Shown here piece by piece: positions 1 to 64,000 of a stretch of DNA of 64,000 nucleotides. A model generated the notes under the pieces. It did not search any database, was not told where the DNA came from, and saw only the letters and a list, made by a program, of their open reading frames with translations. Position 1 is the stretch's first letter; each line of letters opens with the position of its first letter. The position numbers were made by a program, and so were the translations under genes. The stretch is from the NCBI GenBank assembly GCA_003330885.1, contig CP030277.1, forward strand, positions 186,001 to 250,000, read 5' to 3'. This stretch comes from Rhodobiaceae bacterium (lineage in GTDB: Bacteria; Pseudomonadota; Alphaproteobacteria; Parvibaculales; Parvibaculaceae).

Positions 1-1
1 T

Positions 2-193
2 GTCCAAGGCTTTGGCGATAGCAGACGGTTTACAGGGCTCCTGCTTTCCGATGACGAAGAGCGCTCCCTGTTGCACGGCGCTGATGCCCAGCGAAGCTTG
101 CAAACGCTGATCGGCGGCCCGGAAAAGCGCTCTGTGAGCAAGCTGCATGAGATGGAATATGCGGGGTTGTTGAGCCATATCGTTCATATATGA
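2..193 (+). CDS. C-terminal end of an unknown protein (partial)
   Basis: An open frame enters from the left edge and ends at TGA 191-193, giving 63 residues that finish in EYAGLLSHIVHI. No stop interrupts it, and the codon use looks like that of the neighbouring genes. The piece is too short to place in a family; it is hydrophilic with no membrane segment. The next gene is on the other strand, so the two ends converge across 47 bases. It could be a chance open frame, but the uninterrupted run to the edge makes a real gene end more likely. Confidence 0.5.
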   Translation, partial: VQGFGDSRRFTGLLLSDDEERSLLHGADAQRSLQTLIGGPEKRSVSKLHEMEYAGLLSHIVHI

Positions 194-240
194 ACTAAAT
201 AGCGCCATGGCAAGCGGAATGAGTTAAATGAACAAAAACC

Positions 241-915
241 TCAGGAAAACTGCCAAACAGATGTGTTCCGCACGTCTGTATCTTCCAGCTCCCGCGATGT
301 TTTCACCGCGTAGGAAATGACTTTCCGAAGTCGATCCTTGGGAAGATAGGTGCGGCCCGGATCTCCGATGAACACGTCAATCCCCTTGCGCGCTTGTTCC
401 TGCAGCCATGTTTCCACCTCACCGGCAAGCGGTTGTTCGTAGCACATGTCGCCCACAAGAATGACATCCCACGGACCATCTTGACCGACGAGATCTTGCG
501 CGGTTGTTGAGAGCAAAACATTGTTTGCCTGCGCATTGAGCTCTGCCGCGGCGCAGGCAAAGACATCAATATCGGCTGCGAGCACTGACGTGGCGCCAGC
601 GCGCAGGGCGGCGAGGCCGACAAGGCCCGACCCGGACCCAAAGTCGAGCACTCTCTGCTGGGCAATGATGTCCGGATTGTCGAGCAGATAGCGGGCGAGT
701 GCTTGACCACCTGCCCAGGCAAAGGCCCAGAAGGGGGCTGGCAGGCCTGTAGCCGTCAGCTCTTCCTCGCCCATCTGCCAGAGGGCATCGCCCTCGGTTG
801 CCAGATGCAAACGCAGCTCCGGCACGAGAGGAGGCTCGTGCAGTGCTGTGCGAGCCCGGATGAACGCGAATGGGTTTTCCTTGGCAGCAGATAGGTCGTC
901 AGTTTGCAGCTTCAA
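241..915 (-). CDS. Class I SAM methyltransferase, ETF beta-subunit lysine methyltransferase-like
   Basis: The protein carries a clear SAM-binding motif I (VLDFGSGSGLVGLAA), an acidic motif II end (AADIDVFA), and a later VGDMCYE and GDPGR stretch. These, with the N-terminal FIRARTAL...PPLVPELRLHLA region, resemble the METTL20/ETFBKMT group, which methylates lysines on the electron transfer flavoprotein beta subunit; the substrate here is inferred. The frame is open up to an ATG at 987, but that would overlap the upstream desaturase by 89 bases. I therefore place the start at TTG 913-915, which overlaps the desaturase stop and gives 224 aa. It looks co-transcribed with the desaturase and TetR genes. 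A related small-molecule or ribosomal-protein methyltransferase is the alternative. Confidence 0.72.
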   Translation of the reverse strand: MKLQTDDLSAAKENPFAFIRARTALHEPPLVPELRLHLATEGDALWQMGEEELTATGLPAPFWAFAWAGGQALARYLLDNPDIIAQQRVLDFGSGSGLVGLAALRAGATSVLAADIDVFACAAAELNAQANNVLLSTTAQDLVGQDGPWDVILVGDMCYEQPLAGEVETWLQEQARKGIDVFIGDPGRTYLPKDRLRKVISYAVKTSRELEDTDVRNTSVWQFS

Positions 916-1912
916 ACCCTTCCGACGTGATCCCGGCAACCCGGCGGCGCGTGTTGTGAATGACTTCGCCTGGCTTGTCTTGATCATCAGGCTTGGAGGT
1001 CGCCATTTTGATCACTTCCCAGTATCCGTTCTTGGTTTCCATCCTGTGCCAATGCCCATTTTCTTTGAGGAACTCCTGCGCTTTGGGAAGGTTGTAGCAG
1101 GGGATCCACATCATGAGATGATGTTCAACATGGTAGTTGACCCAATAGGGCCCAAAGAAAGCGCGTTCCCAAAGGCTGAGCACCGTTGTGCGGGACGAGC
1201 GAAAGACATCGTCGCTGTCTGGTACCATGGCATGTTCTGCGATGTTTCGAATGCGGGTGATCACTTGATGCCAGGTCAGGAATGGGAGCAGCCACAGAAC
1301 AAAATAGAGGTACCAATGGCCTGTCGCAGCAAGCCCGGCAAACAGAATGAGGTGGGTAACGGTCGCGCGGCCGAGTTTTGACCAATAGCGTTTTAGGCGC
1401 GCACCAAGCGGCATATCGGCTGGACCAAATGCACTCAAGATTTGAGCCTTGCGCTGCTGGTAGCCCGTCTGGCCGGTAATATCCCGCCACATTTTCCGCC
1501 GGAAACTCTTCTTCGTGATGGGGAAGGGAGCAGAAAGGATCAGATCCGGGTCTTCCGCCTGCTGCGTATTGTTGTGGTGCTGCAGATGATAGCGCCGATA
1601 GGACCAGGTCTCCGCCATCAATGGATAGGCGCCGAGCCACTGACCGATGAACTCGTTGAGCTTTGGCGACTTGGCCAACACGCCATGCGCAGCGTCATGC
1701 ATGAGAATGGCCAGGCCCAGTTGCCGACTGCCGATAACCACGAACGCCAATATAAAGGTGAGCGGATTGGGGAAATAGACGAACAGGGCCATCGCGGCGA
1801 AGCAGGTTCCCCAGGCGTGAGCAGCAATCCATATGGCGCGGAGATCAGAGCGTTTGCGCACAATCGCAATCTGGTCGTCGGTAAGAATGTCTTGTGCTTT
1901 GACCTTGTTCAT
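899..1912 (-). CDS. Membrane fatty acid desaturase
   Basis: This 337-aa protein has the three histidine boxes of membrane di-iron desaturases: HDAAHG, HLQHHNN and, near the C terminus, YHVEHH. Hydrophobic segments lie between them, as expected for an inner-membrane enzyme inserting a double bond into an acyl chain. Substrate and position cannot be read from the sequence; a beta-carotene hydroxylase or another fatty-acid hydroxylase-type enzyme of the same fold is the main alternative. Its ATG overlaps the stop of the upstream TetR gene by four bases (ATGA), so the two are translationally coupled. That coupling, and repeated palindromes upstream, suggest a regulated pair like DesT-DesB of Pseudomonas. 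Confidence 0.88.
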   Translation of the reverse strand: MNKVKAQDILTDDQIAIVRKRSDLRAIWIAAHAWGTCFAAMALFVYFPNPLTFILAFVVIGSRQLGLAILMHDAAHGVLAKSPKLNEFIGQWLGAYPLMAETWSYRRYHLQHHNNTQQAEDPDLILSAPFPITKKSFRRKMWRDITGQTGYQQRKAQILSAFGPADMPLGARLKRYWSKLGRATVTHLILFAGLAATGHWYLYFVLWLLPFLTWHQVITRIRNIAEHAMVPDSDDVFRSSRTTVLSLWERAFFGPYWVNYHVEHHLMMWIPCYNLPKAQEFLKENGHWHRMETKNGYWEVIKMATSKPDDQDKPGEVIHNTRRRVAGITSEGFEAAN

Positions 1913-2556
1913 ATCCGGCTCTCCAGTTTTGTTTTTGTCGCCGTCTGTCGGGCGGTCACACCCAGAGCGCCAAAACAGAATTGAACGATGCTGTTGAGGA
2001 CATCATCGCTTCCCTGTGCATCGGTCTCTGGCGCAAGCGGGCCCACCAGAGCTGTCGGGATGGCCCCGGCAATGCAGGCGGCGACAAGCTTGCTATCGCG
2101 CGGGCTCACACTTCCCTCAGCAATCGCATCATCAATAATGCGCGCAAAAATTGCCGCGTGGGTTTTGCGGAACCGTGTGCGTTCTTCGGCAAGGGCCACA
2201 TCAACAGGTTCTGCCAGCAGGGCGTAGGCGAGACGGCGGCTTTTGAGCGCACGTCCCGAAAAGGTTCGCAGGACCAGATCAAAGCGATCAAGGGCCGGAT
2301 GGTCTGCCGCGGCAATACCCGCAAGGATATTCATTTCCCGCGAAGAGACTTCCCGGAACACCTGACGACAGAGATCGTCTTTAGACGGGAAATAGCGATA
2401 AAGCGTGCCCGTCGCGAGACCTGCCCGTTTAGCAACGGCCGTGATCTGCGCTTTTGCGAACCCGCCTTCTGCGACAAGCTCGCGCGCGGCTTTCAGAATT
2501 CGGCGCCTGTTTTCCTTGAGGCGCTGCGCCACGTTCTCTGTTTGCCGATAGGCCAT
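1909..2556 (-). CDS. TetR-family regulator of the desaturase operon
   Basis: The N-terminal helix-turn-helix is typical of TetR (residues about 15-60: ILKAARELVAEGG...ITAVAKRAG...TGTLYRYFPSKDDL), followed by a variable ligand-binding domain. I chose ATG 2554-2556 (215 aa), which leaves about 15 residues before the HTH; a GTG start at 2592 would add 12 residues. Neither has a strong ribosome site. The gene overlaps the desaturase start, so it most likely controls that operon and itself. Four TGAAC-N4-GTTCA palindromes upstream are its probable operators. The ligand may be an acyl-CoA or fatty acid, by analogy only. Confidence 0.88.
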   Translation of the reverse strand: MAYRQTENVAQRLKENRRRILKAARELVAEGGFAKAQITAVAKRAGLATGTLYRYFPSKDDLCRQVFREVSSREMNILAGIAAADHPALDRFDLVLRTFSGRALKSRRLAYALLAEPVDVALAEERTRFRKTHAAIFARIIDDAIAEGSVSPRDSKLVAACIAGAIPTALVGPLAPETDAQGSDDVLNSIVQFCFGALGVTARQTATKTKLESRI

Positions 2557-2603
2557 AGATATGAAATCCAATTCAGTTAATGGCGGTTGCACCGTTCCAT
2601 GAA

Positions 2604-2617
2604 TGAAAGCAGGTTCA
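2604..2617. promoter_or_regulatory. TetR operator copy 1 (TGAAC-N4-GTTCA type)
   Basis: TGAAAGCAGGTTCA matches the palindrome TGAAC-N4-GTTCA with one mismatch. It is the copy nearest the TetR start, about 48 bases upstream, a good place for autorepression. Confidence 0.6.
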
Positions 2618-2650
2618 CTTTATGAAATCAAGCAGGCGAGCCTAAAAAAA

Positions 2651-2664
2651 TGAACTTAGGTTCA
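2651..2664. promoter_or_regulatory. TetR operator copy 2 (perfect)
   Basis: TGAACTTAGGTTCA has perfect 5-bp arms around four bases. Its centre lies 47 bp from copy 1 and 49 bp from copy 3, so the three are nearly evenly spaced. Confidence 0.65.
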
Positions 2665-2699
2665 TGTTTTGAGCCAAACAAAACCCCAGGCCATAGAAA

Positions 2700-2713
2700 T
2701 GAACTGGGGTTCG
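2700..2713. promoter_or_regulatory. TetR operator copy 3
   Basis: TGAACTGGGGTTCG matches the palindrome with a single mismatch at the last base. It sits just past the 3' end of the possible 38-aa ORF. Confidence 0.55.
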
Positions 2714-2751
2714 ATCTTTAGGTTTTTGGCAGAATAGTGCCGAAAATGAGC

Positions 2752-2868
2752 TTACCTGTTTTGTGCTAAAGCGCGTCTTGCAGAGCGGGCTCCTTCGTCA
2801 CGCCAGTAGGGCATGCCGGAAAAGAGGCTCGCTGCAACTGCGGCACCATGGAACCATTGCTTGAACAT
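2752..2868 (-). CDS. Possible 38-aa small protein
   Basis: A short frame starts at ATG 2866-2868 and ends at TAA 2752-2754. An AAGGAG ribosome site lies seven bases upstream of the ATG, better than at most genes in this window. The product starts MFKQWFHGAAVAASLFSG and ends in an arginine-rich tail; the first 18 residues could form a short amphipathic or membrane-touching helix. I do not recognise it. A TTGAAC-N17-TATATA promoter lies upstream, and one of the four TetR palindromes covers the start codon. It could instead be an untranslated leader of the TetR-desaturase transcript. Confidence 0.42.
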   Translation of the reverse strand: MFKQWFHGAAVAASLFSGMPYWRDEGARSARRALAQNR

Positions 2869-2875
2869 AGGTTCA
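2862..2875. promoter_or_regulatory. TetR operator copy 4 (perfect), over the small-ORF start
   Basis: TGAACATAGGTTCA is a perfect copy of the same palindrome as at 2604, 2651 and 2700. It contains the start codon of the 38-aa ORF and directly follows its AAGGAG site on the minus strand. Confidence 0.62.
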
Positions 2876-2942
2876 CTCCTTGATGATCTAGCTGCACCTG
2901 CGCGTCGGAATTGGCGTGAAACACAGCTATGTTGCTATGCGA

Positions 2943-2971
2943 TATATATGGTGCGGTGCAATATTGTTCAA
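2943..2971 (-). promoter_or_regulatory. Sigma70-like promoter
   Basis: On the minus strand, TTGAAC (2966-2971) and TATATA (2943-2948) are separated by 17 bases. The predicted transcript would start near 2935 and read through the small ORF towards the TetR, desaturase and methyltransferase genes. Confidence 0.5.
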
Positions 2972-3001
2972 GCCCAACACCTGCGACATCTGTGCTCAGG
3001 G

Positions 3002-3448
3002 TTAAGAGGGACCCTGGATCTGGAGACTTAGAAGCGCATCCACCGCCAACCAGCACATGAACGCCAGTGCACTGAGTTGCAGCAGAAACAGGCTGGCACG
3101 CATGCGGATGGCGAGCGCCCCGGTCGATGTAATGTGGACCAGGGATTGCAAAGGCCTGACAACCACGATCACGAGACTTGCAAGTGTGAAAAGTGGAGGG
3201 ATCGGCGCACCGGAGACGGCCAGGACGCCGATCACGGCGCCATACATGGGAAGAAACTCAAGGCAGTTTGCCTGTGCCCGATAGAGCCGCCAATAGGCCT
3301 CCGGTCCATGGCGTTCTCCGGAGGGAAAAGCAGTGACGGCGTAGCCACGTACAGACATCAGCCAGGCCCGGACAAGCTCAACCAGAATGAGCAAAAAGAT
3401 GGTCCATCCAGCAAACAAGGTCAGGTGAAGTAGTGGATTGTCGAGCAT
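3002..3448 (-). CDS. MAPEG-family membrane protein
   Basis: This 148-aa protein has four hydrophobic segments and the MAPEG signature region (RAQANCLEFLP, near residue 60), where Arg, Asn and Glu match the glutathione-binding pattern. MAPEG proteins are membrane glutathione transferases or peroxidases acting on lipophilic electrophiles. The gene follows a soluble GST by 12 bases in what looks like a three-gene operon (SnoaL-like, GST, MAPEG), which fits a detoxification role. The substrate is unknown. Confidence 0.85.
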   Translation of the reverse strand: MLDNPLLHLTLFAGWTIFLLILVELVRAWLMSVRGYAVTAFPSGERHGPEAYWRLYRAQANCLEFLPMYGAVIGVLAVSGAPIPPLFTLASLVIVVVRPLQSLVHITSTGALAIRMRASLFLLQLSALAFMCWLAVDALLSLQIQGPS

Positions 3449-3460
3449 GACAGATCTTCC

Positions 3461-4135
3461 TCAAGGGTGGGAGCCGGTGAATGTCGGCATGAGTTCCGAA
3501 ACACGGACCTGCATCTCATTGAACACCGACTGTAAAGATGGACGCTGTTGCATGCGCGTTAACAAGGGAACTAATTCGTTGCAGGCCACTGGCAATCCAC
3601 CGGCCAGAAATGCGTAGCCATTCAACAAAGTGGCTGCAGCCAGGTCTCCAAGAGACGGGTGGTGCGCATCCAGATGATAGTGTCCTAGTGCCTTTGCCTG
3701 TTTGGTGCGGCGTGCGAATACCTCAAGTCCACGCTCTACCCTGGGGGCATCTGCCGGAGATGAGCTGGAACCATAGACGCGGGTCTGAACGAGATTTTCG
3801 ATTAAGGGAAACAGGTACCGGTTTGCGTCGAAAAACAATGACCGGCTTTTTGCACGCTGGGCAGCGTGCTGCCTATCGTTGGAGGTCGGATCGTATCGAT
3901 CTTCCAGATAAGTGCAGATGAGGAATGAATCGTAGAACGCGCCATCATCATCAACCCAAACAGGGTTTCGCTGGTCTGGATGGTACTTGGCAATCATGGG
4001 ATGCACCGGGCGATATCCCTCAACAGGTGACCAAGGAACCTCGACGAAGTTGAATGGGAGAGATTTCTCAGCAAGCACGACGCGAACGACTGACGTAGGC
4101 AGCGTAAGCGGTCCACCGTAGAGCGTCCCAATCAT
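3461..4135 (-). CDS. Glutathione S-transferase family protein
   Basis: The 224-aa protein starts with a thioredoxin-like GST N-domain (LYGGPLTLPTSVVRVVLAEK, then NPVWVDDDGAFYDSFLICTYLEDRY with the usual Asp-Ser glutathione contact). A helical C-domain follows. A Ser/Thr near residue 12 is the likely catalytic side chain. Its ATG overlaps the stop of the upstream SnoaL-like gene (ATGA), so the two are coupled. With the MAPEG gene behind it, the operon points to glutathione-dependent handling of a lipophilic compound. Confidence 0.86.
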   Translation of the reverse strand: MIGTLYGGPLTLPTSVVRVVLAEKSLPFNFVEVPWSPVEGYRPVHPMIAKYHPDQRNPVWVDDDGAFYDSFLICTYLEDRYDPTSNDRQHAAQRAKSRSLFFDANRYLFPLIENLVQTRVYGSSSSPADAPRVERGLEVFARRTKQAKALGHYHLDAHHPSLGDLAAATLLNGYAFLAGGLPVACNELVPLLTRMQQRPSLQSVFNEMQVRVSELMPTFTGSHP

Positions 4136-5079
4136 GTGTCGGCCAACATGCGTTTGTGATGGGCAGCTGCGAGAGCCAGCATTACTTGATTGTGGTCGTC
4201 CATCAGAACGGTCAGGTGACCAATATCCAGGAAGAAGCGCTCCCCAGAAATGTAGGGGCCGTCGAATTCAAAGGTGGAATAGAAGGGCAGATGGATCTTG
4301 TTGCCTGAGGCTTTGATCCCCAGAAAGTCGCCCGCATGTGTCATGTGGACGTCGCCCCAACAAGCAGAGCCGTCCGCTGTGATATGGTCAAGGGAGACAT
4401 TGTAATCTGGAAATGCGGAAAAGAAGCCCTGTAGCATCTCGCGGCTTTCTTGCTTATTGGTCGACCGCCCAGGAATAGAGACTGCTTCCAAAGAAAAATT
4501 CTCACTACAGACCATTAGCGCTGCCTCAATATCCTGACGGCTTTTCGCTGCGCCATAGACGCGCACAAAACTTCGGCGCACAGCCCAGTCAAGAGCAAGC
4601 TTGTCGCCTGGGTTGGCTGGCGATTCATAGGGGCTCGCGAAGGGTTTGAGGGCCGCATCATACTTTTCGAGATAGTCGGCAGCGCGCTGGCCATGCCCAG
4701 GTGCAAGACGCTCTGCGAGTTTCACGAACCTGCCGTCTTCGAGGACCTGGAGATGTTCCCCTTCCACACTCAAATCGGGCAGCCCGGCGCGCCGAAAACT
4801 GAGACGGAACCGCATCCAAATACCTTCGTCCCTCACTTCAGGACCCTCAATGATTTCAGGGATGCGTATGTCGAAGCGGCGGTCGACGGTGTTGACGGAC
4901 AATTGCAGCCCATCAAGCACCTCTTGAACGCCTGTTCTGAGCGGAGCACCGAATGGGCCTCCATCGATGAGCTCATGGACGGCATCATCCGAATAAAAGG
5001 GGGACAACACGGAAAAGTCGTCAGAAAGGAAAGCGATTTCAAAGGCTTGTGCGCATTGAATGAAAGTCGACACGGTCAT
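4132..5079 (-). CDS. Two-domain SnoaL-like (NTF2 fold) protein
   Basis: Two NTF2-like halves are visible in this 315-aa protein: residues about 5-145 (QAFEIAFLSDDFSVLSPFYSDDAV) and about 165-300, the second resembling SnoaL ester cyclases (GFFSAFPDYNVSLDHITADG). I start at ATG 5077-5079 because GGAG lies ten bases upstream; the open frame runs on to 5130, but that would cross the intergenic operator. It is first in an operon with GST and MAPEG genes and divergent from a TetR gene. A cyclase, isomerase or hydrolase role is possible; the fold alone does not decide it. Confidence 0.72.
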   Translation of the reverse strand: MTVSTFIQCAQAFEIAFLSDDFSVLSPFYSDDAVHELIDGGPFGAPLRTGVQEVLDGLQLSVNTVDRRFDIRIPEIIEGPEVRDEGIWMRFRLSFRRAGLPDLSVEGEHLQVLEDGRFVKLAERLAPGHGQRAADYLEKYDAALKPFASPYESPANPGDKLALDWAVRRSFVRVYGAAKSRQDIEAALMVCSENFSLEAVSIPGRSTNKQESREMLQGFFSAFPDYNVSLDHITADGSACWGDVHMTHAGDFLGIKASGNKIHLPFYSTFEFDGPYISGERFFLDIGHLTVLMDDHNQVMLALAAAHHKRMLADT

Positions 5080-5109
5080 TTTGACGTTTCTCCGAACCAG
5101 CAATTGTGA

Positions 5110-5142
5110 CATACATGATGTATTTGACATTCAGTATGTATG
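5110..5142. promoter_or_regulatory. Probable TetR operator between divergent genes
   Basis: The segment holds ATACAT-G-ATGTAT at 5111-5123 and a matching half-site ATGTATG at 5136-5142, which also pairs with CATACAT at 5110-5116. It lies between the SnoaL-GST-MAPEG operon and the divergent TetR gene at 5155, where that regulator could control both. Confidence 0.6.
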
Positions 5143-5154
5143 TGAAGGTGTCCA

Positions 5155-5772
5155 GTGATCCAGTCCAATCAGAATGAAACGACCAAGACCATTCGCGATG
5201 AATATGCAGAGCGCACACGCACGGAAATTCTGAAAAGCGCCCGCAGCATTTTCACCAAGACCGGCTTTGCGGCTTCATCCCTTCAGCAGATCGCAAAGAG
5301 CGCTGGTGTGACGCGGGGCGCGCTTTACCACCACTTCAAAAACAAGGAAGACATTTTTCTGGCCGTCTTCCGGATACTCCAGGCTGAGATGATTGAGAAG
5401 CTGGGGCGCACAGTTTCGACGGAAATTGATGATGGTTGGATAGGCGTATCAGCGGTCTTGTCCTCGTTCTTGGAATACAGCCAGAATGTGGAATATCAGC
5501 AGATTGTTCTGATTGAAGGCCCTGGCGCACTAGGTTGGGCCCAATGGCGCAAGGTCGAAGAAGAATATGCGCTGGGTTTCATCGGTGACCTGATCGATCA
5601 CCTGACAGTAAAGGGCGAAATCATCACGGCAAATCGAGACGCGCTTGCCAGCATGGTTATGGGCCTGACAATTGAAAGTTCTTTAGCGCTTGCGATGAAC
5701 GACGGCGCCTACACGGCGGCCGATATTCAACAGATAGCAGAGCGCATGGTTTTTGGCCTGAAAGCAGACTAG
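5155..5772 (+). CDS. TetR/AcrR-family regulator
   Basis: This 205-aa protein starts at GTG 5155 with GAAGG six bases upstream. The HTH spans about residues 20-65 (EILKSARSIFTKTGF...SLQQIAKSAGVTRGALYHHF). The C-domain contains GALGWAQWRKVEEEYALGF, closely matched by the TetR protein at 12258 (IALGWEGWRKLDQKYFLGQ), so the two are paralogues. It is divergent from the SnoaL-GST-MAPEG operon and probably represses it in the absence of a hydrophobic inducer. Confidence 0.88.
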   Translation: MIQSNQNETTKTIRDEYAERTRTEILKSARSIFTKTGFAASSLQQIAKSAGVTRGALYHHFKNKEDIFLAVFRILQAEMIEKLGRTVSTEIDDGWIGVSAVLSSFLEYSQNVEYQQIVLIEGPGALGWAQWRKVEEEYALGFIGDLIDHLTVKGEIITANRDALASMVMGLTIESSLALAMNDGAYTAADIQQIAERMVFGLKAD

Positions 5773-5779
5773 GTCCGCT

Positions 5780-6754
5780 TTAGTGCAGGCCCGAACCTAG
5801 CGTTCCAGCCAGGATTGACGCGAACAGGATCACACCAAAGTCACGATTGGATTTGAAAACAGCGAGGCACCTGGCCGCATCATCAATCTTGGTCCGTGTG
5901 ACCTGGCGCATGAGATGCCAGCCGCCGATCACAAGGCCCAGATAGAAAATCCATCCAATGGCCGCCGCCATTCCAGCAAGACCAAAGAAGAGCAGGGCCG
6001 CTCCATAGAACCCATAGAGCCAGGTCTTCGTATTGTCTCCAAATCGAAGCGCAGTCGACTTGAGCCCGAGAAGCGCGTCATCCTCTTTGTCCTGATGGGC
6101 GTAGATCGTGTCATAGCCCACGGTCCAGCAGATGCACCCGATATAGAGCAGCACAGGTGGAAGACTAAGGCTGCCGGCCACTGCAGCCCATCCCAGAAGA
6201 GCACCCCAATTGAACGTGAGCCCGAGCATCACCTGCGGCCAATAGGTAAAGCGCTTGGCAAACGGGTAGAGGCCCACGAGCAACAGCGAGGAGGTACCCA
6301 GCAGGATTGTGAAGAGATTGAACTGCACAAGGATCGCGAGACCAACCAGACAAAGCGCGATCAGGAAAATCCACGCCTGCCACAGACTGACAGCCCCAGA
6401 TGGGATGGGGCGTGATCGCGTCCGCGCCACCTTCGCGTCAAACTCATGGTCAATAATGTCATTGATGGTACAGCCGGCACCGCGCATGACAAATGCCCCA
6501 AGGGCAAACAGCAGCATGGTGCCGGGTTCTGGCAAGTAGAGAAGCGATAGAACCGACCAGCCTTCGCCAAGCGGTGCAGCAAGCGCAATGGACCAGAGAC
6601 AGGGCCAAAGCAGCAGCCAGGTGCCGATAGGGCGGTCGGCACGCATCAACCGCAGATAGGGCTTTGTTTTTTCAGGCGCGTAAAAATCCACCCAATTGTC
6701 AAACGTTGCGTCTGCTACGCGGCTGTCATTTGGTTGTCGATGGGGGTCTGTCAT
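5780..6754 (-). CDS. ubiA: 4-hydroxybenzoate polyprenyltransferase
   Basis: UbiA joins 4-hydroxybenzoate to a polyprenyl chain in ubiquinone synthesis, at the inner membrane. Both Asp-rich motifs are present: NDIIDHEFDAKVARTRSRP near residue 95 and YDTIYAHQDKEDD near residue 215. Several hydrophobic segments surround them, and the length (324 aa) is normal with a small N-terminal extension. The stop converges on the TetR gene with seven bases between. The gene runs in the same direction as the SprA-like gene upstream. Confidence 0.94.
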   Translation of the reverse strand: MTDPHRQPNDSRVADATFDNWVDFYAPEKTKPYLRLMRADRPIGTWLLLWPCLWSIALAAPLGEGWSVLSLLYLPEPGTMLLFALGAFVMRGAGCTINDIIDHEFDAKVARTRSRPIPSGAVSLWQAWIFLIALCLVGLAILVQFNLFTILLGTSSLLLVGLYPFAKRFTYWPQVMLGLTFNWGALLGWAAVAGSLSLPPVLLYIGCICWTVGYDTIYAHQDKEDDALLGLKSTALRFGDNTKTWLYGFYGAALLFFGLAGMAAAIGWIFYLGLVIGGWHLMRQVTRTKIDDAARCLAVFKSNRDFGVILFASILAGTLGSGLH

Positions 6755-6837
6755 CCAAAAGGTCTCTTACGAAAACTCAATACGTAGGAGTGTCATAACA
6801 TCATTTGGAAGGTGCAGGGGCGGTTCTGATCTCGTTG

Positions 6838-7539
6838 TTAGACAGAAAAGTCAGCCTGCCGTCGGTCCGTGGCGGGCGCTTCATAGGCTTTGATCGCTTG
6901 TGAAAGGGTAGAGGAGAGGGCGCCTTCCTGATTGATCCCTTCGTCACCTGTGTCTGCTTCTTCTTCAGCGCTCTTTTGTTCTTTGGCTTGAAGTTCAGCA
7001 GCGGCGAGGATCTGCTGCGCCTGCGCGGCCACCTGCCGGTCTTTGGAAGACGGTTCAGAAGGCGCATAGGCAGAGCGAATGACCGCTTCCATTTTGGCAA
7101 TGACCGCAGCTGGATCACTGCCCCCGGAGGACGTATCGATCTGGATCTCGCCGTCGGTGATATATTCCTTGTCGTCTGGCCCGGTGGTGTAGCTATAGCT
7201 GATCCCGCCGGTTACCCCACCGCCAGCTGCCGCATGGGCAGCCTCGTGCGCTTTGACCTCTTCTTCTCGTTTCTTAAGCCGTTCGACTTCGGCTTCTTCC
7301 TCAGGGGTTAGATCATCCTGAGAACCGGATTTGGCAGCAGACGAGCCGCCTTCCACCTTGCGGCTATTGCCCGTCTGGTCGAGAAGCCCCCGGCCAGCAC
7401 CATTCTCCTGAGCCTGCTGTGCTGAATCGACTCCTGGAGCGCTCGGCGCAAAAACACCGCCAGCGCGAGAAGAATTCAAACTCGCGCTTTGAAGGTATGG
7501 ATTGAATGACGTCTGTGGGCCGCCGACACTACCGATCAT
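6838..7539 (-). CDS. SprA-related putative metalloprotease
   Basis: The 233-aa product has a disordered N-terminal third, then an acidic coiled segment (DLTPEEEAEVERLKKREEEV) leading into HEAAHAAAGG, an HExxH-type zinc site, and GGISYSYTTGPDDKEY. This arrangement matches the SprA-related putative metallopeptidase family. Its substrate and place in the cell are unknown; no signal peptide is evident. The ATG at 7537-7539 lacks a clear ribosome site. It lies upstream of ubiA in the same direction and is divergent from rsmE. Confidence 0.78.
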   Translation of the reverse strand: MIGSVGGPQTSFNPYLQSASLNSSRAGGVFAPSAPGVDSAQQAQENGAGRGLLDQTGNSRKVEGGSSAAKSGSQDDLTPEEEAEVERLKKREEEVKAHEAAHAAAGGGVTGGISYSYTTGPDDKEYITDGEIQIDTSSGGSDPAAVIAKMEAVIRSAYAPSEPSSKDRQVAAQAQQILAAAELQAKEQKSAEEEADTGDEGINQEGALSSTLSQAIKAYEAPATDRRQADFSV

Positions 7540-7648
7540 GAGGAAAGCATAGCCAAAACATGTTTGTTATTTCTTAAGAGGTTCTCTCGCCTGTCTGCCT
7601 CAAAACCCTAGGCTTCACCTGCAAATTGACTTCTTCTATAAGGGGGGG

Positions 7649-8467
7649 ATGAACAACAAACACGACCCTCAGGAAACACCAGATCAGTGCGGCACCGGCC
7701 CAGACCATTGTGGGACGGGCAAAGTGCGCCTCTTTGTGGAGGCAGGTCTGGGCGAGGGCCTGGGCGTCGTGCCAAACCGCGATCAGATCCACTATCTGCT
7801 AAATGTTATGCGCTTGAGCGACGGCGACCATGTTCGGCTCTTTAATGGCCGCGATGGCGAATGGCTCGGTCGGTTGGATGAAGTCAAAAAGCGGTCCTGC
7901 CTCATTGCCCTGGAAAAAAAGACCAGAGAGCAGGATGTCCTGCCCGACATCTGGCTGCTGTTTGCACCGGTCAAAAGGGCCCGCCTCGATTTCATGGTCC
8001 AAAAGGCCGTTGAAATGGGGGCAGGGCGCCTGCTGCCCGTGAACACAGCACGCACCAATGTGGCCAGGATCAAACAGGACCGGCTCCGCGCAAATGCAGT
8101 TGAAGCTGCAGAGCAGTGTGGCCTCTTATCAGTTCCTGAAGTGGAAGAGCCACAGAGCTTGGGAGCCCTCTTGAACGACTGGTCCGCCGATATGGGCGGG
8201 CGCCGGATCATCTTCTGCGATGAAGCAGCTCCCAAAGCGAGCACGCTCGAACAATTGCAAAATCTTGTGGGGGCGGGAGCCTCGGCGGGCCCCTTGGCGA
8301 TCCTTATCGGGCCGGAAGGTGGGTTTTCCCCGGCAGAACGGGAGCAATTGCTCAACCGCGATGACACCCACGCGATTTCCTTGGGCCCCCGCATCATGCG
8401 GGCTGATACGGCGGCCGTTGCCGCTCTGGCCGCGATACAACTGGTTCTGGGAGATTGGCGCGACTAA
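7649..8467 (+). CDS. rsmE: 16S rRNA m3U1498 methyltransferase
   Basis: RsmE methylates N3 of U1498 in 16S rRNA. The protein shows the PUA-like N-domain (HYLLNVMRLSDGDHVRLFNG) and the SPOUT knot with IGPEGGFSPAER and SLGPRIMRADTAA, the SAM-binding and dimer motifs. The start at ATG 7649 follows a G-rich ribosome site and gives 272 aa. A GTG at 7724 would remove an odd N-terminal stretch containing two CGTG repeats and leave the usual family start. The gene is divergent from the SprA-like gene. Confidence 0.93.
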   Translation: MNNKHDPQETPDQCGTGPDHCGTGKVRLFVEAGLGEGLGVVPNRDQIHYLLNVMRLSDGDHVRLFNGRDGEWLGRLDEVKKRSCLIALEKKTREQDVLPDIWLLFAPVKRARLDFMVQKAVEMGAGRLLPVNTARTNVARIKQDRLRANAVEAAEQCGLLSVPEVEEPQSLGALLNDWSADMGGRRIIFCDEAAPKASTLEQLQNLVGAGASAGPLAILIGPEGGFSPAEREQLLNRDDTHAISLGPRIMRADTAAVAALAAIQLVLGDWRD

Positions 8468-8585
8468 ATGCCTATTTTCGTTCACGATATTGGCAAAGCT
8501 TTAGAAAAGACCTTGTGCGCGCTAGGGTCGTCCCTTACATGGCACTGACCTAAAGAGTGACGCGGGCGTCAAGAACTGCGCTAGA

Positions 8586-8687
8586 GCATTTCCAGTAGAA
8601 GTTGACGTACTTCAACGTCCGGAAATGCGACAAAACAAGGAATCTAGAGCCAGGTTTTGATCCCATCAAAACATGAAAGGCTCTAAG
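8586..8687. repeat. Double-hairpin interspersed repeat, copy 1
   Basis: Hairpin A (8586-8628) has outer arms GCATTTCC/GGAAATGC and an inner GAAGT/ACTTC stem. A linker containing AAAACAAGGAAT follows. Hairpin B pairs TAGAGCC (8645-8651) with GGCTCTA (8679-8685) and contains GTTTTGAT-CCC-ATCAAAAC. The same layout occurs at 52346-52449 and 51072-51155. It fills much of the 250-base gap between rsmE and gshA. Confidence 0.72.
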
Positions 8688-8723
8688 AGAAGTGGCCTGA
8701 AAAGGCAGGAAGGCTGGGGGAGC

Positions 8724-10091
8724 ATGAGCATTCTGGTGGCGGGAGCCGATCCCATTTCAGGCTATGACGACCTGGTCTCCTATATTGAGGCGGGCGAGAA
8801 GCCGAAGGCCGACTGGCGCATTGGCACCGAACACGAGAAGTTCCCCTTCCGCACACAAGACAGAACCCCAATTCCCTATGAGGGAGAGAAGGGCATTCGC
8901 GCCATGCTGGAAGGCATGACCCGCTTTGGCTGGCAGCCGGTGCATGAAGGCGACCACATTATCGGTCTCACCTGTCCTGACAGTCTGGCCAATGTGTCGC
9001 TTGAGCCCGGTGGACAGTTTGAGCTCTCCGGCGCGCCGCTGGAAATGCTGCATCAGACCTGTTCAGAAGTGCACGATCACCTGGCCCAGGTGAAAGAAGT
9101 CGGCGGCGAACTCGATATCTGTTTCTTAGGCACAGGCTTCACGCCGGACTGGTCCCGCGAAGACATTCCGGTCATGCCGAAGGGCCGCTACGGCATCATG
9201 ACCGAATACATGAAAAAGGTCGGCTCCTACGGTCTCGACATGATGTACCGCTCCTGCACAGTCCAGGTGAACCTGGACTGGTCAACGGAAAGCGACATGG
9301 TGAAAAAGTTCCGCGTGGCGCTGGCCTTGCAGCCAATTGCGACCGCCCTTTTTGCCAACTCCCCTTTTACCGAAGGCAAGCCCAACGGCTTCACGTCGTT
9401 CCGCTCACAAATCTGGACCGACACGGACAAGGCGCGCACGGGCATGCTGCCCTTCGTTTTTGAAGATGGCTTTTCCTACGAGCGCTATGTGGATTATGCG
9501 CTCGATGTGCCGATGTACTTCGTCTATCGCGATGGCACCTATCATGACGTGACCGGCAAAAGCTTCCGCGATTTCATGGCAGGCAAGCTGGATGGCTTTG
9601 AGGGTGAGATGCCAACCATTGGTGATTGGTCAAACCATCTCACCACCATCTTCCCGGAAGTGCGCATCAAAAAATTCATGGAAATGCGCGGCGCTGATAG
9701 CGGCCCCTGGAATTCCATCTGTGCGCTGCCCGCCATTTGGGTCGGGCTCCTTTACGATGGCGGTGTGCTGGATGCTGCGTGGGATATGGTGAAGAAGTGG
9801 ACGCCAGACACCCGCGAAGAGCTGCGCTGGGAAGTTCCGAAAACAGCTCTCGCCACAAAAGCCGCTGGCATTAACGTCATGGATATCGCCCGAGAAATGG
9901 TTGATATGAGCCGCGCTGGCTTGAAAGCACGTGGCCAGACAGACGGTGTCGGCGCTGACGAAACCATCTTTCTCTCTACGTTGGAAGAGATCCTCGACAA
10001 GGGAAAGACCCGCGCCGACGAACAGCTCGATGCGTTCAATGGCCGCTGGGGTGGCAAGATCGATCCCATCTATGACGAGTATGCGTTTTAA
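8724..10091 (+). CDS. gshA: Glutamate-cysteine ligase, plant/alphaproteobacterial type
   Basis: This enzyme makes gamma-glutamylcysteine, the first step of glutathione synthesis, which the GST and MAPEG genes in this window need. The N terminus (WRIGTEHEKFPF) and the later QFELSGAPLEMLHQTCSE and PSLGDWSNHLTTIFPEVR-like regions match the plant-type GCS2 group used by many alphaproteobacteria rather than the E. coli enzyme. I start at ATG 8724 (455 aa), which follows a GGGGAG site. The frame opens 17 codons earlier at 8673, but that ATG lies inside the repeat hairpin. Confidence 0.92.
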   Translation: MSILVAGADPISGYDDLVSYIEAGEKPKADWRIGTEHEKFPFRTQDRTPIPYEGEKGIRAMLEGMTRFGWQPVHEGDHIIGLTCPDSLANVSLEPGGQFELSGAPLEMLHQTCSEVHDHLAQVKEVGGELDICFLGTGFTPDWSREDIPVMPKGRYGIMTEYMKKVGSYGLDMMYRSCTVQVNLDWSTESDMVKKFRVALALQPIATALFANSPFTEGKPNGFTSFRSQIWTDTDKARTGMLPFVFEDGFSYERYVDYALDVPMYFVYRDGTYHDVTGKSFRDFMAGKLDGFEGEMPTIGDWSNHLTTIFPEVRIKKFMEMRGADSGPWNSICALPAIWVGLLYDGGVLDAAWDMVKKWTPDTREELRWEVPKTALATKAAGINVMDIAREMVDMSRAGLKARGQTDGVGADETIFLSTLEEILDKGKTRADEQLDAFNGRWGGKIDPIYDEYAF

Positions 10092-10160
10092 CGCCTTGAC
10101 CCACTAACCCGCTGGGCCTAAAACCCGCGTCCTTTTTGCGGGCGGAACGGGGATGGTGTC

Positions 10161-10679
10161 ATGAAACGGGTTTTGGTGATTGGCTGTTCCGGCGCTGGCA
10201 AGTCCACTCTTGCTAAAGCCATCGCCGACAGAACTAGTCTTCCCCTTATTCACCTCGACAATGAATTCTGGCATCCCGGCTGGGTGGAAACACCAGCCGA
10301 TGAATGGCCATCGATTGTCGAGCAGCTGGCAGCACGAGGCAGCTGGGTCATGGACGGCAACTATTCGGGAACCTTTCCATTTCGGATGCCGCGGGCAGAC
10401 ACGATTATTCTGGTGGAGCGACCACGCTGGCTGTGCCTTTTGCGTGCCATGTGGAGGAGTGCGAAATTCTATGGGCGTGTCCGGCCAGATCTTGCTGAGG
10501 GATGTCCGGAACGCTTTAGCCTCGACTTCTATAAGTGGATATGGGATTTCCCCAACCGTTCCAAAAAGAAGATGGGGGAGGCCATGGCAACCATCGGTGC
10601 CCATGCAACCCAGATCACTCTTGCAAGCGATAGGGAAGCCCACGCCTTTCTGGAGACCATCGATCCAAAGACCGATTGA
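10161..10679 (+). CDS. P-loop kinase-like protein (adenylate kinase/FlaR-like)
   Basis: The protein starts MKRVLVIGCSGAGKSTLAKA, a Walker A motif at residues 8-16, followed by LIHLDNEFWHPGW and a GSWVMDGNYSGTF segment that resembles the FlaR/topology-modulation group of small nucleotide kinases. Length is 172 aa, about normal for the group. The true substrate is unknown; shikimate- or gluconate-kinase-like activity is possible. It follows gshA by 69 bases in the same direction. Confidence 0.75.
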   Translation: MKRVLVIGCSGAGKSTLAKAIADRTSLPLIHLDNEFWHPGWVETPADEWPSIVEQLAARGSWVMDGNYSGTFPFRMPRADTIILVERPRWLCLLRAMWRSAKFYGRVRPDLAEGCPERFSLDFYKWIWDFPNRSKKKMGEAMATIGAHATQITLASDREAHAFLETIDPKTD

Positions 10680-10819
10680 TCTAAGACGAGTTGAGTTTTT
10701 ACAATTTGGGGTGAGTGCCAAAAAACGCGTGACCTCAGCGCGATTTTTGGCTCTGATTGAACGCAATACGCTCTGGGGCGATCTGCTTTTCACTTGCCCC
10801 TTCAGGGAAGGGTGAGCCG

Positions 10820-11236
10820 ATGGCCGAACTCAAAACCAAAGAGAATGAGGCGAGCGTCGAGGCATTCCTCGCGACCGTGACAGACGAAAAACGCAAAGCC
10901 GATACACGCACCGTCATGGAAATGTTGGAGCGGGTGACGGGCCACCCACCCAAAATGTGGGGCACCAGCATCATCGGCTTTGATAGTTACGATTACACCT
11001 ATGAATCCGGGCGAAGCGGCACCTGGTTTGTTACCGGTGTGAGCCCTCGCAAACAGGCACTCACCGTCTACATTATGCAGGGCTTCAGTGCGTACGAGGA
11101 CCTGATGGGGAAGCTCGGGAAATACAAAACCGGCAAGTCCTGTCTCTATGTCAAAAAGCTCGAAGACATCGACATGAAGGTGCTGGAAAAACTCGCACGT
11201 GAATCCATGAAATGGATCCGGAAGAACTACGGCTGA
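10820..11236 (+). CDS. DUF1801 family protein
   Basis: The 138-aa product matches the DUF1801 pattern: an N-terminal ASVEAFLATVTDEKRKADT helix, KMWGTSIIGFDSYDYTYESG in the core, and a KKLEDIDMKVLEKLARES end. The fold is a small alpha/beta domain of unknown function. I use ATG 10820, which has GGGAAGGGTGAG upstream; an earlier start at 10757 would cross this site. Its 3' end overlaps the convergent hydrolase gene by ten bases. Confidence 0.82.
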   Translation: MAELKTKENEASVEAFLATVTDEKRKADTRTVMEMLERVTGHPPKMWGTSIIGFDSYDYTYESGRSGTWFVTGVSPRKQALTVYIMQGFSAYEDLMGKLGKYKTGKSCLYVKKLEDIDMKVLEKLARESMKWIRKNYG

Positions 11237-12108
11237 TGCGCTGAGCAGTTTTCTTTCCAGAAAACTCGTATGGCGGTGGCAACCTCTTCAGTCCTCTCAA
11301 GTTGAACAAAGAGACGACCTCCTTCAATTTCCACAAGAGATACCTGACCCTTGAGGGTGTCGCGAAGCCAGAAGGCCCATGGCAAACCGAAATAACTGTC
11401 TTCTGTTCCCCAGACAAGCAAAGCGGGAGCGCTGAGACTGCTAAGTTTTGGCGTGTGCGCGGCAAGTTCCTTTTCGTCAAGAGCGAGAATAAAATGTTCA
11501 AATTGGTTTTGGCCGACTTCCGTTGAGAACGCCGGACCAAGTAGCTCTTCCACGAGCTCTTGTGTGAGATTGGCAGGGTCCTCAAATCCGCGTCCCGGAA
11601 AACCAGCGCGTGCGTAGTCGACATTGTCGAGCATATTTGCGACGGCATTTCCGAGTTTTCCCGCCTCCGCCACTTTTTTTGCCTGACGTATGTCAGCTGG
11701 CGGTCCAAGATTGTAGTGGGTGTCGCAATTTGTGAAGGTGATTGTTCGGATGAGGTCTGGGTTATTGGCAGCGAACACCGATGCGACTGCACCGCCAAAA
11801 TCGTTTGCCACCAAGTCTACTCTCTCAAAGCCCATTTTCAGGCAAAAATTTTCGATCATCTGAGCCTGTGCATCGAGTGACAGGTTTTGATTTTTCGGTA
11901 CGAGGGAGCGGCCATGGCCTAATAAATCAGGGGCATAGCAGGTGCGTTCCGTTTGCATATAGCCGATCAGTGGCCGCCAGACCGCATTGTTCAACATCAG
12001 GCCGTGAACAAAAAGCACGGGGGCACCGACACCTACTTTGACATAGGAAATTTCCCCTTCTGGGAGCTCAATTGTTTGCCGTTGGTGATCATAGGTTGAT
12101 GGGTTCAT
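11227..12108 (-). CDS. Alpha/beta-fold hydrolase with Asp nucleophile position
   Basis: The fold is clear: VLFVHGLMLNNAVWRP (oxyanion region), APDLLGHGRS, a nucleophile elbow VANDFGGAVAS, and LLVWGTEDSYF for the acid strand. The elbow has Asp where most hydrolases have Ser, as in dehalogenases. At the C-terminal site for the catalytic His there is Arg (EGGRLFVQLERTEE, codon CGT). So the classic triad is not complete, and I do not call an activity. The start is ATG 12106-12108 behind GGAGAG; another ATG lies at 12120. It is divergent from a TetR gene. Confidence 0.75.
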   Translation of the reverse strand: MNPSTYDHQRQTIELPEGEISYVKVGVGAPVLFVHGLMLNNAVWRPLIGYMQTERTCYAPDLLGHGRSLVPKNQNLSLDAQAQMIENFCLKMGFERVDLVANDFGGAVASVFAANNPDLIRTITFTNCDTHYNLGPPADIRQAKKVAEAGKLGNAVANMLDNVDYARAGFPGRGFEDPANLTQELVEELLGPAFSTEVGQNQFEHFILALDEKELAAHTPKLSSLSAPALLVWGTEDSYFGLPWAFWLRDTLKGQVSLVEIEGGRLFVQLERTEEVATAIRVFWKENCSAHQP

Positions 12109-12127
12109 CGCTCTCTCCATAAAATAA

Positions 12128-12140
12128 ACCGACTAACGGT
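12128..12140. promoter_or_regulatory. Possible TetR operator
   Basis: ACCGACTAACGGT forms ACCG-N5-CGGT, a palindrome common at AcrR/TetR promoters. It sits 20 bases before the hydrolase start and between that gene and the divergent TetR gene. Confidence 0.45.
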
Positions 12141-12257
12141 CTAATACAATTCTATATGGAATTTCCAGCGAGATTTTGCAACACCTGTTTTTTGAACTGG
12201 TAAACGTCGACGCGCCTTAAGCTGCGAGTACCAGTGTCGGTAGAGAGGATTCGTTTG

Positions 12258-12899
12258 ATGGCGAAGAGTAGGGTGAGAAACAAAAACGGGGGATCAGCGG
12301 GGGAGGTCGATGGACGCCTCGTTCAGGGTGAACTGACTCGGAATGCAATTGTGAAAGTTGCGCGGAGATTGTTTGAGGAGGATGGCTTTGAGGCAACGTC
12401 AATTCAGGCAATCCTGGACGCAAGCAGCCAAAGTCGGGGATCTCTCTATCACCACTTCAAAAGCAAAGAGGCACTTTTTGCGGCCGTCGTCGAAAATGCC
12501 TATGAGGAGTTTTCATCCAAAACCCTAGCGGCCGCGTTGAAAGAAAGAGATCCGCTGAAACGCATGAAGGCAGGGTGTGTGGCGTGGCTTGAATTGACCC
12601 GCAATCCAAAGACCCACAGGCTTGTTCATATTGATCCCCCCATTGCACTCGGGTGGGAAGGTTGGAGAAAACTCGACCAGAAGTATTTCTTAGGCCAGCT
12701 GGAAGAGGGTGTTAAGGCTCTTGCGGTGACCAGCGACATCGATCAATCCCTTGTTCCAGCTATAACCCAGGTGTTGCTGGCAGGCCTGAACGAAGCAGCC
12801 TCTCTCGAAGCTACGAAAAAGAACAGTGAAGCCCGTGCACGGGTTCGCAAAACAATTGAGTTGTTGCTGGACAGGCTGTTTGTGAAAGTAGTCACCTAG
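12258..12899 (+). CDS. TetR/AcrR-family regulator
   Basis: A 213-aa TetR protein. The HTH is near residues 30-75 (IVKVARRLFEEDGFEATS...ILDASSQSRGSLYHHFKSKEALF). The C-domain motif IALGWEGWRKLDQKYFLGQ matches the TetR protein at 5155, pointing to shared ancestry and a similar ligand type. I use ATG 12258 with AGAGGA upstream; a GTG at 12234 is possible. It probably controls the divergent alpha/beta hydrolase. Its stop overlaps the next, convergent gene by eight bases. Confidence 0.87.
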   Translation: MAKSRVRNKNGGSAGEVDGRLVQGELTRNAIVKVARRLFEEDGFEATSIQAILDASSQSRGSLYHHFKSKEALFAAVVENAYEEFSSKTLAAALKERDPLKRMKAGCVAWLELTRNPKTHRLVHIDPPIALGWEGWRKLDQKYFLGQLEEGVKALAVTSDIDQSLVPAITQVLLAGLNEAASLEATKKNSEARARVRKTIELLLDRLFVKVVT

Positions 12900-13368
12900 A
12901 CTCATTCGGAGAATTGTGCGGCAGGTACTGCAAAACAAGCATCAGCGTGATCGCGACGAAACAGGCGACATGGGTCACGAAGATGGCGTTGGCCAATTCA
13001 GTCTGCGTCACAAGGTCGTCCGTCCTGGCACCAAGTTGCACAGCAAAGGGAAATGCGATTTCAACGCCCGCGGCAATTGCCGGGCCAACCAGCGCAATCG
13101 TGCCGACGCGGTTCCAGAAGTTGACGCGTTTGTCGCGTGCACGCAGGAGAGTTGTGAGCAGAACAATGACCATCACTGTCCCAACCAACAGATTCATCGG
13201 CGCTGCATCGCTCGTCACGCGTTGATAGTAGCCTGCGATGGAGGCCAGCACCTCCTCAGGCAGTGTCTCTTGTCCCCAATGGGGCCAGACCTGCACATCG
13301 AACATGAGATCAAACCAAAGCACCGCGAGCAGAAAACCGCCGCCCGTCGTGATGAGTTTCTGTGTCAT
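12892..13368 (-). CDS. Integral membrane protein of unknown function
   Basis: The 158-aa product has four predicted membrane spans: about residues 8-25, 58-75, 88-108 and 128-150, with short loops. I do not recognise a family from motifs; a polar first loop (WPHWGQETLPEEVL) is the most distinctive part. The open frame begins at 13449, but MTQKLITTGGG at 13368 gives a natural start just before the first span. Transcription converges with the TetR gene. Confidence 0.62.
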   Translation of the reverse strand: MTQKLITTGGGFLLAVLWFDLMFDVQVWPHWGQETLPEEVLASIAGYYQRVTSDAAPMNLLVGTVMVIVLLTTLLRARDKRVNFWNRVGTIALVGPAIAAGVEIAFPFAVQLGARTDDLVTQTELANAIFVTHVACFVAITLMLVLQYLPHNSPNESR

Positions 13369-13500
13369 CTGTTGTCCCACACTCCTGCAAGCTTTGATAC
13401 GGCCCTGATGTATGTGCAACACAGCTTGCGTCCTTGCCGGTTGATCCATCGACCGCTAGATGCCGATCATCGCTTTTGAAATTTGGTCAGGCAAGAGCGA

Positions 13501-14175
13501 ATGGGTAAGTTGGAGAAGGCGCGCCTTCCGCGCGGGCAATACATCCGCAAGAAGTTCACACGGTTCGGGCTCCTCGCCTTTGCTAAGCGGTGGCCAAAAC
13601 TGGTCGACCATCCGAGGCTTGAAATTGATGGCGACGTGAGGACTCCACTATCGCTTGATGTCCACGAGGTGTTTTGTAATGGGCGGGAGGTGCAGCAATC
13701 TGATTTTCATTGCGTCACGACCTGGTCGCATCTGGGCCTTTTCTGGAACGGGGTTTCATTCAAGACGTTTTATGAGGCCGTCATTGTTCCCCGCGCGCAA
13801 CCAAACGAGCGCGCCGCCCATGTTCAGTTCCAAGGCGCAGATGGCTATCGCTCCGCAATGACACTTACTGATGCGCTGGCTGATGAAGTGATGTTGGTAG
13901 ATCAGCTAAACGGGGAGCCGCTTAGTCTGGCACACGGTGCGCCTTTGCGACTGATTGCACCGGCACACTACGGCTACAAAAGCACAAAGCATCTCGTCAA
14001 AATCACCTTCAGCAAGACAGAAAGATCTGGCGTCGGCGGCCCGCTGGTTCATCCACGCGCGCGTGTGGCGCTTGAAGAACGCGGACTCTATCTTCCGGGC
14101 TGGATGTACCGCGTGATTTACCGAGCCATCCTACCCATCGTATTCTGGATCTACCGACGTAATGACAGGGGATAG
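13501..14175 (+). CDS. Molybdopterin-dependent oxidoreductase (sulfite oxidase-like)
   Basis: The protein contains a sulfite-oxidase-type molybdopterin domain: FHCVTTWSHLGLFWNGV holds the Cys that would bind molybdenum, followed by RSAMTLTDAL and HGAPLRLIAPAHYGYKSTK, a conserved cofactor-binding stretch. It is 224 aa, as usual for the stand-alone cytoplasmic forms of the family. The substrate is not known. I use ATG 13501; a TTG at 13483 is also in frame. The moaB gene at 57278 would help make its cofactor. Confidence 0.84.
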   Translation: MGKLEKARLPRGQYIRKKFTRFGLLAFAKRWPKLVDHPRLEIDGDVRTPLSLDVHEVFCNGREVQQSDFHCVTTWSHLGLFWNGVSFKTFYEAVIVPRAQPNERAAHVQFQGADGYRSAMTLTDALADEVMLVDQLNGEPLSLAHGAPLRLIAPAHYGYKSTKHLVKITFSKTERSGVGGPLVHPRARVALEERGLYLPGWMYRVIYRAILPIVFWIYRRNDRG

Positions 14176-14190
14176 GCTCGTGAGGTCATT

Positions 14191-15618
14191 CTAAGCAGCC
14201 GTCCCGCCAACCGTCAGCCCACTGAGTTTGAGCGTCGGCTGGCCGACGCCAACAGGCACGCCCTGGCCCGCTTTGCCGCATGTCCCGATGCCCGGATCGA
14301 GCTTCATGTCATTGCCGATCATGGAGACTTTGGTGAGCACGTCTGGCCCATTGCCAATGAGTGTAGCGCCTTTCACCGGCGCGCCCACTTTGCCGTTCTC
14401 AATCATATAGGCTTCGGTCACCGTGAAGACGAACTTGCCTGATGTGATGTCCACCTGACCGCCGCCGAAGGACACGGCATAAAGGCCGTCTTTGACGCTT
14501 TTCAGAATTTCTTCCGGGTCCTTGTCGCCATCCAGCATGTAGGTGTTGGTCATCCGAGGCATCGGTTGATGCGCGAAGCTTTCACGCCGTCCATTACCCG
14601 TTGGGTCCATGCCCATGAGCCGCGCATTCATGCGGTCCTGCATATAGCCTTTGAGAATACCGTCTTCGATGAGCACCGTGTTCGACGTCGGTGTGCCTTC
14701 ATCATCGACGGAGAGGGAGCCACGGCGTTTGGCAATCGTGCCATCATCCACAACCGTCACACCGGGAGAGGCGACTCGCTCGCCGAGCAGGCCCGCAAAC
14801 GCACTTGTCTTCTTGCGATTGAAGTCGCCTTCAAGCCCATGGCCGATGGCTTCATGAAGCAAGATGCCCGGCCAGCCATTGCCAAGTACCACTTCCATTT
14901 CACCTGCAGGGGCTGGAACGCTGTCGAGATTGACGAGGGCCTGTCGCAGCGCCTCGTCCACCTGACCCTGCCACTGATCCGGGCTGATCCAGGCGCTATA
15001 ACCTTCGCGACCACCGACACCATGGGAGCCGCTTTCCTGACGGTCGCCTTCGCCAACGACGACGGAGACGTTGACCCGCACGAGAGGGCGAATGTCCCGC
15101 ACGACCTGACCACCGGCGCGGATGATCTCCACAGCCTGCCACTCGCCTGCCATCGAGGCCGTCACCTGACGCACGCGGGGGTCTTTCGCCCGTGCGTAGG
15201 CATCAATTTCCTGCAGCAGTTCCACCTTTTGCTCGAAGGTCTGGTCGCCAAGCGGGTTTTCATCGCCATAAAGCTGAGTGTTCGTGCGCGCTGGGCCATC
15301 CGCCAGCGTGCCCGAATGTCCGGACTTCACCGCCTGCACAGCATCTGATGCCCGCATCAGCGAGGCTTCTGACATGTCCGACGAATGAGCGTAGCCGGTG
15401 GATTCGTCCGCCACGCAGCGCAGGCCAAAGCCCTGGTTCGTGTCATAGGTCGCTGTCTTCAAGCGGCCATCGTCAAATGCCAGGGCTTCCGAAAGCCGAT
15501 ATTCGAGATAGAGCTCCCCATCGTCCGCTTCCGCCAGCGTGTCGTCTACAAGACGCTCCACACGGGAACGGTCAAGGCCGGCAGGTTCAAAGAAAAGATC
15601 GTCTGACGATGCACTCAT
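14191..15618 (-). CDS. tldD: Metalloprotease TldD
   Basis: TldD, with its partner PmbA/TldE, forms a heterodimeric metalloprotease that processes small peptides and antitoxins. The zinc motif HEAIGHGLEGD is present near residue 260, and the C-terminal KGATLIGNGPDVLTKVSMIG and GTCGKAGQGVPVGVGQP blocks are typical. Length is 475 aa, normal. No pmbA gene lies in the window, so the partner must be elsewhere. The gene converges with the molybdopterin oxidoreductase gene. Confidence 0.95.
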   Translation of the reverse strand: MSASSDDLFFEPAGLDRSRVERLVDDTLAEADDGELYLEYRLSEALAFDDGRLKTATYDTNQGFGLRCVADESTGYAHSSDMSEASLMRASDAVQAVKSGHSGTLADGPARTNTQLYGDENPLGDQTFEQKVELLQEIDAYARAKDPRVRQVTASMAGEWQAVEIIRAGGQVVRDIRPLVRVNVSVVVGEGDRQESGSHGVGGREGYSAWISPDQWQGQVDEALRQALVNLDSVPAPAGEMEVVLGNGWPGILLHEAIGHGLEGDFNRKKTSAFAGLLGERVASPGVTVVDDGTIAKRRGSLSVDDEGTPTSNTVLIEDGILKGYMQDRMNARLMGMDPTGNGRRESFAHQPMPRMTNTYMLDGDKDPEEILKSVKDGLYAVSFGGGQVDITSGKFVFTVTEAYMIENGKVGAPVKGATLIGNGPDVLTKVSMIGNDMKLDPGIGTCGKAGQGVPVGVGQPTLKLSGLTVGGTAA

Positions 15619-15666
15619 GGGCGGTAAATGTCTCCAGTGGGAGGGAAAGGTGAAATTCTAGGTGTT

Positions 15667-16062
15667 TTAGGCAGGCAGCCAGTCCGCCACAGGGACAAGT
15701 CGCCCCGGCAGATTGGACAGGTCACACCGCACAATATGGGGGCTGCAGCTGTAAAGGGGATATTGAGTCACCTGAAGTTGAGCCAAATCCACCAGAAAAA
15801 CGCCATTGATGCGGCCAAACCAGTCATCCCATTCGCGGAATGTCCAGGTTTCCCAGCCAGCTGGGGGGGCATTGGTCACGTCATCAACTGCTGACGGGTG
15901 AGCCGCGCAGAAGCCAACGACGCAACGTCCGGGCGCTTTGGGGTCAAGATAAGGAGCGGCTTCGCTAATCAGCTCCGGCGCGGCGCCACCATTGGTGTGC
16001 AGATGCACGCCCGACGAAATATGCCGCCCGTAGTGAAAATGGATTAGCGCTTCATCGCGCAT
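15667..16062 (-). CDS. Hypothetical protein
   Basis: A 131-aa protein I do not recognise. It has a strong start: GGAGGT lies five bases before the ATG at 16060-16062. The sequence has four Cys, several His near the N terminus (HFHYGRHISSGVHLHTNG) and many Trp in WETWTFREWDDWFGRI, but no signal peptide or membrane span. The N-terminal histidines could bind metal, which is only a guess. It lies upstream of tldD in the same direction with a 48-base gap, so the two may share a transcript. Confidence 0.68.
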   Translation of the reverse strand: MRDEALIHFHYGRHISSGVHLHTNGGAAPELISEAAPYLDPKAPGRCVVGFCAAHPSAVDDVTNAPPAGWETWTFREWDDWFGRINGVFLVDLAQLQVTQYPLYSCSPHIVRCDLSNLPGRLVPVADWLPA

Positions 16063-16537
16063 CGCCGACCTCCCTGATTTCCAGCCATTCTAGGCTGATT
16101 TGGGCATGTCGGCACCTTTTGATCCGCAGTTTCACAGGATTTCTCCTGGCGCATTGACCTGATGGGGCCAAAAGCGTGGCAAAAAGTCGCGCGAGGCACC
16201 CCCTCTGTCACATGGCTACAAGGGCGGTCTATACTAACAAGCGACTCAGGAGCCAAATGCGGCCCAGCGGATCTGCGACCGTTGAATGAGGCAAGGGGAA
16301 GACCAGCTTTGGTGTAGGGGCGTCAGCCTGGAACCGCTAAGGGGCGGATTTCCTCTTTTTTTCTCATTCGACCGCTTGCGACCTGCGGCTGATTGTGGTT
16401 TTTGACGCGAGAGATTGACCGCGAAGTGGACGTCTGGACTAAATTCCAGGGTTCAATTTGTGGAGGGGGCAGCCGGTTGTGACAAAGCACATAAAACTGG
16501 CGCCATCAGAATTTGATGTGAAGAGCGAGGCACAGAA
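16063..16537 (+). other. 475-base intergenic region upstream of the cox operon
   Basis: No convincing gene is visible. The middle holds CCGC-TAAGGG-GCGG (near 16332-16345) followed by a CT-rich run ending in seven T (to about 16368), which could end a short RNA. Further on, TTGACC (16415-16420) and CTAAAT (16439-16444) stand 18 bases apart and may be the cox promoter. The length and pattern fit a regulated leader, but I cannot prove any element. Confidence 0.35.
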
Positions 16538-17380
16538 ATGCGCGTGACGACACTTTTGGCGGCGACAGTCGTGGCTCTGGTTGCAGGGGTAGTAACCGGA
16601 TCGGCAGATATGGCATTTGCCGCGGCGGGTCAGCCGACCGATTGGGCCCTTGGATTCCAGGATTCTAGAAGTCCAGTAATGGACGACCTAGTCTGGTTCG
16701 ATAACTTCCTGCTGGTCCTGATCACAGTGATCTCGCTCTTTGTGCTGGCGTTGCTCATCATCATCATGGTGCGCTTTAACGCGAAGAAGAACCCAGAACC
16801 GTCAAAGACAACCCACAACACACTGATCGAAGTATTGTGGACCGTCGTGCCAATCATGATCCTGATCGTGGTCGCTGTGCCGTCCTTCCGCCTTCTTTAT
16901 AAGCAGATGGAAGTGCCTGAAGCCGACCTGACCATTAAGGCCATTGGCTACCAGTGGTACTGGGGCTACGAATATCCAGACCATGACGGTCTCTTCTTTG
17001 AAGCGCTGATGTTGGAAGACGATGAATTGGCAGAAGGCCAACCGCGTCTGCTTGCAACCGACACAGAAGTTGTCGTGCCGGTGAACGCTACCGTGCGTCT
17101 GCAGATCACCTCGGAAGATGTGATTCACGCTTGGGCGATCCCGTCATTCGGCGTGAAGATGGACGCAGTTCCAGGTCGTTTGAATGAGACATGGTTCCGC
17201 GCTACGGAAGTTGGCACTTATTATGGTCAATGCTCAGAGCTGTGCGGTATCCGGCATGCATATATGCCGATCACAGTGAAAGTTGTGACCCAGGAGGAAT
17301 TCGATGAATGGATCCTCTGGGCCAAAGAAGAATATGCGGCGGCTCCGTCTGCCTATGATGTGGCGGACGCTCAGCGCTAA
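16538..17380 (+). CDS. ctaC: Cytochrome c oxidase subunit II
   Basis: Subunit II receives electrons from cytochrome c through the CuA site. The 280-aa protein has a signal peptide (to about residue 29), two membrane spans (about 50-75 and 90-112), and a periplasmic cupredoxin domain. The CuA ligands are in YGQCSELCGIRHAYMPI near residue 230, and the Trp-rich GYQWYWGYEYP stretch for electron entry is present. It opens the operon ctaC-ctaD-ctaB-small ORF-ctaG-ctaE. Confidence 0.97.
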   Translation: MRVTTLLAATVVALVAGVVTGSADMAFAAAGQPTDWALGFQDSRSPVMDDLVWFDNFLLVLITVISLFVLALLIIIMVRFNAKKNPEPSKTTHNTLIEVLWTVVPIMILIVVAVPSFRLLYKQMEVPEADLTIKAIGYQWYWGYEYPDHDGLFFEALMLEDDELAEGQPRLLATDTEVVVPVNATVRLQITSEDVIHAWAIPSFGVKMDAVPGRLNETWFRATEVGTYYGQCSELCGIRHAYMPITVKVVTQEEFDEWILWAKEEYAAAPSAYDVADAQR

Positions 17381-17408
17381 CGCGATGGCAACCGCATTTG
17401 ATTTTTGA

Positions 17409-19043
<1,635 letters not shown>

Positions 19044-19054
19044 ACTCTGTATGG

Positions 19055-19082
19055 GCTGGCGCTTGGGTCTCCAAGTGCCAGC
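19055..19082. other. Strong hairpin between ctaD and ctaB
   Basis: GCTGGCGCTTGG pairs with CCAAGTGCCAGC around a GTCT loop, with one G-T wobble. No T-run follows, so this looks more like an mRNA stability or partial-stop element than a simple terminator. Confidence 0.55.
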
Positions 19083-19107
19083 TCCCCATTTTGCATAAAC
19101 GGTCCAT

Positions 19108-20058
19108 ATGTCTGACGTATCCATAGAAACAGCAAAAACCGCAGGCGCTAGTCGCCAGGAAGCTGGTACTGCCAGCGACTTTTTTGCGCTTCTGAAGCCA
19201 CGGGTGATGTCACTCGTCGTGTTCACTGGGTTTGTCGGCATTGCTGTGGCTCCGGGTACGCTGCACCCTGTGCTCGCGTTCGCAGCCTTGCTTTGCATTG
19301 CTGTTGGGGCGGGTGCCTCAGGGGCGCTGAACATGTGGTACGACGCCGACATTGACGCCCGCATGATGCGCACTGCAGAACGCCCAATTCCTCAGGGACG
19401 GGTATCGGCCGGGGAAGCACTCGGCTTTGGAGCGACCCTCTCCGTCGTCTCTGTCGTCGCAATGGGCCTCTTTGTGAACTATGTGGCCGCTGCCTTGTTG
19501 GCGATCACGATCGGGTTCTATCTCTTCATCTACACAATGTGGCTGAAACGGCGGACACCTCAGAACATCGTGATTGGTGGCGCAGCTGGTGCATTCCCTC
19601 CCATGATCGGATGGGCGGCGGTAACAGGCTCTGTATCACTGGAATCGATCATCCTCTTTCTCATCATCTTTATGTGGACACCGCCGCACTTTTGGGCGCT
19701 GGCACTTTATCGCAAGAGTGACTACGCCAGCGTTGGTGTTCCGATGCTGCCTGTTGTCGCGGGCAAGCATGAGACACGCAAGCAGATCCTCATCTATTCA
19801 GCCCTCTTGGTGCCGCTGACACTGCTGCCGGTAGCCCTTGGCTTTGCTGGCGCCATCTATGGCGCGGTAACCGCATCTGCCGGCGCGGTATTCTTGGCTC
19901 TTGCCTGGCAGATTTGGCAGGCTGGCAAGCGCGGCGACGAACCGGACAGTGACGCGCGCGCAAAACGCCTCTTCCTATTCTCAATTTTTTATCTCTTCCT
20001 GATCTTCGCACTGTTCCTGGTTGAACGCGTGCCAGGCCTCTTTCTGCCGGTGATCTAA
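19108..20058 (+). CDS. ctaB: Protoheme IX farnesyltransferase
   Basis: CtaB makes heme O from heme B by adding a farnesyl group, a step towards the heme a of the oxidase encoded here. The prenyl-diphosphate motif [19 protein letters not shown] is present near residue 80, and about nine hydrophobic spans follow. The 316-aa length is normal. It sits between ctaD and the assembly genes, 64 bases after ctaD. No ctaA (heme A synthase) is in the window. Confidence 0.96.
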
Positions 20059-20061
20059 CCA

Positions 20062-20250
20062 ATGGCTCTTGCTCATATGGACGAAAAATCACGCCACGAG
20101 ATTGAAACACCAGTTTGGTCGGAAGACATGCTGAAGCAGCGCCGCGCGCGCGCCAAAGCAATGGCTTGGGCTTTGTTGGGGTTTATGGCGCTCGTTTTTG
20201 CTGTGACCTTGGTGAAGCTTGGCGCCAACGTCCTTGACCGTTCAATGTGA
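20062..20250 (+). CDS. Small single-span protein of the cox operon (CoxF-like)
   Basis: A 62-aa protein with a basic stretch (KQRRARAKA) followed by one hydrophobic span (about 33-52). It starts three bases after ctaB and ends 12 bases before ctaG. Small one-span proteins at this position are common in alphaproteobacterial cox operons (often called CoxF or an assembly-associated ORF). A role in oxidase assembly follows from position only. Confidence 0.75.
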   Translation: MALAHMDEKSRHEIETPVWSEDMLKQRRARAKAMAWALLGFMALVFAVTLVKLGANVLDRSM

Positions 20251-20262
20251 GGAAGTGATCGA

Positions 20263-20838
20263 ATGAGCCTTGCGACCGCAGACACAATCGAGGCGCAGCA
20301 GCGTCAGCACCGGAAAGTAGCACTCCTGCTCTCCGCGCTTGTTGTGGGTATGGTCGGCATGGCCTATGCAGCAGTGCCACTTTACGATCTGTTTTGTCGG
20401 GTTACCGGATATGGCGGCACAACGAACACAGCAGATTTTGCGCCGGTTTCTGTGATCGATCGCACCATGACCATCCGCTTTGACAGCAACATCAATCGTG
20501 GTCTTGCCTGGGAATTCAAACCTGTTGAGCTGAGCCAGGAAATCAAGGTTGGCGAGTCTGGCCTCGCCTTCTACCAGGCACGCAATCTTACTGACGAAAC
20601 GCTGGTTGGCACGGCGACCTATAATGTGACGCCACAATCAGCGGGCTACTATTTCAACAAAATTGACTGCTTTTGCTTTACCGAGCAGGTCCTGCGCCCC
20701 GGCGAAACTGTTGATATGCCGGTAACCTATTTTGTTGATCCTGAAATTGAAGACGACAAAAACCTGGATCATGTGACCACAATCACATTGTCCTATACAT
20801 TTTATCCCAAACGGGACGTCGCAAGCGCGGCGAACTAA
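20263..20838 (+). CDS. ctaG: Cytochrome c oxidase assembly protein CtaG/Cox11
   Basis: Cox11 delivers copper to CuB of subunit I. The protein has one N-terminal membrane span (about residues 25-45), then a periplasmic domain with DLFCRVTGYGGT near the start and the copper-binding KIDCFCFTEQ motif near residue 138. Length (191 aa) is normal. It lies in the operon between the small ORF and ctaE. Confidence 0.96.
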   Translation: MSLATADTIEAQQRQHRKVALLLSALVVGMVGMAYAAVPLYDLFCRVTGYGGTTNTADFAPVSVIDRTMTIRFDSNINRGLAWEFKPVELSQEIKVGESGLAFYQARNLTDETLVGTATYNVTPQSAGYYFNKIDCFCFTEQVLRPGETVDMPVTYFVDPEIEDDKNLDHVTTITLSYTFYPKRDVASAAN

Positions 20839-20844
20839 CTGACC

Positions 20845-20862
20845 GAAAGACTTTGGTCTTTC
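20845..20862. other. Short hairpin between ctaG and ctaE
   Basis: GAAAGAC-TTTG-GTCTTTC is a perfect 7-bp stem. It lies 22 bases before the ctaE start and lacks a T-run, so it is unlikely to stop transcription fully. Confidence 0.45.
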
Positions 20863-20883
20863 AAACAATGAGGATGAGGGGAC

Positions 20884-21714
20884 ATGGCAGACGCCCACGC
20901 ACCACAACATGACTACCATTTGGTAGATCCGAGCCCGTGGCCGGTCATCGGTTCGATCGCAGTTTTCATCACGGCGGTTGGCGCGATTTTCTGGATGCAC
21001 GGCGAAATGACTCCTTGGGTCATGATCGCTGGGTTTGTTGGCATCGCTTACACCATGGCTGGCTGGTGGCGCGACGTCATCATTGAAGCAGAGGGTGGTG
21101 ATCACACACCAGTTGTTCAGCTGCACCTGCGCTACGGCATGATCATGTTCATCGCGTCCGAAGTCATGTTCTTCGTTGCCTGGTTCTGGGCCTATTTCGA
21201 CGTCAGCCTTTTCCCAGGCAATGACATCATGTTCGCTCGCGCAGAAGCGACAGGAGGTGTTTGGCCACCAGTCGGCATCGAAACATTCGATCCGTGGCAC
21301 CTGCCATTCATCAACACAGTGATCCTGCTCACATCGGGTACGACGGCTACCTGGGCGCACCACGCGCTGCAGCACGGCGACCGCAAAGGTCTGAAGCAAG
21401 GCCTGTGGCTCACGGTGATCCTGGGAATGATCTTTACTGCTCTCCAAGCCTACGAATATTCCCATGCGGCATTCGGGTTCTCAAACAGCATCTATGGCGC
21501 AACCTTCTTCATGGCGACTGGTTTTCATGGCTTTCATGTCATTATCGGAACCATCTTCTTGGCTGTGTGTCTTGGACGTGCCTATAGCGGTCACTTCACT
21601 GAGAAGCACCACTTTGGCTTCGAAGCAGCTGCCTGGTACTGGCACTTTGTTGACGTGGTCTGGTTGTTCCTGTTTGTCTCAATCTATGTCTGGGGCGCTG
21701 GTCCAGCACACTGA
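20884..21714 (+). CDS. ctaE: Cytochrome c oxidase subunit III
   Basis: Subunit III stabilises the oxidase and its proton uptake. The 276-aa protein has about seven membrane spans and the conserved [14 protein letters not shown] segment with the buried Glu. [22 protein letters not shown] at the C terminus is typical. GAGGATGAGGGG before the ATG is a strong ribosome site. It ends the core oxidase genes; DUF983 and surf1 follow after 110 bases. Confidence 0.97.
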
Positions 21715-21752
21715 TTAGAGACACAGAAAACTATTGGGGGGCGGCACCGCGT

Positions 21753-21768
21753 GGGCGGTTGGCCGCCC
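21753..21768 (+). terminator. Possible partial terminator after ctaE
   Basis: GGGCGG-TTGG-CCGCCC forms a perfect 6-bp stem, followed by TCTTCAATTTT. The T-run is weak, so some transcription may continue into the DUF983 and surf1 genes. Confidence 0.4.
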
Positions 21769-21824
21769 TCTTCAATTTTGGCAGAGCTATTTATGGCTTA
21801 GCCAATACGGAAAGAATGCTCTGA

Positions 21825-22199
21825 ATGGATGACAGCAGTTTTCAGCAGCAATCATCAATCACCTTAGGTCTCAAGCGCCGCTGTCCGCGTTGCGGTGAGG
21901 GCAAGCTCTATCAGAGCTTTCTGACGATTGCCGACAGATGTGATCGATGCGACTTGGACTTTTCTGAGTTTGATTCCGGCGATGGTCCAGCGGTCTTCAT
22001 CATCATGATCACGGGTTTCATAATTGTTGGGCTGGTGCTCTATGTCGAAGTGGCCTACCGCCCGGACTATTGGGTCCACGCCGTCTTGTGGCTACCCATG
22101 TCGGTAGCGCTGCCGCTGGTCTTGCTTCCTATACTCAAGGCCTGGCTCGTGGCCCAGGTTTTTCGGCACAAGGCCCATGAAGGCCGGCTGGAGGATTAG
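21825..22199 (+). CDS. DUF983 family membrane protein
   Basis: The 124-aa protein starts with two CxxC pairs (CPRCGEGKLYQSF and CDRCDLDF) that look like a zinc-ribbon, then DGPAVFIIMITGFI and two membrane spans. This is the DUF983 layout, often found beside cox assembly genes in alphaproteobacteria. Four bases separate its stop from surf1. A role in copper or heme handling is an inference from context. Confidence 0.85.
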   Translation: MDDSSFQQQSSITLGLKRRCPRCGEGKLYQSFLTIADRCDRCDLDFSEFDSGDGPAVFIIMITGFIIVGLVLYVEVAYRPDYWVHAVLWLPMSVALPLVLLPILKAWLVAQVFRHKAHEGRLED

Positions 22200-22203
22200 G
22201 TAA

Positions 22204-22941
22204 ATGCATCTCCTCGTAAACAACCCTTATTTTCGACCAAGCCTTTGGCCGACTTTGTTTTTGATTGCCTCCTTGCCCATTCTGCTCTGGCTTGGCACTT
22301 GGCAGCTTCAGAGACTGGAGTGGAAGCTTGGGTTGGTTGAGCAGATGGAGGCACGGTTAGATGCGCCAGCAATCGCCATAGAAGACGTTAATCCGGGCAA
22401 TGAGGATGAGTTTCGCCGGTATCGTGTTTCTGGCATGTTTGATGAAGCCACTGAGTTCCACTGGCTTGCCACATCAGAGGCCTATGGGATTGGCTACCTG
22501 ATCTTTAGCCCTTTTGCGCTGGAGGATGGGCGCAGGGTCATTGTGAACAGGGGATTTGTCCCATCGCCGCTGAAAGATGCAATGGCTGACAGGCTGGGCG
22601 GCAGAGAGACGTTTGAGGCCATTGCCCGCAGACCAGAAACACCAGGTTCTCTCGATGCAACCAATGACGTTACCGCTAATATCTGGTTCACAAGAGATAT
22701 TGAGGCCATGGCCGCTCTCGCCGGCGGGGGAGACTATCTCCCCATCTATCTGGAGAAAGCCGGCGATGTGGCGGAGGAGGTCTGGCCGAAACCGGGAGCT
22801 GCAAAGGTCACCCTGGTCAATAATCACCTGGACTACGCCCTGACTTGGTATGGGCTAGCGGTCGTTTTGCTCGTGATTTACCTCGTTTTTCACCGGACCC
22901 AAGGCCGGTTTGGCCAACGGGTGGAGCGCCCAATTGAGTGA
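22204..22941 (+). CDS. SURF1 family cytochrome oxidase biogenesis protein
   Basis: SURF1 helps put heme a into subunit I. The protein has an N-terminal span (about 13-32, ending LWLGTWQLQRLEWK, the family signature), a periplasmic domain, and a C-terminal span (about 212-232, preceded by NNHLDYALTWYGLA). Length 245 aa is typical. It is coupled to DUF983 and is followed by thrC. Confidence 0.94.
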   Translation: MHLLVNNPYFRPSLWPTLFLIASLPILLWLGTWQLQRLEWKLGLVEQMEARLDAPAIAIEDVNPGNEDEFRRYRVSGMFDEATEFHWLATSEAYGIGYLIFSPFALEDGRRVIVNRGFVPSPLKDAMADRLGGRETFEAIARRPETPGSLDATNDVTANIWFTRDIEAMAALAGGGDYLPIYLEKAGDVAEEVWPKPGAAKVTLVNNHLDYALTWYGLAVVLLVIYLVFHRTQGRFGQRVERPIE

Positions 22942-22995
22942 CTTGTGGCGCAGGCCCGCCACAGATAGTGTGTGGCCGAATTTCAGGAGACAGGC

Positions 22996-24399
22996 GTGAA
23001 ATATGTGAGCACCAGGGGCCAGGCCCCCGAGCTTGATTTTGAAGAAGCACTGCTGACTGGACTCGCCCGAGACGGCGGCCTCTATGTGCCTGCATCCTGG
23101 CCACGCCTGTCTCAGGACGAGATAGCGGGCTTTGCCGGGAAGTCTTATGTCGACGTTGCCCATGCGGTGATGACGCCCTTCGTGGACAGCGCCATCAGCT
23201 CTGATGGGCTGAAGACCATGTTGACGGAGGCCTATGCGTCCTTCGGGCACCGGGCGGTCACGCCGCTCAAGCAGATGGGCGACAATGATTGGCTCCTGGA
23301 GCTGTTCCACGGGCCCACGCTCGCTTTCAAAGATGTCGCCATGCAGATATTGGCGAGGCTCTTTGATCATGCACTAAAGGGCAAAGGGCGTCGTCTCACA
23401 ATTGTGGGCGCGACTTCTGGTGATACAGGGTCGGCCGCCATAGAGGCCTTCCGTGGTCGGGATGCCATCGACATTTTCATTTTGCACCCCAAAGGCCGAG
23501 TGTCGGAAGTTCAGCGGCGCCAGATGACGACGGTATTGGATGACAATGTCCATAACATCGCAGTGGATGGAAGTTTCGACGATTGCCAGGCACTCGTGAA
23601 AGCCATGTTCAATGACATGGCATTCCGCGACGAGGTTGGCCTTGCAGGTGTGAACTCGATCAATTGGGGCCGAGTGATGGCCCAGATCGTCTACTACTTC
23701 ACATCCGCCGTGGCACTGGGCGGTCCGGCCCGGCCTGTAAGCTATTCGGTTCCTACGGGGAATTTTGGTGACATTTTTGCTGGCTATGTCGCGCGCGAAA
23801 TGGGCCTGCCCATCAACAAGCTCATTGTTGCAACCAATGTGAATGATATTCTGGCCCGTGCGCTCAATACAGGCCGCTACGATGTCGGCACGGTAACGCC
23901 AACCATCAGTCCCAGCATGGACATCCAGGTGTCGAGTAACTTTGAACGCCTGCTGTTTGACGTGTGTGACAGGGACGGACCGGGTGTTGAACGCATGATG
24001 CAACAGTTGCAGCAATCCGGTGGTTTCGGCATCCCTGAGGGTGCTTTGGCAAAAGCCCGGACCTGTTTTGCCGCAGACCGGGCAGATGAGGCGGAAACCA
24101 ACGCCATGATACGCCGCGCAAACGAAACGACAGGTGAACTAGTCGATCCGCATACCGCCGTCGGTCTCGCGGTAGCAGAGCGGCATCGCGGCGACATGTC
24201 CATTCCGATGGTGACGCTGGCAACGGCGCATCCGGCCAAGTTCCCGGCAGCCGTTGAAGCGGCCAGCGGTCTCATGCCAGCCCTTCCGTCGCGCATGGCA
24301 GATCTTTTTGAGAGAGAAGAACGTCTGGACGAGTGTGCAAACGATCTCAAAATGATTGAAGATTTCATTCGGGCCCGTAGCCGTGTAGCGGCGGCCTGA
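22996..24399 (+). CDS. thrC: Threonine synthase
   Basis: ThrC converts O-phosphohomoserine to threonine using PLP. The PLP lysine lies in GPTLAFKDVAMQ, and VGATSGDTGSAA binds the phosphate. I start at GTG 22996, giving KYVSTRGQAPELDFEEALL as the N terminus, which matches the family; GGAGACAGG lies just upstream. The frame also opens eight codons earlier at 22972. The 467-aa length fits the fungal/proteobacterial long form. The partner gene thrB is at 31957. Confidence 0.95.
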   Translation: MKYVSTRGQAPELDFEEALLTGLARDGGLYVPASWPRLSQDEIAGFAGKSYVDVAHAVMTPFVDSAISSDGLKTMLTEAYASFGHRAVTPLKQMGDNDWLLELFHGPTLAFKDVAMQILARLFDHALKGKGRRLTIVGATSGDTGSAAIEAFRGRDAIDIFILHPKGRVSEVQRRQMTTVLDDNVHNIAVDGSFDDCQALVKAMFNDMAFRDEVGLAGVNSINWGRVMAQIVYYFTSAVALGGPARPVSYSVPTGNFGDIFAGYVAREMGLPINKLIVATNVNDILARALNTGRYDVGTVTPTISPSMDIQVSSNFERLLFDVCDRDGPGVERMMQQLQQSGGFGIPEGALAKARTCFAADRADEAETNAMIRRANETTGELVDPHTAVGLAVAERHRGDMSIPMVTLATAHPAKFPAAVEAASGLMPALPSRMADLFEREERLDECANDLKMIEDFIRARSRVAAA

Positions 24400-24401
24400 T
24401 C

Positions 24402-25658
24402 ATGACAGCCACTGTTTCGAAACTTTCCAATGGCATGACCGTGGTGACCGACGAGATGGCGCATCTTCAAAGCGCCTCCGTCGGCGTTTGGGTCAATGCA
24501 GGCTCCCGACATGAGGCCCTCGCAGATAACGGCATTTCCCACATGTTGGAGCATATGGCGTTCAAAGGCACCGAGCGCAGGTCTGCGCGCGCTGTTGTGG
24601 AAGAGATTGAAGCGGTGGGTGGACACCTCAACGCCCATACCACCCACGAGGCGACGGCCTATTATGTTCGGCTCTTGAAGGACGATGTGCCTTTAGGTGC
24701 AGATATTCTTGCAGACATTTTGCAGTTCTCGACTTTTGAGCCGGAAGAGGTAGAGCGCGAGCAGGGTGTTATTGTTCAAGAAATCGGGCAGGCAGCCGAT
24801 ACGCCCGATGATCTGGTTTTTGACCTCTTGCTTGAAGCGTCCTTTCCCGATCAACCACTCGGCCGATCAATCCTGGGTACTCCTGAATCTGTAAAGTCTT
24901 TTGACGGCTCGCGGCTTAAGTCCTACATGGCTTCAAAATATTCAGGTCCTCAGCTGGTTCTGGCAGGCGCGGGCGCTGTTGAGCATGCTTCGCTGAAGGC
25001 GATGGGCGAGGACCTGTTTAATGCGCTGCCAACATCAGAGATTGATGAGGCGGGCAAAGCTGAGTTTACCGCGAGCGAGCGCAGACAGGATAAAGATCTT
25101 GAGCAGGTCCACCTCACACTCGCCTTTGAAGGCGTCGACTATGCTGACCCCGACTATTACACCGCCCAGGTTTTTTCCTCGATCCTAGGCGGCGGTATGT
25201 CGTCCAGGCTCTTCCAGGAGGTTCGGGAAAAGCGGGGCCTTTGCTATTCCGTTTATTCCTTCAACTGGTCATTCGATGATACGGGGCTTTTTGGCATTTA
25301 TGCTGGAACGGCTGAAGAAGACGTGGCTGAGCTTGTGCCCGTTGTGGCGGCAGAGCTTAACCGTCTGGCTTTGGACGCATCTGAGGAAGAAGCAGGTCGG
25401 GCAAGGACGCAATTAAAGGCGGGCATGCTTATGGGGCTCGAATCATCGGCTTCCAGAGTGGAGCAGTTGGCGCGCCAGCAGATGATTTTTGGGCGGCCAT
25501 TGAGTGTTGAAGAGATCACCGAGCGGGTGGATGCCGTCGATGCCGCCGCCCTGCGGCGTTTTGCTGCGCGAATTACTGGCTCTAAACCGGCAATTGCGGC
25601 CGTTGGTCCCCTGAGCGGCCTTGAATCTTATGACCGGATCGCGGCAAGATTCACATGA
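24402..25658 (+). CDS. M16 family zinc peptidase (processing peptidase-like)
   Basis: The inverted zinc motif HMLEHMAFKGT (HxxEH) is at about residue 48, and the third ligand Glu lies in the EIEAVGGHLNA...EEVEREQGVIVQEI region. The protein is 418 aa and resembles the mitochondrial processing peptidase beta subunit, as in other alphaproteobacteria. Both M16 halves are present; the C-terminal half has the SSRLFQEVREKRGLCYSVYS stretch. Two bases separate it from thrC, a conserved arrangement. Confidence 0.93.
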   Translation: MTATVSKLSNGMTVVTDEMAHLQSASVGVWVNAGSRHEALADNGISHMLEHMAFKGTERRSARAVVEEIEAVGGHLNAHTTHEATAYYVRLLKDDVPLGADILADILQFSTFEPEEVEREQGVIVQEIGQAADTPDDLVFDLLLEASFPDQPLGRSILGTPESVKSFDGSRLKSYMASKYSGPQLVLAGAGAVEHASLKAMGEDLFNALPTSEIDEAGKAEFTASERRQDKDLEQVHLTLAFEGVDYADPDYYTAQVFSSILGGGMSSRLFQEVREKRGLCYSVYSFNWSFDDTGLFGIYAGTAEEDVAELVPVVAAELNRLALDASEEEAGRARTQLKAGMLMGLESSASRVEQLARQQMIFGRPLSVEEITERVDAVDAAALRRFAARITGSKPAIAAVGPLSGLESYDRIAARFT

Positions 25659-25709
25659 GCGATTTGGGGTCTCTGAGAGGAAGACCCTGAAGGGGACGAA
25701 CAGGGGTCT

Positions 25710-26297
25710 ATGGCGTTTCTACGATCCATAACGCGCCCGGAGGTGGCGCCGCTAGTAATCGGCACCGGAGTCTATCTTCGGGGGCCGACAATGGGCGACT
25801 ATGCCGAGTGGGCGGAATTGCGGACCCGAAGCCGCGCCTATCTCACACCATGGGAACCAACCTGGCCGCCGGATGACCTGACCAGGGCAGCTTTCCGGCG
25901 GCGCCTGCGGCGCTACATGCGCGACGTCAGAGAAGACCTTGCTTATCCCTTTTTCGTTTTCCGAGAAGGCGACGATGCATTGATTGGTGGGATGACGATC
26001 TCAAACATTCATAGAGGTGTGCAGCAGTCATGCACTTTGGGATATTGGGCAGGTGAGATTTACGCCGGCAACGGCTATACAACAGAAGCTGTTCGCGCGC
26101 TTTCTTGTTTCATCTTTGATGAGCTGCAGTTGCATCGGATACAAGCAGCTTGTCTGCCGGAAAATGAAAGGTCCCAAGCCGTCTTGAAAAAATGTGGGTT
26201 TACACAAGAGGGGATCGCCCGTGGATATCTTCGCATCAATAGTGCATGGCGGGATCATGTCGTTTTTGGTCTGCTGACAGGTGACCCGCGTCCATGA
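25710..26297 (+). CDS. GNAT-family N-acetyltransferase (RimJ/RimL type)
   Basis: The GNAT core is visible: [11 protein letters not shown], the acetyl-CoA region [21 protein letters not shown], and [13 protein letters not shown] near the C terminus. This is the RimJ/RimL layout, whose members acetylate protein N termini such as ribosomal proteins. The 195-aa length is normal. Its stop overlaps the start of the GGDEF/EAL gene (ATGA). The substrate is unknown. Confidence 0.88.
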
Positions 26298-29182
26298 CGA
26301 TTAACTGGGCAAGAAGCGTCGCAGCCGGGTGTGCAGCAATATTTCTGAGTTTGGCCATGCTGTCTTCCGCGTCTGCGCTGGAAGTTGGCCGTGTTGATTT
26401 GGCATCAGAACGGCTGGACGTCACGGACCTCATTCTGACCCTTCCGGAAAAGGCCGGTCGGCTCGCCCTGGAAATTGATCAAACCGACGGCAGCGAGCCG
26501 CAAGAGATGGTTCTCTTTGATGGCACGGAGGATTCAGAAGCCGTCTGGGCCGTGCTCGTTCTTCAAAATGAGGCAGAGATTCCGCTACCTCGGATTTTGA
26601 CCCTTACATCGGGTCTAGAAGGTCGCGGGTATCTCTGGCCCACAGCTGCATCCGAACCGGTGCATCGCATTCTCGCATCAGGCGCGCCGGTACCCCTGCG
26701 CATGGCAGCGGACGGACGGAATGTTTTTTCCATTACCTTGCCGCCTAAGCAGGAAGTCACACTCGCTATTCGTCTCCCGTCTGGCGGGCTGCACAGGGTG
26801 ATCCTGTGGGAGCGGGAGTCGCATGCGCGGTACAGCGAGAATTCCGCACTTGTCACCGGCATTCTTGTTGGGACGGCAGCACTCCTCTGCATTTACCTGG
26901 CCGGTCTTTTCATGTTGGGACGGACGGAGCTGGCCAAGCGCGCGCTCATTTTTGCAGTAGCTTCTTTTGGCATGGTCCTGTCAAACTTGGGGCTATTGGC
27001 CGGGAATATTGGGCTCAGCGCTCATTGGAGTGGAGCGCTGGCTCTGATCCTGTTGGGCGCAACATTTGCTGCCGGGCTGCACTATTGGCGGCGCGCAATC
27101 GAACCAGAAAGCTTGATGCCTCAGGCAGGTGATGCCGCTGTCATTCTTGCCTATTTGGCAATCGCCTCTGGTTTTCTAGGTGTTTTCAGCCATTCCTTTG
27201 CGGGTTTCCTGCTGAATATTCTCGCAACAGTCATGTTCTTCGGTGGTATCGGGATCACGCTCGCTCTCGCTCTAAAAGGCGGTCGTCTCGCGGTTCGCCA
27301 TCTTGGCGCAGCAGCACTCCTTGGCGCGACCCTGTTCGTTGGTTTCATGACAGTCATAGGCAGCGGTGCGGGTGCGTTGACGGCACCGATCTGGATTTCC
27401 ACTCTGTTGCTGGCTGCTCTGGTCATGATTGCTGCTGTGGTCACGCGCCAGGTGCAGATGGCGGCAGCGAGCACGGATGTGGAGGCACTTCGACGGGAAC
27501 AACGACACGCCTTTGCCCTGGCAGGGGCTCATCAAGCCATCTGGGACTGGGACATCTTACAAGACCATCTCTATGTCTCCCCATTGCTTGAGGCATCACT
27601 TGGGCTCTCGGCTGGAGACATTTGTGGGCCGGAAGTTTCCTGGCGCGAGCGCATGCACCCGGAAGATCGCGAGACGTACCGAACAGCGCTCAACGCCTAC
27701 ATTGGCCGTGGCACAATTTCGTTCGCATTGGAATTTCGCCTCCAGCACAATGACGCGACCTACCGTTGGTTTAATTTGCGCGCCAGCTGTCTTGCTGGTG
27801 CGGAAGGTTTTGCCGTGCGGTGTGTGGGGGTTGTGCGTGACATTACAGACCGAAAACGCTCAGAAGAGCGTCTGCTCCATGACACCGTTCACGATAGCCT
27901 GACCGGCTTGCCCAACCGACCATTGTTGCTTGACCGCCTGGGACGGGCAATTGCGCGTCCGGCACCTCAGGGCCGTCCGCGCGCAGCCTTGATGATGATC
28001 GACATGGATCGCTTCAAAGCGGTGAATGACAGTCTCGGCCATGCAGCAGGGGATGGTCTGCTAACAGCGATCGCCCGCCGCCTGGAACAGGTAGTGCCAA
28101 GAGTAGAAACGGTCGCGCGTCTCGGGAGTGATGAGTTTTCAATTCTGTTAACGGAAAAGACAGAACCAGATGACGTGGAGGCAATGGCGGCGGCGATCAA
28201 TGACATCCTTTCGCAGCCTGTTGATATTAACGGCCAGGAGGTTTTCCCCTCCGCCAGCATTGGCGTGGCCATATGCGAAGACAGTCACGAACGGCCAACC
28301 GATCTCTTGAAAGAAGCAGAAATTGCCATGTACCGGGCCAAGCGGCTCGGCAAGGCTCGGGTTGAGATTTTTGAACCCACCATGCGTCAAGAAGCAGACA
28401 ATCGGCTCCCGATTGAATCTGATCTTCGACGGGCCATCGAGCGTGATGAACTAAAACTCTTCTACCAACCGATTATGTCACTCAAAGACGGGCGTGTTGC
28501 CGGTTTTGAAGCCCTTCTTCGGTGGGAACATCCTGAGCAAGGCTTCCTGACGCCAGACGAATTTATTCCCTTGGCCGAAGAATCCGAGCTCATCGTCTTG
28601 CTCGGTCGCTATGCTCTGACCACCGCATCGGAAAACCTCGCTGTCTGGCAAAACCTGTTCCCTCTGCGCAAACCGCTTTTTGCGAGCGTCAATGTGTCCA
28701 GCCGGCAGCTTCTACGGCATGACTTGATCGAGGATGTGGAACGGGCACTGAAAGAAACTGAGGTGGCGGAAGGCTCGCTCCGTTTGGAGGTAACCGAGTC
28801 TCTCATTATGGCGAACCCCGAACTGGCATCCCGCATCCTGGCGCGTATTCGTGACTTGGGCGCAGGTATTTCTCTCGATGATTTTGGTACGGGACATTCC
28901 AGCCTGTCCTATCTTCGCCAGTTCCCAGTCGACACAATCAAGATTGACAAGAGCTTTGTCGACGACATGGGCAAGGGGGAAGAGCCACCTGTGATCGTGC
29001 GCTCAATCGTCACCATGTCACAGGACCTAGGGAAGATGGTTGTTGCTGAGGGGGCAGAGACAACTGAACAGGTTGAAGAGCTGAAGAAGATGGGCTGTGA
29101 CTATGGTCAAGGCTATGTCTTTGGCCAGCCTATGACAGCGGAAGACACACTGGAATTCATTGCCCATCATTGGCAGGACTAG
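26294..29182 (+). CDS. Membrane-bound PAS-GGDEF-EAL cyclic-di-GMP protein
   Basis: A 962-aa multidomain sensor. After a signal peptide comes an extracytoplasmic domain (about 30-180), seven or so membrane spans (about 190-390), a PAS domain (about 405-515), GGDEF (about 525-690) and EAL (about 700-955). The GGDEF signature is RLGSDEF, with Ser for the second Gly. The EAL part keeps [38 protein letters not shown] and AEGAET, so phosphodiesterase activity is likely. Whether it also makes c-di-GMP is open; GSDEF domains may be active, GTP-binding only, or inactive. The input resembles 7TMR-DISM sensors. Confidence 0.92.
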
Positions 29183-29206
29183 CGCAGGTTACTTAGCGGC
29201 AAACTG

Positions 29207-29833
29207 TCAGGCGTGCCCGGCGTCCCCTGACAGGAACGAAATATCGACACCAAGTTTTGCGAGCGCCTGATCATATTTTGCATCAAGGTCGTCACCAAAA
29301 AGAAGGTCGTCATCGGCGTCGCAATGGAGCCAGCCATTGGCCTGGATTTCGTGCTCCAACTGACCGGCCGCCCAGCCGGCATACCCAAGTGCCAGCATCG
29401 CCTTGCTTGGGCCAGCGCCACGAGCGATTGCTTTTAAAACATCCACGGTTGCTGTCATGGAAATATGGTCTGAGATTGGCAGCGTGGCATTGTCCTGATG
29501 ATAATCGTGGCTATGGAGTACGAAGCCCCGTCCGGCTTCGACAGGCCCGCCCTGAAGCACAGGGACAGTAGGGACGCTCGCCCCTTCACCAAGGCTGCCC
29601 GTGTTCTGAATATCTAATTGCTCCAGCAACTCTGGAAACGCGATTGATGGGGCCACCTTGTTGACGACAAGTCCCATGGCACCCTCATCACTATGGGCGC
29701 ACATATAGATCAAGGTCCGTGCAAAACGGTCGTCACCCATCGTTGGCATAGCGATGAGCATTTTGCCCTCCAGGTACTGGTCGGCGTCAGATCCGTTTGG
29801 AGGTGTCGTTGGCGGGTCGATTTCCGGTGTCAT
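29207..29833 (-). CDS. YqgE/AlgH family protein
   Basis: The 208-aa protein has the UPF0301 pattern: [15 protein letters not shown] near the start, [34 protein letters not shown], and [17 protein letters not shown]. The fold is known but the cell role is not. The ATG follows an AGAGGT site. It converges with the GGDEF/EAL gene across 24 bases. Confidence 0.93.
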
Positions 29834-29999
29834 ACCTCTATGCTACTTGTTCAGGGGCCATTACCTCAAGTGCTCAGGGCATAGACGGATCGCTCTGAGG
29901 TCACGCTAAAGTGTCTGGGACGAGAGCGAAGAAGCCTCTATCTGATCTGGACTTCATCAGTATGATTGATGGCGGAAAACGGTAACTAGGAGCGAAAGC

Positions 30000-30857
30000 G
30001 TGCGGCAGCGATCCCTTTGGATTGTGACAGGTGTACTGGCCTTTTTGGGGCTGGCGGCGGTGGTGTTTCTTTTTGGCCAACGCGAGCCTTCTGGTCCTTT
30101 GCCCGAGCTTGCAGGCGATTGGAACACGGGAGTGTCCGTCGCGACGCGCCTTGAAAGTGCGCAATCTGCGGTCGGCGATGGTCGCGTCTCTGCAGCACTC
30201 CATATGACGCTCGAGCCTGGATGGAAAACCTATTGGCGGGTGCCAGGCGATAGCGGATTGGCACCAATTTTCGATTGGTCCGGCTCAAAGAACGTTCAGT
30301 CGATCGAACTGTTGTGGCCGACGCCTAGAGCTTTTGATGAACTCGGTGAGCGCTTCTATGGCTACAAGGGCGACATACGTTGGCCGCTGCGCATAATCGC
30401 TCAAGATCCCGATCAGGCAGTAGATCTGTCGCTCAAACTGGATTTTGGTGTGTGTTCAGACGTGTGCATTCCCACAAGTATCAGAAGCAGCCTGAGCATC
30501 CCCGCAGGAGAAGCCGGAACCACTGCGCATGCCGAGGGGGTTGAGATCGCCATCAAACAAGTACCGGTCCAGGCCAGCGATACCAACCTGCGCGGCGCAG
30601 TGCGTCTCCTGAACGTCAAAGGGTACCGGGCGGAGCTTGAAGTAGCACTGTTGGATGCAGACCCAATGCCATCCACAATTGTCGCCTCAGGGCTGAAAGG
30701 TGTGTATCTCGGTGCGTCACACCCCTACGAGGAAAAGAGTTTGATGGTGTCGCTTGAGGCGAATGACCCTGAAAAGCTTAGGGGCAAGCTGGTCAATCTG
30801 CTCTTCCTTTACGAAGATGGTAGACCGGGCGTCGAGGGCACATTTTTAATCGAATAG
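30000..30857 (+). CDS. DsbD N-terminal-like (thiol:disulfide interchange) protein
   Basis: A 285-aa exported protein starting at GTG 30000 behind TAGGAGCG. A hydrophobic N-terminal segment (about 5-25) acts as signal or anchor. The conserved part (LEPGWKTYWRVPGDSG...YGYKGDIRWPL) and the Cys pair in DFGVCSDVCIP near residue 155 match the DsbD-alpha-like family, which relays electrons to periplasmic partners. It lacks the DsbD membrane and gamma domains, so it may pair with a separate CcdA-type protein. The peroxiredoxin gene follows. Confidence 0.86.
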   Translation: MRQRSLWIVTGVLAFLGLAAVVFLFGQREPSGPLPELAGDWNTGVSVATRLESAQSAVGDGRVSAALHMTLEPGWKTYWRVPGDSGLAPIFDWSGSKNVQSIELLWPTPRAFDELGERFYGYKGDIRWPLRIIAQDPDQAVDLSLKLDFGVCSDVCIPTSIRSSLSIPAGEAGTTAHAEGVEIAIKQVPVQASDTNLRGAVRLLNVKGYRAELEVALLDADPMPSTIVASGLKGVYLGASHPYEEKSLMVSLEANDPEKLRGKLVNLLFLYEDGRPGVEGTFLIE

Positions 30858-30955
30858 AACGTGGGTGGCGCTGGCACTTTCAGCGCCGCCGCGCTTTAAT
30901 GGCGCTCAACAAGGGCGGCAATCGCTCGTAAAAAAACCCGACAGCTGGAGGTACT

Positions 30956-31441
30956 ATGACAATCAAAGTTGGCGATAAGCTGCCTGACGCAACCCTGATG
31001 CACATGACGGATAAGGGCCCGACGCCTGTAAAAACGTCAGAGCTCTTTGCAGGCAAAAAGGTTGTGCTTTTCGCACTTCCAGGTGCCTTCACTCCAACCT
31101 GCTCAAATCAGCATCTCCCCGGCTTTGTTCAGAAGGCTGGCGATCTTGGAAGCAAAGGTGTCGATCTCATTGCCTGTCTCTCGGTCAACGATGCATTTGT
31201 GATGGATGCTTGGGGAAAAACCCAAGGTGCTGATGACAAGGTGCTGATGCTGGGCGACGGCAATGGTGATTTCACAGAAGCTGTTGGTCTTGGCTTTGAC
31301 GGATCAGGCTTTGGCATGGGAACACGCAGTTTGCGGTATTCAATGCTGATTGAGGATGGTGTCCTGAAGTCTCTCAACCAGGAAGAAAATCCAGGTGAGG
31401 CAAAGGTCTCCGGCGCGGATCATATGCTGACCCTCGTCTAA
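30956..31441 (+). CDS. Peroxiredoxin (Prx5 type)
   Basis: The peroxidatic Cys lies in PGAFTPTCSNQHLPGF near residue 48, the signature of the atypical Prx5 group that reduces hydrogen and alkyl peroxides. A second Cys (DLIACLSVND) is present. The 161-aa length is normal and no signal is seen, so it is cytosolic. Its donor could be glutathione/glutaredoxin, in line with the glutathione genes nearby. A bidirectional terminator follows. Confidence 0.93.
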   Translation: MTIKVGDKLPDATLMHMTDKGPTPVKTSELFAGKKVVLFALPGAFTPTCSNQHLPGFVQKAGDLGSKGVDLIACLSVNDAFVMDAWGKTQGADDKVLMLGDGNGDFTEAVGLGFDGSGFGMGTRSLRYSMLIEDGVLKSLNQEENPGEAKVSGADHMLTLV

Positions 31442-31466
31442 GACCCTGACGGCACGTCGAATATAG

Positions 31467-31497
31467 AAAAGCCGCTGTAATGAGCGGCTTTTCTTTT
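31467..31497. terminator. Bidirectional rho-independent terminator
   Basis: AAAAGCCGCT pairs with AGCGGCTTTT around a six-base loop, with T-rich and A-rich flanks. It stops the peroxiredoxin transcript on + and the rnhA operon on -. Confidence 0.85.
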
Positions 31498-31506
31498 GCC
31501 ACATGC

Positions 31507-31953
31507 TCAAGACTTGTAGGGAGCCATGCCTTGGCGGGCGAGCTCGTCGGCACGCTCATTTTCCGGGTGCCCGCTATGGCCCTTCACCCAATGCCATTCG
31601 ACATCATGGGGTTTCATAACCTCTTCAAGCAGCTGCCAAAGGTCAGCGTTTTTGACAGGCTTCTTGGCCGCAGTGCGCCAACCGTTCCGCTTCCAATTGT
31701 TAATCCACTTGGTGATGCCGTCTTTTAAATAGGTTGAGTCTGTGTGGAGGCGAACCTTGGTCGGCTTTTTGAGCGCTTGAAATGCCTGAACAGCGGCCAG
31801 CATCTCCATGCGGTTATTGGTTGTCTCGACTTCGCCGCCGCAGAGTTCCTTCTCTTCGCCATTGCAAAGCATCAGGGCACCCCAGCCGCCTGGTCCGGGA
31901 TTTCCCGAGCACGCACCATCAGTGTAGATATCAACAGTTATTGAAGTGCTCAT
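31507..31953 (-). CDS. rnhA: Ribonuclease HI
   Basis: RNase HI cuts the RNA strand of RNA-DNA hybrids. The N terminus [19 protein letters not shown] holds the first catalytic Asp; Glu lies in [10 protein letters not shown], Asp in [10 protein letters not shown] and the last Asp in [10 protein letters not shown]. The 148-aa length is exact for the family. It starts three bases after thrB and ends the ispH-thrB-rnhA operon. Confidence 0.97.
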
Positions 31954-31956
31954 GAA

Positions 31957-32922
31957 TTACACATCTAGCCCGTAAGCTGCAGGCGATGTGACGTCCTGGT
32001 GAAAACGCATCTGTGTCAGACATTCCTTTGGGTTTTTGGGTCGGACCAGCGCACCCTCTGGCGTGTTGATCCAGTCATAAGTCCGAGTTAGCAAAAACCG
32101 GAGTGCGCTGCCTCGGGCCATAATAGGCAATGCAGCGAGTTCATCAGCATTCAACGGACGTATGCGCGTGTAGGATTGCAACATTGCGCGCGCTTTGGAG
32201 ATGTTGAAGGCGCCGTCATATTCAAAACACCAGGCATTCAGGCAAATCGCCAGGTCATAGACCAGAGCGTCATTGCACGCGAAATAGAAGTCGATGAAGC
32301 CTGACAGTTTGTTTTGCAGAAAAAAGACATTATCGGGAAAGAGATCCGCGTGGATAATGCCGGACGGCAAGTTTGCCGGCCAGTTCGCATCAAAAAAGTC
32401 GAGCTCGCTTTCTATTTCTTGTGCGAGGCCGGGAATTGCCTCATCTGCGCGACCCTCACAGGTTTCGTAAAGCGGGCGCCAGCCTGAGACCGAAAGGGCA
32501 TTCGTGCGCGTCAGCTCAAAATTGTTACCGGCAAGGTGCATGCGCGCAAGACCAGCGCCCAGCTCCCCACAATGTTTGGGTTGCGGTTTGCGCGGCCAGA
32601 TGCCTTCGAGAAAGGAAACGATGGCGGCGGGACGACCAGCCAGTGTTCCGAGCATATCGCCAGACTTTTGAAGGATCGGTGTCGGGCAGGGGAAATCCTG
32701 TGCCGCAAGATGGTTCATCAGCCCCAAAAAAAATGGCAGGTCTTCGACGTTTGTGCGTTTCTCATAGAGCGTCAGAATGTAGCTGCCTGCTTCTGTGTGG
32801 AGCAGGTAGTTGGAGTTCTCAACGCCTTCCGCAATGCCTTTGAAGGAGAGCAAGCCACCAATGTCATAGAGTTCGAGAAACGCAGACAGCGCTTGATCAT
32901 CGACTTCTGTGTAAACAGCCAT
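31957..32922 (-). CDS. thrB: Homoserine kinase, ThrB type II (APH fold)
   Basis: This 321-aa enzyme phosphorylates homoserine for threonine synthesis. It is the aminoglycoside-phosphotransferase-like form common in alphaproteobacteria: [19 protein letters not shown] at the start, [14 protein letters not shown] as the catalytic loop and [11 protein letters not shown] for metal binding. Gaps to ispH and rnhA are three bases each, so the three are one operon. The product is used by ThrC (22996). Confidence 0.94.
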
Positions 32923-32925
32923 GGT

Positions 32926-33903
32926 CTATGCCTGCTCACTTAAAGCGCGGGGCAGTTTAAACTGAACGCGCTCGCGGCTCACGGTGACGGGCTTCACCGT
33001 CACTGCAAAGCGGGACTTGAAGGCCTCAATTACCTCATCCACCAAAACTTCAGGGGCGGAGGCCCCAGCGGTGACGCCGACACTTTCGACGCCCTCCAAC
33101 GCTTTCCAATCAATGTCGTCCGCGCGTTGGACAAGGAAAGACCTGGCACATCCCGCCCGTTCTGCGACTTCGACCAGCCGCATGGAGTTGGAGGAGTTCG
33201 GTGCGCCGATCACGATGACAGCGTCGCTATCTGGCGCTATGGCCTTGACCGCTGCCTGTCGATTGGTGGTGGCGTAGCAAATATCTTCTTTATGTGGACC
33301 GGTGATAGACGGGAACCGACGGGTCAGCACGGCGACAATGGCTGCCGTGTCATCTACCGACAGCGTTGTCTGTGTTATAAAGGCCAACCGGTCAGCGTCT
33401 GTTGGGGTAAGTGCTTCAGCATCTGCAACCGTCTCAATCAAGGTCACGGCGCCGTCCGGCAATTGACCCATCGTTCCGATGACTTCGGGGTGGCCCGCGT
33501 GGCCGATAAGAAGGATCTCTCGATTCGCCTCAAAATGCCGCTCCGCTTCCACGTGTACCTTTGACACGAGAGGGCAGGTGGCATCGAAATAAGAAAGACC
33601 ACGTGTTTCCGCATTCGCAGGGACCGACTTAGGGACACCGTGAGCTGAGAAGATCACATGAGCGTCGTCAGGCACTTCATCAAGTTCTTCGACGAAAATG
33701 GCCCCCTGCGCCTCGAGATTTTCAACAACAAAGCGATTATGAACAATTTCATGGCGCACATAGACCGGCGCACCATATTTCTCCAGTGCCCGCTCCACAA
33801 TCTGGATCGCGCGGTCAACGCCAGCGCAGAAACCACGCGGCTCCGCGACAAGCACTGTCAGCGGTCTGAGGGGGGTATCTGAAGCTGCGCTCACGTCGAT
33901 CAA
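32926..33903 (-). CDS. ispH: 4-hydroxy-3-methylbut-2-enyl diphosphate reductase
   Basis: IspH ends the MEP pathway, making IPP and DMAPP, the precursors of the UbiA and CtaB prenyl chains. Three Cys for the iron-sulfur cluster are visible: [24 protein letters not shown] and [11 protein letters not shown]. The 325-aa frame begins at TTG 33901-33903; a GTG three codons later is also possible. It leads the ispH-thrB-rnhA operon. Confidence 0.95.
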
Positions 33904-34084
33904 TCTGCTTTCTTGTGAGGCGGCGCTTGTGGCCGCGCGGGCGGTTCGCTAGAGTGCCCAAAGTCTCACAACCCTTTGATTTCAAGGGATTCTGTGGGAT
34001 CAGGCGCGTGTCGGTCAGTTAGCCGGTAATAAAGGATGCGCGCCATGTAAAGTCAAGACAGAGGCCTGAGCAAGGACCTCTGCC

Positions 34085-34666
34085 ATGCCAGGAGCAGTTG
34101 AATCAATGATGCGGGCCACACAAGAGATTTTCCGAGCATTTAGAGTATTGATTGTGGGCATGGGCGTGGTTGGGCTGTTGTCTGCCTGTACGTCAGAAGC
34201 CCAGATTAACCTTCAGCGCGCGCTGCCGTGCCCTGGTGTAGGCATTCTGGGGGGAACAGAGAACCTGACCTCCTTTTCAGGTGCAGGAAACGATATTACG
34301 GATATAGCTCTTACAGCTGAGTTGGAACGCGTTGTTAGCCGGTGCGAGTATGACATTGACGACGGCATCATCTATGTGGATCTCGCCATTCGCGGCGTAG
34401 CAGAAGTCGGTCCGGCGGCGACAAGTCGTGAAGTCACGGTCCCCATGTTTATCGCTCTGACCGAGATCAATTCCAGGGTATTGCGAAAAGATACGTTTCT
34501 TCTGCCTTTGACTTTTGAGGGTAATCAGCGCTCCACCAGCTTCATCCACACGATTGAAGAAACCAAGGTGCCCTATGTCGCGCGGATCGACGGGTCGGCG
34601 TATGAGATTCTTGTCGGATTTCAGCTGACGCCAGAGGAACTCGCCTACAATAAGCGGGATCGCTGA
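34085..34666 (+). CDS. Putative lipoprotein of unknown function
   Basis: The 193-aa product has a long basic N-region and then a hydrophobic stretch ending in the lipobox VGLLSAC (Cys near residue 35), so it is probably lipid-anchored. The mature part is rich in beta-type sequence (IYVDLAIRGVAEVG, SREVTVPMFIAL) and lacks known motifs. AAGGA lies eight bases before the ATG. It is monocistronic, between ispH and the glycine-cleavage operon. A cell-envelope role is inferred. Confidence 0.75.
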   Translation: MPGAVESMMRATQEIFRAFRVLIVGMGVVGLLSACTSEAQINLQRALPCPGVGILGGTENLTSFSGAGNDITDIALTAELERVVSRCEYDIDDGIIYVDLAIRGVAEVGPAATSREVTVPMFIALTEINSRVLRKDTFLLPLTFEGNQRSTSFIHTIEETKVPYVARIDGSAYEILVGFQLTPEELAYNKRDR

Positions 34667-34744
34667 GACTGCATTTTCCTATCCTTTTGGAATCTCAAGA
34701 GAATTTGGGCTGATATCCGGCCCTTTTTCTTGCACGCGCGGCGA

Positions 34745-34772
34745 TTGACTCTCGACCAACCCCACCTATTAT
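34745..34772 (+). promoter_or_regulatory. Promoter of the glycine-cleavage operon
   Basis: TTGACT (34745-34750) and TATTAT (34767-34772) are 16 bases apart, just before the riboswitch. Transcription would begin near 34780. Confidence 0.65.
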
Positions 34773-34789
34773 CCCTACCACCAACGACC

Positions 34790-34990
34790 CTCGCGGGAGA
34801 GTGCAGGATGCCAATTGGTAGTCCTGACGCCGAAGGAGCAACCGCCCCGGAAACTCTCAGGCAGCCGGACCGCGAGACGAGGACACTCTGGAAAGTAGGC
34901 ACGCAGCGATGCGGGTCTCACCCAAGGGGATAAGCTGGCCCATCCAATATGGCTCAGTGAAATCTCTCAGGTTCACACGACAGAGGGGGC
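34790..34990 (+). ncRNA. Tandem glycine riboswitch
   Basis: Two glycine-aptamer-like units lie in series. The first (about 34790-34876) has CGCGGGAGAG, GACGCCGAAGGAGCAA and the ACTCTCAGGC core, closing with CCGCGAG. The second (about 34877-34990) has GGACACTCTGG, ACCCAAGGGGATAAGC, ATCTCTCAGG and ACGACAGAGG. These are the conserved signatures of the family. Glycine binding normally turns on the downstream gcv genes so excess glycine is broken down. The start of gcvT lies about 48 bases beyond the second aptamer. Confidence 0.93.
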
Positions 34991-35037
34991 GCGAGCGGTG
35001 CACATTGCGCCGGCTGGCCGCTGACGAATCGTGTTGA

Positions 35038-36186
35038 ATGAAAGTGTCCATGGGGACCCAAACGACAGAAGACTTGTTGAAGACGCCGTTGCACGGCCTT
35101 CATGTGGAACTCGGCGCAAAGATGGTGCCGTTCGCCGGATATGACATGCCTGTTCAGTACAAGCTGGGCGTGCTTGGGGAGCACCTTCACACCCGCGACA
35201 AAGCGGGTCTGTTTGATGTGTCCCATATGGGCCAGGCTGTGCTCGTCGGGCCAGACCATGAAACAACTGCACGGGCGCTTGAAACGCTTGTCGCGGCTGA
35301 TCTCGTAAGTTTGGAGCGTGGTGCGATGCGCTACACCCAACTGCTGAACCCGGAAGGTGGCATCATTGACGACCTGATGGTGACCCGTCCGGCTGATGCT
35401 GAAGACGAGGGGAAATTGTTGCTCGTTGTGAATGCAGCCTGCAAGCACGGTGACTATGACTATATGAATGCCAATCTGCCGGAGATTGTGTCACTGGAAG
35501 TCCGTGATGATCTGGCGCTCCTGGCTTTGCAGGGTCCAGGAGCGGTGGACATTCTCGCTAACTGGTGTCCGGAAGCAGCTGATCTCGTCTTCATGACGGG
35601 CAAGCCGACCTTCTTTGACGACATTCCGTGCCATGTAAGTCGCTCTGGCTATACCGGCGAAGATGGCTGCGAGATATCCGTCCCGGCGCGCAAAGCTGAC
35701 GAGATGGCTCGCACGCTCCTCGGTCATGATGATGTCGAACCGATTGGCCTTGGAGCGCGGGATTCACTTCGTCTTGAAGCAGGGCTTTGTCTCTATGGTC
35801 ACGACATTGACGAGACCACAACGCCTATTGAGGCTGCGCTTACATGGTCAGTCGGAAAACGCCGTCGGGAAGAAGCCAATTTTCCAGGCGCGGAAAAAAT
35901 CCTGGGACAGATTGCAGATGGTGCGCCACGTAAACGCGTCGGCATCCGTCCGGAAGGAAAAGGCCCGGCACGGGAAGGCACAGAAATTCATGATGCAGAT
36001 GGAAATGTGATCGGCGCCGTAACAAGTGGCGGCTTCGGACCCACAGCCAGTGCACCTGTCGCTATGGGATATGTCACCAAGGAATTTGCAAAAGTAGGAA
36101 CGCCTCTCACGCTGATGGTGCGTGGCAAACCGCGGGCAGCAGAAGTGGCAGCCATGCCTTTCATTGAAAAGAGATATCGCAAATAG
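35038..36186 (+). CDS. gcvT: Glycine cleavage system T protein (aminomethyltransferase)
   Basis: GcvT moves the aminomethyl carbon from the H protein to tetrahydrofolate, releasing ammonia. LHVELGAKMVPFAGYDMPVQY starts the conserved part; GLFDVSHMGQ, DDLMVTR, and SRSGYTGEDGCEIS follow, with the C-terminal GAVTSGGFGPT domain. The 382-aa length is normal. The start is ATG 35038 or 35050; neither has a strong ribosome site, which may matter for the riboswitch's control. Confidence 0.96.
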   Translation: MKVSMGTQTTEDLLKTPLHGLHVELGAKMVPFAGYDMPVQYKLGVLGEHLHTRDKAGLFDVSHMGQAVLVGPDHETTARALETLVAADLVSLERGAMRYTQLLNPEGGIIDDLMVTRPADAEDEGKLLLVVNAACKHGDYDYMNANLPEIVSLEVRDDLALLALQGPGAVDILANWCPEAADLVFMTGKPTFFDDIPCHVSRSGYTGEDGCEISVPARKADEMARTLLGHDDVEPIGLGARDSLRLEAGLCLYGHDIDETTTPIEAALTWSVGKRRREEANFPGAEKILGQIADGAPRKRVGIRPEGKGPAREGTEIHDADGNVIGAVTSGGFGPTASAPVAMGYVTKEFAKVGTPLTLMVRGKPRAAEVAAMPFIEKRYRK

Positions 36187-36231
36187 AATGTGCCCACGGC
36201 ACAAGAGAATTGATAACGGGGATTGAGAATT

Positions 36232-36609
36232 ATGAGCACTGTCAAATTTACCGAAGACCATGAATGGGTTCTCATTGAAGGAGATGTCGCCACCATCGGC
36301 ATCAGCAATTACGCTCAGGAGCAATTGGGGGATGTTGTTTTCGTCGAGCTTCCTGATATTGGCAAAGAGTTGGCCAAGGGAGACGAAGCCGCCGTTGTTG
36401 AATCCGTCAAAGCGGCAAGTGAAGTCTATGCGCCGATCTCTGGTGAAGTTTTGGAGATCAATAGTGTGCTCGACGAAACACCTGCACAGGTGAACGAAGA
36501 CGCTGAAGGCACGGGCTGGTTCGTCAAGATGAAGCTGAGCGACGCAAACGAACTGGAAGAGCTGATGGACGAAGCGGCTTACAACACCTTCACTGCAGGA
36601 TTGGACTGA
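36232..36609 (+). CDS. gcvH: Glycine cleavage system H protein
   Basis: The H protein carries the lipoyl arm between the P, T and L enzymes. The lipoyl-lysine site is in [19 protein letters not shown], with Lys near residue 63. The N terminus [15 protein letters not shown] is standard. I start at ATG 36232 (125 aa); a TTG at 36223 is also open. It lies 45 bases after gcvT and four before gcvPA. Confidence 0.97.
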
Positions 36610-36613
36610 ACCT

Positions 36614-37960
36614 ATGCGCTATCTGCCGCTGACTGAGCCTGATCGTCAGGCCATGCTTGCCCGCATCGGCGCGGGTTCCATTGATGATCTTTTTGTCGAT
36701 GTGCCGCAAGAGGCCCGTCGGGAAGGTCTCGTTGATCTGCCGACACGCCAGGGTGAGTTGGAGGTTGAGCGGATCTTGGGTGCCATGGCAGCAAAAAACA
36801 CGCCTGCCGGCTCAGTTCCGTTTTTTGTCGGTGGAGGCGCGTACAAGCACCATGTCCCCGCAACAGTTGATCATCTCATTCAGAGGTCAGAATTTCTAAC
36901 CGCCTACACACCTTATCAGCCAGAAATCTCTCAAGGGACACTGCAATATCTCTTTGAGTTCCAGACCCAGGTTGCAATGTTGACGGGGATGGATGTGGCG
37001 AATGCCTCCATGTATGACGGCTCAACCGCATGCGGTGAAGCTGTCTTGATGGCACATCGCATCACCCGGAAGAAGAAGGCTGTCTTATCTGGTTCGCTTC
37101 ACCCGCATTATCGTGCCGTGGTTGAGAACCTGTCAGACTTCGCTGGCTATGAGATCGATCCCGGTGCGCCTGTCATTGATGGCACAGAGGACATCATTGC
37201 CCGCATCGATGATGAGACGTCTTGTGTGGTTGTGCAGAACCCGGATTTCTTCGGCAATGTTCGTGATCTGCGCGCCATAGCTGATGCAGCGCACGCGAAG
37301 AAAGCGCTGCTGATTGTTGCCTTTACCGAAGTTGTCTCTCTTGGGCTTGTGACGCCACCAGGCGAGATGGGCGCGGACATTGTTGTGGGCGAAGGTCAGT
37401 CAATCGGCAATGCACTCAACTTTGGCGGCCCCTATGTGGGACTCTTCGCGGCCAAGCAAAAATATGTGCGGCAGATGCCCGGCCGCCTTTGTGGCGAGAC
37501 GGTTGACGCGGAAGGGAAGCGCGGTTTCGTGCTCACTCTCTCAACCCGCGAGCAGCACATTCGCCGTGAAAAGGCGACCAGCAATATATGTACAAACTCC
37601 GGCCTGTGTTGTCTGGCCTTCACCATTCACCTCTCGCTTTTGGGCGAAGAAGGCTTTGGCCGTCTGGCACGGATCAACCATGCCAATGCTGTGAAGCTCG
37701 CCGATCAGCTGAGCGCCATTGAAGGGGTGGACGTTGTAACGCCGACCTTCTTCAATGAATTCACCATCCGGACGTCTAAGAATGCCCGCGATCTCATCGA
37801 TGAGATGGCCGACAAGGGCGTGCTCGCTGGAGTGCGTGTGTCGAGGCTCTGGCCCGGCGAAGATAGTCTGGATGATCTGGTGGCCGTTGCATCGACTGAG
37901 ATCAACACCGATGAAGACCGTGCTGCGTTTGCGAGCGCGTTAAAGGAGGTGCTGTCATGA
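36614..37960 (+). CDS. gcvPA: Glycine dehydrogenase (decarboxylating) subunit 1
   Basis: This is the N-terminal half of the split P protein, which decarboxylates glycine. The family start [19 protein letters not shown] is present, with [16 protein letters not shown] and [16 protein letters not shown] further on. The 448-aa length is usual for the split form. Its last bases overlap the gcvPB start (ATGA), ensuring equal synthesis of the two subunits. Confidence 0.96.
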
Positions 37961-39531
37961 GCGGCATGAACAAGCAGGGCCGTCCAACAGGCGTGGGTGA
38001 GCTAGGAGATGCGGGTCGCAAGACATTCACAGGCAATCGCGGATTGGCGCAGGAAGAGCTGCTGATCTTTGAACGTGACAGCGGTGCCTGTGGCGTGGAC
38101 CTGGACGAACCCGATGCGTTTGAAGATCGCCTGGGTGGTAATCGTCGTAAAGGTAGCGTCGGGCTTCCCGGCCTCTCCGAACCCGATGTGATGCGCCACT
38201 ATGTGCGTCTCTCTCAGAAAAATTACGCGATCGATGCGGGTCTTTACCCTTTGGGGTCGTGCACCATGAAGCACAATCCACGGCTTAACGAAAAAATCGC
38301 GCGGCTTCCGGGCTTTGCCGATGTGCACCCGCTGCAGCCAACCAAAACAGCACAGGGTGCGCTTGAGCTTATTGAGCTCGTTGCCCATTGGCTGAAGGTT
38401 CTCACCGGCATGCCCGCCGTTGCCATGTCGCCTAAAGCAGGCGCCCATGGAGAGCTCTGCGGAATGATGGCCATTCACGCAGCACTGGAAGCCCGCGGTG
38501 AAGGCGACACTCGGACCCGCGTTCTCGTGCCCGAAAGCGCTCACGGAACAAACCCCGCGACAGCGGCGCTCCTAGGCTACACGGTGGATTCCATCCCTGC
38601 GACAGAAGATGGACGTGTGGATGTAGCGGCATTCAAGGCAAAGCTTGGTCCTGACGTGGCCGCGATTATGCTCACCAACCCGAACACGTGCGGCCTCTTT
38701 GAGAAAGACATCAAAGAGATCGCAGATGCTCTTCATGATGTTGGCGGGTATTTTTACTGCGATGGCGCGAATTTCAACGCCATTGTGGGACGTGTACGGC
38801 CGGGCGACCTTGGCGTGGATGCAATGCACATCAACCTGCACAAGACGTTCTCAACACCTCACGGTGGCGGGGGCCCCGGTGCAGGTCCGGTTGTTCTTTC
38901 AGAAGCACTGGCGAAATTCGCGCCGCTTCCTTGGATTATTGAGCGCAATGGCCGTCTGAAATTTGCAGATGTACCCGAGCAGGTAGAAGAAGTCGGTGGC
39001 AGCAGCTTTGGCCGCATGACCGCCTTCCACGGACAGATGGGCATGTTTGTCCGCGCTGCGGCCTATATGTTGAGTCACGGATCAGACGGTCTGCGACAGG
39101 CTGCAGAAGATGCGGTTCTGTCTGCCAACTATGTGCTGGCATCTCTGAAAGACACAATGTCGGCCCCCTTCGAAGGTCCGTGCATGCACGAGGCTCTCTT
39201 CGATGATGCCTTCTTGAAAGACACCGGAGTCGAGACGCTCGACTTTGCGAAAGCCATGATCGACGAGGGCTATCACCCCATGACCATGTACTTCCCGCTG
39301 GTGGTTCATGGCGCCATGCTTGTGGAGCCGACGGAGAGCGAGTCGAAAGACAGCCTTGATCTCTTTATCGACACGCTGGCGGATCTCGCCAAAAGCGCAA
39401 AAGAGGGGGATGTAGAGCGTTTCTCCGGGGCGCCCTACCTCGCACCTATGCGTCGGCTGGACGAGACACAGGCAGCGCGCAAGCCGGTGCTCACCTGGTC
39501 CCCGCCGGCTCCCGCTCAAGCCGCAGAATAA
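37957..39531 (+). CDS. gcvPB: Glycine dehydrogenase (decarboxylating) subunit 2
   Basis: The C-terminal half of the split P protein holds the PLP lysine, in [18 protein letters not shown] near residue 295. [14 protein letters not shown] and [16 protein letters not shown] are also conserved. The 524-aa length is slightly above typical because of an N-terminal extension before [16 protein letters not shown] strong terminator follows nine bases after the stop. Confidence 0.96.
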
Positions 39532-39540
39532 GACACAAAC

Positions 39541-39569
39541 AAAAAGGCCCGGGTTTCTGGGCCTTTTTT
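39541..39569 (+). terminator. Rho-independent terminator of the gcv operon
   Basis: AAAAAGGCCC and GGGCCTTTTT pair around a GGGTTTCT loop, with a following T-run. It lies nine bases after the gcvPB stop. Confidence 0.88.
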
Positions 39570-39579
39570 AGGTTTCATT

Positions 39580-39597
39580 CTTGTCACTCTTGACAAG
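39580..39597. promoter_or_regulatory. TetR operator, copy 1
   Basis: CTTGTCACTCTTGACAAG has perfect 7-bp arms (CTTGTCA/TGACAAG) around CTCT. The same arms recur 40 bp downstream within a longer palindrome. Confidence 0.72.
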
Positions 39598-39608
39598 TTT
39601 GATGTCAG

Positions 39609-39642
39609 ACCCCATTCTTGTCAAAGATGACAAGAATGGGGT
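39609..39642. promoter_or_regulatory. TetR operator, copy 2, 34-bp perfect palindrome
   Basis: Arms of 15 bp flank AAGA and contain the same CTTGTCA/TGACAAG core as copy 1. The palindrome ends five bases before the TetR ATG, so it covers the ribosome site (ATGGGG). Binding would block transcription, and the RNA hairpin could also hide the ribosome site. Confidence 0.78.
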
Positions 39643-39647
39643 GCCTC

Positions 39648-40238
39648 ATGGCCCGCGCAAAGATTGAAGATGAACGCAAGGAACAGATCCTCAAGGCCTT
39701 TGAGGCCTGCGTGATCCGTCACGGTCTGGCGAAAACCACCCTGCAAAAGGTGGCCGATGAAGCCGGTCTGCCGAGAAGCCTTGTTCGATACTTTGTTGGC
39801 AATCGGGATTCCATGGTCGATCTGCTGATCGCGCGGATGATTGATCGGGGGGAGGCAACCCTTGCGGACGCACAGCAGGCGGGCAGAGCCAATACTCTCA
39901 ACGATCTCATCGATACAGTGTTTGAGCGAACCTTCGGCGATGAAACATCAAACAATGTGGTTGGTGAGCTTTGGTACCTGGCACAACGTGACGTGACGAT
40001 CAGGTCCAGACTGGCCGATATGTACGGACGGATCACAGACGCCCTCGTCGCGCAGATGACCATCGAAGAGATTGGTCCTGGTATGGCAGAGCGCGAAGAT
40101 GTGGCGCATGCCTTGCTCTCTCTGGCTTACGGCGACGCTAGTTTTATCGATGTTGGTCTCTCCAAACCAAATTCAATTTCTTCCAGGCGTTTAGCGGATG
40201 CTCTCGTTTCCGAGCTTGCCGCCACGTCGAAATTCTAA
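39648..40238 (+). CDS. TetR-family regulator
   Basis: A 196-aa TetR protein with the HTH in about residues 10-55 (QILKAFEACVIRHGLAKTTLQKVADEAGLPRSLVRYF). In the turn it has LPRSLVRYFVGNRDSM rather than the usual YYHF form. I start at ATG 39648, since the two earlier ATGs (39627, 39636) lie inside the operator palindrome and the GGGG just upstream serves as ribosome site. It probably regulates itself and the serine hydrolase 24 bases downstream. Confidence 0.87.
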   Translation: MARAKIEDERKEQILKAFEACVIRHGLAKTTLQKVADEAGLPRSLVRYFVGNRDSMVDLLIARMIDRGEATLADAQQAGRANTLNDLIDTVFERTFGDETSNNVVGELWYLAQRDVTIRSRLADMYGRITDALVAQMTIEEIGPGMAEREDVAHALLSLAYGDASFIDVGLSKPNSISSRRLADALVSELAATSKF

Positions 40239-40262
40239 CGTCTATTTCAGAAAGGAAATGAC

Positions 40263-41474
40263 ATGAAAAAGATCCTATTGGGCGGACTGGCCCTTGTAGT
40301 CGTCGTCGCCGCTGGCGCTGGCCTCTATTTCAAGCGTGAGATTGATAGAGCCTCATTTGCAGCGGGCCTGTTTAACGGTGCTGAGCAATATGAAAACTTC
40401 AACCGGATGGCAGAACTCTATCCCGTCAATACGATGACGGCATCTGAGACACCTTTCGATTTCCCTGAAGGGGCAGAAGCGGCATTGCCAACAAGCTTCA
40501 CCTACAAGGGTGTTACGGTCGACACTGAAACGTTCCTCTCTGAAACAGACACAAGTGCTGTTCTGGTCATCAAAGACGGTGTTGTCCGCACGGAGCGATA
40601 CATGCTCACTGGTGGACGGGACGTCAATTGGATGTCCATGTCAGTGGCCAAGAGCTTCGTGTCGGCTGCAGTCGGAATTGCGGTTGAAGAAGGCCACATC
40701 ACAAGTATAGAAGAGCCAATCACCAAATACGCGCCATCCCTGGTCGGTTCCGCCTATGACAATGTACGCATCAAAGATGTCTTACAAATGTCATCGGGAG
40801 CTGCATGGAGTGAAGACTATAACGATCCTGAATCCGACATTAATCGCTTTGGTCGGATCATGGCGCTTGGTGGGTCTTTCAACGAGTTCGCGGCAACATT
40901 GAAACGCGAATACGAGCCTGGAACCCACAATCACTACAATTCCACCGACACGCAGGTGCTGGGTATGCTGTTGGTGAACGCAACGGGCCGGACCATGGCG
41001 GATTACATGGAGGAGAAGCTCTGGAAGCCGCTCGGCATGGAATCCGACGCCTATTGGCTCCTCGATAGTGCGGGAATGGAAATGGCATTCGCTGGACTAA
41101 ACGCCACTGCGCGGGATTACGCAAAACTGGGTGAGCTCTATCGTCTTGGGGGCAATTGGAATGGCACACAGATCGTGCCCGAGGAGTGGGTACGTGCGTC
41201 AGTTACGCCTGATGCACCGCATCTAATGCCTGAGGCAAAAACAGATGACATATTCCCAGTTGGTTACGGCTATCAATGGTGGGTACCTGCGAGTACGGAA
41301 GGCGAGTATTCCGCCATCGGCATCTACAACCAGTTCATCTATGTGAACCCGACCCGCAACCTGGTGATCGTCAAACTGTCCGCAAACAGCGACTATGCAT
41401 CGACATTGGACGAAAGCTCATACCGTGAGATGGAGACGATTGAATTTTTCCGGGCGATTGCAGATCAGCTGTAA
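40263..41474 (+). CDS. Serine hydrolase, beta-lactamase/class C family
   Basis: A 403-aa membrane-anchored or exported enzyme with an N-terminal hydrophobic segment (about 4-22). The catalytic SxxK is SVAK in MSMSVAKSFVSAAVG, and the Tyr motif is HYNSTDTQVLG near residue 225. The final part has GYGYQWWVP in the KTG region. This pattern fits the class C beta-lactamase/6-aminohexanoate-dimer hydrolase/esterase group. It probably is not a true antibiotic-resistance enzyme. Control by the upstream TetR gene is likely. Confidence 0.86.
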   Translation: MKKILLGGLALVVVVAAGAGLYFKREIDRASFAAGLFNGAEQYENFNRMAELYPVNTMTASETPFDFPEGAEAALPTSFTYKGVTVDTETFLSETDTSAVLVIKDGVVRTERYMLTGGRDVNWMSMSVAKSFVSAAVGIAVEEGHITSIEEPITKYAPSLVGSAYDNVRIKDVLQMSSGAAWSEDYNDPESDINRFGRIMALGGSFNEFAATLKREYEPGTHNHYNSTDTQVLGMLLVNATGRTMADYMEEKLWKPLGMESDAYWLLDSAGMEMAFAGLNATARDYAKLGELYRLGGNWNGTQIVPEEWVRASVTPDAPHLMPEAKTDDIFPVGYGYQWWVPASTEGEYSAIGIYNQFIYVNPTRNLVIVKLSANSDYASTLDESSYREMETIEFFRAIADQL

Positions 41475-41549
41475 ACGACACCTGCGAATCGGATAGATTC
41501 GATAAGGCACCTCTCATCACCGGGAGGTGCCTTTTTCGTGAGGTCCCGC

Positions 41550-42113
41550 ATGACAGAAGCTGAGTTATTGGAAATCGCCTGCCGCAACGAGAGCAACAAG
41601 GTGATTCTTGAACGTCTTCCTGAGCTTGGCTTGAACGACGCCTGGCTTGTTTCCGGCAGTCTCTTTCAAACCGTCTGGAATGTGCTCACTGACCGCTCAC
41701 TGACCCACGGGATCAAAGACTATGACATTTTCTATTTTGACCCCGACACGTCCTGGGACGCCGAAGATGCTGTGATCAAACGTGGGCAGGCGCTGTTTGA
41801 GGACCTGGGCGTTGATATTGAGTTTCGAAACCAGGCCCGCGTCCATCTTTGGTATGAGGAGAAGCACGACATCTCCTATCCGCCTCTAAAGACATCGTGC
41901 GAGGGCATCGACCGTTTCCTCGCCATTGGCAACATGGTCGCCATTCAGCCGCTCCAGGGCGGTGAGAGACGCTTCTATGTGCCAGGTCTCGAAGACATGG
42001 CAGTGATGTGCATCCGGCCCAACAGGGCAGGGAATTTCGTCAAAGAGCGCTACGATGAAAAATGCGCCCGCTGGAAACAGTTCTGGCCGGAACTCACCAT
42101 TGAGGTGGCCTAG
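41550..42113 (+). CDS. Nucleotidyltransferase-fold protein (PF06042-like)
   Basis: The 187-aa protein has VSGSLFQTVWNVLTD and GIKDYDIFYFDPDTSWDAED, the Gly-Ser and Asp-x-Asp of the nucleotidyltransferase fold, then VDIEFRNQARVHLWYEEKH, matching the NTP_transf_6 group. The substrate is unknown. I use ATG 41550 with GTGAGG upstream; GTG 41538 is an earlier option. It is followed by a bidirectional terminator facing atpF. Confidence 0.8.
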   Translation: MTEAELLEIACRNESNKVILERLPELGLNDAWLVSGSLFQTVWNVLTDRSLTHGIKDYDIFYFDPDTSWDAEDAVIKRGQALFEDLGVDIEFRNQARVHLWYEEKHDISYPPLKTSCEGIDRFLAIGNMVAIQPLQGGERRFYVPGLEDMAVMCIRPNRAGNFVKERYDEKCARWKQFWPELTIEVA

Positions 42114-42122
42114 GAGACACAA

Positions 42123-42157
42123 AAAACCCCGCGGAGCTTCGAGCCACGCGGGGTTTT
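42123..42157. terminator. Bidirectional rho-independent terminator
   Basis: AAAACCCCGCG and CGCGGGGTTTT pair around a 13-base loop. It separates the nucleotidyltransferase gene (+) from the atp operon (-). Confidence 0.88.
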
Positions 42158-42177
42158 CTGAATTTTGTAACGAAAAG

Positions 42178-42663
42178 CTAGTGCAGCTTGTCTTTGACCT
42201 CAGCGATTGATTTATCAATCAGCTGGGCGGCGCGGTCGCCGTCGAGCTTCTCTTCAATGATCTTGCGAGCAGCAGAGACAGCAATGTCAGCGGCCACAGA
42301 GCGAACTTCCTGAAGTGCTTGAGCTTCTGCCTGACCGATTTTGTCTTCAGCCAGTTGCGTCCGCCGCTCAACCTGCTGAGCCAGGTTTTCCTTGGTCTCA
42401 ATGGCGAGCCGCTCAGCTTCTGCCCGTGCCTGTTCGACAATGGCTTCGGCTTCTTTTTCCGCGTCGCGCTGTTTGCGCTGATAGCTGGCAAGAACCTGTT
42501 GAGCTTCTTCGCGAAGCTTACGGGCTTCATCAAGTTCGTTCTTGATGTCGTCTGCTCTCTTATCAAGCGCAGCTGTCACCATTCCGGGCACGCCGAAATA
42601 GAAGAGCAGCCCAACAAAGATACTGAAGCTGACCAGAACCCAGAAATTTGCATCTTGTAGCAT
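42178..42663 (-). CDS. atpF: F0F1 ATP synthase subunit b
   Basis: This 161-aa stator subunit has one N-terminal span (about 5-25, FWVLVSFSIFVGLLFYFG) and then a long charged coiled coil (AREEAQQVLASYQRKQRDAEKEA-like) that links F0 to F1. It is last in the operon atpI-B-E-F'-F; the paired b' subunit lies just upstream, 14 bases away, the usual alphaproteobacterial arrangement. Confidence 0.95.
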   Translation of the reverse strand: MLQDANFWVLVSFSIFVGLLFYFGVPGMVTAALDKRADDIKNELDEARKLREEAQQVLASYQRKQRDAEKEAEAIVEQARAEAERLAIETKENLAQQVERRTQLAEDKIGQAEAQALQEVRSVAADIAVSAARKIIEEKLDGDRAAQLIDKSIAEVKDKLH

Positions 42664-42677
42664 CTGTCTAGATCCCC

Positions 42678-43157
42678 TTAAGCGAGTTCGCCGTCAACGG
42701 CGCGTTCTGCAGCTGCCCGGTCACTATCGCCCAGCAATTGCTGTGTGATTGCGTCGGCAACATCAACCGCCACATCCCGAACGTTGGTGAGCGCCTGGGT
42801 CTTCGTGGCATCAATCCGTTTTTCAGCATCCGCGATACGTGCAGCAAGCTGACCTTCCAGGTCCGCCCGGTGCGCGTCTGTTTCTGCTGTCAGGCGATCC
42901 CGCGTTTCCTGCGCAATCGAATGAGCGTGTGCGCGGGCTTCAGCCAGAGCGGTTTCGTAGGACGCGATGGCGTCATCCGTGTCGCTTTTGAGCTGAGCAG
43001 CCGTGTCTAGATCGTCTGCAATACGGTCGCGGCGTTCTTCAATAACGGTCGCAATCCGCGGCAGGGCGACCCGCGCCATGACGAGGTAGAGAACGCCAAA
43101 GACGAGCGTCAACCAAATGAGCTGAGGCGCGAAGGTGGCAAAATCTAACTGAGGCAT
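42678..43157 (-). CDS. atpF': F0F1 ATP synthase subunit b'
   Basis: The 159-aa paralogue of subunit b, forming a b/b' heterodimer in photosynthetic and many alpha bacteria. One span (about 10-30, QLIWLTLVFGVLYLVMARVALP) precedes a long helical region with Ala/Glu/Arg heptads. It is 120 bases downstream of atpE, a fairly long gap inside the operon. Confidence 0.94.
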   Translation of the reverse strand: MPQLDFATFAPQLIWLTLVFGVLYLVMARVALPRIATVIEERRDRIADDLDTAAQLKSDTDDAIASYETALAEARAHAHSIAQETRDRLTAETDAHRADLEGQLAARIADAEKRIDATKTQALTNVRDVAVDVADAITQQLLGDSDRAAAERAVDGELA

Positions 43158-43277
43158 ATGCCTGTCTCCTGAGACTCAATCACCAATCCTGGAAGGAAGG
43201 CATTGAGGCGTTTCGCGTACACCGGTGACTGACAAGCCACCGGTGACATGCGAAAGAGGACTGTCTTCGAGGTCTAC

Positions 43278-43505
43278 TTAAAGAACGAAGAGCAGGATCA
43301 GTGCAACAACAAGACCGAAGAGGCCTGTTGCTTCAGCAAGGGCGAAGCCCAGCAGCAGGTTAGGGAACTGTGCTGGTGCAGCAGCTGGGTTCCGCAGTGC
43401 GCCTGCCAGGTAGTTACCAAAGATGTGGCCGATGCCAACACCAGCGCCTGCAAGGGCGATACAAGCGATACCAGCGCCAATGAGCTTTGCTGCTTCAGGT
43501 TCCAT
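43278..43505 (-). CDS. atpE: F0F1 ATP synthase subunit c
   Basis: The 75-aa c-ring subunit has two hydrophobic helices and a polar loop ([13 protein letters not shown]). The proton-binding acid is Glu58, in [12 protein letters not shown]. The Gly-rich first helix ([11 protein letters not shown]) packs the ring. Its gene lies between atpB and atpF', with 99 bases to atpB. Confidence 0.97.
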
Positions 43506-43604
43506 GTCCGTGTCTCCGTAATGCGGGTCCGGATTGTCCCGGCCCTCTTTCAGTTAACTTATGGGGCAGAAAGCCCCGTTCAAAAAGTGAGTTCGCGCTG
43601 CGCC

Positions 43605-44381
43605 CTAGTGAAGATGCAGTGCGTCGTTGAGATAGATGCAGGTAAGAATGGCAAACACATAAGCCTGCAGGAATGCCACCAGAATTTCGAGGCCAGTAAA
43701 GGCCACCATGAAGGCGATCGGCGCAATCGCAAGACCTGTGAAAAGGCCCCCGGCGCCAAGAAAGCCGATCACAAATCCCGCAAACACTTTCAGCATCGTA
43801 TGTCCGGCCATCATGTTGGCAAAAAGACGAACCGAAAGGCTGATCGGGCGGGAGAGATAGGAAATGACTTCAATCACAACAATCAGCGGCAACAGAACAG
43901 CCGGCAGGCCTTTTGGCACGAAGAGTGAGAGGAAGTGGAAACCGTGTTTCACAACACCGATAAGCGTCACACCGATAAAGATGAAGAGCGCCAGCGCAAA
44001 CGTCACAATGATGTGGCTGGTGGTCGTGAAAGAGTAGGGAAGCATGCCCAGCATGTTTGAGAAGAGCACAAACATGAAAAGCGTGAAAATGAAGGGGAAG
44101 TAGTTCTGACCCGCTTTACCCACATTGTCGCGCACCATATTGGCAACAAATTCGTAGGAAAGCTCTGCAATTGACTGCCAGCGACCTGGGACCATGGCAC
44201 GTCCGCTCATCGCGAACACTGTCAGGCTGATAATGCCGATGGCTGCAAACACCATCCACATGGAAGCGTTTGTGAAAGACGCGTCAATGCCACCGAAATG
44301 GATTGGAATAATCGGCGTCACTTCAAACTGGTGCATCGGATCAATGCCGAGGCCGCCGCTTTCTTGGTCTGCTGCTGACAC
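43605..44381 (-). CDS. atpB: F0F1 ATP synthase subunit a
   Basis: Subunit a forms the proton channels beside the c-ring. The 258-aa protein has five or six spans and the essential Arg in SLSVRLFANMMAGHTMLKVF. The C-terminal EILVAFLQAYVFAILTCIYLND is highly conserved. It follows atpI by 11 bases. Confidence 0.97.
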   Translation of the reverse strand: MSAADQESGGLGIDPMHQFEVTPIIPIHFGGIDASFTNASMWMVFAAIGIISLTVFAMSGRAMVPGRWQSIAELSYEFVANMVRDNVGKAGQNYFPFIFTLFMFVLFSNMLGMLPYSFTTTSHIIVTFALALFIFIGVTLIGVVKHGFHFLSLFVPKGLPAVLLPLIVVIEVISYLSRPISLSVRLFANMMAGHTMLKVFAGFVIGFLGAGGLFTGLAIAPIAFMVAFTGLEILVAFLQAYVFAILTCIYLNDALHLH

Positions 44382-44392
44382 GCTATTTGCCC

Positions 44393-44779
44393 TTACTTGT
44401 CACCGGACTGATCGCCCGACTTGCCCACCTGTTCCGCTGCATCGGCTGCCAGTTTCTGGGCCGTACGAAACACATTTAAAATTCCTGCGGCCATTCCCAG
44501 AAAGAAGAAGGTGAGCAAGCCCCAAGGCTTTGTGCCCAACAGATCATCAAAGATCCATCCGATAACGCCCCCGGCAACCAGGCCTGCGACCATTTCGGTC
44601 GAAAGTCTAAATGCCATGCCGATGGCGGTACTTCGTCTTCCAGTCTCGGCCGGCTCGGGGTTTTTCTGCCGATGGGCCTCCGTGTGGGCGCGGATTTTAG
44701 CGTCGAGCGCCGCAAGATCAGACTTATTGTCCGTACCAGCGTCGCCTGTATCGCCGTTACGTTCTGTCGGGGTCTTCAT
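44393..44779 (-). CDS. atpI: ATP synthase protein I
   Basis: AtpI helps assemble the c-ring. The protein is small (128 aa), with a charged N-region and two spans (about 60-78 and 85-105; MVAGLVAGGVIGWIFDDLLG and WGLLTFFFLGMAAG). I start at ATG 44779; the open frame reaches 44842, but this would lie too close to the promoter found at 44852-44880. It leads the F0 operon; no F1 genes are nearby. Confidence 0.87.
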   Translation of the reverse strand: MKTPTERNGDTGDAGTDNKSDLAALDAKIRAHTEAHRQKNPEPAETGRRSTAIGMAFRLSTEMVAGLVAGGVIGWIFDDLLGTKPWGLLTFFFLGMAAGILNVFRTAQKLAADAAEQVGKSGDQSGDK

Positions 44780-44851
44780 GGTACCGACCGAACCTCCGCG
44801 TTCCTCACGAAACCCCTGCAAAACTGCAGAATTTCGCCTCAAGCCGGGCGC

Positions 44852-44880
44852 ACCCTACTTGGGCACCAGAACCCTGTCAA
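44852..44880 (-). promoter_or_regulatory. Possible promoter of the atpI operon
   Basis: On the minus strand, a perfect TTGACA (44875-44880) is followed 17 bases later by TAGGGT (44852-44857). The -10 is weak, but the placement fits the atpI operon. Confidence 0.5.
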
Positions 44881-45035
44881 GGAAGTCTGAGAGGGCCCCA
44901 AGTGCTTGAAAAACAACACCAAATCAGAGCTTTTCGCAGGTGCGTCAATTGGCCTCCAGGTCTGGCTGATTCCCTGTGAAACGACGGAGGGAGCCAAGCA
45001 CCGAATTAGGCCGCTGGAATGGACCTGAGTGAGCC

Positions 45036-48000
45036 TTAAACTGCTTCGCGAATACGCTCAGCTGCTTCCAGATCAACCGATACGAGGGTTGAAACGCCCC
45101 GTTCCTGCATGGTCACGCCAAAGAGGCGGCTCATCCGCGCCATGGAGAGGGCGTGGTGAGTGATGATCAGGAAGCGTGTATCCGTTGTGCGGACCATTTC
45201 TTCCATCAAATCGCAGAAACGCTCGACATTTGCATCATCCAGAGGGGCGTCAACCTCATCGAGGACGCAGATCGGTGATGGATTGGTGAGGAAGACCGCA
45301 AATATCAGTGACATTGCGGTCAGAGCCTGCTCGCCACCGGAGAGAAGCGACATAACCTGAAGGCGCTTGCCAGGAGGTCGCGCCATGATTTCTAGGCCAG
45401 CTTCCAGTGGATCATCTGATTCTGTCAGCTTCAGATGCGCGGTGCCGCCGCCAAACAGGTGGGTAAAGAGCCGCGTGAAGTTCTCATTCACCGTATCAAA
45501 GGCTTCCAGCATCCGCTGGCGGCCTTCTTTGTTCAGACTGGAGATGCCCTGACGAAGCCGCGCAATCGCCGCCTCCAGATCTTCGCGCTCGCGCATCATC
45601 GTATCGAGCTGTTCGTTGAGCTCTTGGGCTTCTTCGTCTGCGCGAAGGTTTACGCCGCCGAGATTTTCCCGCTCACGCTTCAGTTTTTCAAGCTTGGTCT
45701 CAATCTGCTCGAGATCCGGCAGCTCATCGCCTTCTTTGAGTTCAATGAGTGCGAGTGCGTCTTCTGGTTCGCATTCCAGGACTTCCCGGATGCGGGCCTC
45801 TGCGTCAGATTTGCGTTCCCGAGCACCGTCAACCAGGCCATCGATCCGAGCGCGATCTTCCCGAGCGCCAGACAAGGCCGTTTGGGTCTCGCGTGCAATC
45901 TTGTCGCATTCGGCAAGATTGTTCTCCGCAGCGGCGAGTGCATCTGCAGCTTGTGTCCGTGTTGCTTCAGCCTCTGAAATTTGCGTCAGAAGAGCACCAC
46001 GTTTCTCTTCGATCTGGGCTGGAACTTTTTTCAGTTCTTCCAGCTGAGCCGCTGTTTCGGTATTGCGGGTTTCAAGCGTCTCGATCTGGCGTGTTGCATT
46101 GGTGGAGCGTAGCTCCCAGGCGGAGCGCTCTTCACCAATAGCTTGCAAGCGGCGCTGGCGCGCCTGCGCATCGCGGTTAAGGCCTTCAAGAGCCGCGCGG
46201 GCTTCCGACAGAGCAAGGCGAAGTTTGCCAACATCTTCACGTGCAGCACTAACCCGCGCCTGAAGCTCATCGCCCGGCCGCAAAGCTTCAAAAGAAGCGC
46301 GGTTTTCTTCCAATGTGCGTTTTACATCTGTGAGATCACCTGTAAGACGCTCTTCAGCTTCTGTAAGAGCGGCCAAACGGTTCAGCTGCGCAGATGCCTG
46401 ACGTTCCGCATCGCTGAGCGCCTTGCGAAGGTTAGCTTCTGCGGATTGTGCTTCCCGCAATGCCTGCCGGCTTTCCCGCTCGCGCGAGGCGGCTTCTTCC
46501 ACTTTAACGCGCGCAGCTTCATAGGCGTCACGCAGATCCCGCATGGTGGCGCGCGCAGTTTCAATCTCCGCTTCAAGGTCAGCGAGGCGGTTGCGTTGCT
46601 CAAGGCGTTTCGCAGCAGAAGTCGGGGCGTCAGCCGCCGCGGTATACCCATCCCAGCGCCACAGATCACCTGCGACAGAGACAAGCCGTTGACCCGGCTT
46701 CAGTTGGGCCTGCAAAGCCTTACCTTGTTCAGCAGAAACGAGACCAATTTGTCCAAGGCGTCTGGCAAATGCTGCCGGTCCACGGACAACAGATGAAAGT
46801 GGACGCGCAGCTTCTGGAAGCGCTGCATCACCATGTGCTTCCACAAGATCCCAGTGGATCGGCGCTGCGCTGTCTGTAGGAACAGAAAGGTCATCGCCTA
46901 ACGCAGCACCAAGGGCCTTTTCATAGCCCGGTTCAACGGTGACCGCGTCGATGAGCGGAGGCCAAAGACCGCCTTCATCAACGGCGAGCATGTCTGCCAG
47001 TGTTTTTGCTTCCGCTGACAGGCCTTCAAGTTCCCGTTCAGCGCCTTGCAATGGCTCGCGCTTTTCAGCTTCATCAGCACGTGCTGCACGAAGGGCTTCT
47101 TCTGCGGCAAGGGCGACCTTCTCGGCTTCTTCAGCGCGGGCCATGGCTTCTTCAAGCTCTGCCCCTTGCTGCGCAATCGCGGCTTTCTTTTCTTCCGCGT
47201 CCGCGAGTGTTGCCCGCTCCGTCGCAATGTCGCTCAGCTGAGACGCGAGCTTTTCAATGCGCTGTTCGCCTTGTTGAATGGAGCGCTCCAGGCTTTGACG
47301 TTCCGCTGCCAAGGCAGCAGCTTCCTGGGAAAGCGTATCCAGCTCATTCTCCCGAGTCTGCAGCGCTTCGCTTGTCTCTGTGACTTTTGTGCGTGCCACC
47401 TCATGTGCGTCAGCTTGTGATGCATCTTGGGATTTGAGCTCAGCTTCTTCAGCGGTAAGTTTTTCAAGAGCCTCGCGGGTGTCGCTCATAAGCTCACGTT
47501 CGCGTGCAATGTCCTGCGTGATCTGTTCAAGACGGGCAACAAGCTGTGCGGCCTGTTCTTTGGCGCGGGCTTCTTCTGCGTCGAGATTTTCCCGTGCAAC
47601 AGTCAAACGATGAAGACCAGCAGCTGCATGGGCTTCTGCGTCACGCAACTCAGGAAGTTTTTCTGAAGCCTGAGCTTGCGCCGTGGAGGCCGCTGCCGCC
47701 AGCTGAGTCAGCTCAGCAACGCGCGCATCTGTTTCTGTGAGTCGCTTTTCTTCTTCGCCAAGTGTTTCGGTGGCGTTCGCCCATTTCATGTGAAGCACAG
47801 TGGCTTCTGCCCGGCGAATGTGCCCGGACAGGTTGCGGTAACGCGTTGCCTGCCGCGCCTGGCGTTTAAGGCCGGCGAGCTGCGTTTCAATCTGCACCAC
47901 CACATCATCAAGACGGGTGAGATTTGTCTCTGCAGCTTTTAGACGCAACTCCGCCTCATGACGACGCGTATGGAGGCCGGTAATGCCAGCGGCTTCTTCC

Positions 48001-48491
48001 AGAATTCGGCGACGGTTCACGGGTTTGGACGCAATCAGCTGTCCAATTTGTCCTTGGCGAACCAGGGCCGGGGAGTGGGAGCCGGTGGAGGCATCAGCAA
48101 ATAGAAGTTGCACGTCGCGGGCGCGAACGTCTTTGCCATTGATGCGATATTGTGAGCCTGCGTCTTTCTCAATGCGCCGCGACACTTCCAGTATATCTGA
48201 CTCATTATAGGCCGCAGGCGCGCTGCGATCTGCATTGTCGATCGTCAGAACGACTTCTGCATTGTTCCGTGCCGGGCGTCCTGCTGTCCCTGCGAAGATC
48301 ACGTCTTCCATGCCGGACCCGCGCATATTCTTGAACGAGTTCTCGCCCATAACCCAGCGCATGGCTTCCAACAGGTTGGACTTGCCGCACCCATTTGGGC
48401 CGACAACGCCTGTAAGGCCAGGTTCGATCAACAGGTCTGTTGTATCGACGAATGATTTGAATCCAGAAAGACGCAGACGAGAGAACTTCAA
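45036..48491 (-). CDS. smc: Chromosome segregation protein SMC
   Basis: SMC compacts and separates chromosomes with the ScpA/ScpB partners. The N-terminal head has Walker A GPNGCGKSNLLEAMRW; the C-terminal head has the signature LLSGGEQALTAMSL and Walker B PICVLDEVDAPLDD. Between them lie two long coiled coils (about 170-490 and 650-1000) split by the hinge (about 500-630). Length 1151 aa is typical of alphaproteobacteria. It is the last gene of the DUF721-dsbA-smc run, and a structured leader precedes it. Confidence 0.98.
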   Translation of the reverse strand: MKFSRLRLSGFKSFVDTTDLLIEPGLTGVVGPNGCGKSNLLEAMRWVMGENSFKNMRGSGMEDVIFAGTAGRPARNNAEVVLTIDNADRSAPAAYNESDILEVSRRIEKDAGSQYRINGKDVRARDVQLLFADASTGSHSPALVRQGQIGQLIASKPVNRRRILEEAAGITGLHTRRHEAELRLKAAETNLTRLDDVVVQIETQLAGLKRQARQATRYRNLSGHIRRAEATVLHMKWANATETLGEEEKRLTETDARVAELTQLAAAASTAQAQASEKLPELRDAEAHAAAGLHRLTVARENLDAEEARAKEQAAQLVARLEQITQDIARERELMSDTREALEKLTAEEAELKSQDASQADAHEVARTKVTETSEALQTRENELDTLSQEAAALAAERQSLERSIQQGEQRIEKLASQLSDIATERATLADAEEKKAAIAQQGAELEEAMARAEEAEKVALAAEEALRAARADEAEKREPLQGAERELEGLSAEAKTLADMLAVDEGGLWPPLIDAVTVEPGYEKALGAALGDDLSVPTDSAAPIHWDLVEAHGDAALPEAARPLSSVVRGPAAFARRLGQIGLVSAEQGKALQAQLKPGQRLVSVAGDLWRWDGYTAAADAPTSAAKRLEQRNRLADLEAEIETARATMRDLRDAYEAARVKVEEAASRERESRQALREAQSAEANLRKALSDAERQASAQLNRLAALTEAEERLTGDLTDVKRTLEENRASFEALRPGDELQARVSAAREDVGKLRLALSEARAALEGLNRDAQARQRRLQAIGEERSAWELRSTNATRQIETLETRNTETAAQLEELKKVPAQIEEKRGALLTQISEAEATRTQAADALAAAENNLAECDKIARETQTALSGAREDRARIDGLVDGARERKSDAEARIREVLECEPEDALALIELKEGDELPDLEQIETKLEKLKRERENLGGVNLRADEEAQELNEQLDTMMREREDLEAAIARLRQGISSLNKEGRQRMLEAFDTVNENFTRLFTHLFGGGTAHLKLTESDDPLEAGLEIMARPPGKRLQVMSLLSGGEQALTAMSLIFAVFLTNPSPICVLDEVDAPLDDANVERFCDLMEEMVRTTDTRFLIITHHALSMARMSRLFGVTMQERGVSTLVSVDLEAAERIREAV

Positions 48492-48532
48492 GACAGTGTC
48501 CGTTATATTAGTGGTTTAAGCCCCTTTGTGAT

Positions 48533-48594
48533 CTGACGAACCTCCCTTGCAATGACTAAGCAAGGGCCCCCTGTGGCTAAATAGGGTCCGTCAG
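48533..48594 (-). other. Structured RNA leader between dsbA and smc
   Basis: On the minus strand, CTGACGGACC pairs with GGTTCGTCAG (outer stem, 10 bp with one G-U) and encloses CCCTTGC-N9-GCAAGGG (48544-48566). On the plus strand the wobble would be an A-C mismatch, so the minus-strand RNA is the better fold, in line with the smc direction. It ends about 42 bases before the smc start. Confidence 0.55.
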
Positions 48595-48611
48595 AACCTC
48601 AAAGCAATGGA

Positions 48612-49286
48612 TCACGATTCGGGTAGGTACTTAAGCAAAACCTCTTCGAATTCGGAGAATGGCAAAGCGCCTTCAACTTTTTGACCGTTTACAAAGAAGG
48701 AAGGTGTCGAACGCACGCCGTGAACTTCCTGGCCCCGCGCCTGGACCTCTCTTACATGTGCGAAAATTTCTTCATTCTGGATGCAAGCTTCGTAGGCTTC
48801 GCCGGAAAAACCACCTTGCTTCGCGATGGCTTCAAGATTTTCCCCAGGATTTCCTTGGAACGCCCATTGCGGTTGTTGCTCAAACAGAACATCGAGGAAT
48901 TTGTAGTAACGGTCTTCGCCAGAGCAGCGGGCCAGCATCACTGCGGCTGTGGCGGCAGGATCAAACGGGAAGGCCCTGACCACCCAGCGCACTTTTCCGG
49001 TTTCAATGTATTTCTCCTTGATCTCTGGAAAGCTCTGCAGGTGAAACGCCGCACAGTGATTGCAGGTGAGCGAAGCATATTCATAGACTGTGACAGGCGC
49101 ATCGTCCGCGCCGAGTGCGTAATCGCCCATTGGCCCTGCGACCGCCAGTGCGTCGGTTACCTCAGGATTAGCGGTTGCCGCGGCCCCAGCCCCGTTTCCG
49201 TTGGAATTCATGAAGGCGAAGGCCGCCAGAATGAGGACCAGCAGGGCACCGCCCCCGATCAGCAAATTGCGCTTATTTTGTTCCAC
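48612..49286 (-). CDS. DsbA-family thiol oxidoreductase
   Basis: The 224-aa protein has an N-terminal span or signal (residues about 8-26), a linker rich in Gly and Ala, and a DsbA-type thioredoxin domain. The active site is CNHC in YASLTCNHCAAFH; the cis-Pro is in GVRSTPSFFVNG. It is exported and forms or reshuffles disulfides. It lies between DUF721 and smc, a conserved alphaproteobacterial order. Confidence 0.92.
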   Translation of the reverse strand: MEQNKRNLLIGGGALLVLILAAFAFMNSNGNGAGAAATANPEVTDALAVAGPMGDYALGADDAPVTVYEYASLTCNHCAAFHLQSFPEIKEKYIETGKVRWVVRAFPFDPAATAAVMLARCSGEDRYYKFLDVLFEQQPQWAFQGNPGENLEAIAKQGGFSGEAYEACIQNEEIFAHVREVQARGQEVHGVRSTPSFFVNGQKVEGALPFSEFEEVLLKYLPES

Positions 49287-49380
49287 TTTTAAATATCCCT
49301 ACTAGATGTTGCGTGATTATAGGCTTCTTGTCCGGTCTCTCAACCGATCCTTTCGCTTGCAAACGGCAGAGAATCGGGAC

Positions 49381-49923
49381 TTAGCGCCGTCTGGTACCGG
49401 GCCGGTTGGGTCTTTTCTGAGAGCCGAGCACCCGACGTCCAAGCTCTTCCAGGGAGGCGCGGAGCGCGTCCGACTGGATTTGTGCCGTTTCGGACTGCAG
49501 AGTCGCCTCTTGGCTAGGCGACAATGTGGCAATCTGCCGTTTTCTGATGGGTTTCGGCAGCGGCAGCGGCGCCTGAATGAGCTTGATCCGCGTCACCGCC
49601 TGGTAGCCATAATAGGAGTTGATCCGTTCAAGGATTTGCGGCTCCTGATGGGCAAATTCTAGGGCCCCAGGCCCGTCGACCCTCACCGTGAGGGTGGCCC
49701 CTTCTGACCGCCTGGGGTTTTCATTCGATTTTGTGCGTGGGAATGCGAGCTTTTCCGGCATGGAAAGGCCGGACAGTGACGCCCCCACAATCTCCGGCCA
49801 ATGGCGGACAATATGATCCTGCTGAAAGCCGCGCGCCTTGAACACATTGCGGGCTGTTGCTGCAATCTGTTTGGTGACAGGCAACGGCACTCTGGCGCGA
49901 CGGGGTGGTCGGAAGGTAGACAT
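49381..49923 (-). CDS. DUF721 family protein (DciA-like)
   Basis: The 180-aa protein has the DUF721 core: a positively charged N-terminal helix, then IVRHWPEIVGASLSGLSMPEKLAFP and TLTVRVDGPGALEFAHQEPQILERINSYYG. DUF721 includes DciA, which helps load the DnaB helicase in bacteria without DnaC or DnaI; that role is likely but not proved here. The start is ATG 49923; ATG 49941 would add six residues. It is divergent from mutY. Confidence 0.84.
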   Translation of the reverse strand: MSTFRPPRRARVPLPVTKQIAATARNVFKARGFQQDHIVRHWPEIVGASLSGLSMPEKLAFPRTKSNENPRRSEGATLTVRVDGPGALEFAHQEPQILERINSYYGYQAVTRIKLIQAPLPLPKPIRKRQIATLSPSQEATLQSETAQIQSDALRASLEELGRRVLGSQKRPNRPGTRRR

Positions 49924-50000
49924 GGGGTGAGTGTGCCCCATTTTGTAGGGGAGTGCGATGGGGCGATCTGTCCTGATCGACCAAACAGGTAGGAATTAGT

Positions 50001-51071
50001 GTGAGACCTCCCAAAGCGTCAGATCTGTTGACCTGGTACGACGCCCACGCGCGTCGCCTGCCCTGGCGCGCGCTGCCGGGTGAAACCGCAGACCCTTATG
50101 CGGTCTGGTTGTCGGAGATCATGTTGCAGCAAACGACGGTGGCGACCGTTGGACCCTATTTCCAGAAGTTCTTGGCCAAATGGCCTCGCGTGGGTGACCT
50201 CGCCGCTGCCGACATAGATGAAGTCATGCATGCCTGGGCGGGGCTGGGATATTACAGCCGCGCCCGCAACCTGCATGCCTGCGCGAAACAGGTGGCCGAT
50301 GAGCATGGCGGCACCTTTCCAGACACAGAAGAGGCGCTCTCCGCACTGCCGGGGATTGGCCCCTACACCGCGGCAGCCGTCGCCTCCATTGCCTTTGATC
50401 GTCCCGCTGTCGTGGTCGACGGCAATGTGGAAAGGGTGATCGCGCGCATCTTCGACATTCGCGAACCCTTGCCCGGCGCAAAAAAAACCATCAAGGAAAT
50501 GACGGCGACACTGACGCCAAAAAAACGTCCCGGCGACTTCGCACAAGCCATGATGGACTTGGGTGCCACCATCTGCACGCCTCGGCGGCCATCTTGCGAC
50601 AGATGCCCTTGGAACAAATCCTGTCAGGCATTGAAAGCGGGCGACCCGGAAACACTTCCGGTGAAGGCACCTAAGAAGCAAAAGCCGACCCGCAAGGGCG
50701 CAGCCTTTTGGACGGTGCGCAAAGATGGCGCAATTCTCCTTCGCAAGCGTCCACCCAAAGGCCTGCTCGGCGGCATGATGGAAGTCCCGTCAACACAGTG
50801 GGTGGAGGAGACACGAGAAGAGGAAACGCTTGTCTCGGAAGCACCGCTGGCAAAACCCAAATGGAAAAAGCGGGTCGGGCAGGTGCGTCACACCTTCACC
50901 CACTTTCATCTGGAGCTCGACTTGTACGAAGCGTCTGTGCCTCTAAAGGCAAATGCCGACGGCGAATGGGTCTTGCCGGAAAACCTGGGCGACCACGCCC
51001 TGCCGACGGTGATGAAAAAGGTCGTGGCACTGGCGCTCTCGGATGAACAAGAAAACGCCGGACCGCGTTGA
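50001..51071 (+). CDS. mutY: Adenine DNA glycosylase
   Basis: MutY removes adenine mispaired with 8-oxoguanine. The catalytic Glu is in LSEIMLQQTTVATV; the HhH motif is LPGIGPYTAAAVASIAF, with Asp in VVDGNVERVIAR. The iron-sulfur ligands are in CTPRRPSCDRCPWNKSCQA. The C-terminal NUDIX-like domain (KDGAILLRKRPPKGLLGGM) reads 8-oxoG. It starts at GTG 50001 and is 356 aa. Its stop codon abuts the copy-3 repeat. Confidence 0.96.
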   Translation: MRPPKASDLLTWYDAHARRLPWRALPGETADPYAVWLSEIMLQQTTVATVGPYFQKFLAKWPRVGDLAAADIDEVMHAWAGLGYYSRARNLHACAKQVADEHGGTFPDTEEALSALPGIGPYTAAAVASIAFDRPAVVVDGNVERVIARIFDIREPLPGAKKTIKEMTATLTPKKRPGDFAQAMMDLGATICTPRRPSCDRCPWNKSCQALKAGDPETLPVKAPKKQKPTRKGAAFWTVRKDGAILLRKRPPKGLLGGMMEVPSTQWVEETREEETLVSEAPLAKPKWKKRVGQVRHTFTHFHLELDLYEASVPLKANADGEWVLPENLGDHALPTVMKKVVALALSDEQENAGPR

Positions 51072-51155
51072 GCGTTTCCAGGTGAAGTGTAAAACGGTTC
51101 ACCGTCCGGAAACGCGGCTCAAAAAACAGAACCGCTCAAATCATGAGCGGTTCTG
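51072..51155. repeat. Double-hairpin interspersed repeat, copy 3
   Basis: Hairpin A (51072-51115) has GCGTTTCC/GGAAACGC outer arms and GGTGAA/TTCACC inner arms. After an AAAAAACAGAA linker, hairpin B pairs CAGAACCGCTC (51127-51137) with GAGCGGTTCTG (51145-51155). It starts directly after the mutY stop and lies between convergent mutY and ccrM, so hairpin B may also act as terminator. Confidence 0.72.
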
Positions 51156-51194
51156 GGGCGACCCGGCGTCAGTAGTGCACAATTCAGAAAGAAG

Positions 51195-52298
<1,104 letters not shown>

Positions 52299-52345
52299 TT
52301 ACTGCCCCCGTGCGCGCGTCTCAGTTGGTCGGACGCGCGTATAAA

Positions 52346-52449
52346 GCATTTCCAGGATAAGTGGACCCGGTTATCCGTCCGGAAATGCGGAAAAACATGG
52401 AATTAAAGCGTCCTCTTATGAGTCCACTTAAACGCGAACGCTTTAATTC
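52346..52449. repeat. Double-hairpin interspersed repeat, copy 2
   Basis: Hairpin A (52346-52388) has GCATTTCC/GGAAATGC outer arms and GGATAA/TTATCC inner arms. The linker AAAACATGGAAT matches copy 1. Hairpin B pairs GAATTAAAGCGT (52400-52411) with ACGCTTTAATTC (52438-52449), a perfect 12-bp stem. It sits in the ccrM leader. Confidence 0.75.
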
Positions 52450-52573
52450 GGTTCATGAAAGTGTTGGGTGAATCATGAGTCTCCATGGTTAACCCCCGGT
52501 TAATCCCGGCGAATCATTTTAGGAATCAAAGGCTTAAGGGAGCAACCCACCAAATAGAGTCTGTCCTGGACTC
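52420..52573 (-). promoter_or_regulatory. GANTC cluster upstream of ccrM
   Basis: Seven CcrM target sites lie in 154 bp: 52420, 52470, 52477, 52511, 52523, 52557 and 52569. Chance predicts about one in 256 bp. Such clusters let methylation state control the ccrM promoter, as known in Caulobacter. Confidence 0.7.
52488..52503 (-). promoter_or_regulatory. CtrA-type box upstream of ccrM
   Basis: On the minus strand the sequence reads TTAA-N7-TTAAC, the full CtrA consensus. CtrA activates ccrM late in the Caulobacter cell cycle, and the position about 211 bases before the ccrM ATG allows the same here. Confidence 0.65.
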
Positions 52574-53201
52574 AAGTGCTCAACATGTTGCGTATGGGCT
52601 TGTAGGAACGTCGGTGGTGTTCGTTAACCCCCAACCGTTCAATGCCCGACTTATGCACAGCCGTGCCATAGCCCACATTGGTGTCCCAGCCATAGCCGGG
52701 AAACTCTTTGTCGAGCGCCTGCATCAACCGATCCCGCGTGACTTTGGCAATGATGGAGGCGGCCGCAATGGAAACTGAACGTCCATCGCCACCAATCACC
52801 GCTTCAGCTTTACAGGGAAGGAGAGGGGTTTTGTTTCCGTCAACAAGCGCAATTTCGGGTTGAGTGGGAAGACCTACGACAGCATCTCGCATGGCGTCCA
52901 TCGTGGCGTTCAGCACATTGCGCACTTCAACCTGTTCAACACTGCCATAGCCGACACCAACTTCCGCCACATCCATGATGACGTCATAGAGGGCGTCGCG
53001 TTTTTTGGCGGATAGTTTTTTGCTGTCATCAAGCCCGTCTGGAATATGAGCAGGATCTAGAATAACGGCAGCTGCAACCACAGGTCCCGCCCAGGCCCCG
53101 CGTCCCGCTTCATCGACGCCGGCAATGCGAAGCTTTGGCGCGCCTGCAGCACGTTCCAGACTGAAATCCGGTCCACCAAAAAGAGAAGTCTTCTCACTCA
53201 T
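52572..53201 (-). CDS. rnhB: Ribonuclease HII
   Basis: RNase HII removes ribonucleotides from DNA. The catalytic Asp-Glu pair lies in GVDEAGRGAWAGPVV; other acid residues are in LDDSKKLSAKKR and ALVDGNK. The core is standard and the length (209 aa from ATG 53201) is normal; a start at 53237 would add 12 residues. It lies upstream of ccrM in the same direction, so it may contribute read-through into ccrM. Confidence 0.95.
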   Translation of the reverse strand: MSEKTSLFGGPDFSLERAAGAPKLRIAGVDEAGRGAWAGPVVAAAVILDPAHIPDGLDDSKKLSAKKRDALYDVIMDVAEVGVGYGSVEQVEVRNVLNATMDAMRDAVVGLPTQPEIALVDGNKTPLLPCKAEAVIGGDGRSVSIAAASIIAKVTRDRLMQALDKEFPGYGWDTNVGYGTAVHKSGIERLGVNEHHRRSYKPIRNMLST

Positions 53202-53270
53202 AGCCGCCAGTTTGCACCGGCTTATTAGCGGATACAAATGGCAGCTAGCAGGGTTTAGCTTTTAAAGAGT

Positions 53271-54491
53271 TCAAAAAAGAGCGAGCTGATCGCCAACTTT
53301 CTCCGGCACCTGGAACGAGGAGCAATCAAGCCCACCATTCAGTGCATGGGTATGGGAGCTTTTGCTCGTGCGAATGCCAAGCTTTTCTGCGGTAAGATCA
53401 AAGCGCCGTTTGATCGTCCAGGCATAGGGCCCGTCGCCCCGCATCCGCTTGCCCCATTCTGCATCATATTCTTTGCCGCCCCGCGTATCGCGAATGAGCT
53501 TCATCACCTTCTTGGCTTTATCGGGCGCCGTATCGCCAAGCCATTCCTTGAACAGGTCTTTGATCTCATGGGGCAGGCGCAACAGGATGAAGCCTGCCTG
53601 TTCCACACCTGCATAGTGGGCCCCGCGCAGAATGCGCTCAATCTCGTGATCATTAAGGCCCGGAATAACCGGCGCTATCATCACGCCCGTCGGTATGCCT
53701 GCACCAGAGAGAAGCTCCAATGCCGCCATGCGCCGTGTGGGAGCGCTGGCGCGGGGTTCCATGGCCCGGGCGAGCTTCTTATCGAGCGTCGTGATGGAGA
53801 GGGCCACCCGAACCAGGTTCCGCTTTGCCATGGAGGATAGAATGTCGATGTCGCGGGTGATAAGCGCAGACTTGGTGACAATGGTCACCGGATGATTGTA
53901 GCGATCCAGCACTTCCAGCAGCTGGCGCATAATCCGGTAGCGCCGCTCTATGGGCTGATAGGGATCTGTGTTGGTGCCGATGGCGATGGGGCGGACAACA
54001 TAGTTTGGTTTGGAAAGTTCCCGTTCCAGAAGCGCTGCCGCATTCGGCTTCGCGAACAGACGGCTTTCAAAATCAAGTCCGGGAGAGAGGCCCATATAGG
54101 CATGTGTCGGCCGCGCGAAACAATAGACACAACCATGCTCGCAGCCGCGATAAGGATTGATCGAGCGATCAAAAGGAATGTCTGGAGATTGGTTGCGCGT
54201 GATGATCTTGCGAGGGGCTTCATCGGTCACCTCCGTCTTAAGGGCTGACTGTTCTTCAATCGTCTCCCAGCCATCATCGAAAGCGGCATAGGAGAGGGGC
54301 TCAAACCGCCCGGAAGAATTGGAGCGCGCGCCCCGGCCACGCCGGCCGGTTGGGGGAACCACAGAAGACACGGGGGACGAGGGGGCATCCGGTGTCCTGA
54401 TATGTGGCGCCGCCTTGGGGATGGATGGCCGGGAGACCGCTCGGGGGGAAGCGGTTGATCCGGGACGCGCGTTTTCGAAGTGAATGTCCAT
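53271..54491 (-). CDS. PA0069-family radical SAM protein
   Basis: The radical SAM cluster motif is CEHGCVYC (CxxxCxxC) in NPYRGCEHGCVYCFARPTH. PIAIGTNTDPYQPIERRYR and SALITRDIDIL are typical of the SPL-like/PA0069 group. The 406-aa protein has a disordered Pro/Ser-rich first 80 residues. The substrate of the family is not known; a role in DNA repair by likeness to spore photoproduct lyase is only a suggestion. Confidence 0.9.
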   Translation of the reverse strand: MDIHFENARPGSTASPRAVSRPSIPKAAPHIRTPDAPSSPVSSVVPPTGRRGRGARSNSSGRFEPLSYAAFDDGWETIEEQSALKTEVTDEAPRKIITRNQSPDIPFDRSINPYRGCEHGCVYCFARPTHAYMGLSPGLDFESRLFAKPNAAALLERELSKPNYVVRPIAIGTNTDPYQPIERRYRIMRQLLEVLDRYNHPVTIVTKSALITRDIDILSSMAKRNLVRVALSITTLDKKLARAMEPRASAPTRRMAALELLSGAGIPTGVMIAPVIPGLNDHEIERILRGAHYAGVEQAGFILLRLPHEIKDLFKEWLGDTAPDKAKKVMKLIRDTRGGKEYDAEWGKRMRGDGPYAWTIKRRFDLTAEKLGIRTSKSSHTHALNGGLDCSSFQVPEKVGDQLALF

Positions 54492-54577
54492 GAGTTGAAG
54501 ATAGGAATTTATTCAGAACAAAACAAGAACATTTATGCGTTCTCGCCATTTTTTTTGAAGATGTATAGATTGCGCCC

Positions 54578-55273
54578 ATGTTGAGCGTCGTTATTCCCAC
54601 CCTGAATGCCGGAGAGGGCCTGCCGCAGTGTCTGAATGCACTGATCCAGGCGACGGTGCGCGGACTCGTACGCGAAGTGGTGATTGTCGATGGCGGTTCT
54701 ACGGACCAGACCGTTGAGATCTGTGACGCAGCAGGCGCAACGCTTGTGACAGCTCCAAAAGGCCGCGGCACCCAGCTTCAGGCAGGCGCCAAACAGGCCA
54801 AGGGCGACTGGTTGCTTTTCCTCCATGCAGACACGGTCTTGTCGCCAGGTTGGGAAGATGAAGTTGCGAAGTTTCTGGAACAGGTAGAGCAGGGCCGCTT
54901 TCGCGGGAAGGAAGTAGCTGCAGCCTTCCGCTTCGCCCTGGATGATTTTGGCCCGGCAGCAAGATGGCTCGAATGGGTGGTGGGCCTGCGCTGCGCACTT
55001 TTCCGTCTGCCCTATGGCGATCAGGGTCTCCTCATTCACAAGAATTTCTACAAGAAACTCGGCGGTTATCCCGACGCACCTTTGATGGAAGATGTGAGCC
55101 TCGTACGCCGGATCGGCTGGCGGCGCATGGTTCTCCTGCGCTCCGAAGCGGTGACCAGCCCCGCGCGCTATCACCGTGATGGATACTTGAAGCGCTCGCT
55201 CTCAAACTTGGGGCTCCTGTCGCTTTACTTCCTGCGTGTGCCGCCACGCATTCTGGCGCGGCTTTACGGATGA
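54578..55273 (+). CDS. TIGR04283-type family 2 glycosyltransferase
   Basis: The GT-A start LSVVIPTLNAGEGLPQCL and VVIVDGGSTDQTVEI bind the nucleotide sugar; LLFLHADTVLSPGW gives the metal-binding acid. The 231-aa length and the following partner fit the TIGR04283/TIGR04282 pair. The stop overlaps the next gene (ATGA). Acceptor and product are not known. Confidence 0.88.
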   Translation: MLSVVIPTLNAGEGLPQCLNALIQATVRGLVREVVIVDGGSTDQTVEICDAAGATLVTAPKGRGTQLQAGAKQAKGDWLLFLHADTVLSPGWEDEVAKFLEQVEQGRFRGKEVAAAFRFALDDFGPAARWLEWVVGLRCALFRLPYGDQGLLIHKNFYKKLGGYPDAPLMEDVSLVRRIGWRRMVLLRSEAVTSPARYHRDGYLKRSLSNLGLLSLYFLRVPPRILARLYG

Positions 55274-55884
55274 CACCGGAACGAGCCCGCACGAACTGGC
55301 TTGTGGTCATGTCCAAGGCTCCGCGTATGGGGAATGTGAAGACACGCCTTGCAAGAGACATCGGCGCGACGGAAGCACTGCGTTTTTACAAAACCAACAC
55401 GAACGGGCTGCTCAGAAACGTTGGTGACGACCCGCGCTGGACAACTGTCATCGCTGCAGCCCCGGACGTTGCGGCACCAGAGAGTGGCTTCTGGCCGGAC
55501 GAGATGCCCCGTGTGCCCCAAGGTTCGGGCGATCTCGGCGCGCGGATGGACCGGGTGATGCAGATGATGCCGCCGGGCCCTGTCGTGCTCATTGGCTGTG
55601 ATATTCCAAACGTCACCGACACCCGCATTGCGTCGGCCTTCAAAGCGCTCGGAAATCATGACGCCGTCTTTGGACCGGCAGAAGATGGCGGCTATTGGCT
55701 GGTGGGCCTCAAGCGCTTCCCGCGTGTGCCCTCCATCTTTGCCAATGTGCGCTGGTCAACGGAACATGCCCTTGCTGATACACGCGCGAACCTGAAAGGA
55801 GCTCGCGTAGCACTCCTTGATACACTGCCCGATATTGATACCGGCACAGATTATGACCGTTGGAAGCAATCCCATGGACGCTGA
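55270..55884 (+). CDS. TIGR04282-type (DUF2064) glycosyltransferase
   Basis: A 204-aa protein with a nucleotidyl-transferase-like fold: LVVMSKAPRMGNVKTRLAR at the start, VLIGCDIPNVTD and AVFGPAEDGGYWLVGLKR in the core. This is the DUF2064 pattern, nearly always next to a TIGR04283 glycosyltransferase, as here. It may supply an activated sugar or share the reaction. It overlaps the following methyltransferase gene by 11 bases. Confidence 0.9.
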   Translation: MTPERARTNWLVVMSKAPRMGNVKTRLARDIGATEALRFYKTNTNGLLRNVGDDPRWTTVIAAAPDVAAPESGFWPDEMPRVPQGSGDLGARMDRVMQMMPPGPVVLIGCDIPNVTDTRIASAFKALGNHDAVFGPAEDGGYWLVGLKRFPRVPSIFANVRWSTEHALADTRANLKGARVALLDTLPDIDTGTDYDRWKQSHGR

Positions 55885-56629
55885 TCCGTTTCGTGTCTTT
55901 CTGGAAATGCACTTGAAGCTCACCCGCAATGCACCGGGCAGTGATGTGATGACCCGTGCCATGTTCGAAAGCCTCGAGGGTCTGCCGCAAGAACCGGAAA
56001 TGCTCTTCATGGGCTGCGGTCAGGGCAATGATGTGATGGAACTGCTGCGCTGTTCCAAGGGCCGCGCGACAGCGGTCGATATGATGAAGCCCTTTTTGGC
56101 GAAACTGGAAGCCAAGGCGGAAGAGGCAGGCATTTCCGGCGAGCGGCTGCGCACCGTCTGTTCTGACTTTGCAGCGCTCGACCTGCCCGAGGGAATTTTC
56201 GACATCATTTGGTCGGAAGGCGCCATCTACACACTGGGCTTTGAAGAGGGATTGAAGGCTTGGGGCAAATACCTCAAGCCCGGCAGCCTGGCTGTTATCT
56301 CAGAAGCAACCTGGCTGACGGAAACCCCCAGTGCGGAAGCAAAGCTCTTTTGGGAGAAGGCTTACCCGATCATGGGCACGCGCGCGGAGAATGCCGAGCG
56401 GGCGCAACGTGCCGGGTTTGAGCTTCTTGAGACACGGGTACTGCCAGAAGAAGATTGGTGGACGGAATATTATCAGCCCCTCATTCCGCAGATCGCTGCG
56501 GCCCGCGAAACGTTTGCGGGTGATGCTGGTGTCCAGGCCATGCTCGACGAAGAAGAAACCGAAATCCGCCTCTATGAGCGTCATGCATCTGACTATGGGT
56601 ATGTGTTTTATGTTTTGAAACATAGCTGA
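55874..56629 (+). CDS. Class I SAM-dependent methyltransferase
   Basis: The 251-aa product has motif I as EMLFMGCGQGNDVMELL, an acidic AVDMMKPFL after it, and IIWSEGAIYTLGFEEGLKAWGKYLKPG, typical of class I methyltransferases. I use ATG 55874 (MDADPFRVFLEMH); the open frame starts at 55817, but that would overlap the DUF2064 gene more. It forms a run with the two glycosyltransferases. The substrate is unknown. Confidence 0.82.
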   Translation: MDADPFRVFLEMHLKLTRNAPGSDVMTRAMFESLEGLPQEPEMLFMGCGQGNDVMELLRCSKGRATAVDMMKPFLAKLEAKAEEAGISGERLRTVCSDFAALDLPEGIFDIIWSEGAIYTLGFEEGLKAWGKYLKPGSLAVISEATWLTETPSAEAKLFWEKAYPIMGTRAENAERAQRAGFELLETRVLPEEDWWTEYYQPLIPQIAAARETFAGDAGVQAMLDEEETEIRLYERHASDYGYVFYVLKHS

Positions 56630-56674
56630 TCGATACCCATATTAGTTTTAGTGGATGAAATCAGGACTGATTGT

Positions 56675-56941
56675 ATGGAGCAGCAATACGACGCCACATG
56701 TTTTGGGTTCGCACTGATGTTTGTTGTGTTCAGTTACGCAGTTTTCATCAATTCATTGGTGGTGTTTCGACGTGACAACACGCGAGAAGGCTTTTGGAAG
56801 TATATTGAGACAAGCGATACTCGTGATCGAAAATCAAGCTTGCTGTCACCCATAGGTAGGAACATCTTGGAGCAATACAGACATAAGCTACCGATCACAT
56901 GCGGCGTTCTGTTTTTTGTAGTCTGTCAGCTCTTTCACTAA
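56675..56941 (+). CDS. Hypothetical small two-span membrane protein
   Basis: An 88-aa protein with hydrophobic stretches at about residues 8-30 and 70-86 and a charged middle (RRDNTREGFWKYIETSD). The start is ATG 56675 with AGGA upstream; GTG 56651 is an earlier option. The DNA is clearly richer in A and T than its neighbours, which may mean recent arrival. I do not recognise a family. The stop overlaps the stop of the next, convergent gene. Confidence 0.5.
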   Translation: MEQQYDATCFGFALMFVVFSYAVFINSLVVFRRDNTREGFWKYIETSDTRDRKSSLLSPIGRNILEQYRHKLPITCGVLFFVVCQLFH

Positions 56942-57153
56942 CATCCCTCAACCATCGCCTTGATCTTCACAGCCTTCTCGAAATGATCGAGCTGGTGTGT
57001 TTCGATCCACCAGGTTGCCGCTTCCATCAGCAGTTCAGGGTCATCATTCTTATTGGCGAAGAAGGCATAGAAGGAAAGGCCAACGTCAGGGCCCTTGGCC
57101 GCGATCTTCTTGTCGCAAACCTCAATGATCTTTTTTCTCAATCTCTCGCGCAT
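56938..57153 (-). CDS. Small conserved-looking hypothetical protein
   Basis: A 71-aa soluble, mixed-charge protein: MRERLRKKIIEVCDKKIAAK, then GLSFYAFFANKNDDPELLM and WWIETHQLDHFEKAV. It reads like an alphaproteobacterial helical protein I have no function for. The frame extends to 57210, but that part covers the repeat, so ATG 57153 is more likely. It lies downstream of moaB on the same strand, separated by the repeat. Confidence 0.65.
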   Translation of the reverse strand: MRERLRKKIIEVCDKKIAAKGPDVGLSFYAFFANKNDDPELLMEAATWWIETHQLDHFEKAVKIKAMVEGC

Positions 57154-57179
57154 GAAGGCTTTCCTGATAATCCCAAGAC

Positions 57180-57259
57180 TGTCACTCTCGGACTTGATCC
57201 GAGGGTCCATGTAGCCCGTCCACTCTCACTGGATGCTCGGGTCAAGCCCGAGCATGACA
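57180..57259. repeat. Alphaproteobacterial inverted-repeat pair
   Basis: Two copies of one 30-bp unit face each other. One holds CTCGGACTTGATCCGAG (57187-57203), the other ATGCTCGGGTCAAGCCCGAGC (from 57233). The ends pair as TGTCA/TGACA and GGTCCA/TGGA. This is the widespread intergenic palindrome type of alphaproteobacteria, located 18 bases after the moaB stop. Confidence 0.82.
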
Positions 57260-57277
57260 TTTGGGAGGAGGAAGCAA

Positions 57278-57817
57278 CTACTTCCGCTTGTGCTCTTCAA
57301 GGCGTGGCATGATCTCCACGAAATTGCAGGGCCGGTAGCGGATGTCCAATTGGAACTTGAGGATCTCATCCCAGCCGTCTTTCACAGCACCCGTTGAGCC
57401 GGGCAGGGCAAAGAGATAGGTACCGCCTGCAACACCTGCGGTCGCGCGTGACTGGATGGTGGACGTGCCGATCTTTTGAAAACTCACCTGATGGAAGAGA
57501 GCAGCAAAGCCTTCAATCTCTTTTTCATAGACTGAATGAAACGCTTCAGGTGTCACGTCGCGGCCGGTGAGCCCGGTGCCACCGGTTGAGATCACCACAT
57601 CAATTTCCTTGTCGGCAATCCATTCCGCAAGCTTGCCGGTGATGGTTGTCACATCATCTTTCACGATCACCCGGTCGGCGAGTGTGTGGCCTGCTTCTTC
57701 CACGCGAGCAACCAGCGTGTCGCCGGACGTGTCGTCATCTAGTCCACGCGTGTCGGAGACTGTCATCACCGCAATGCGGACGGGAACAAACTCACGTGAT
57801 TCATCAATGCCGGGCAT
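57278..57817 (-). CDS. moaB: Molybdenum cofactor biosynthesis protein B
   Basis: MoaB/MogA proteins bind molybdopterin and take part in its adenylation before metal insertion. The signature STGGTGLTGRDVTPEAF is clear near residue 80, and TYLFALPGSTGAVKDGWDEIL is at the end. The 179-aa length is normal. The cofactor would serve the oxidoreductase at 13501. It lies downstream of the lytic transglycosylase gene on the same strand. Confidence 0.94.
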   Translation of the reverse strand: MPGIDESREFVPVRIAVMTVSDTRGLDDDTSGDTLVARVEEAGHTLADRVIVKDDVTTITGKLAEWIADKEIDVVISTGGTGLTGRDVTPEAFHSVYEKEIEGFAALFHQVSFQKIGTSTIQSRATAGVAGGTYLFALPGSTGAVKDGWDEILKFQLDIRYRPCNFVEIMPRLEEHKRK

Positions 57818-57926
57818 GGGGGCTCCTGTTCTTCTTTTGCATGATTATCGGACGCAGAACGCCGCACACATTTGGTGTGAAGACTTGGGGATTGTTGCGC
57901 GAATGTCCAGTAAGGAAAGCGGTGTA

Positions 57927-59732
57927 TTATTGTCGCTGTGCCAGAGAGTTGCCACGTTCCAGCGATTGATAGACCGGCCAGTCGCCCGCTGCTGCAACAC
58001 CAAGGGATGGTGTTTCCTGACCCAACCGATCCCGATAGATCCAGAAATTGGTAAGCACCCGTTCGATATAGCCACGGGTTTCAGGCGCGGGAATGCTCTC
58101 TATGAAGAGAAGCGGATCATTGCGATAGTCCGTATTGCGGAGCCACCGGCTGAGATTTCCAGGGCCCCCATTATAGGCAACCATCAGCTGATAGAGATTG
58201 CCATAGGGTTCGCCGCTCCCCATCAGCTCTTCGATATATTGCTGGCCGAGCTTCATGTTGAAGGCAGGATCAAAGAGACGGTCCCGGCCCTGCGCGCCGG
58301 TGCGGCGGAGCGACCGGTCGCGGGTGATATGGCTGGCAGTTGCCGGCATGATCTGCATGAGGCCGCGCGCGCCTGCACGAGAGCGGGCCAAAGGCTTGAA
58401 CTTGCTCTCCTGACGCATGAAGGCAAAGACCAATGCCCGGTCAACCCGGAACCCGTCTTGCGGTGTGTAGTCCGGCACAGGGAAGAGCCCCGCATTCATT
58501 ACATAGCGTTCCGGGCCGAAGCTGGAAGGCACATAGGCCGCGTTTGCGACCTGCATCTGTGTTGCAGGCAGGTCGAGGCGTTCGGCAAGGGCAATCAGCG
58601 CATGATCAAGCGATGCATCAATGCGTCCGTGGCCACGGGTGAGTTCGCCTTCCGCCAGATCGCGGCGTCCGATTTCGGTGAGTGCTACAGCGCGCGCCAC
58701 CGTGTCGTTGGCAAGCAGCAGGCTGAGCCCCGCCTGATCGAGCGGTGGCTGGACCCATTGGAAGTCTATGTCCCGGCCCAACTGTTCAGCAGCGAGCATG
58801 CCGTAGAAGGTTGCGCCTGTGTCTGCAGCGAGTTCCAGCATCGGTGCCGCATGGTCGGGCCTGCGATCAGCGATGTAAGCACGTGCGGCCCAGAAGCCAC
58901 CGGCAGCCCGCGTCCAGTCGCTCGCATTGGGTGCAGCGGCGAGATAGGCGAAATGTTCTGCAGCAAGCGCAAACTTGCCAAGCCGCCAGGCAGAAAGTCC
59001 AGCGGTCCAATCGGCGAGTGGCACGCCGTCGCGGCTGCGTCGCGCTGCACGATCAGCCTCTTCAAGCGCCCGGTCGTCGCGATGTTCAATGTAATAGGAG
59101 ACAGCAATCCGCGACAGCAGCGTGTCGAACTCGACCGCCTTCAAGCCTCGGCGAATAGAAGATTGCGAAATATGATTGAGCGCCTGGGTCGGCCGTTCGC
59201 GACGCAAGAGCGAGCGCACCTTGCGCGCCGCATTCCGGAAGTTGCGCGAGAAATCCCGGCGCGGACCCTCAGCAACCGCGTATTGCTGGTGGGAAACCTG
59301 ACGGTAGGAGCGCGGCAGCGGTCGGCGCGGGGCTGCGACACCTGAAGGTTTCCGGCGTAACGCCAGCTTGTGAATTTTCGCCGCTTCCGGGTGGTCTGCA
59401 TAATTGGCGAGCCAATCGCGCAGTTCGTTATAGCGGGAGCGATAAGCGGTGGGGTGCATGTAGCGCTGAAAAAGCACATGGCCCATCAAAACGTCGTTCT
59501 CAAGCTGACCGATGAGCCGGTCTGCCGCGCGCCAGTCGCCCCGGGTTTGGACCGAGAAAATCCGCGTATAGCGGTCCCGGTCGCCCTGGCTCAGATAGGA
59601 AATTGTGTTGGGGGCAGTCTGATAATCGACCAGATCAGCCGCATGGACCGGCGCATAGCCAAAAGCCATGCCTGCCAAAAGTCCGGCAACGCAGAAATTC
59701 CTGAAAGATTTCAACTGTTTACGCACACTCAT
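57927..59732 (-). CDS. Soluble lytic murein transglycosylase (Slt-like)
   Basis: A 601-aa exported enzyme that cuts peptidoglycan between MurNAc and GlcNAc. After a signal peptide (to about residue 32, ending in HAAD), a long helical superhelix domain (about 60-420) precedes the SLT domain. The catalytic Glu is in FMRQESKFKPLARS; ARGLMQIMPATA and LMVAYNGGPGNLSRWL are conserved. Length fits the family. It is divergent from no gene; the uracil-DNA glycosylase gene lies upstream on the same strand. Confidence 0.93.
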   Translation of the reverse strand: MSVRKQLKSFRNFCVAGLLAGMAFGYAPVHAADLVDYQTAPNTISYLSQGDRDRYTRIFSVQTRGDWRAADRLIGQLENDVLMGHVLFQRYMHPTAYRSRYNELRDWLANYADHPEAAKIHKLALRRKPSGVAAPRRPLPRSYRQVSHQQYAVAEGPRRDFSRNFRNAARKVRSLLRRERPTQALNHISQSSIRRGLKAVEFDTLLSRIAVSYYIEHRDDRALEEADRAARRSRDGVPLADWTAGLSAWRLGKFALAAEHFAYLAAAPNASDWTRAAGGFWAARAYIADRRPDHAAPMLELAADTGATFYGMLAAEQLGRDIDFQWVQPPLDQAGLSLLLANDTVARAVALTEIGRRDLAEGELTRGHGRIDASLDHALIALAERLDLPATQMQVANAAYVPSSFGPERYVMNAGLFPVPDYTPQDGFRVDRALVFAFMRQESKFKPLARSRAGARGLMQIMPATASHITRDRSLRRTGAQGRDRLFDPAFNMKLGQQYIEELMGSGEPYGNLYQLMVAYNGGPGNLSRWLRNTDYRNDPLLFIESIPAPETRGYIERVLTNFWIYRDRLGQETPSLGVAAAGDWPVYQSLERGNSLAQRQ

Positions 59733-59829
59733 CCCCCAACCAACGAGGATATTCTACACAGCTAATGCCTGCCAACAAGTTGCAGGCGTTGGATTCAGGG
59801 AACTTAATTTCCGCTCTGGTTAATGGAGG

Positions 59830-60675
59830 TTACCCACTCTCAACCTTGGTTTTAAAGTCCAGAAGGTCCCGCCAGGCCAAACGCTTCTGGGCGGGTTGTC
59901 GCAGCAGGTAGGCCGGGTGGAAAATGGGCAGCGCTGGGATAGTGAGATCCCCCGCCGTGACTGAGCCCCATTTGCCGCGCAATTTCATAATGCCCGACGT
60001 GGTGCCGAGCATCTGTTTGGCCGAGACACCCCCAACCAGCATCAGATGTTTTGGAGCCACCAGCTCAATGTGTTTCTCAATAAAGGGTGCACACATGGCC
60101 TGTTCAACCGGTGTGGGCTGGCGGTTTCCAGGTGGTCGCCAGGGTAGAACATTGGTGATGTAGACATGTCCGCGATCAAGACCGATGGCAGCAAGCATTC
60201 TGTCCAGTAATTGGCCAGACCGCCCGACAAAGGGCAGGCCTTGAATGTCCTCATCCCGCCCAGGCGCTTCTCCCACCAGCATAATGTCTGCTTCGGGATT
60301 ACCATCAGCAAAGACCAGGTTCTTGGCCGTATGCTTCAACGGGCAGGCATCGAATTTTTCCAATGCAGCGCGGAGCTCCTCAAGCGAGCTACAGGACGCG
60401 GCAATTGCTTTGGCTTCGCCTGCTTGTTCGACGGTGTCGAGGGGAATCGCTGCAGGAGACGACGTGGCTTGCGACGCAGATGAGGAAGATGAGGAGAAAG
60501 TCGGGCGTTCGCCTGGCAGGGTTCTTGGACCTGTTGAGGCAGGGGCATCATTTGCTGGCTGAGCTGCCCGAGCATTGAGCGCATAGCGGTCAACAGGCTC
60601 ATCCGAGAGCCCGTCGCTCACGCCCGCTTCGACATAGAAGCGGAGCAGTGCGGCCGCTTCAAAAGCGGTCATATC
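59830..60675 (-). CDS. Family 4-type uracil-DNA glycosylase
   Basis: The enzyme removes uracil from DNA. Motif A is [20 protein letters not shown] and the C-terminal motif is [17 protein letters not shown], both typical of family 4 enzymes. The region of the iron-sulfur Cys shows only two Cys: FDACPLKH and [14 protein letters not shown] replaces the usual CRPP. The N-terminal third is Ala/Ser-rich linker. I start at ATG 60675 (281 aa, [17 protein letters not shown]), though the frame reaches 60774. Confidence 0.87.
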
Positions 60676-60884
60676 CTCAAGAGCGTTCACAATCGCAGGC
60701 TTTGTCTCTGTTTTTTCGCAAAATCGGCACTTCCCCTGCGGCAGGTGCGACCTTTGAGGCATTGAACGCCCCACCGATCCCTCTAGACTCAGGATGTGGT
60801 CGCATTTTGCCCCCCTTACGCTCCCGCGTCACGCGATTCCGGAGGTCGTCCGGCTGGTGCCCAACGGGCACCCCGTCACATCGG

Positions 60885-60913
60885 TTGACCTCTCATCGTC
60901 AAAACACCATAAG
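60885..60913 (+). promoter_or_regulatory. Possible promoter of the ETF-QO gene
   Basis: TTGACC (60885-60890) and CATAAG (60908-60913) are 17 bases apart in the 352-base gap before ETF-QO. A GGTGCCC-AAC-GGGCACC hairpin (60856-60872) lies just upstream. I see no gene in the rest of the gap. Confidence 0.45.
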
Positions 60914-61027
60914 AGGGGCCAAATTTCAGTGCCCAATCAGGTTGTCTCAGGATGAAGCTGAAGACCTAGGGCCAAATAGTCTGTCGCGGATCTTAAAGGC
61001 CATCCCGCGTCGGATGAGGAGAGAGAC

Positions 61028-62707
61028 ATGAGCGAAGATACCGGAGCGCTGGCTGAGCGCGAATATATGGAATATGACGTCGTCATTGTTGGCGGCGGTC
61101 CTGCAGGTCTTTCTGCAGCTATCCGGCTTCGGCAACTCGCTGTGGAAGAGGATTTTGATCTCTCTGTCTGTGTGATTGAAAAGGGCTCCGAAATCGGAGC
61201 GCATATTCTCTCAGGGGCTGTCATTGACCCGATTGCACTGAATGAGCTTCTGCCTGACTGGAAAGACCGGGACGCCCCTCTCAAAACCGAAGTTGAGAAG
61301 GATCACTTCCTCTTCCTCGGGCCTTCAGGCGGCATCCGCCTTCCAAATTTCATCATGCCACCGCTGATGAGCAATCATGGCAACTATATTGGCAGCCTGG
61401 GCAATGTGTGCCGCTGGCTCGCGGGCATTGCTGAAGAGATGGGTGTGGAAATCTATCCAGGCTTTGCAGGCGCAGAAGTTCTCTACAATGAAGACGGCTC
61501 TGTGCGCGGTGTTGCTACCGGTGACATGGGCGTCGGCAAAGAGGGCGACCAGAAAGACACCTACATGCGCGGCATGGAACTGCGCGGGAAATACACGCTC
61601 TTTGGTGAAGGTGTCCGAGGCTCTCTTTCCAAGGAACTGATCCGCAAATTCAATCTGGATGAAGGGCGTGAGCCCCAGAAGTTCGGCATCGGCATTAAAG
61701 AGCTGTGGGAAGTCGACCCCAAGAAACACAAAAAGGGTCTGATCCAGCACTCCTTCGGTTGGCCGTTGAAAGCCAACACCGGCGGCGGGTCGTTCCTTTA
61801 TCACTTTGACGACAATCTTGTGTCTGTCGGCTTTGTGGTCCACCTGAATTACAAGAACCCGCACTTGTCACCCTTTGAGGAGTTTCAGCGGTTCAAAACC
61901 CACCCGTCTATTCGTGAAACATTTGAAGGCGGCAAGCGCATTTCCTACGGCGCCCGCGCGATTACGGAAGGTGGCTTCCAGTCCGTTCCGAAACTCACCT
62001 TCCCTGGTGGGGCCCTGATCGGTTGCTCTGCAGGCTTTGTAAATGTGCCGCGTATCAAAGGCAGCCACAACGCCATGGCAACGGGCATGATGGCGGCGAA
62101 TGCAGCCTTCGAAGCAGTGAAAGATGGCCGTCAGTCAGACGTATTGAGTGCGTATGACGAAGCCTATGTCGGAAGTCATGTCGAGAAAGATCTGAAACGG
62201 GTTCGCAATGTGAAGCCGCTCTGGTCCAAGCTGGGCACAATCTTCGGTGTCGGCCTTGGTGGCATCGACATGTGGATGAACCAGCTAGGCATTGGCCTGC
62301 CATTCACGCTGAAGCATGGCAAGCCAGATCATGCGGCCACCGAGCCAGCTGATAAACACAAACCAATCGATTATCCGAAGCCGGACGGGAAGATTTCCTT
62401 CGACCGTCTCTCGTCGGTCTTCCTGTCGGCAACAAACCACGAAGAAGACCAGCCGGTCCATCTTCGCCTGACAGATGACACGGTGCCGATTGCGCACAAT
62501 CTGCCGGTCTTCGATGAGCCTGCTCAGCGCTACTGCCCGGCTGGGGTCTATGAAGTCATGCGGGAAGACGATGGATCTGATCCGCGTTTTGTCATCAATG
62601 CGCAAAACTGCGTGCACTGTAAAACATGTGACATCAAGGACCCGACCCAGAACATTAACTGGACCGTGCCTGAAGGCGGTGGCGGGCCCAATTACCCGAA
62701 CATGTGA
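61028..62707 (+). CDS. Electron transfer flavoprotein-ubiquinone oxidoreductase
   Basis: ETF-QO passes electrons from fatty-acid and amino-acid dehydrogenases, via ETF, to ubiquinone. The FAD site is YDVVIVGGGPAGLSAAIRL; the ubiquinone/FAD domain includes GCSAGFVNVPRIKGSHNAM. The 4Fe-4S ligands are in YCPAGVYEV and NCVHCKTCDIKDP at the C terminus. The 559-aa length is normal; GAGGAGAGAGAC precedes the ATG. ETF itself is not in the window. A terminator follows. Confidence 0.97.
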   Translation: MSEDTGALAEREYMEYDVVIVGGGPAGLSAAIRLRQLAVEEDFDLSVCVIEKGSEIGAHILSGAVIDPIALNELLPDWKDRDAPLKTEVEKDHFLFLGPSGGIRLPNFIMPPLMSNHGNYIGSLGNVCRWLAGIAEEMGVEIYPGFAGAEVLYNEDGSVRGVATGDMGVGKEGDQKDTYMRGMELRGKYTLFGEGVRGSLSKELIRKFNLDEGREPQKFGIGIKELWEVDPKKHKKGLIQHSFGWPLKANTGGGSFLYHFDDNLVSVGFVVHLNYKNPHLSPFEEFQRFKTHPSIRETFEGGKRISYGARAITEGGFQSVPKLTFPGGALIGCSAGFVNVPRIKGSHNAMATGMMAANAAFEAVKDGRQSDVLSAYDEAYVGSHVEKDLKRVRNVKPLWSKLGTIFGVGLGGIDMWMNQLGIGLPFTLKHGKPDHAATEPADKHKPIDYPKPDGKISFDRLSSVFLSATNHEEDQPVHLRLTDDTVPIAHNLPVFDEPAQRYCPAGVYEVMREDDGSDPRFVINAQNCVHCKTCDIKDPTQNINWTVPEGGGGPNYPNM

Positions 62708-62782
62708 TCGGGGACGGCCGATTTTGAGGCGATTTATCGCCTTATCAACGGTCTTTAGAAGGCAAAGGCAAAGAAATTGAGG

Positions 62783-62817
62783 TAGGGTCGACCCCTTAAA
62801 CGGTCGGCCCTATTTTT
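62783..62817 (+). terminator. Rho-independent terminator after ETF-QO
   Basis: TAGGGTCGACC pairs with GGTCGGCCCTA (one G-T wobble), followed by five T. It lies 76 bases after the ETF-QO stop. Confidence 0.82.
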
Positions 62818-62854
62818 CTGAGTCGGCGAGATCAGTGAAGGGTAGAGGCCTTAA

Positions 62855-64000
62855 GTGGGATTGCGGTTACTGACACGTGGTCTGGGGATTGTTGCGATAG
62901 CGGCAATGCTGGGCGCCTGTGCGGGGTCTGGTTTCGGATTGAGCCAGAGAAACCCGGATTCCTTATATGGAAATTATCTGGCAGCGCGTCACGCGGGCAC
63001 CGTCCGCGATATGGATGCAGCAGCGCGATACTACGCTCAGGCACTGTCTGAGGATCCCGGCAACCCGGTGATCGTTGAGCGCGCTTTTCTTTTGTCGGTG
63101 ACAGCAGGGAATGTTTCAGAAGGCCTCAATCTATCATCAGAGATCATTGAGCGTGACTCTGACAATCGGACCGCACGTCTGGTGCGCGCACTTTCCGCCC
63201 TCAAAGCAACTGACTATGACCGCGCCATTAGCGAAATAGATGCGGCGGCACCTGGACCCTTCACAGCCCTTGTCGGAACACTTGCCAAGGCCTGGGCGAT
63301 GGCAGGCAAACAAGAGGCGGAACAGGCATATGCAGCGCTGGACTCATTTCAAGATAGACCAGCGTTTGACCTTTTTCGGATCTTACATGGTGCACTAATT
63401 GCAGATTACCTAGGCGATGTGGCGCGGGCCCGAACCGGTTACGTTGCTGCGCAGGGGGCAAGCGGTGGGGCAAGTCTGCGGATCATCCAGGCTTATGGCC
63501 GGTTTCTAGAAAGACAAGATGACACCGAGCTTGCCCGCGAGGTGTTCAATAATTATGGCCGCTTGGCGCCAGACCATCCGATTGTCACAAATGCCTTGGC
63601 ACGATTGGAGTCAGGTGTGGCCCCAGCGCCTCTGGTTAAAACACCAGCGGAGGGATTGGCAGAAGCTCTCTACGGGTTGGCGTCCGCACTGGCACAGGAA
63701 AGCGGGATTGATATTTCAATTCTGTACACGCAGCTATCGCTTTACCTGCGACCGGATTTTGATGTCGCACGCACTCTGCTCGCAGACCTCTATGAGCGCG
63801 GCGACCGCCTGGAAGACGCGATTGCCGCTTATGGTGGAATCGCACGCACATCTCCACTCTATCAAAACGCTCAGATTCAGATAGCTGTCGATATGGACCG
63901 TCTGGATAGGTCGAAAGAGGCTATTGCACGGCTCCGCACGCTTATTCGTCAGTATCCCGATGCGGTTGAGCCGCTGACGGCGCTCGGCGACATTCTGCGC
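62855..64000 (+). CDS. TPR-repeat lipoprotein (cut by window end)
   Basis: An open frame starts at GTG 62855-62857, with GTAGAGG upstream, and runs for 382 codons to the last base without a stop. The first 20 residues are a lipoprotein signal ending in the lipobox MLGAC. The mature part shows repeated helical pairs (NYLAARHAGTVRDMDAAARYYAQAL and VARTLLADLYERGDRLEDAIAAY are TPR-like). Such proteins act as outer-membrane-linked scaffolds. The C-terminal end is missing, so function stays open. Confidence 0.85.
   Translation, partial: MGLRLLTRGLGIVAIAAMLGACAGSGFGLSQRNPDSLYGNYLAARHAGTVRDMDAAARYYAQALSEDPGNPVIVERAFLLSVTAGNVSEGLNLSSEIIERDSDNRTARLVRALSALKATDYDRAISEIDAAAPGPFTALVGTLAKAWAMAGKQEAEQAYAALDSFQDRPAFDLFRILHGALIADYLGDVARARTGYVAAQGASGGASLRIIQAYGRFLERQDDTELAREVFNNYGRLAPDHPIVTNALARLESGVAPAPLVKTPAEGLAEALYGLASALAQESGIDISILYTQLSLYLRPDFDVARTLLADLYERGDRLEDAIAAYGGIARTSPLYQNAQIQIAVDMDRLDRSKEAIARLRTLIRQYPDAVEPLTALGDILR

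Follow-up and report, generated by a model that had tools for sequence, protein, structure and literature searches.

Putative operators of a TetR-family regulator upstream of a tetR-desaturase operon in one family of Alphaproteobacteria

The palindromes upstream of the tetR gene are most probably operators of the adjacent TetR regulator, which would thereby repress its own tetR-desaturase operon; from comparative sequence analysis we give this reading a probability of about 0.8. The window, the whole stretch of 64,000 nt analysed here, is a portion of a 3.86-Mb genome on a single contig. The evidence comes from the placement of the sites relative to the genes, from their recurrence upstream of tetR across the family, and from the near-restriction of the exact consensus to this locus. 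A conserved small ORF upstream of tetR is the less expected part of the locus.

The palindromic sites and the operon

The features of the locus are as follows.

899..1912, minus strand: membrane fatty acid desaturase-like gene, 337 aa
1909..2556, minus strand: tetR, a TetR/AcrR-family regulator of 215 aa, with its ATG at 2556
2562..2575, minus strand: O2, the start-codon-proximal site TGAATTGGATTTCA, weak, with 2 mismatches; rank 5 of the 14-mers of the window with both matrices
2604..2617, minus strand: O1, the promoter site TGAACCTGCTTTCA, 14 bp past the first base of the TTGATT box
2626..2631, minus strand: -35-like hexamer TTGATT of the tetR promoter; other genera mostly have TTGAC
2651..2664, minus strand: third site TGAACCTAAGTTCA, perfect, upstream of the -35 box; rank 1 with both matrices
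2676..2711, minus strand: hairpin with a T-rich tail (AACCCCAG ... CTGGGGTT), probably the intrinsic terminator of the small gene
2700..2713, minus strand: operator-like site CGAACCCCAGTTCA; rank 3 with the cleaned matrix and rank 4 with the uncleaned matrix
2752..2868, minus strand: unannotated small ORF of 38 aa, MFKQWFHGAAVAASLFSGMPYWRDEGARSARRALAQNR
2862..2875, minus strand: perfect operator-like site TGAACCTATGTTCA that covers the small ORF's start codon; rank 2 with both matrices
2930-2941, minus strand: weaker PhaR-type site CGCATAGCAACA
2949-2960, minus strand: PhaR-type site TGCACCGCACCA, upstream of the small ORF; the two PhaR-type sites flank an AT-rich stretch

The tetR stop codon and the desaturase start codon overlap as ATGA, both genes lie on the minus strand, and the palindromes stand upstream of this operon, which confirms the earlier observation that a tetR gene and a membrane desaturase gene adjoin them. 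Among the distinct family loci, 34 are long enough to show what follows tetR, and in all 34 the next gene is the desaturase; they comprise all 30 loci L019-L048 together with L227, L228, L229 and L231; L230 is a locus fragment and stands outside this count. A generic promoter scan of 2540-3010 flagged no sigma-70 promoter, and the tetR promoter is for that reason deduced from conservation. No RNA family matches 2400-3100 at the gathering threshold. Elsewhere in the window, an ACATAC...GTATGT inverted repeat was read by eye at 5106-5148, between a SnoaL-domain gene (4132-5130, minus strand) and a second, divergent TetR gene (5155-5772, plus strand), and it looks like a putative operator of that second TetR.

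All four copies of the 14-bp palindrome described in the sequence-only reading were verified, with 2651 and 2862 perfect and 2604 and 2700 carrying one mismatch each. The O2 site was absent from that reading, though it stands at a place conserved in the family. Over the whole window, the palindrome with at most one mismatch has 6 matches against 1.96 expected, and 4 of 100 shuffled sequences reach 6. The window-wide excess is only mild, and the significance lies in the clustering: if the window rate is taken, at least four sites fall within 320 bp with a probability of about 4e-10; the genome rate, multiplied by the number of 320-bp windows in the genome, gives about 3e-6.

Every 14-mer of the window was also scored with matrices built from O1- and O2-like sites in tetR-orthologue promoters of other genera. 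The uncleaned matrix comprises all best O1 and O2 picks of L025-L048, including poor picks from L025 and L027. The training picks were selected by their likeness to TGAACN4GTTCA, so the general form of the sites was preset, while their place and their rank in the window were not. With the cleaned matrix, the five highest scores in the 64-kb window fall at 2651, 2862, 2700, 2604 and 2562, and the uncleaned matrix puts the same five 14-mers on top in a different order. O1 and O2 are the lowest-scoring of the five (11.97 and 10.58 with the cleaned matrix), and O2 leads the 14-mers at 3058 (10.25) and 4925 (10.06) by so little that the case for it rests on its conserved place.

The sites at 2700 and 2862 overlap other elements, and it may be that only O1, O2 and the site at 2651 are operators. 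Under this alternative, which we judge a serious one at somewhat less than even odds, 2700 would derive from a GC-rich terminator arm, and 2862 from the start codon and Phe-Lys codons behind a Shine-Dalgarno sequence. The RNA fold of 2670-2751 has a z-score of -3.58, with none of 200 shuffled sequences equally stable, and site 2700 lies within the 5' arm and loop of this terminator-like hairpin. A simple terminator scan of 2540-3010 did not flag the hairpin at 2676..2711, probably because of its loop limit of 8. Similar hairpins are read by eye at other loci, and several loci of genus g5, such as L035, L036, L040 and L047, have the hairpin without the operator. The right half of 2862 doubles as the coding sequence ATGTTCA, and its palindrome may therefore partly be a by-product; the small ORF of L028 also starts with ATGTTCA, and no operator is present there. 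Sites like 2862 occur in L020 (one mismatch), L021 and L022, with the left half shortened in L024. Against a by-product origin stand the high scores of both sites (rank 2 for 2862, rank 3 or 4 for 2700) and the recurrence of an operator-like terminator arm in 11 loci of genera g1, g3 and g5 (L019-L022 and L024-L030).

Looped or cooperative repression, in which three serial operators and a distant one would act together in helical phase, is improbable. The five sites do span 314 bp, arrays of more than three sites are also found in L023 and L024, and O1 and O2 of the window lie 42 bp or 4.0 turns apart. However, the spacings of 47 and 49 bp, which the sequence-only reading gave correctly, are not near whole turns as it had supposed, amounting to 4.48 and 4.67 turns of 10.5 bp, and the distant site at 2862 is 162 bp or 15.43 turns from its neighbour. 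Across 25 loci, O1 and O2 lie 23 to 52 bp apart (2.2 to 5.0 turns), and 16 of 28 loci have just two sites at the cleaned-matrix thresholds. Helical phasing was rejected on these non-integral distances and the variable O1-O2 spacing among loci. The sites may still cooperate in some unphased way.

Conservation of the sites and their near-confinement to the tetR locus

We read the tetR loci of 35 of the 40 family genomes, 30 of them as L019-L048 and five as L227-L231. L049-L052 are the same contigs as L020, L022, L023 and L024 and were counted once. The five genomes outside the operator reading are G004 and G029, which are without a close tetR orthologue, G013, in which tetR starts at a contig end, and G061 and G063, which are not among the tetR-orthologue matches. 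At least two sites stand upstream of tetR in all 35 loci, 28 of them by the cleaned-matrix scan and the others (L043, L046 and L227-L231) read in addition; L043 and L046 had been left out of the scan by a mismatch in the start pattern and were read separately. The thresholds were 12.5 for the genus of the window and 10 for other genera in the 28-locus scan, and 9-12 for L043, L046 and L227-L231. From the tetR start to the end of the locus (about 1.75-2.15 kb), 26 of the 28 loci have no site, and L025 and L027 have one each. Sites within tetR itself occur in L043, L228 and L230.

The two positions nearest tetR recur in place as well as in form. Loci of the largest genus usually have O1 at about -43 and O2 at -18; for the window and the three relatives nearest to it, the positions are -60 or -61 for O1 and -19 for O2. 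In 24 of 28 loci, O1 is preceded by a TTGAC or TTGAT box whose first base stands 13-14 bp before the start of O1; no box was found in the other four. A counterpart of O2 stands at about -15 to -21 in most family loci and is absent from L025 and L027. O2 commonly takes the form TGAACGGAGGTTCA or TGAATGGAGGTTCA in the largest genus and thereby contains a Shine-Dalgarno sequence. The site at 2651 has more degenerate counterparts at -107 in L020-L022, which belong to the genus of the window. L043 (genus g2) has an additional site, TGAACAAAGGTTCA, just before the desaturase start codon, 638 bp past the tetR start, with further sites inside tetR at 86 and 223.

The motif seems to follow the TetR beyond the family. 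L226, from another alphaproteobacterial family, has a 40%-identical TetR with the sites TGAACATTGATTCA and TGAATTTATATTCA at -65 and -32. Here tetR is followed directly by an enoyl-CoA hydratase gene (1448-2975 for the pair; PF00378, 155.5 bits), and no desaturase match is found within the 3.8 kb fetched. The presence of the motif at a tetR gene without a desaturase match supports self-regulation, and the neighbouring enoyl-CoA hydratase gene would point to a ligand of the acyl-CoA type. Among further distant relatives, L053 has one site with one mismatch and L054 has none.

A genome scan had been proposed by the sequence-only reading as the way to tell a local operator from a regulon, and its result favours the local operator. 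A search of the 40 family genomes gives 24 forward matches to the exact consensus TGAACCNNGGTTCA and 1 to its reversed control, and 20 of the 24 lie upstream of tetR, 18 as O1 and 2 further upstream. The search is blind to weaker sites, and the genus of the window has no exact copy of TGAACCNNGGTTCA because its sites are more degenerate. In the genome of the window, 5 perfect palindromes occur in 3.86 Mb, 2 of them at the tetR locus, compared with 3 for the reversed control pattern; with at most one mismatch, there are 104 sites against 74 for the control. The other perfect sites of this genome lie in an ORF that reads like an acyl-CoA dehydrogenase gene (L003), between ORFs (L004) and in an ORF (L005). 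Together with the conserved sites in 35 family loci, the scan supports the earlier proposal that the palindromes are a putative local operator of the adjacent TetR.

The remaining 4 of the 24 exact matches lie elsewhere. One (G016:C3) is within a long ORF that, from its translation and with no family search, reads like a cell-wall ligase gene, one (G018:C8) is in a stretch of overlapping ORFs, and a pair (G008:C26 and G012:C4) lies just past a long ORF whose translation reads like tolB. A broad lipid regulon was rejected on the present data, the off-locus exact matches being so few. In L147 and L148 (genus g3), a perfect TGAACCATGGTTCA at 1501-1514 stands past the tolB-like ORF and outside the tetR locus, and it is a possible second target.

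That another regulator binds the palindromes and that their position beside tetR is incidental is very improbable: TetR-family proteins are numerous in this genome, with 40 matches in G000, but the sites keep to the upstream side of tetR at every family locus read, recur at the tetR of L226 with no adjacent desaturase match, and have their exact copies nearly confined to the tetR locus.

The regulator, the desaturase and the proposed control

The TetR protein belongs to the TetR/AcrR family, with 59.6 bits against PF00440 (TetR_N; cut-off 24) in a scan that used a longer version of tetR with a GTG start at 2592. Its predicted model is all-helical (pLDDT 81.3) and aligns with TetR-family structures at Z-scores up to 18.3 over 181 residues at 2.2 A. 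The comparison indicates a generic TetR fold, the Z-scores of the best 50 of 1000 chains running from 18.3 to 15.9 with little difference between them. The desaturase belongs to the membrane desaturases (PF00487, 124.5 bits; cut-off 29.7), and the histidine boxes HDAAH, HLQHH and HVEHH are read in its translation. Its nearest curated model is the GntB arginine hydroxylase, at 130.4 bits and below the cut-off of 380, and it matched no solved structure by sequence; a fatty acid substrate is for these reasons only assumed.

The sequence-only reading had likened the pair to DesT and DesB of Pseudomonas, and this membership is unproven. The TetR scores 21.8 bits against the FabR model (NF008402; cut-off 151) and the desaturase 30.1 bits against the DesB model (cut-off 500), and DesT is named neither among the best 50 of 1000 structure chains nor among the best 60 of 117 sequence matches. 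The gene orders also differ, since desT and desB are described as a divergent pair (PMC4273635), whereas tetR and the desaturase gene overlap here in one co-directional operon. By analogy, DesT is nonetheless the nearest functional counterpart, as a TetR-family regulator beside a desaturase gene. DesT of Pseudomonas aeruginosa is reported to repress desCB, with saturated acyl-CoAs weakening and unsaturated acyl-CoAs strengthening its binding (PMC10634369); repression modulated by acyl-CoA is thus published for DesT and proposed for the TetR studied here. MadR of mycobacteria is likewise described as an acyl-CoA-responsive regulator of desaturase genes, and it differs in its consensus, TCTGTGxxxxxxxGT as printed, and in its targets, the mycolic acid desaturases (PMC8872791).

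By sequence, the best solved-structure matches of the TetR, among the best 60 of 117, are regulators of the KstR/FadR type, with KstR at E = 8e-11 and a 'fatty acid metabolism regulator protein' (3whb) at 2e-10. The scores against curated models lie far below the cut-offs, with ScbR best (59.1 against 150), followed by KstR (56.4 against 280) and FadR (49.4 against 200). Proteins of the KstR/FadR type respond to acyl-CoA-type ligands. Sensing of acyl-CoA by the TetR is plausible, given the enoyl-CoA hydratase gene beside the related tetR of L226. Among the open-licence literature matches listed, we found no publication on the TetR regulator, the operator or the small protein.

For the proposed autoregulation we suggest the following mechanism. 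A TetR dimer would bind 14-mers of the TGAACC-NN-GGTTCA type and repress its own tetR-desaturase operon, and the two positions O1 and O2 would form the conserved core of the control region. Repressor bound at O1, which closely follows the -35 box, would stop RNA polymerase. A second block would come from O2, some 18 bp short of the start codon; in other genera, O2 often includes the Shine-Dalgarno sequence. An acyl-CoA or a related fatty acyl compound, the most likely ligand, would release the repressor, and the desaturase would thus be made as the state of the membrane acyl chains requires. Additional copies in this genus reach further upstream, as far as the small gene's terminator and start codon, so the same TetR may repress the small gene too.

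The upstream small ORF and the PhaR-type sites

The small ORF is, as predicted from its conservation, a family-specific microprotein of 36 to 63 aa that is absent from the Pfam and NCBIfam libraries, where it has only weak single-member matches (best E 0.011 and 0.066). In an alignment of 22 homologues, W, AA and G are invariant, and the C-terminus is AAD or PAD outside the genus of the window. The N-terminal helix, with the pattern W-LH-AA-AA--F-G, is conserved and probably amphipathic. A profile finds the small ORF in 32 of the 40 family genomes (22 aligned and 10 new), with one copy each, and in none of 58 others; the eight family genomes without a profile match are G004, G005, G013, G014, G019, G029, G031 and G063, some of which are incomplete. 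In 31 of the 32 genomes, the small ORF shares its strand with tetR and stands no more than about 0.4 kb upstream of it. In the exception, G061 (L232), the small ORF adjoins a partial desaturase match, and the 2.2 kb fetched contain no match to tetR.

The pN/pS of the small ORF is 0.12 to 0.34 for seven pairs from genera g3 and g5, three of them drawn from the same three loci, which indicates purifying selection in these genera. In the genus of the window, three pairs with 6-7 changes each give values of 0.57 to 1.71, and the C-terminus is shortened, both of which count against the small ORF mattering there.

Upstream of the small ORF, the site listed above matches the consensus TGCRNYGCASMA given for PhaR, the PHB accumulation regulator, in PMC6201568. 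Within the 150 bp that precede the small ORF, 22 of 23 loci carry the core TGCRNYGCA, seven of them twice at a distance of 19-22 bp, and PhaR is encoded in 37 of the 40 family genomes. In the genome of the window, matching sites also lie about 230 bp before the phaR ORF (L219) and between two citrate synthase genes (L180). Ten core sites of this genome besides those at the small ORF were read: four are in inter-ORF gaps (those at phaR and the two citrate synthase genes, L192 and L225), four are inside long ORFs (L221, L223, L224 and L198) and two are in doubtful short ORFs (L220 and L222). The relaxed pattern TGCRNYGCANMA is 2.6 times commoner than its reversed control (65 against 25 forward matches). 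Counts of the bare core inside the window show no excess (6 against 11.1 expected), and the genome has no match to the phasin family PF09361, so the case for PhaR rests on the conserved position of its sites. At six phasin loci of the family, the core is present upstream in three (L202, L205 and L209) and absent in three. The PhaR-type sites suggest a link between the small ORF and PHB storage.

We also consider, as a rather unlikely extension, that the locus joins carbon storage to membrane fluidity. A PhaR-controlled microprotein would be kept beside the TetR-desaturase operon, in this genus the same TetR would repress the microprotein via the start-codon operator, and the microprotein may sit on PHB granules or at the membrane, modulating desaturation or the acyl supply.

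The putative sites described here offer a concrete operator for a TetR group that would control a desaturase-like gene in one family of Alphaproteobacteria. They also bring out a conserved microprotein family at a place where lipid desaturation and PHB storage may meet.
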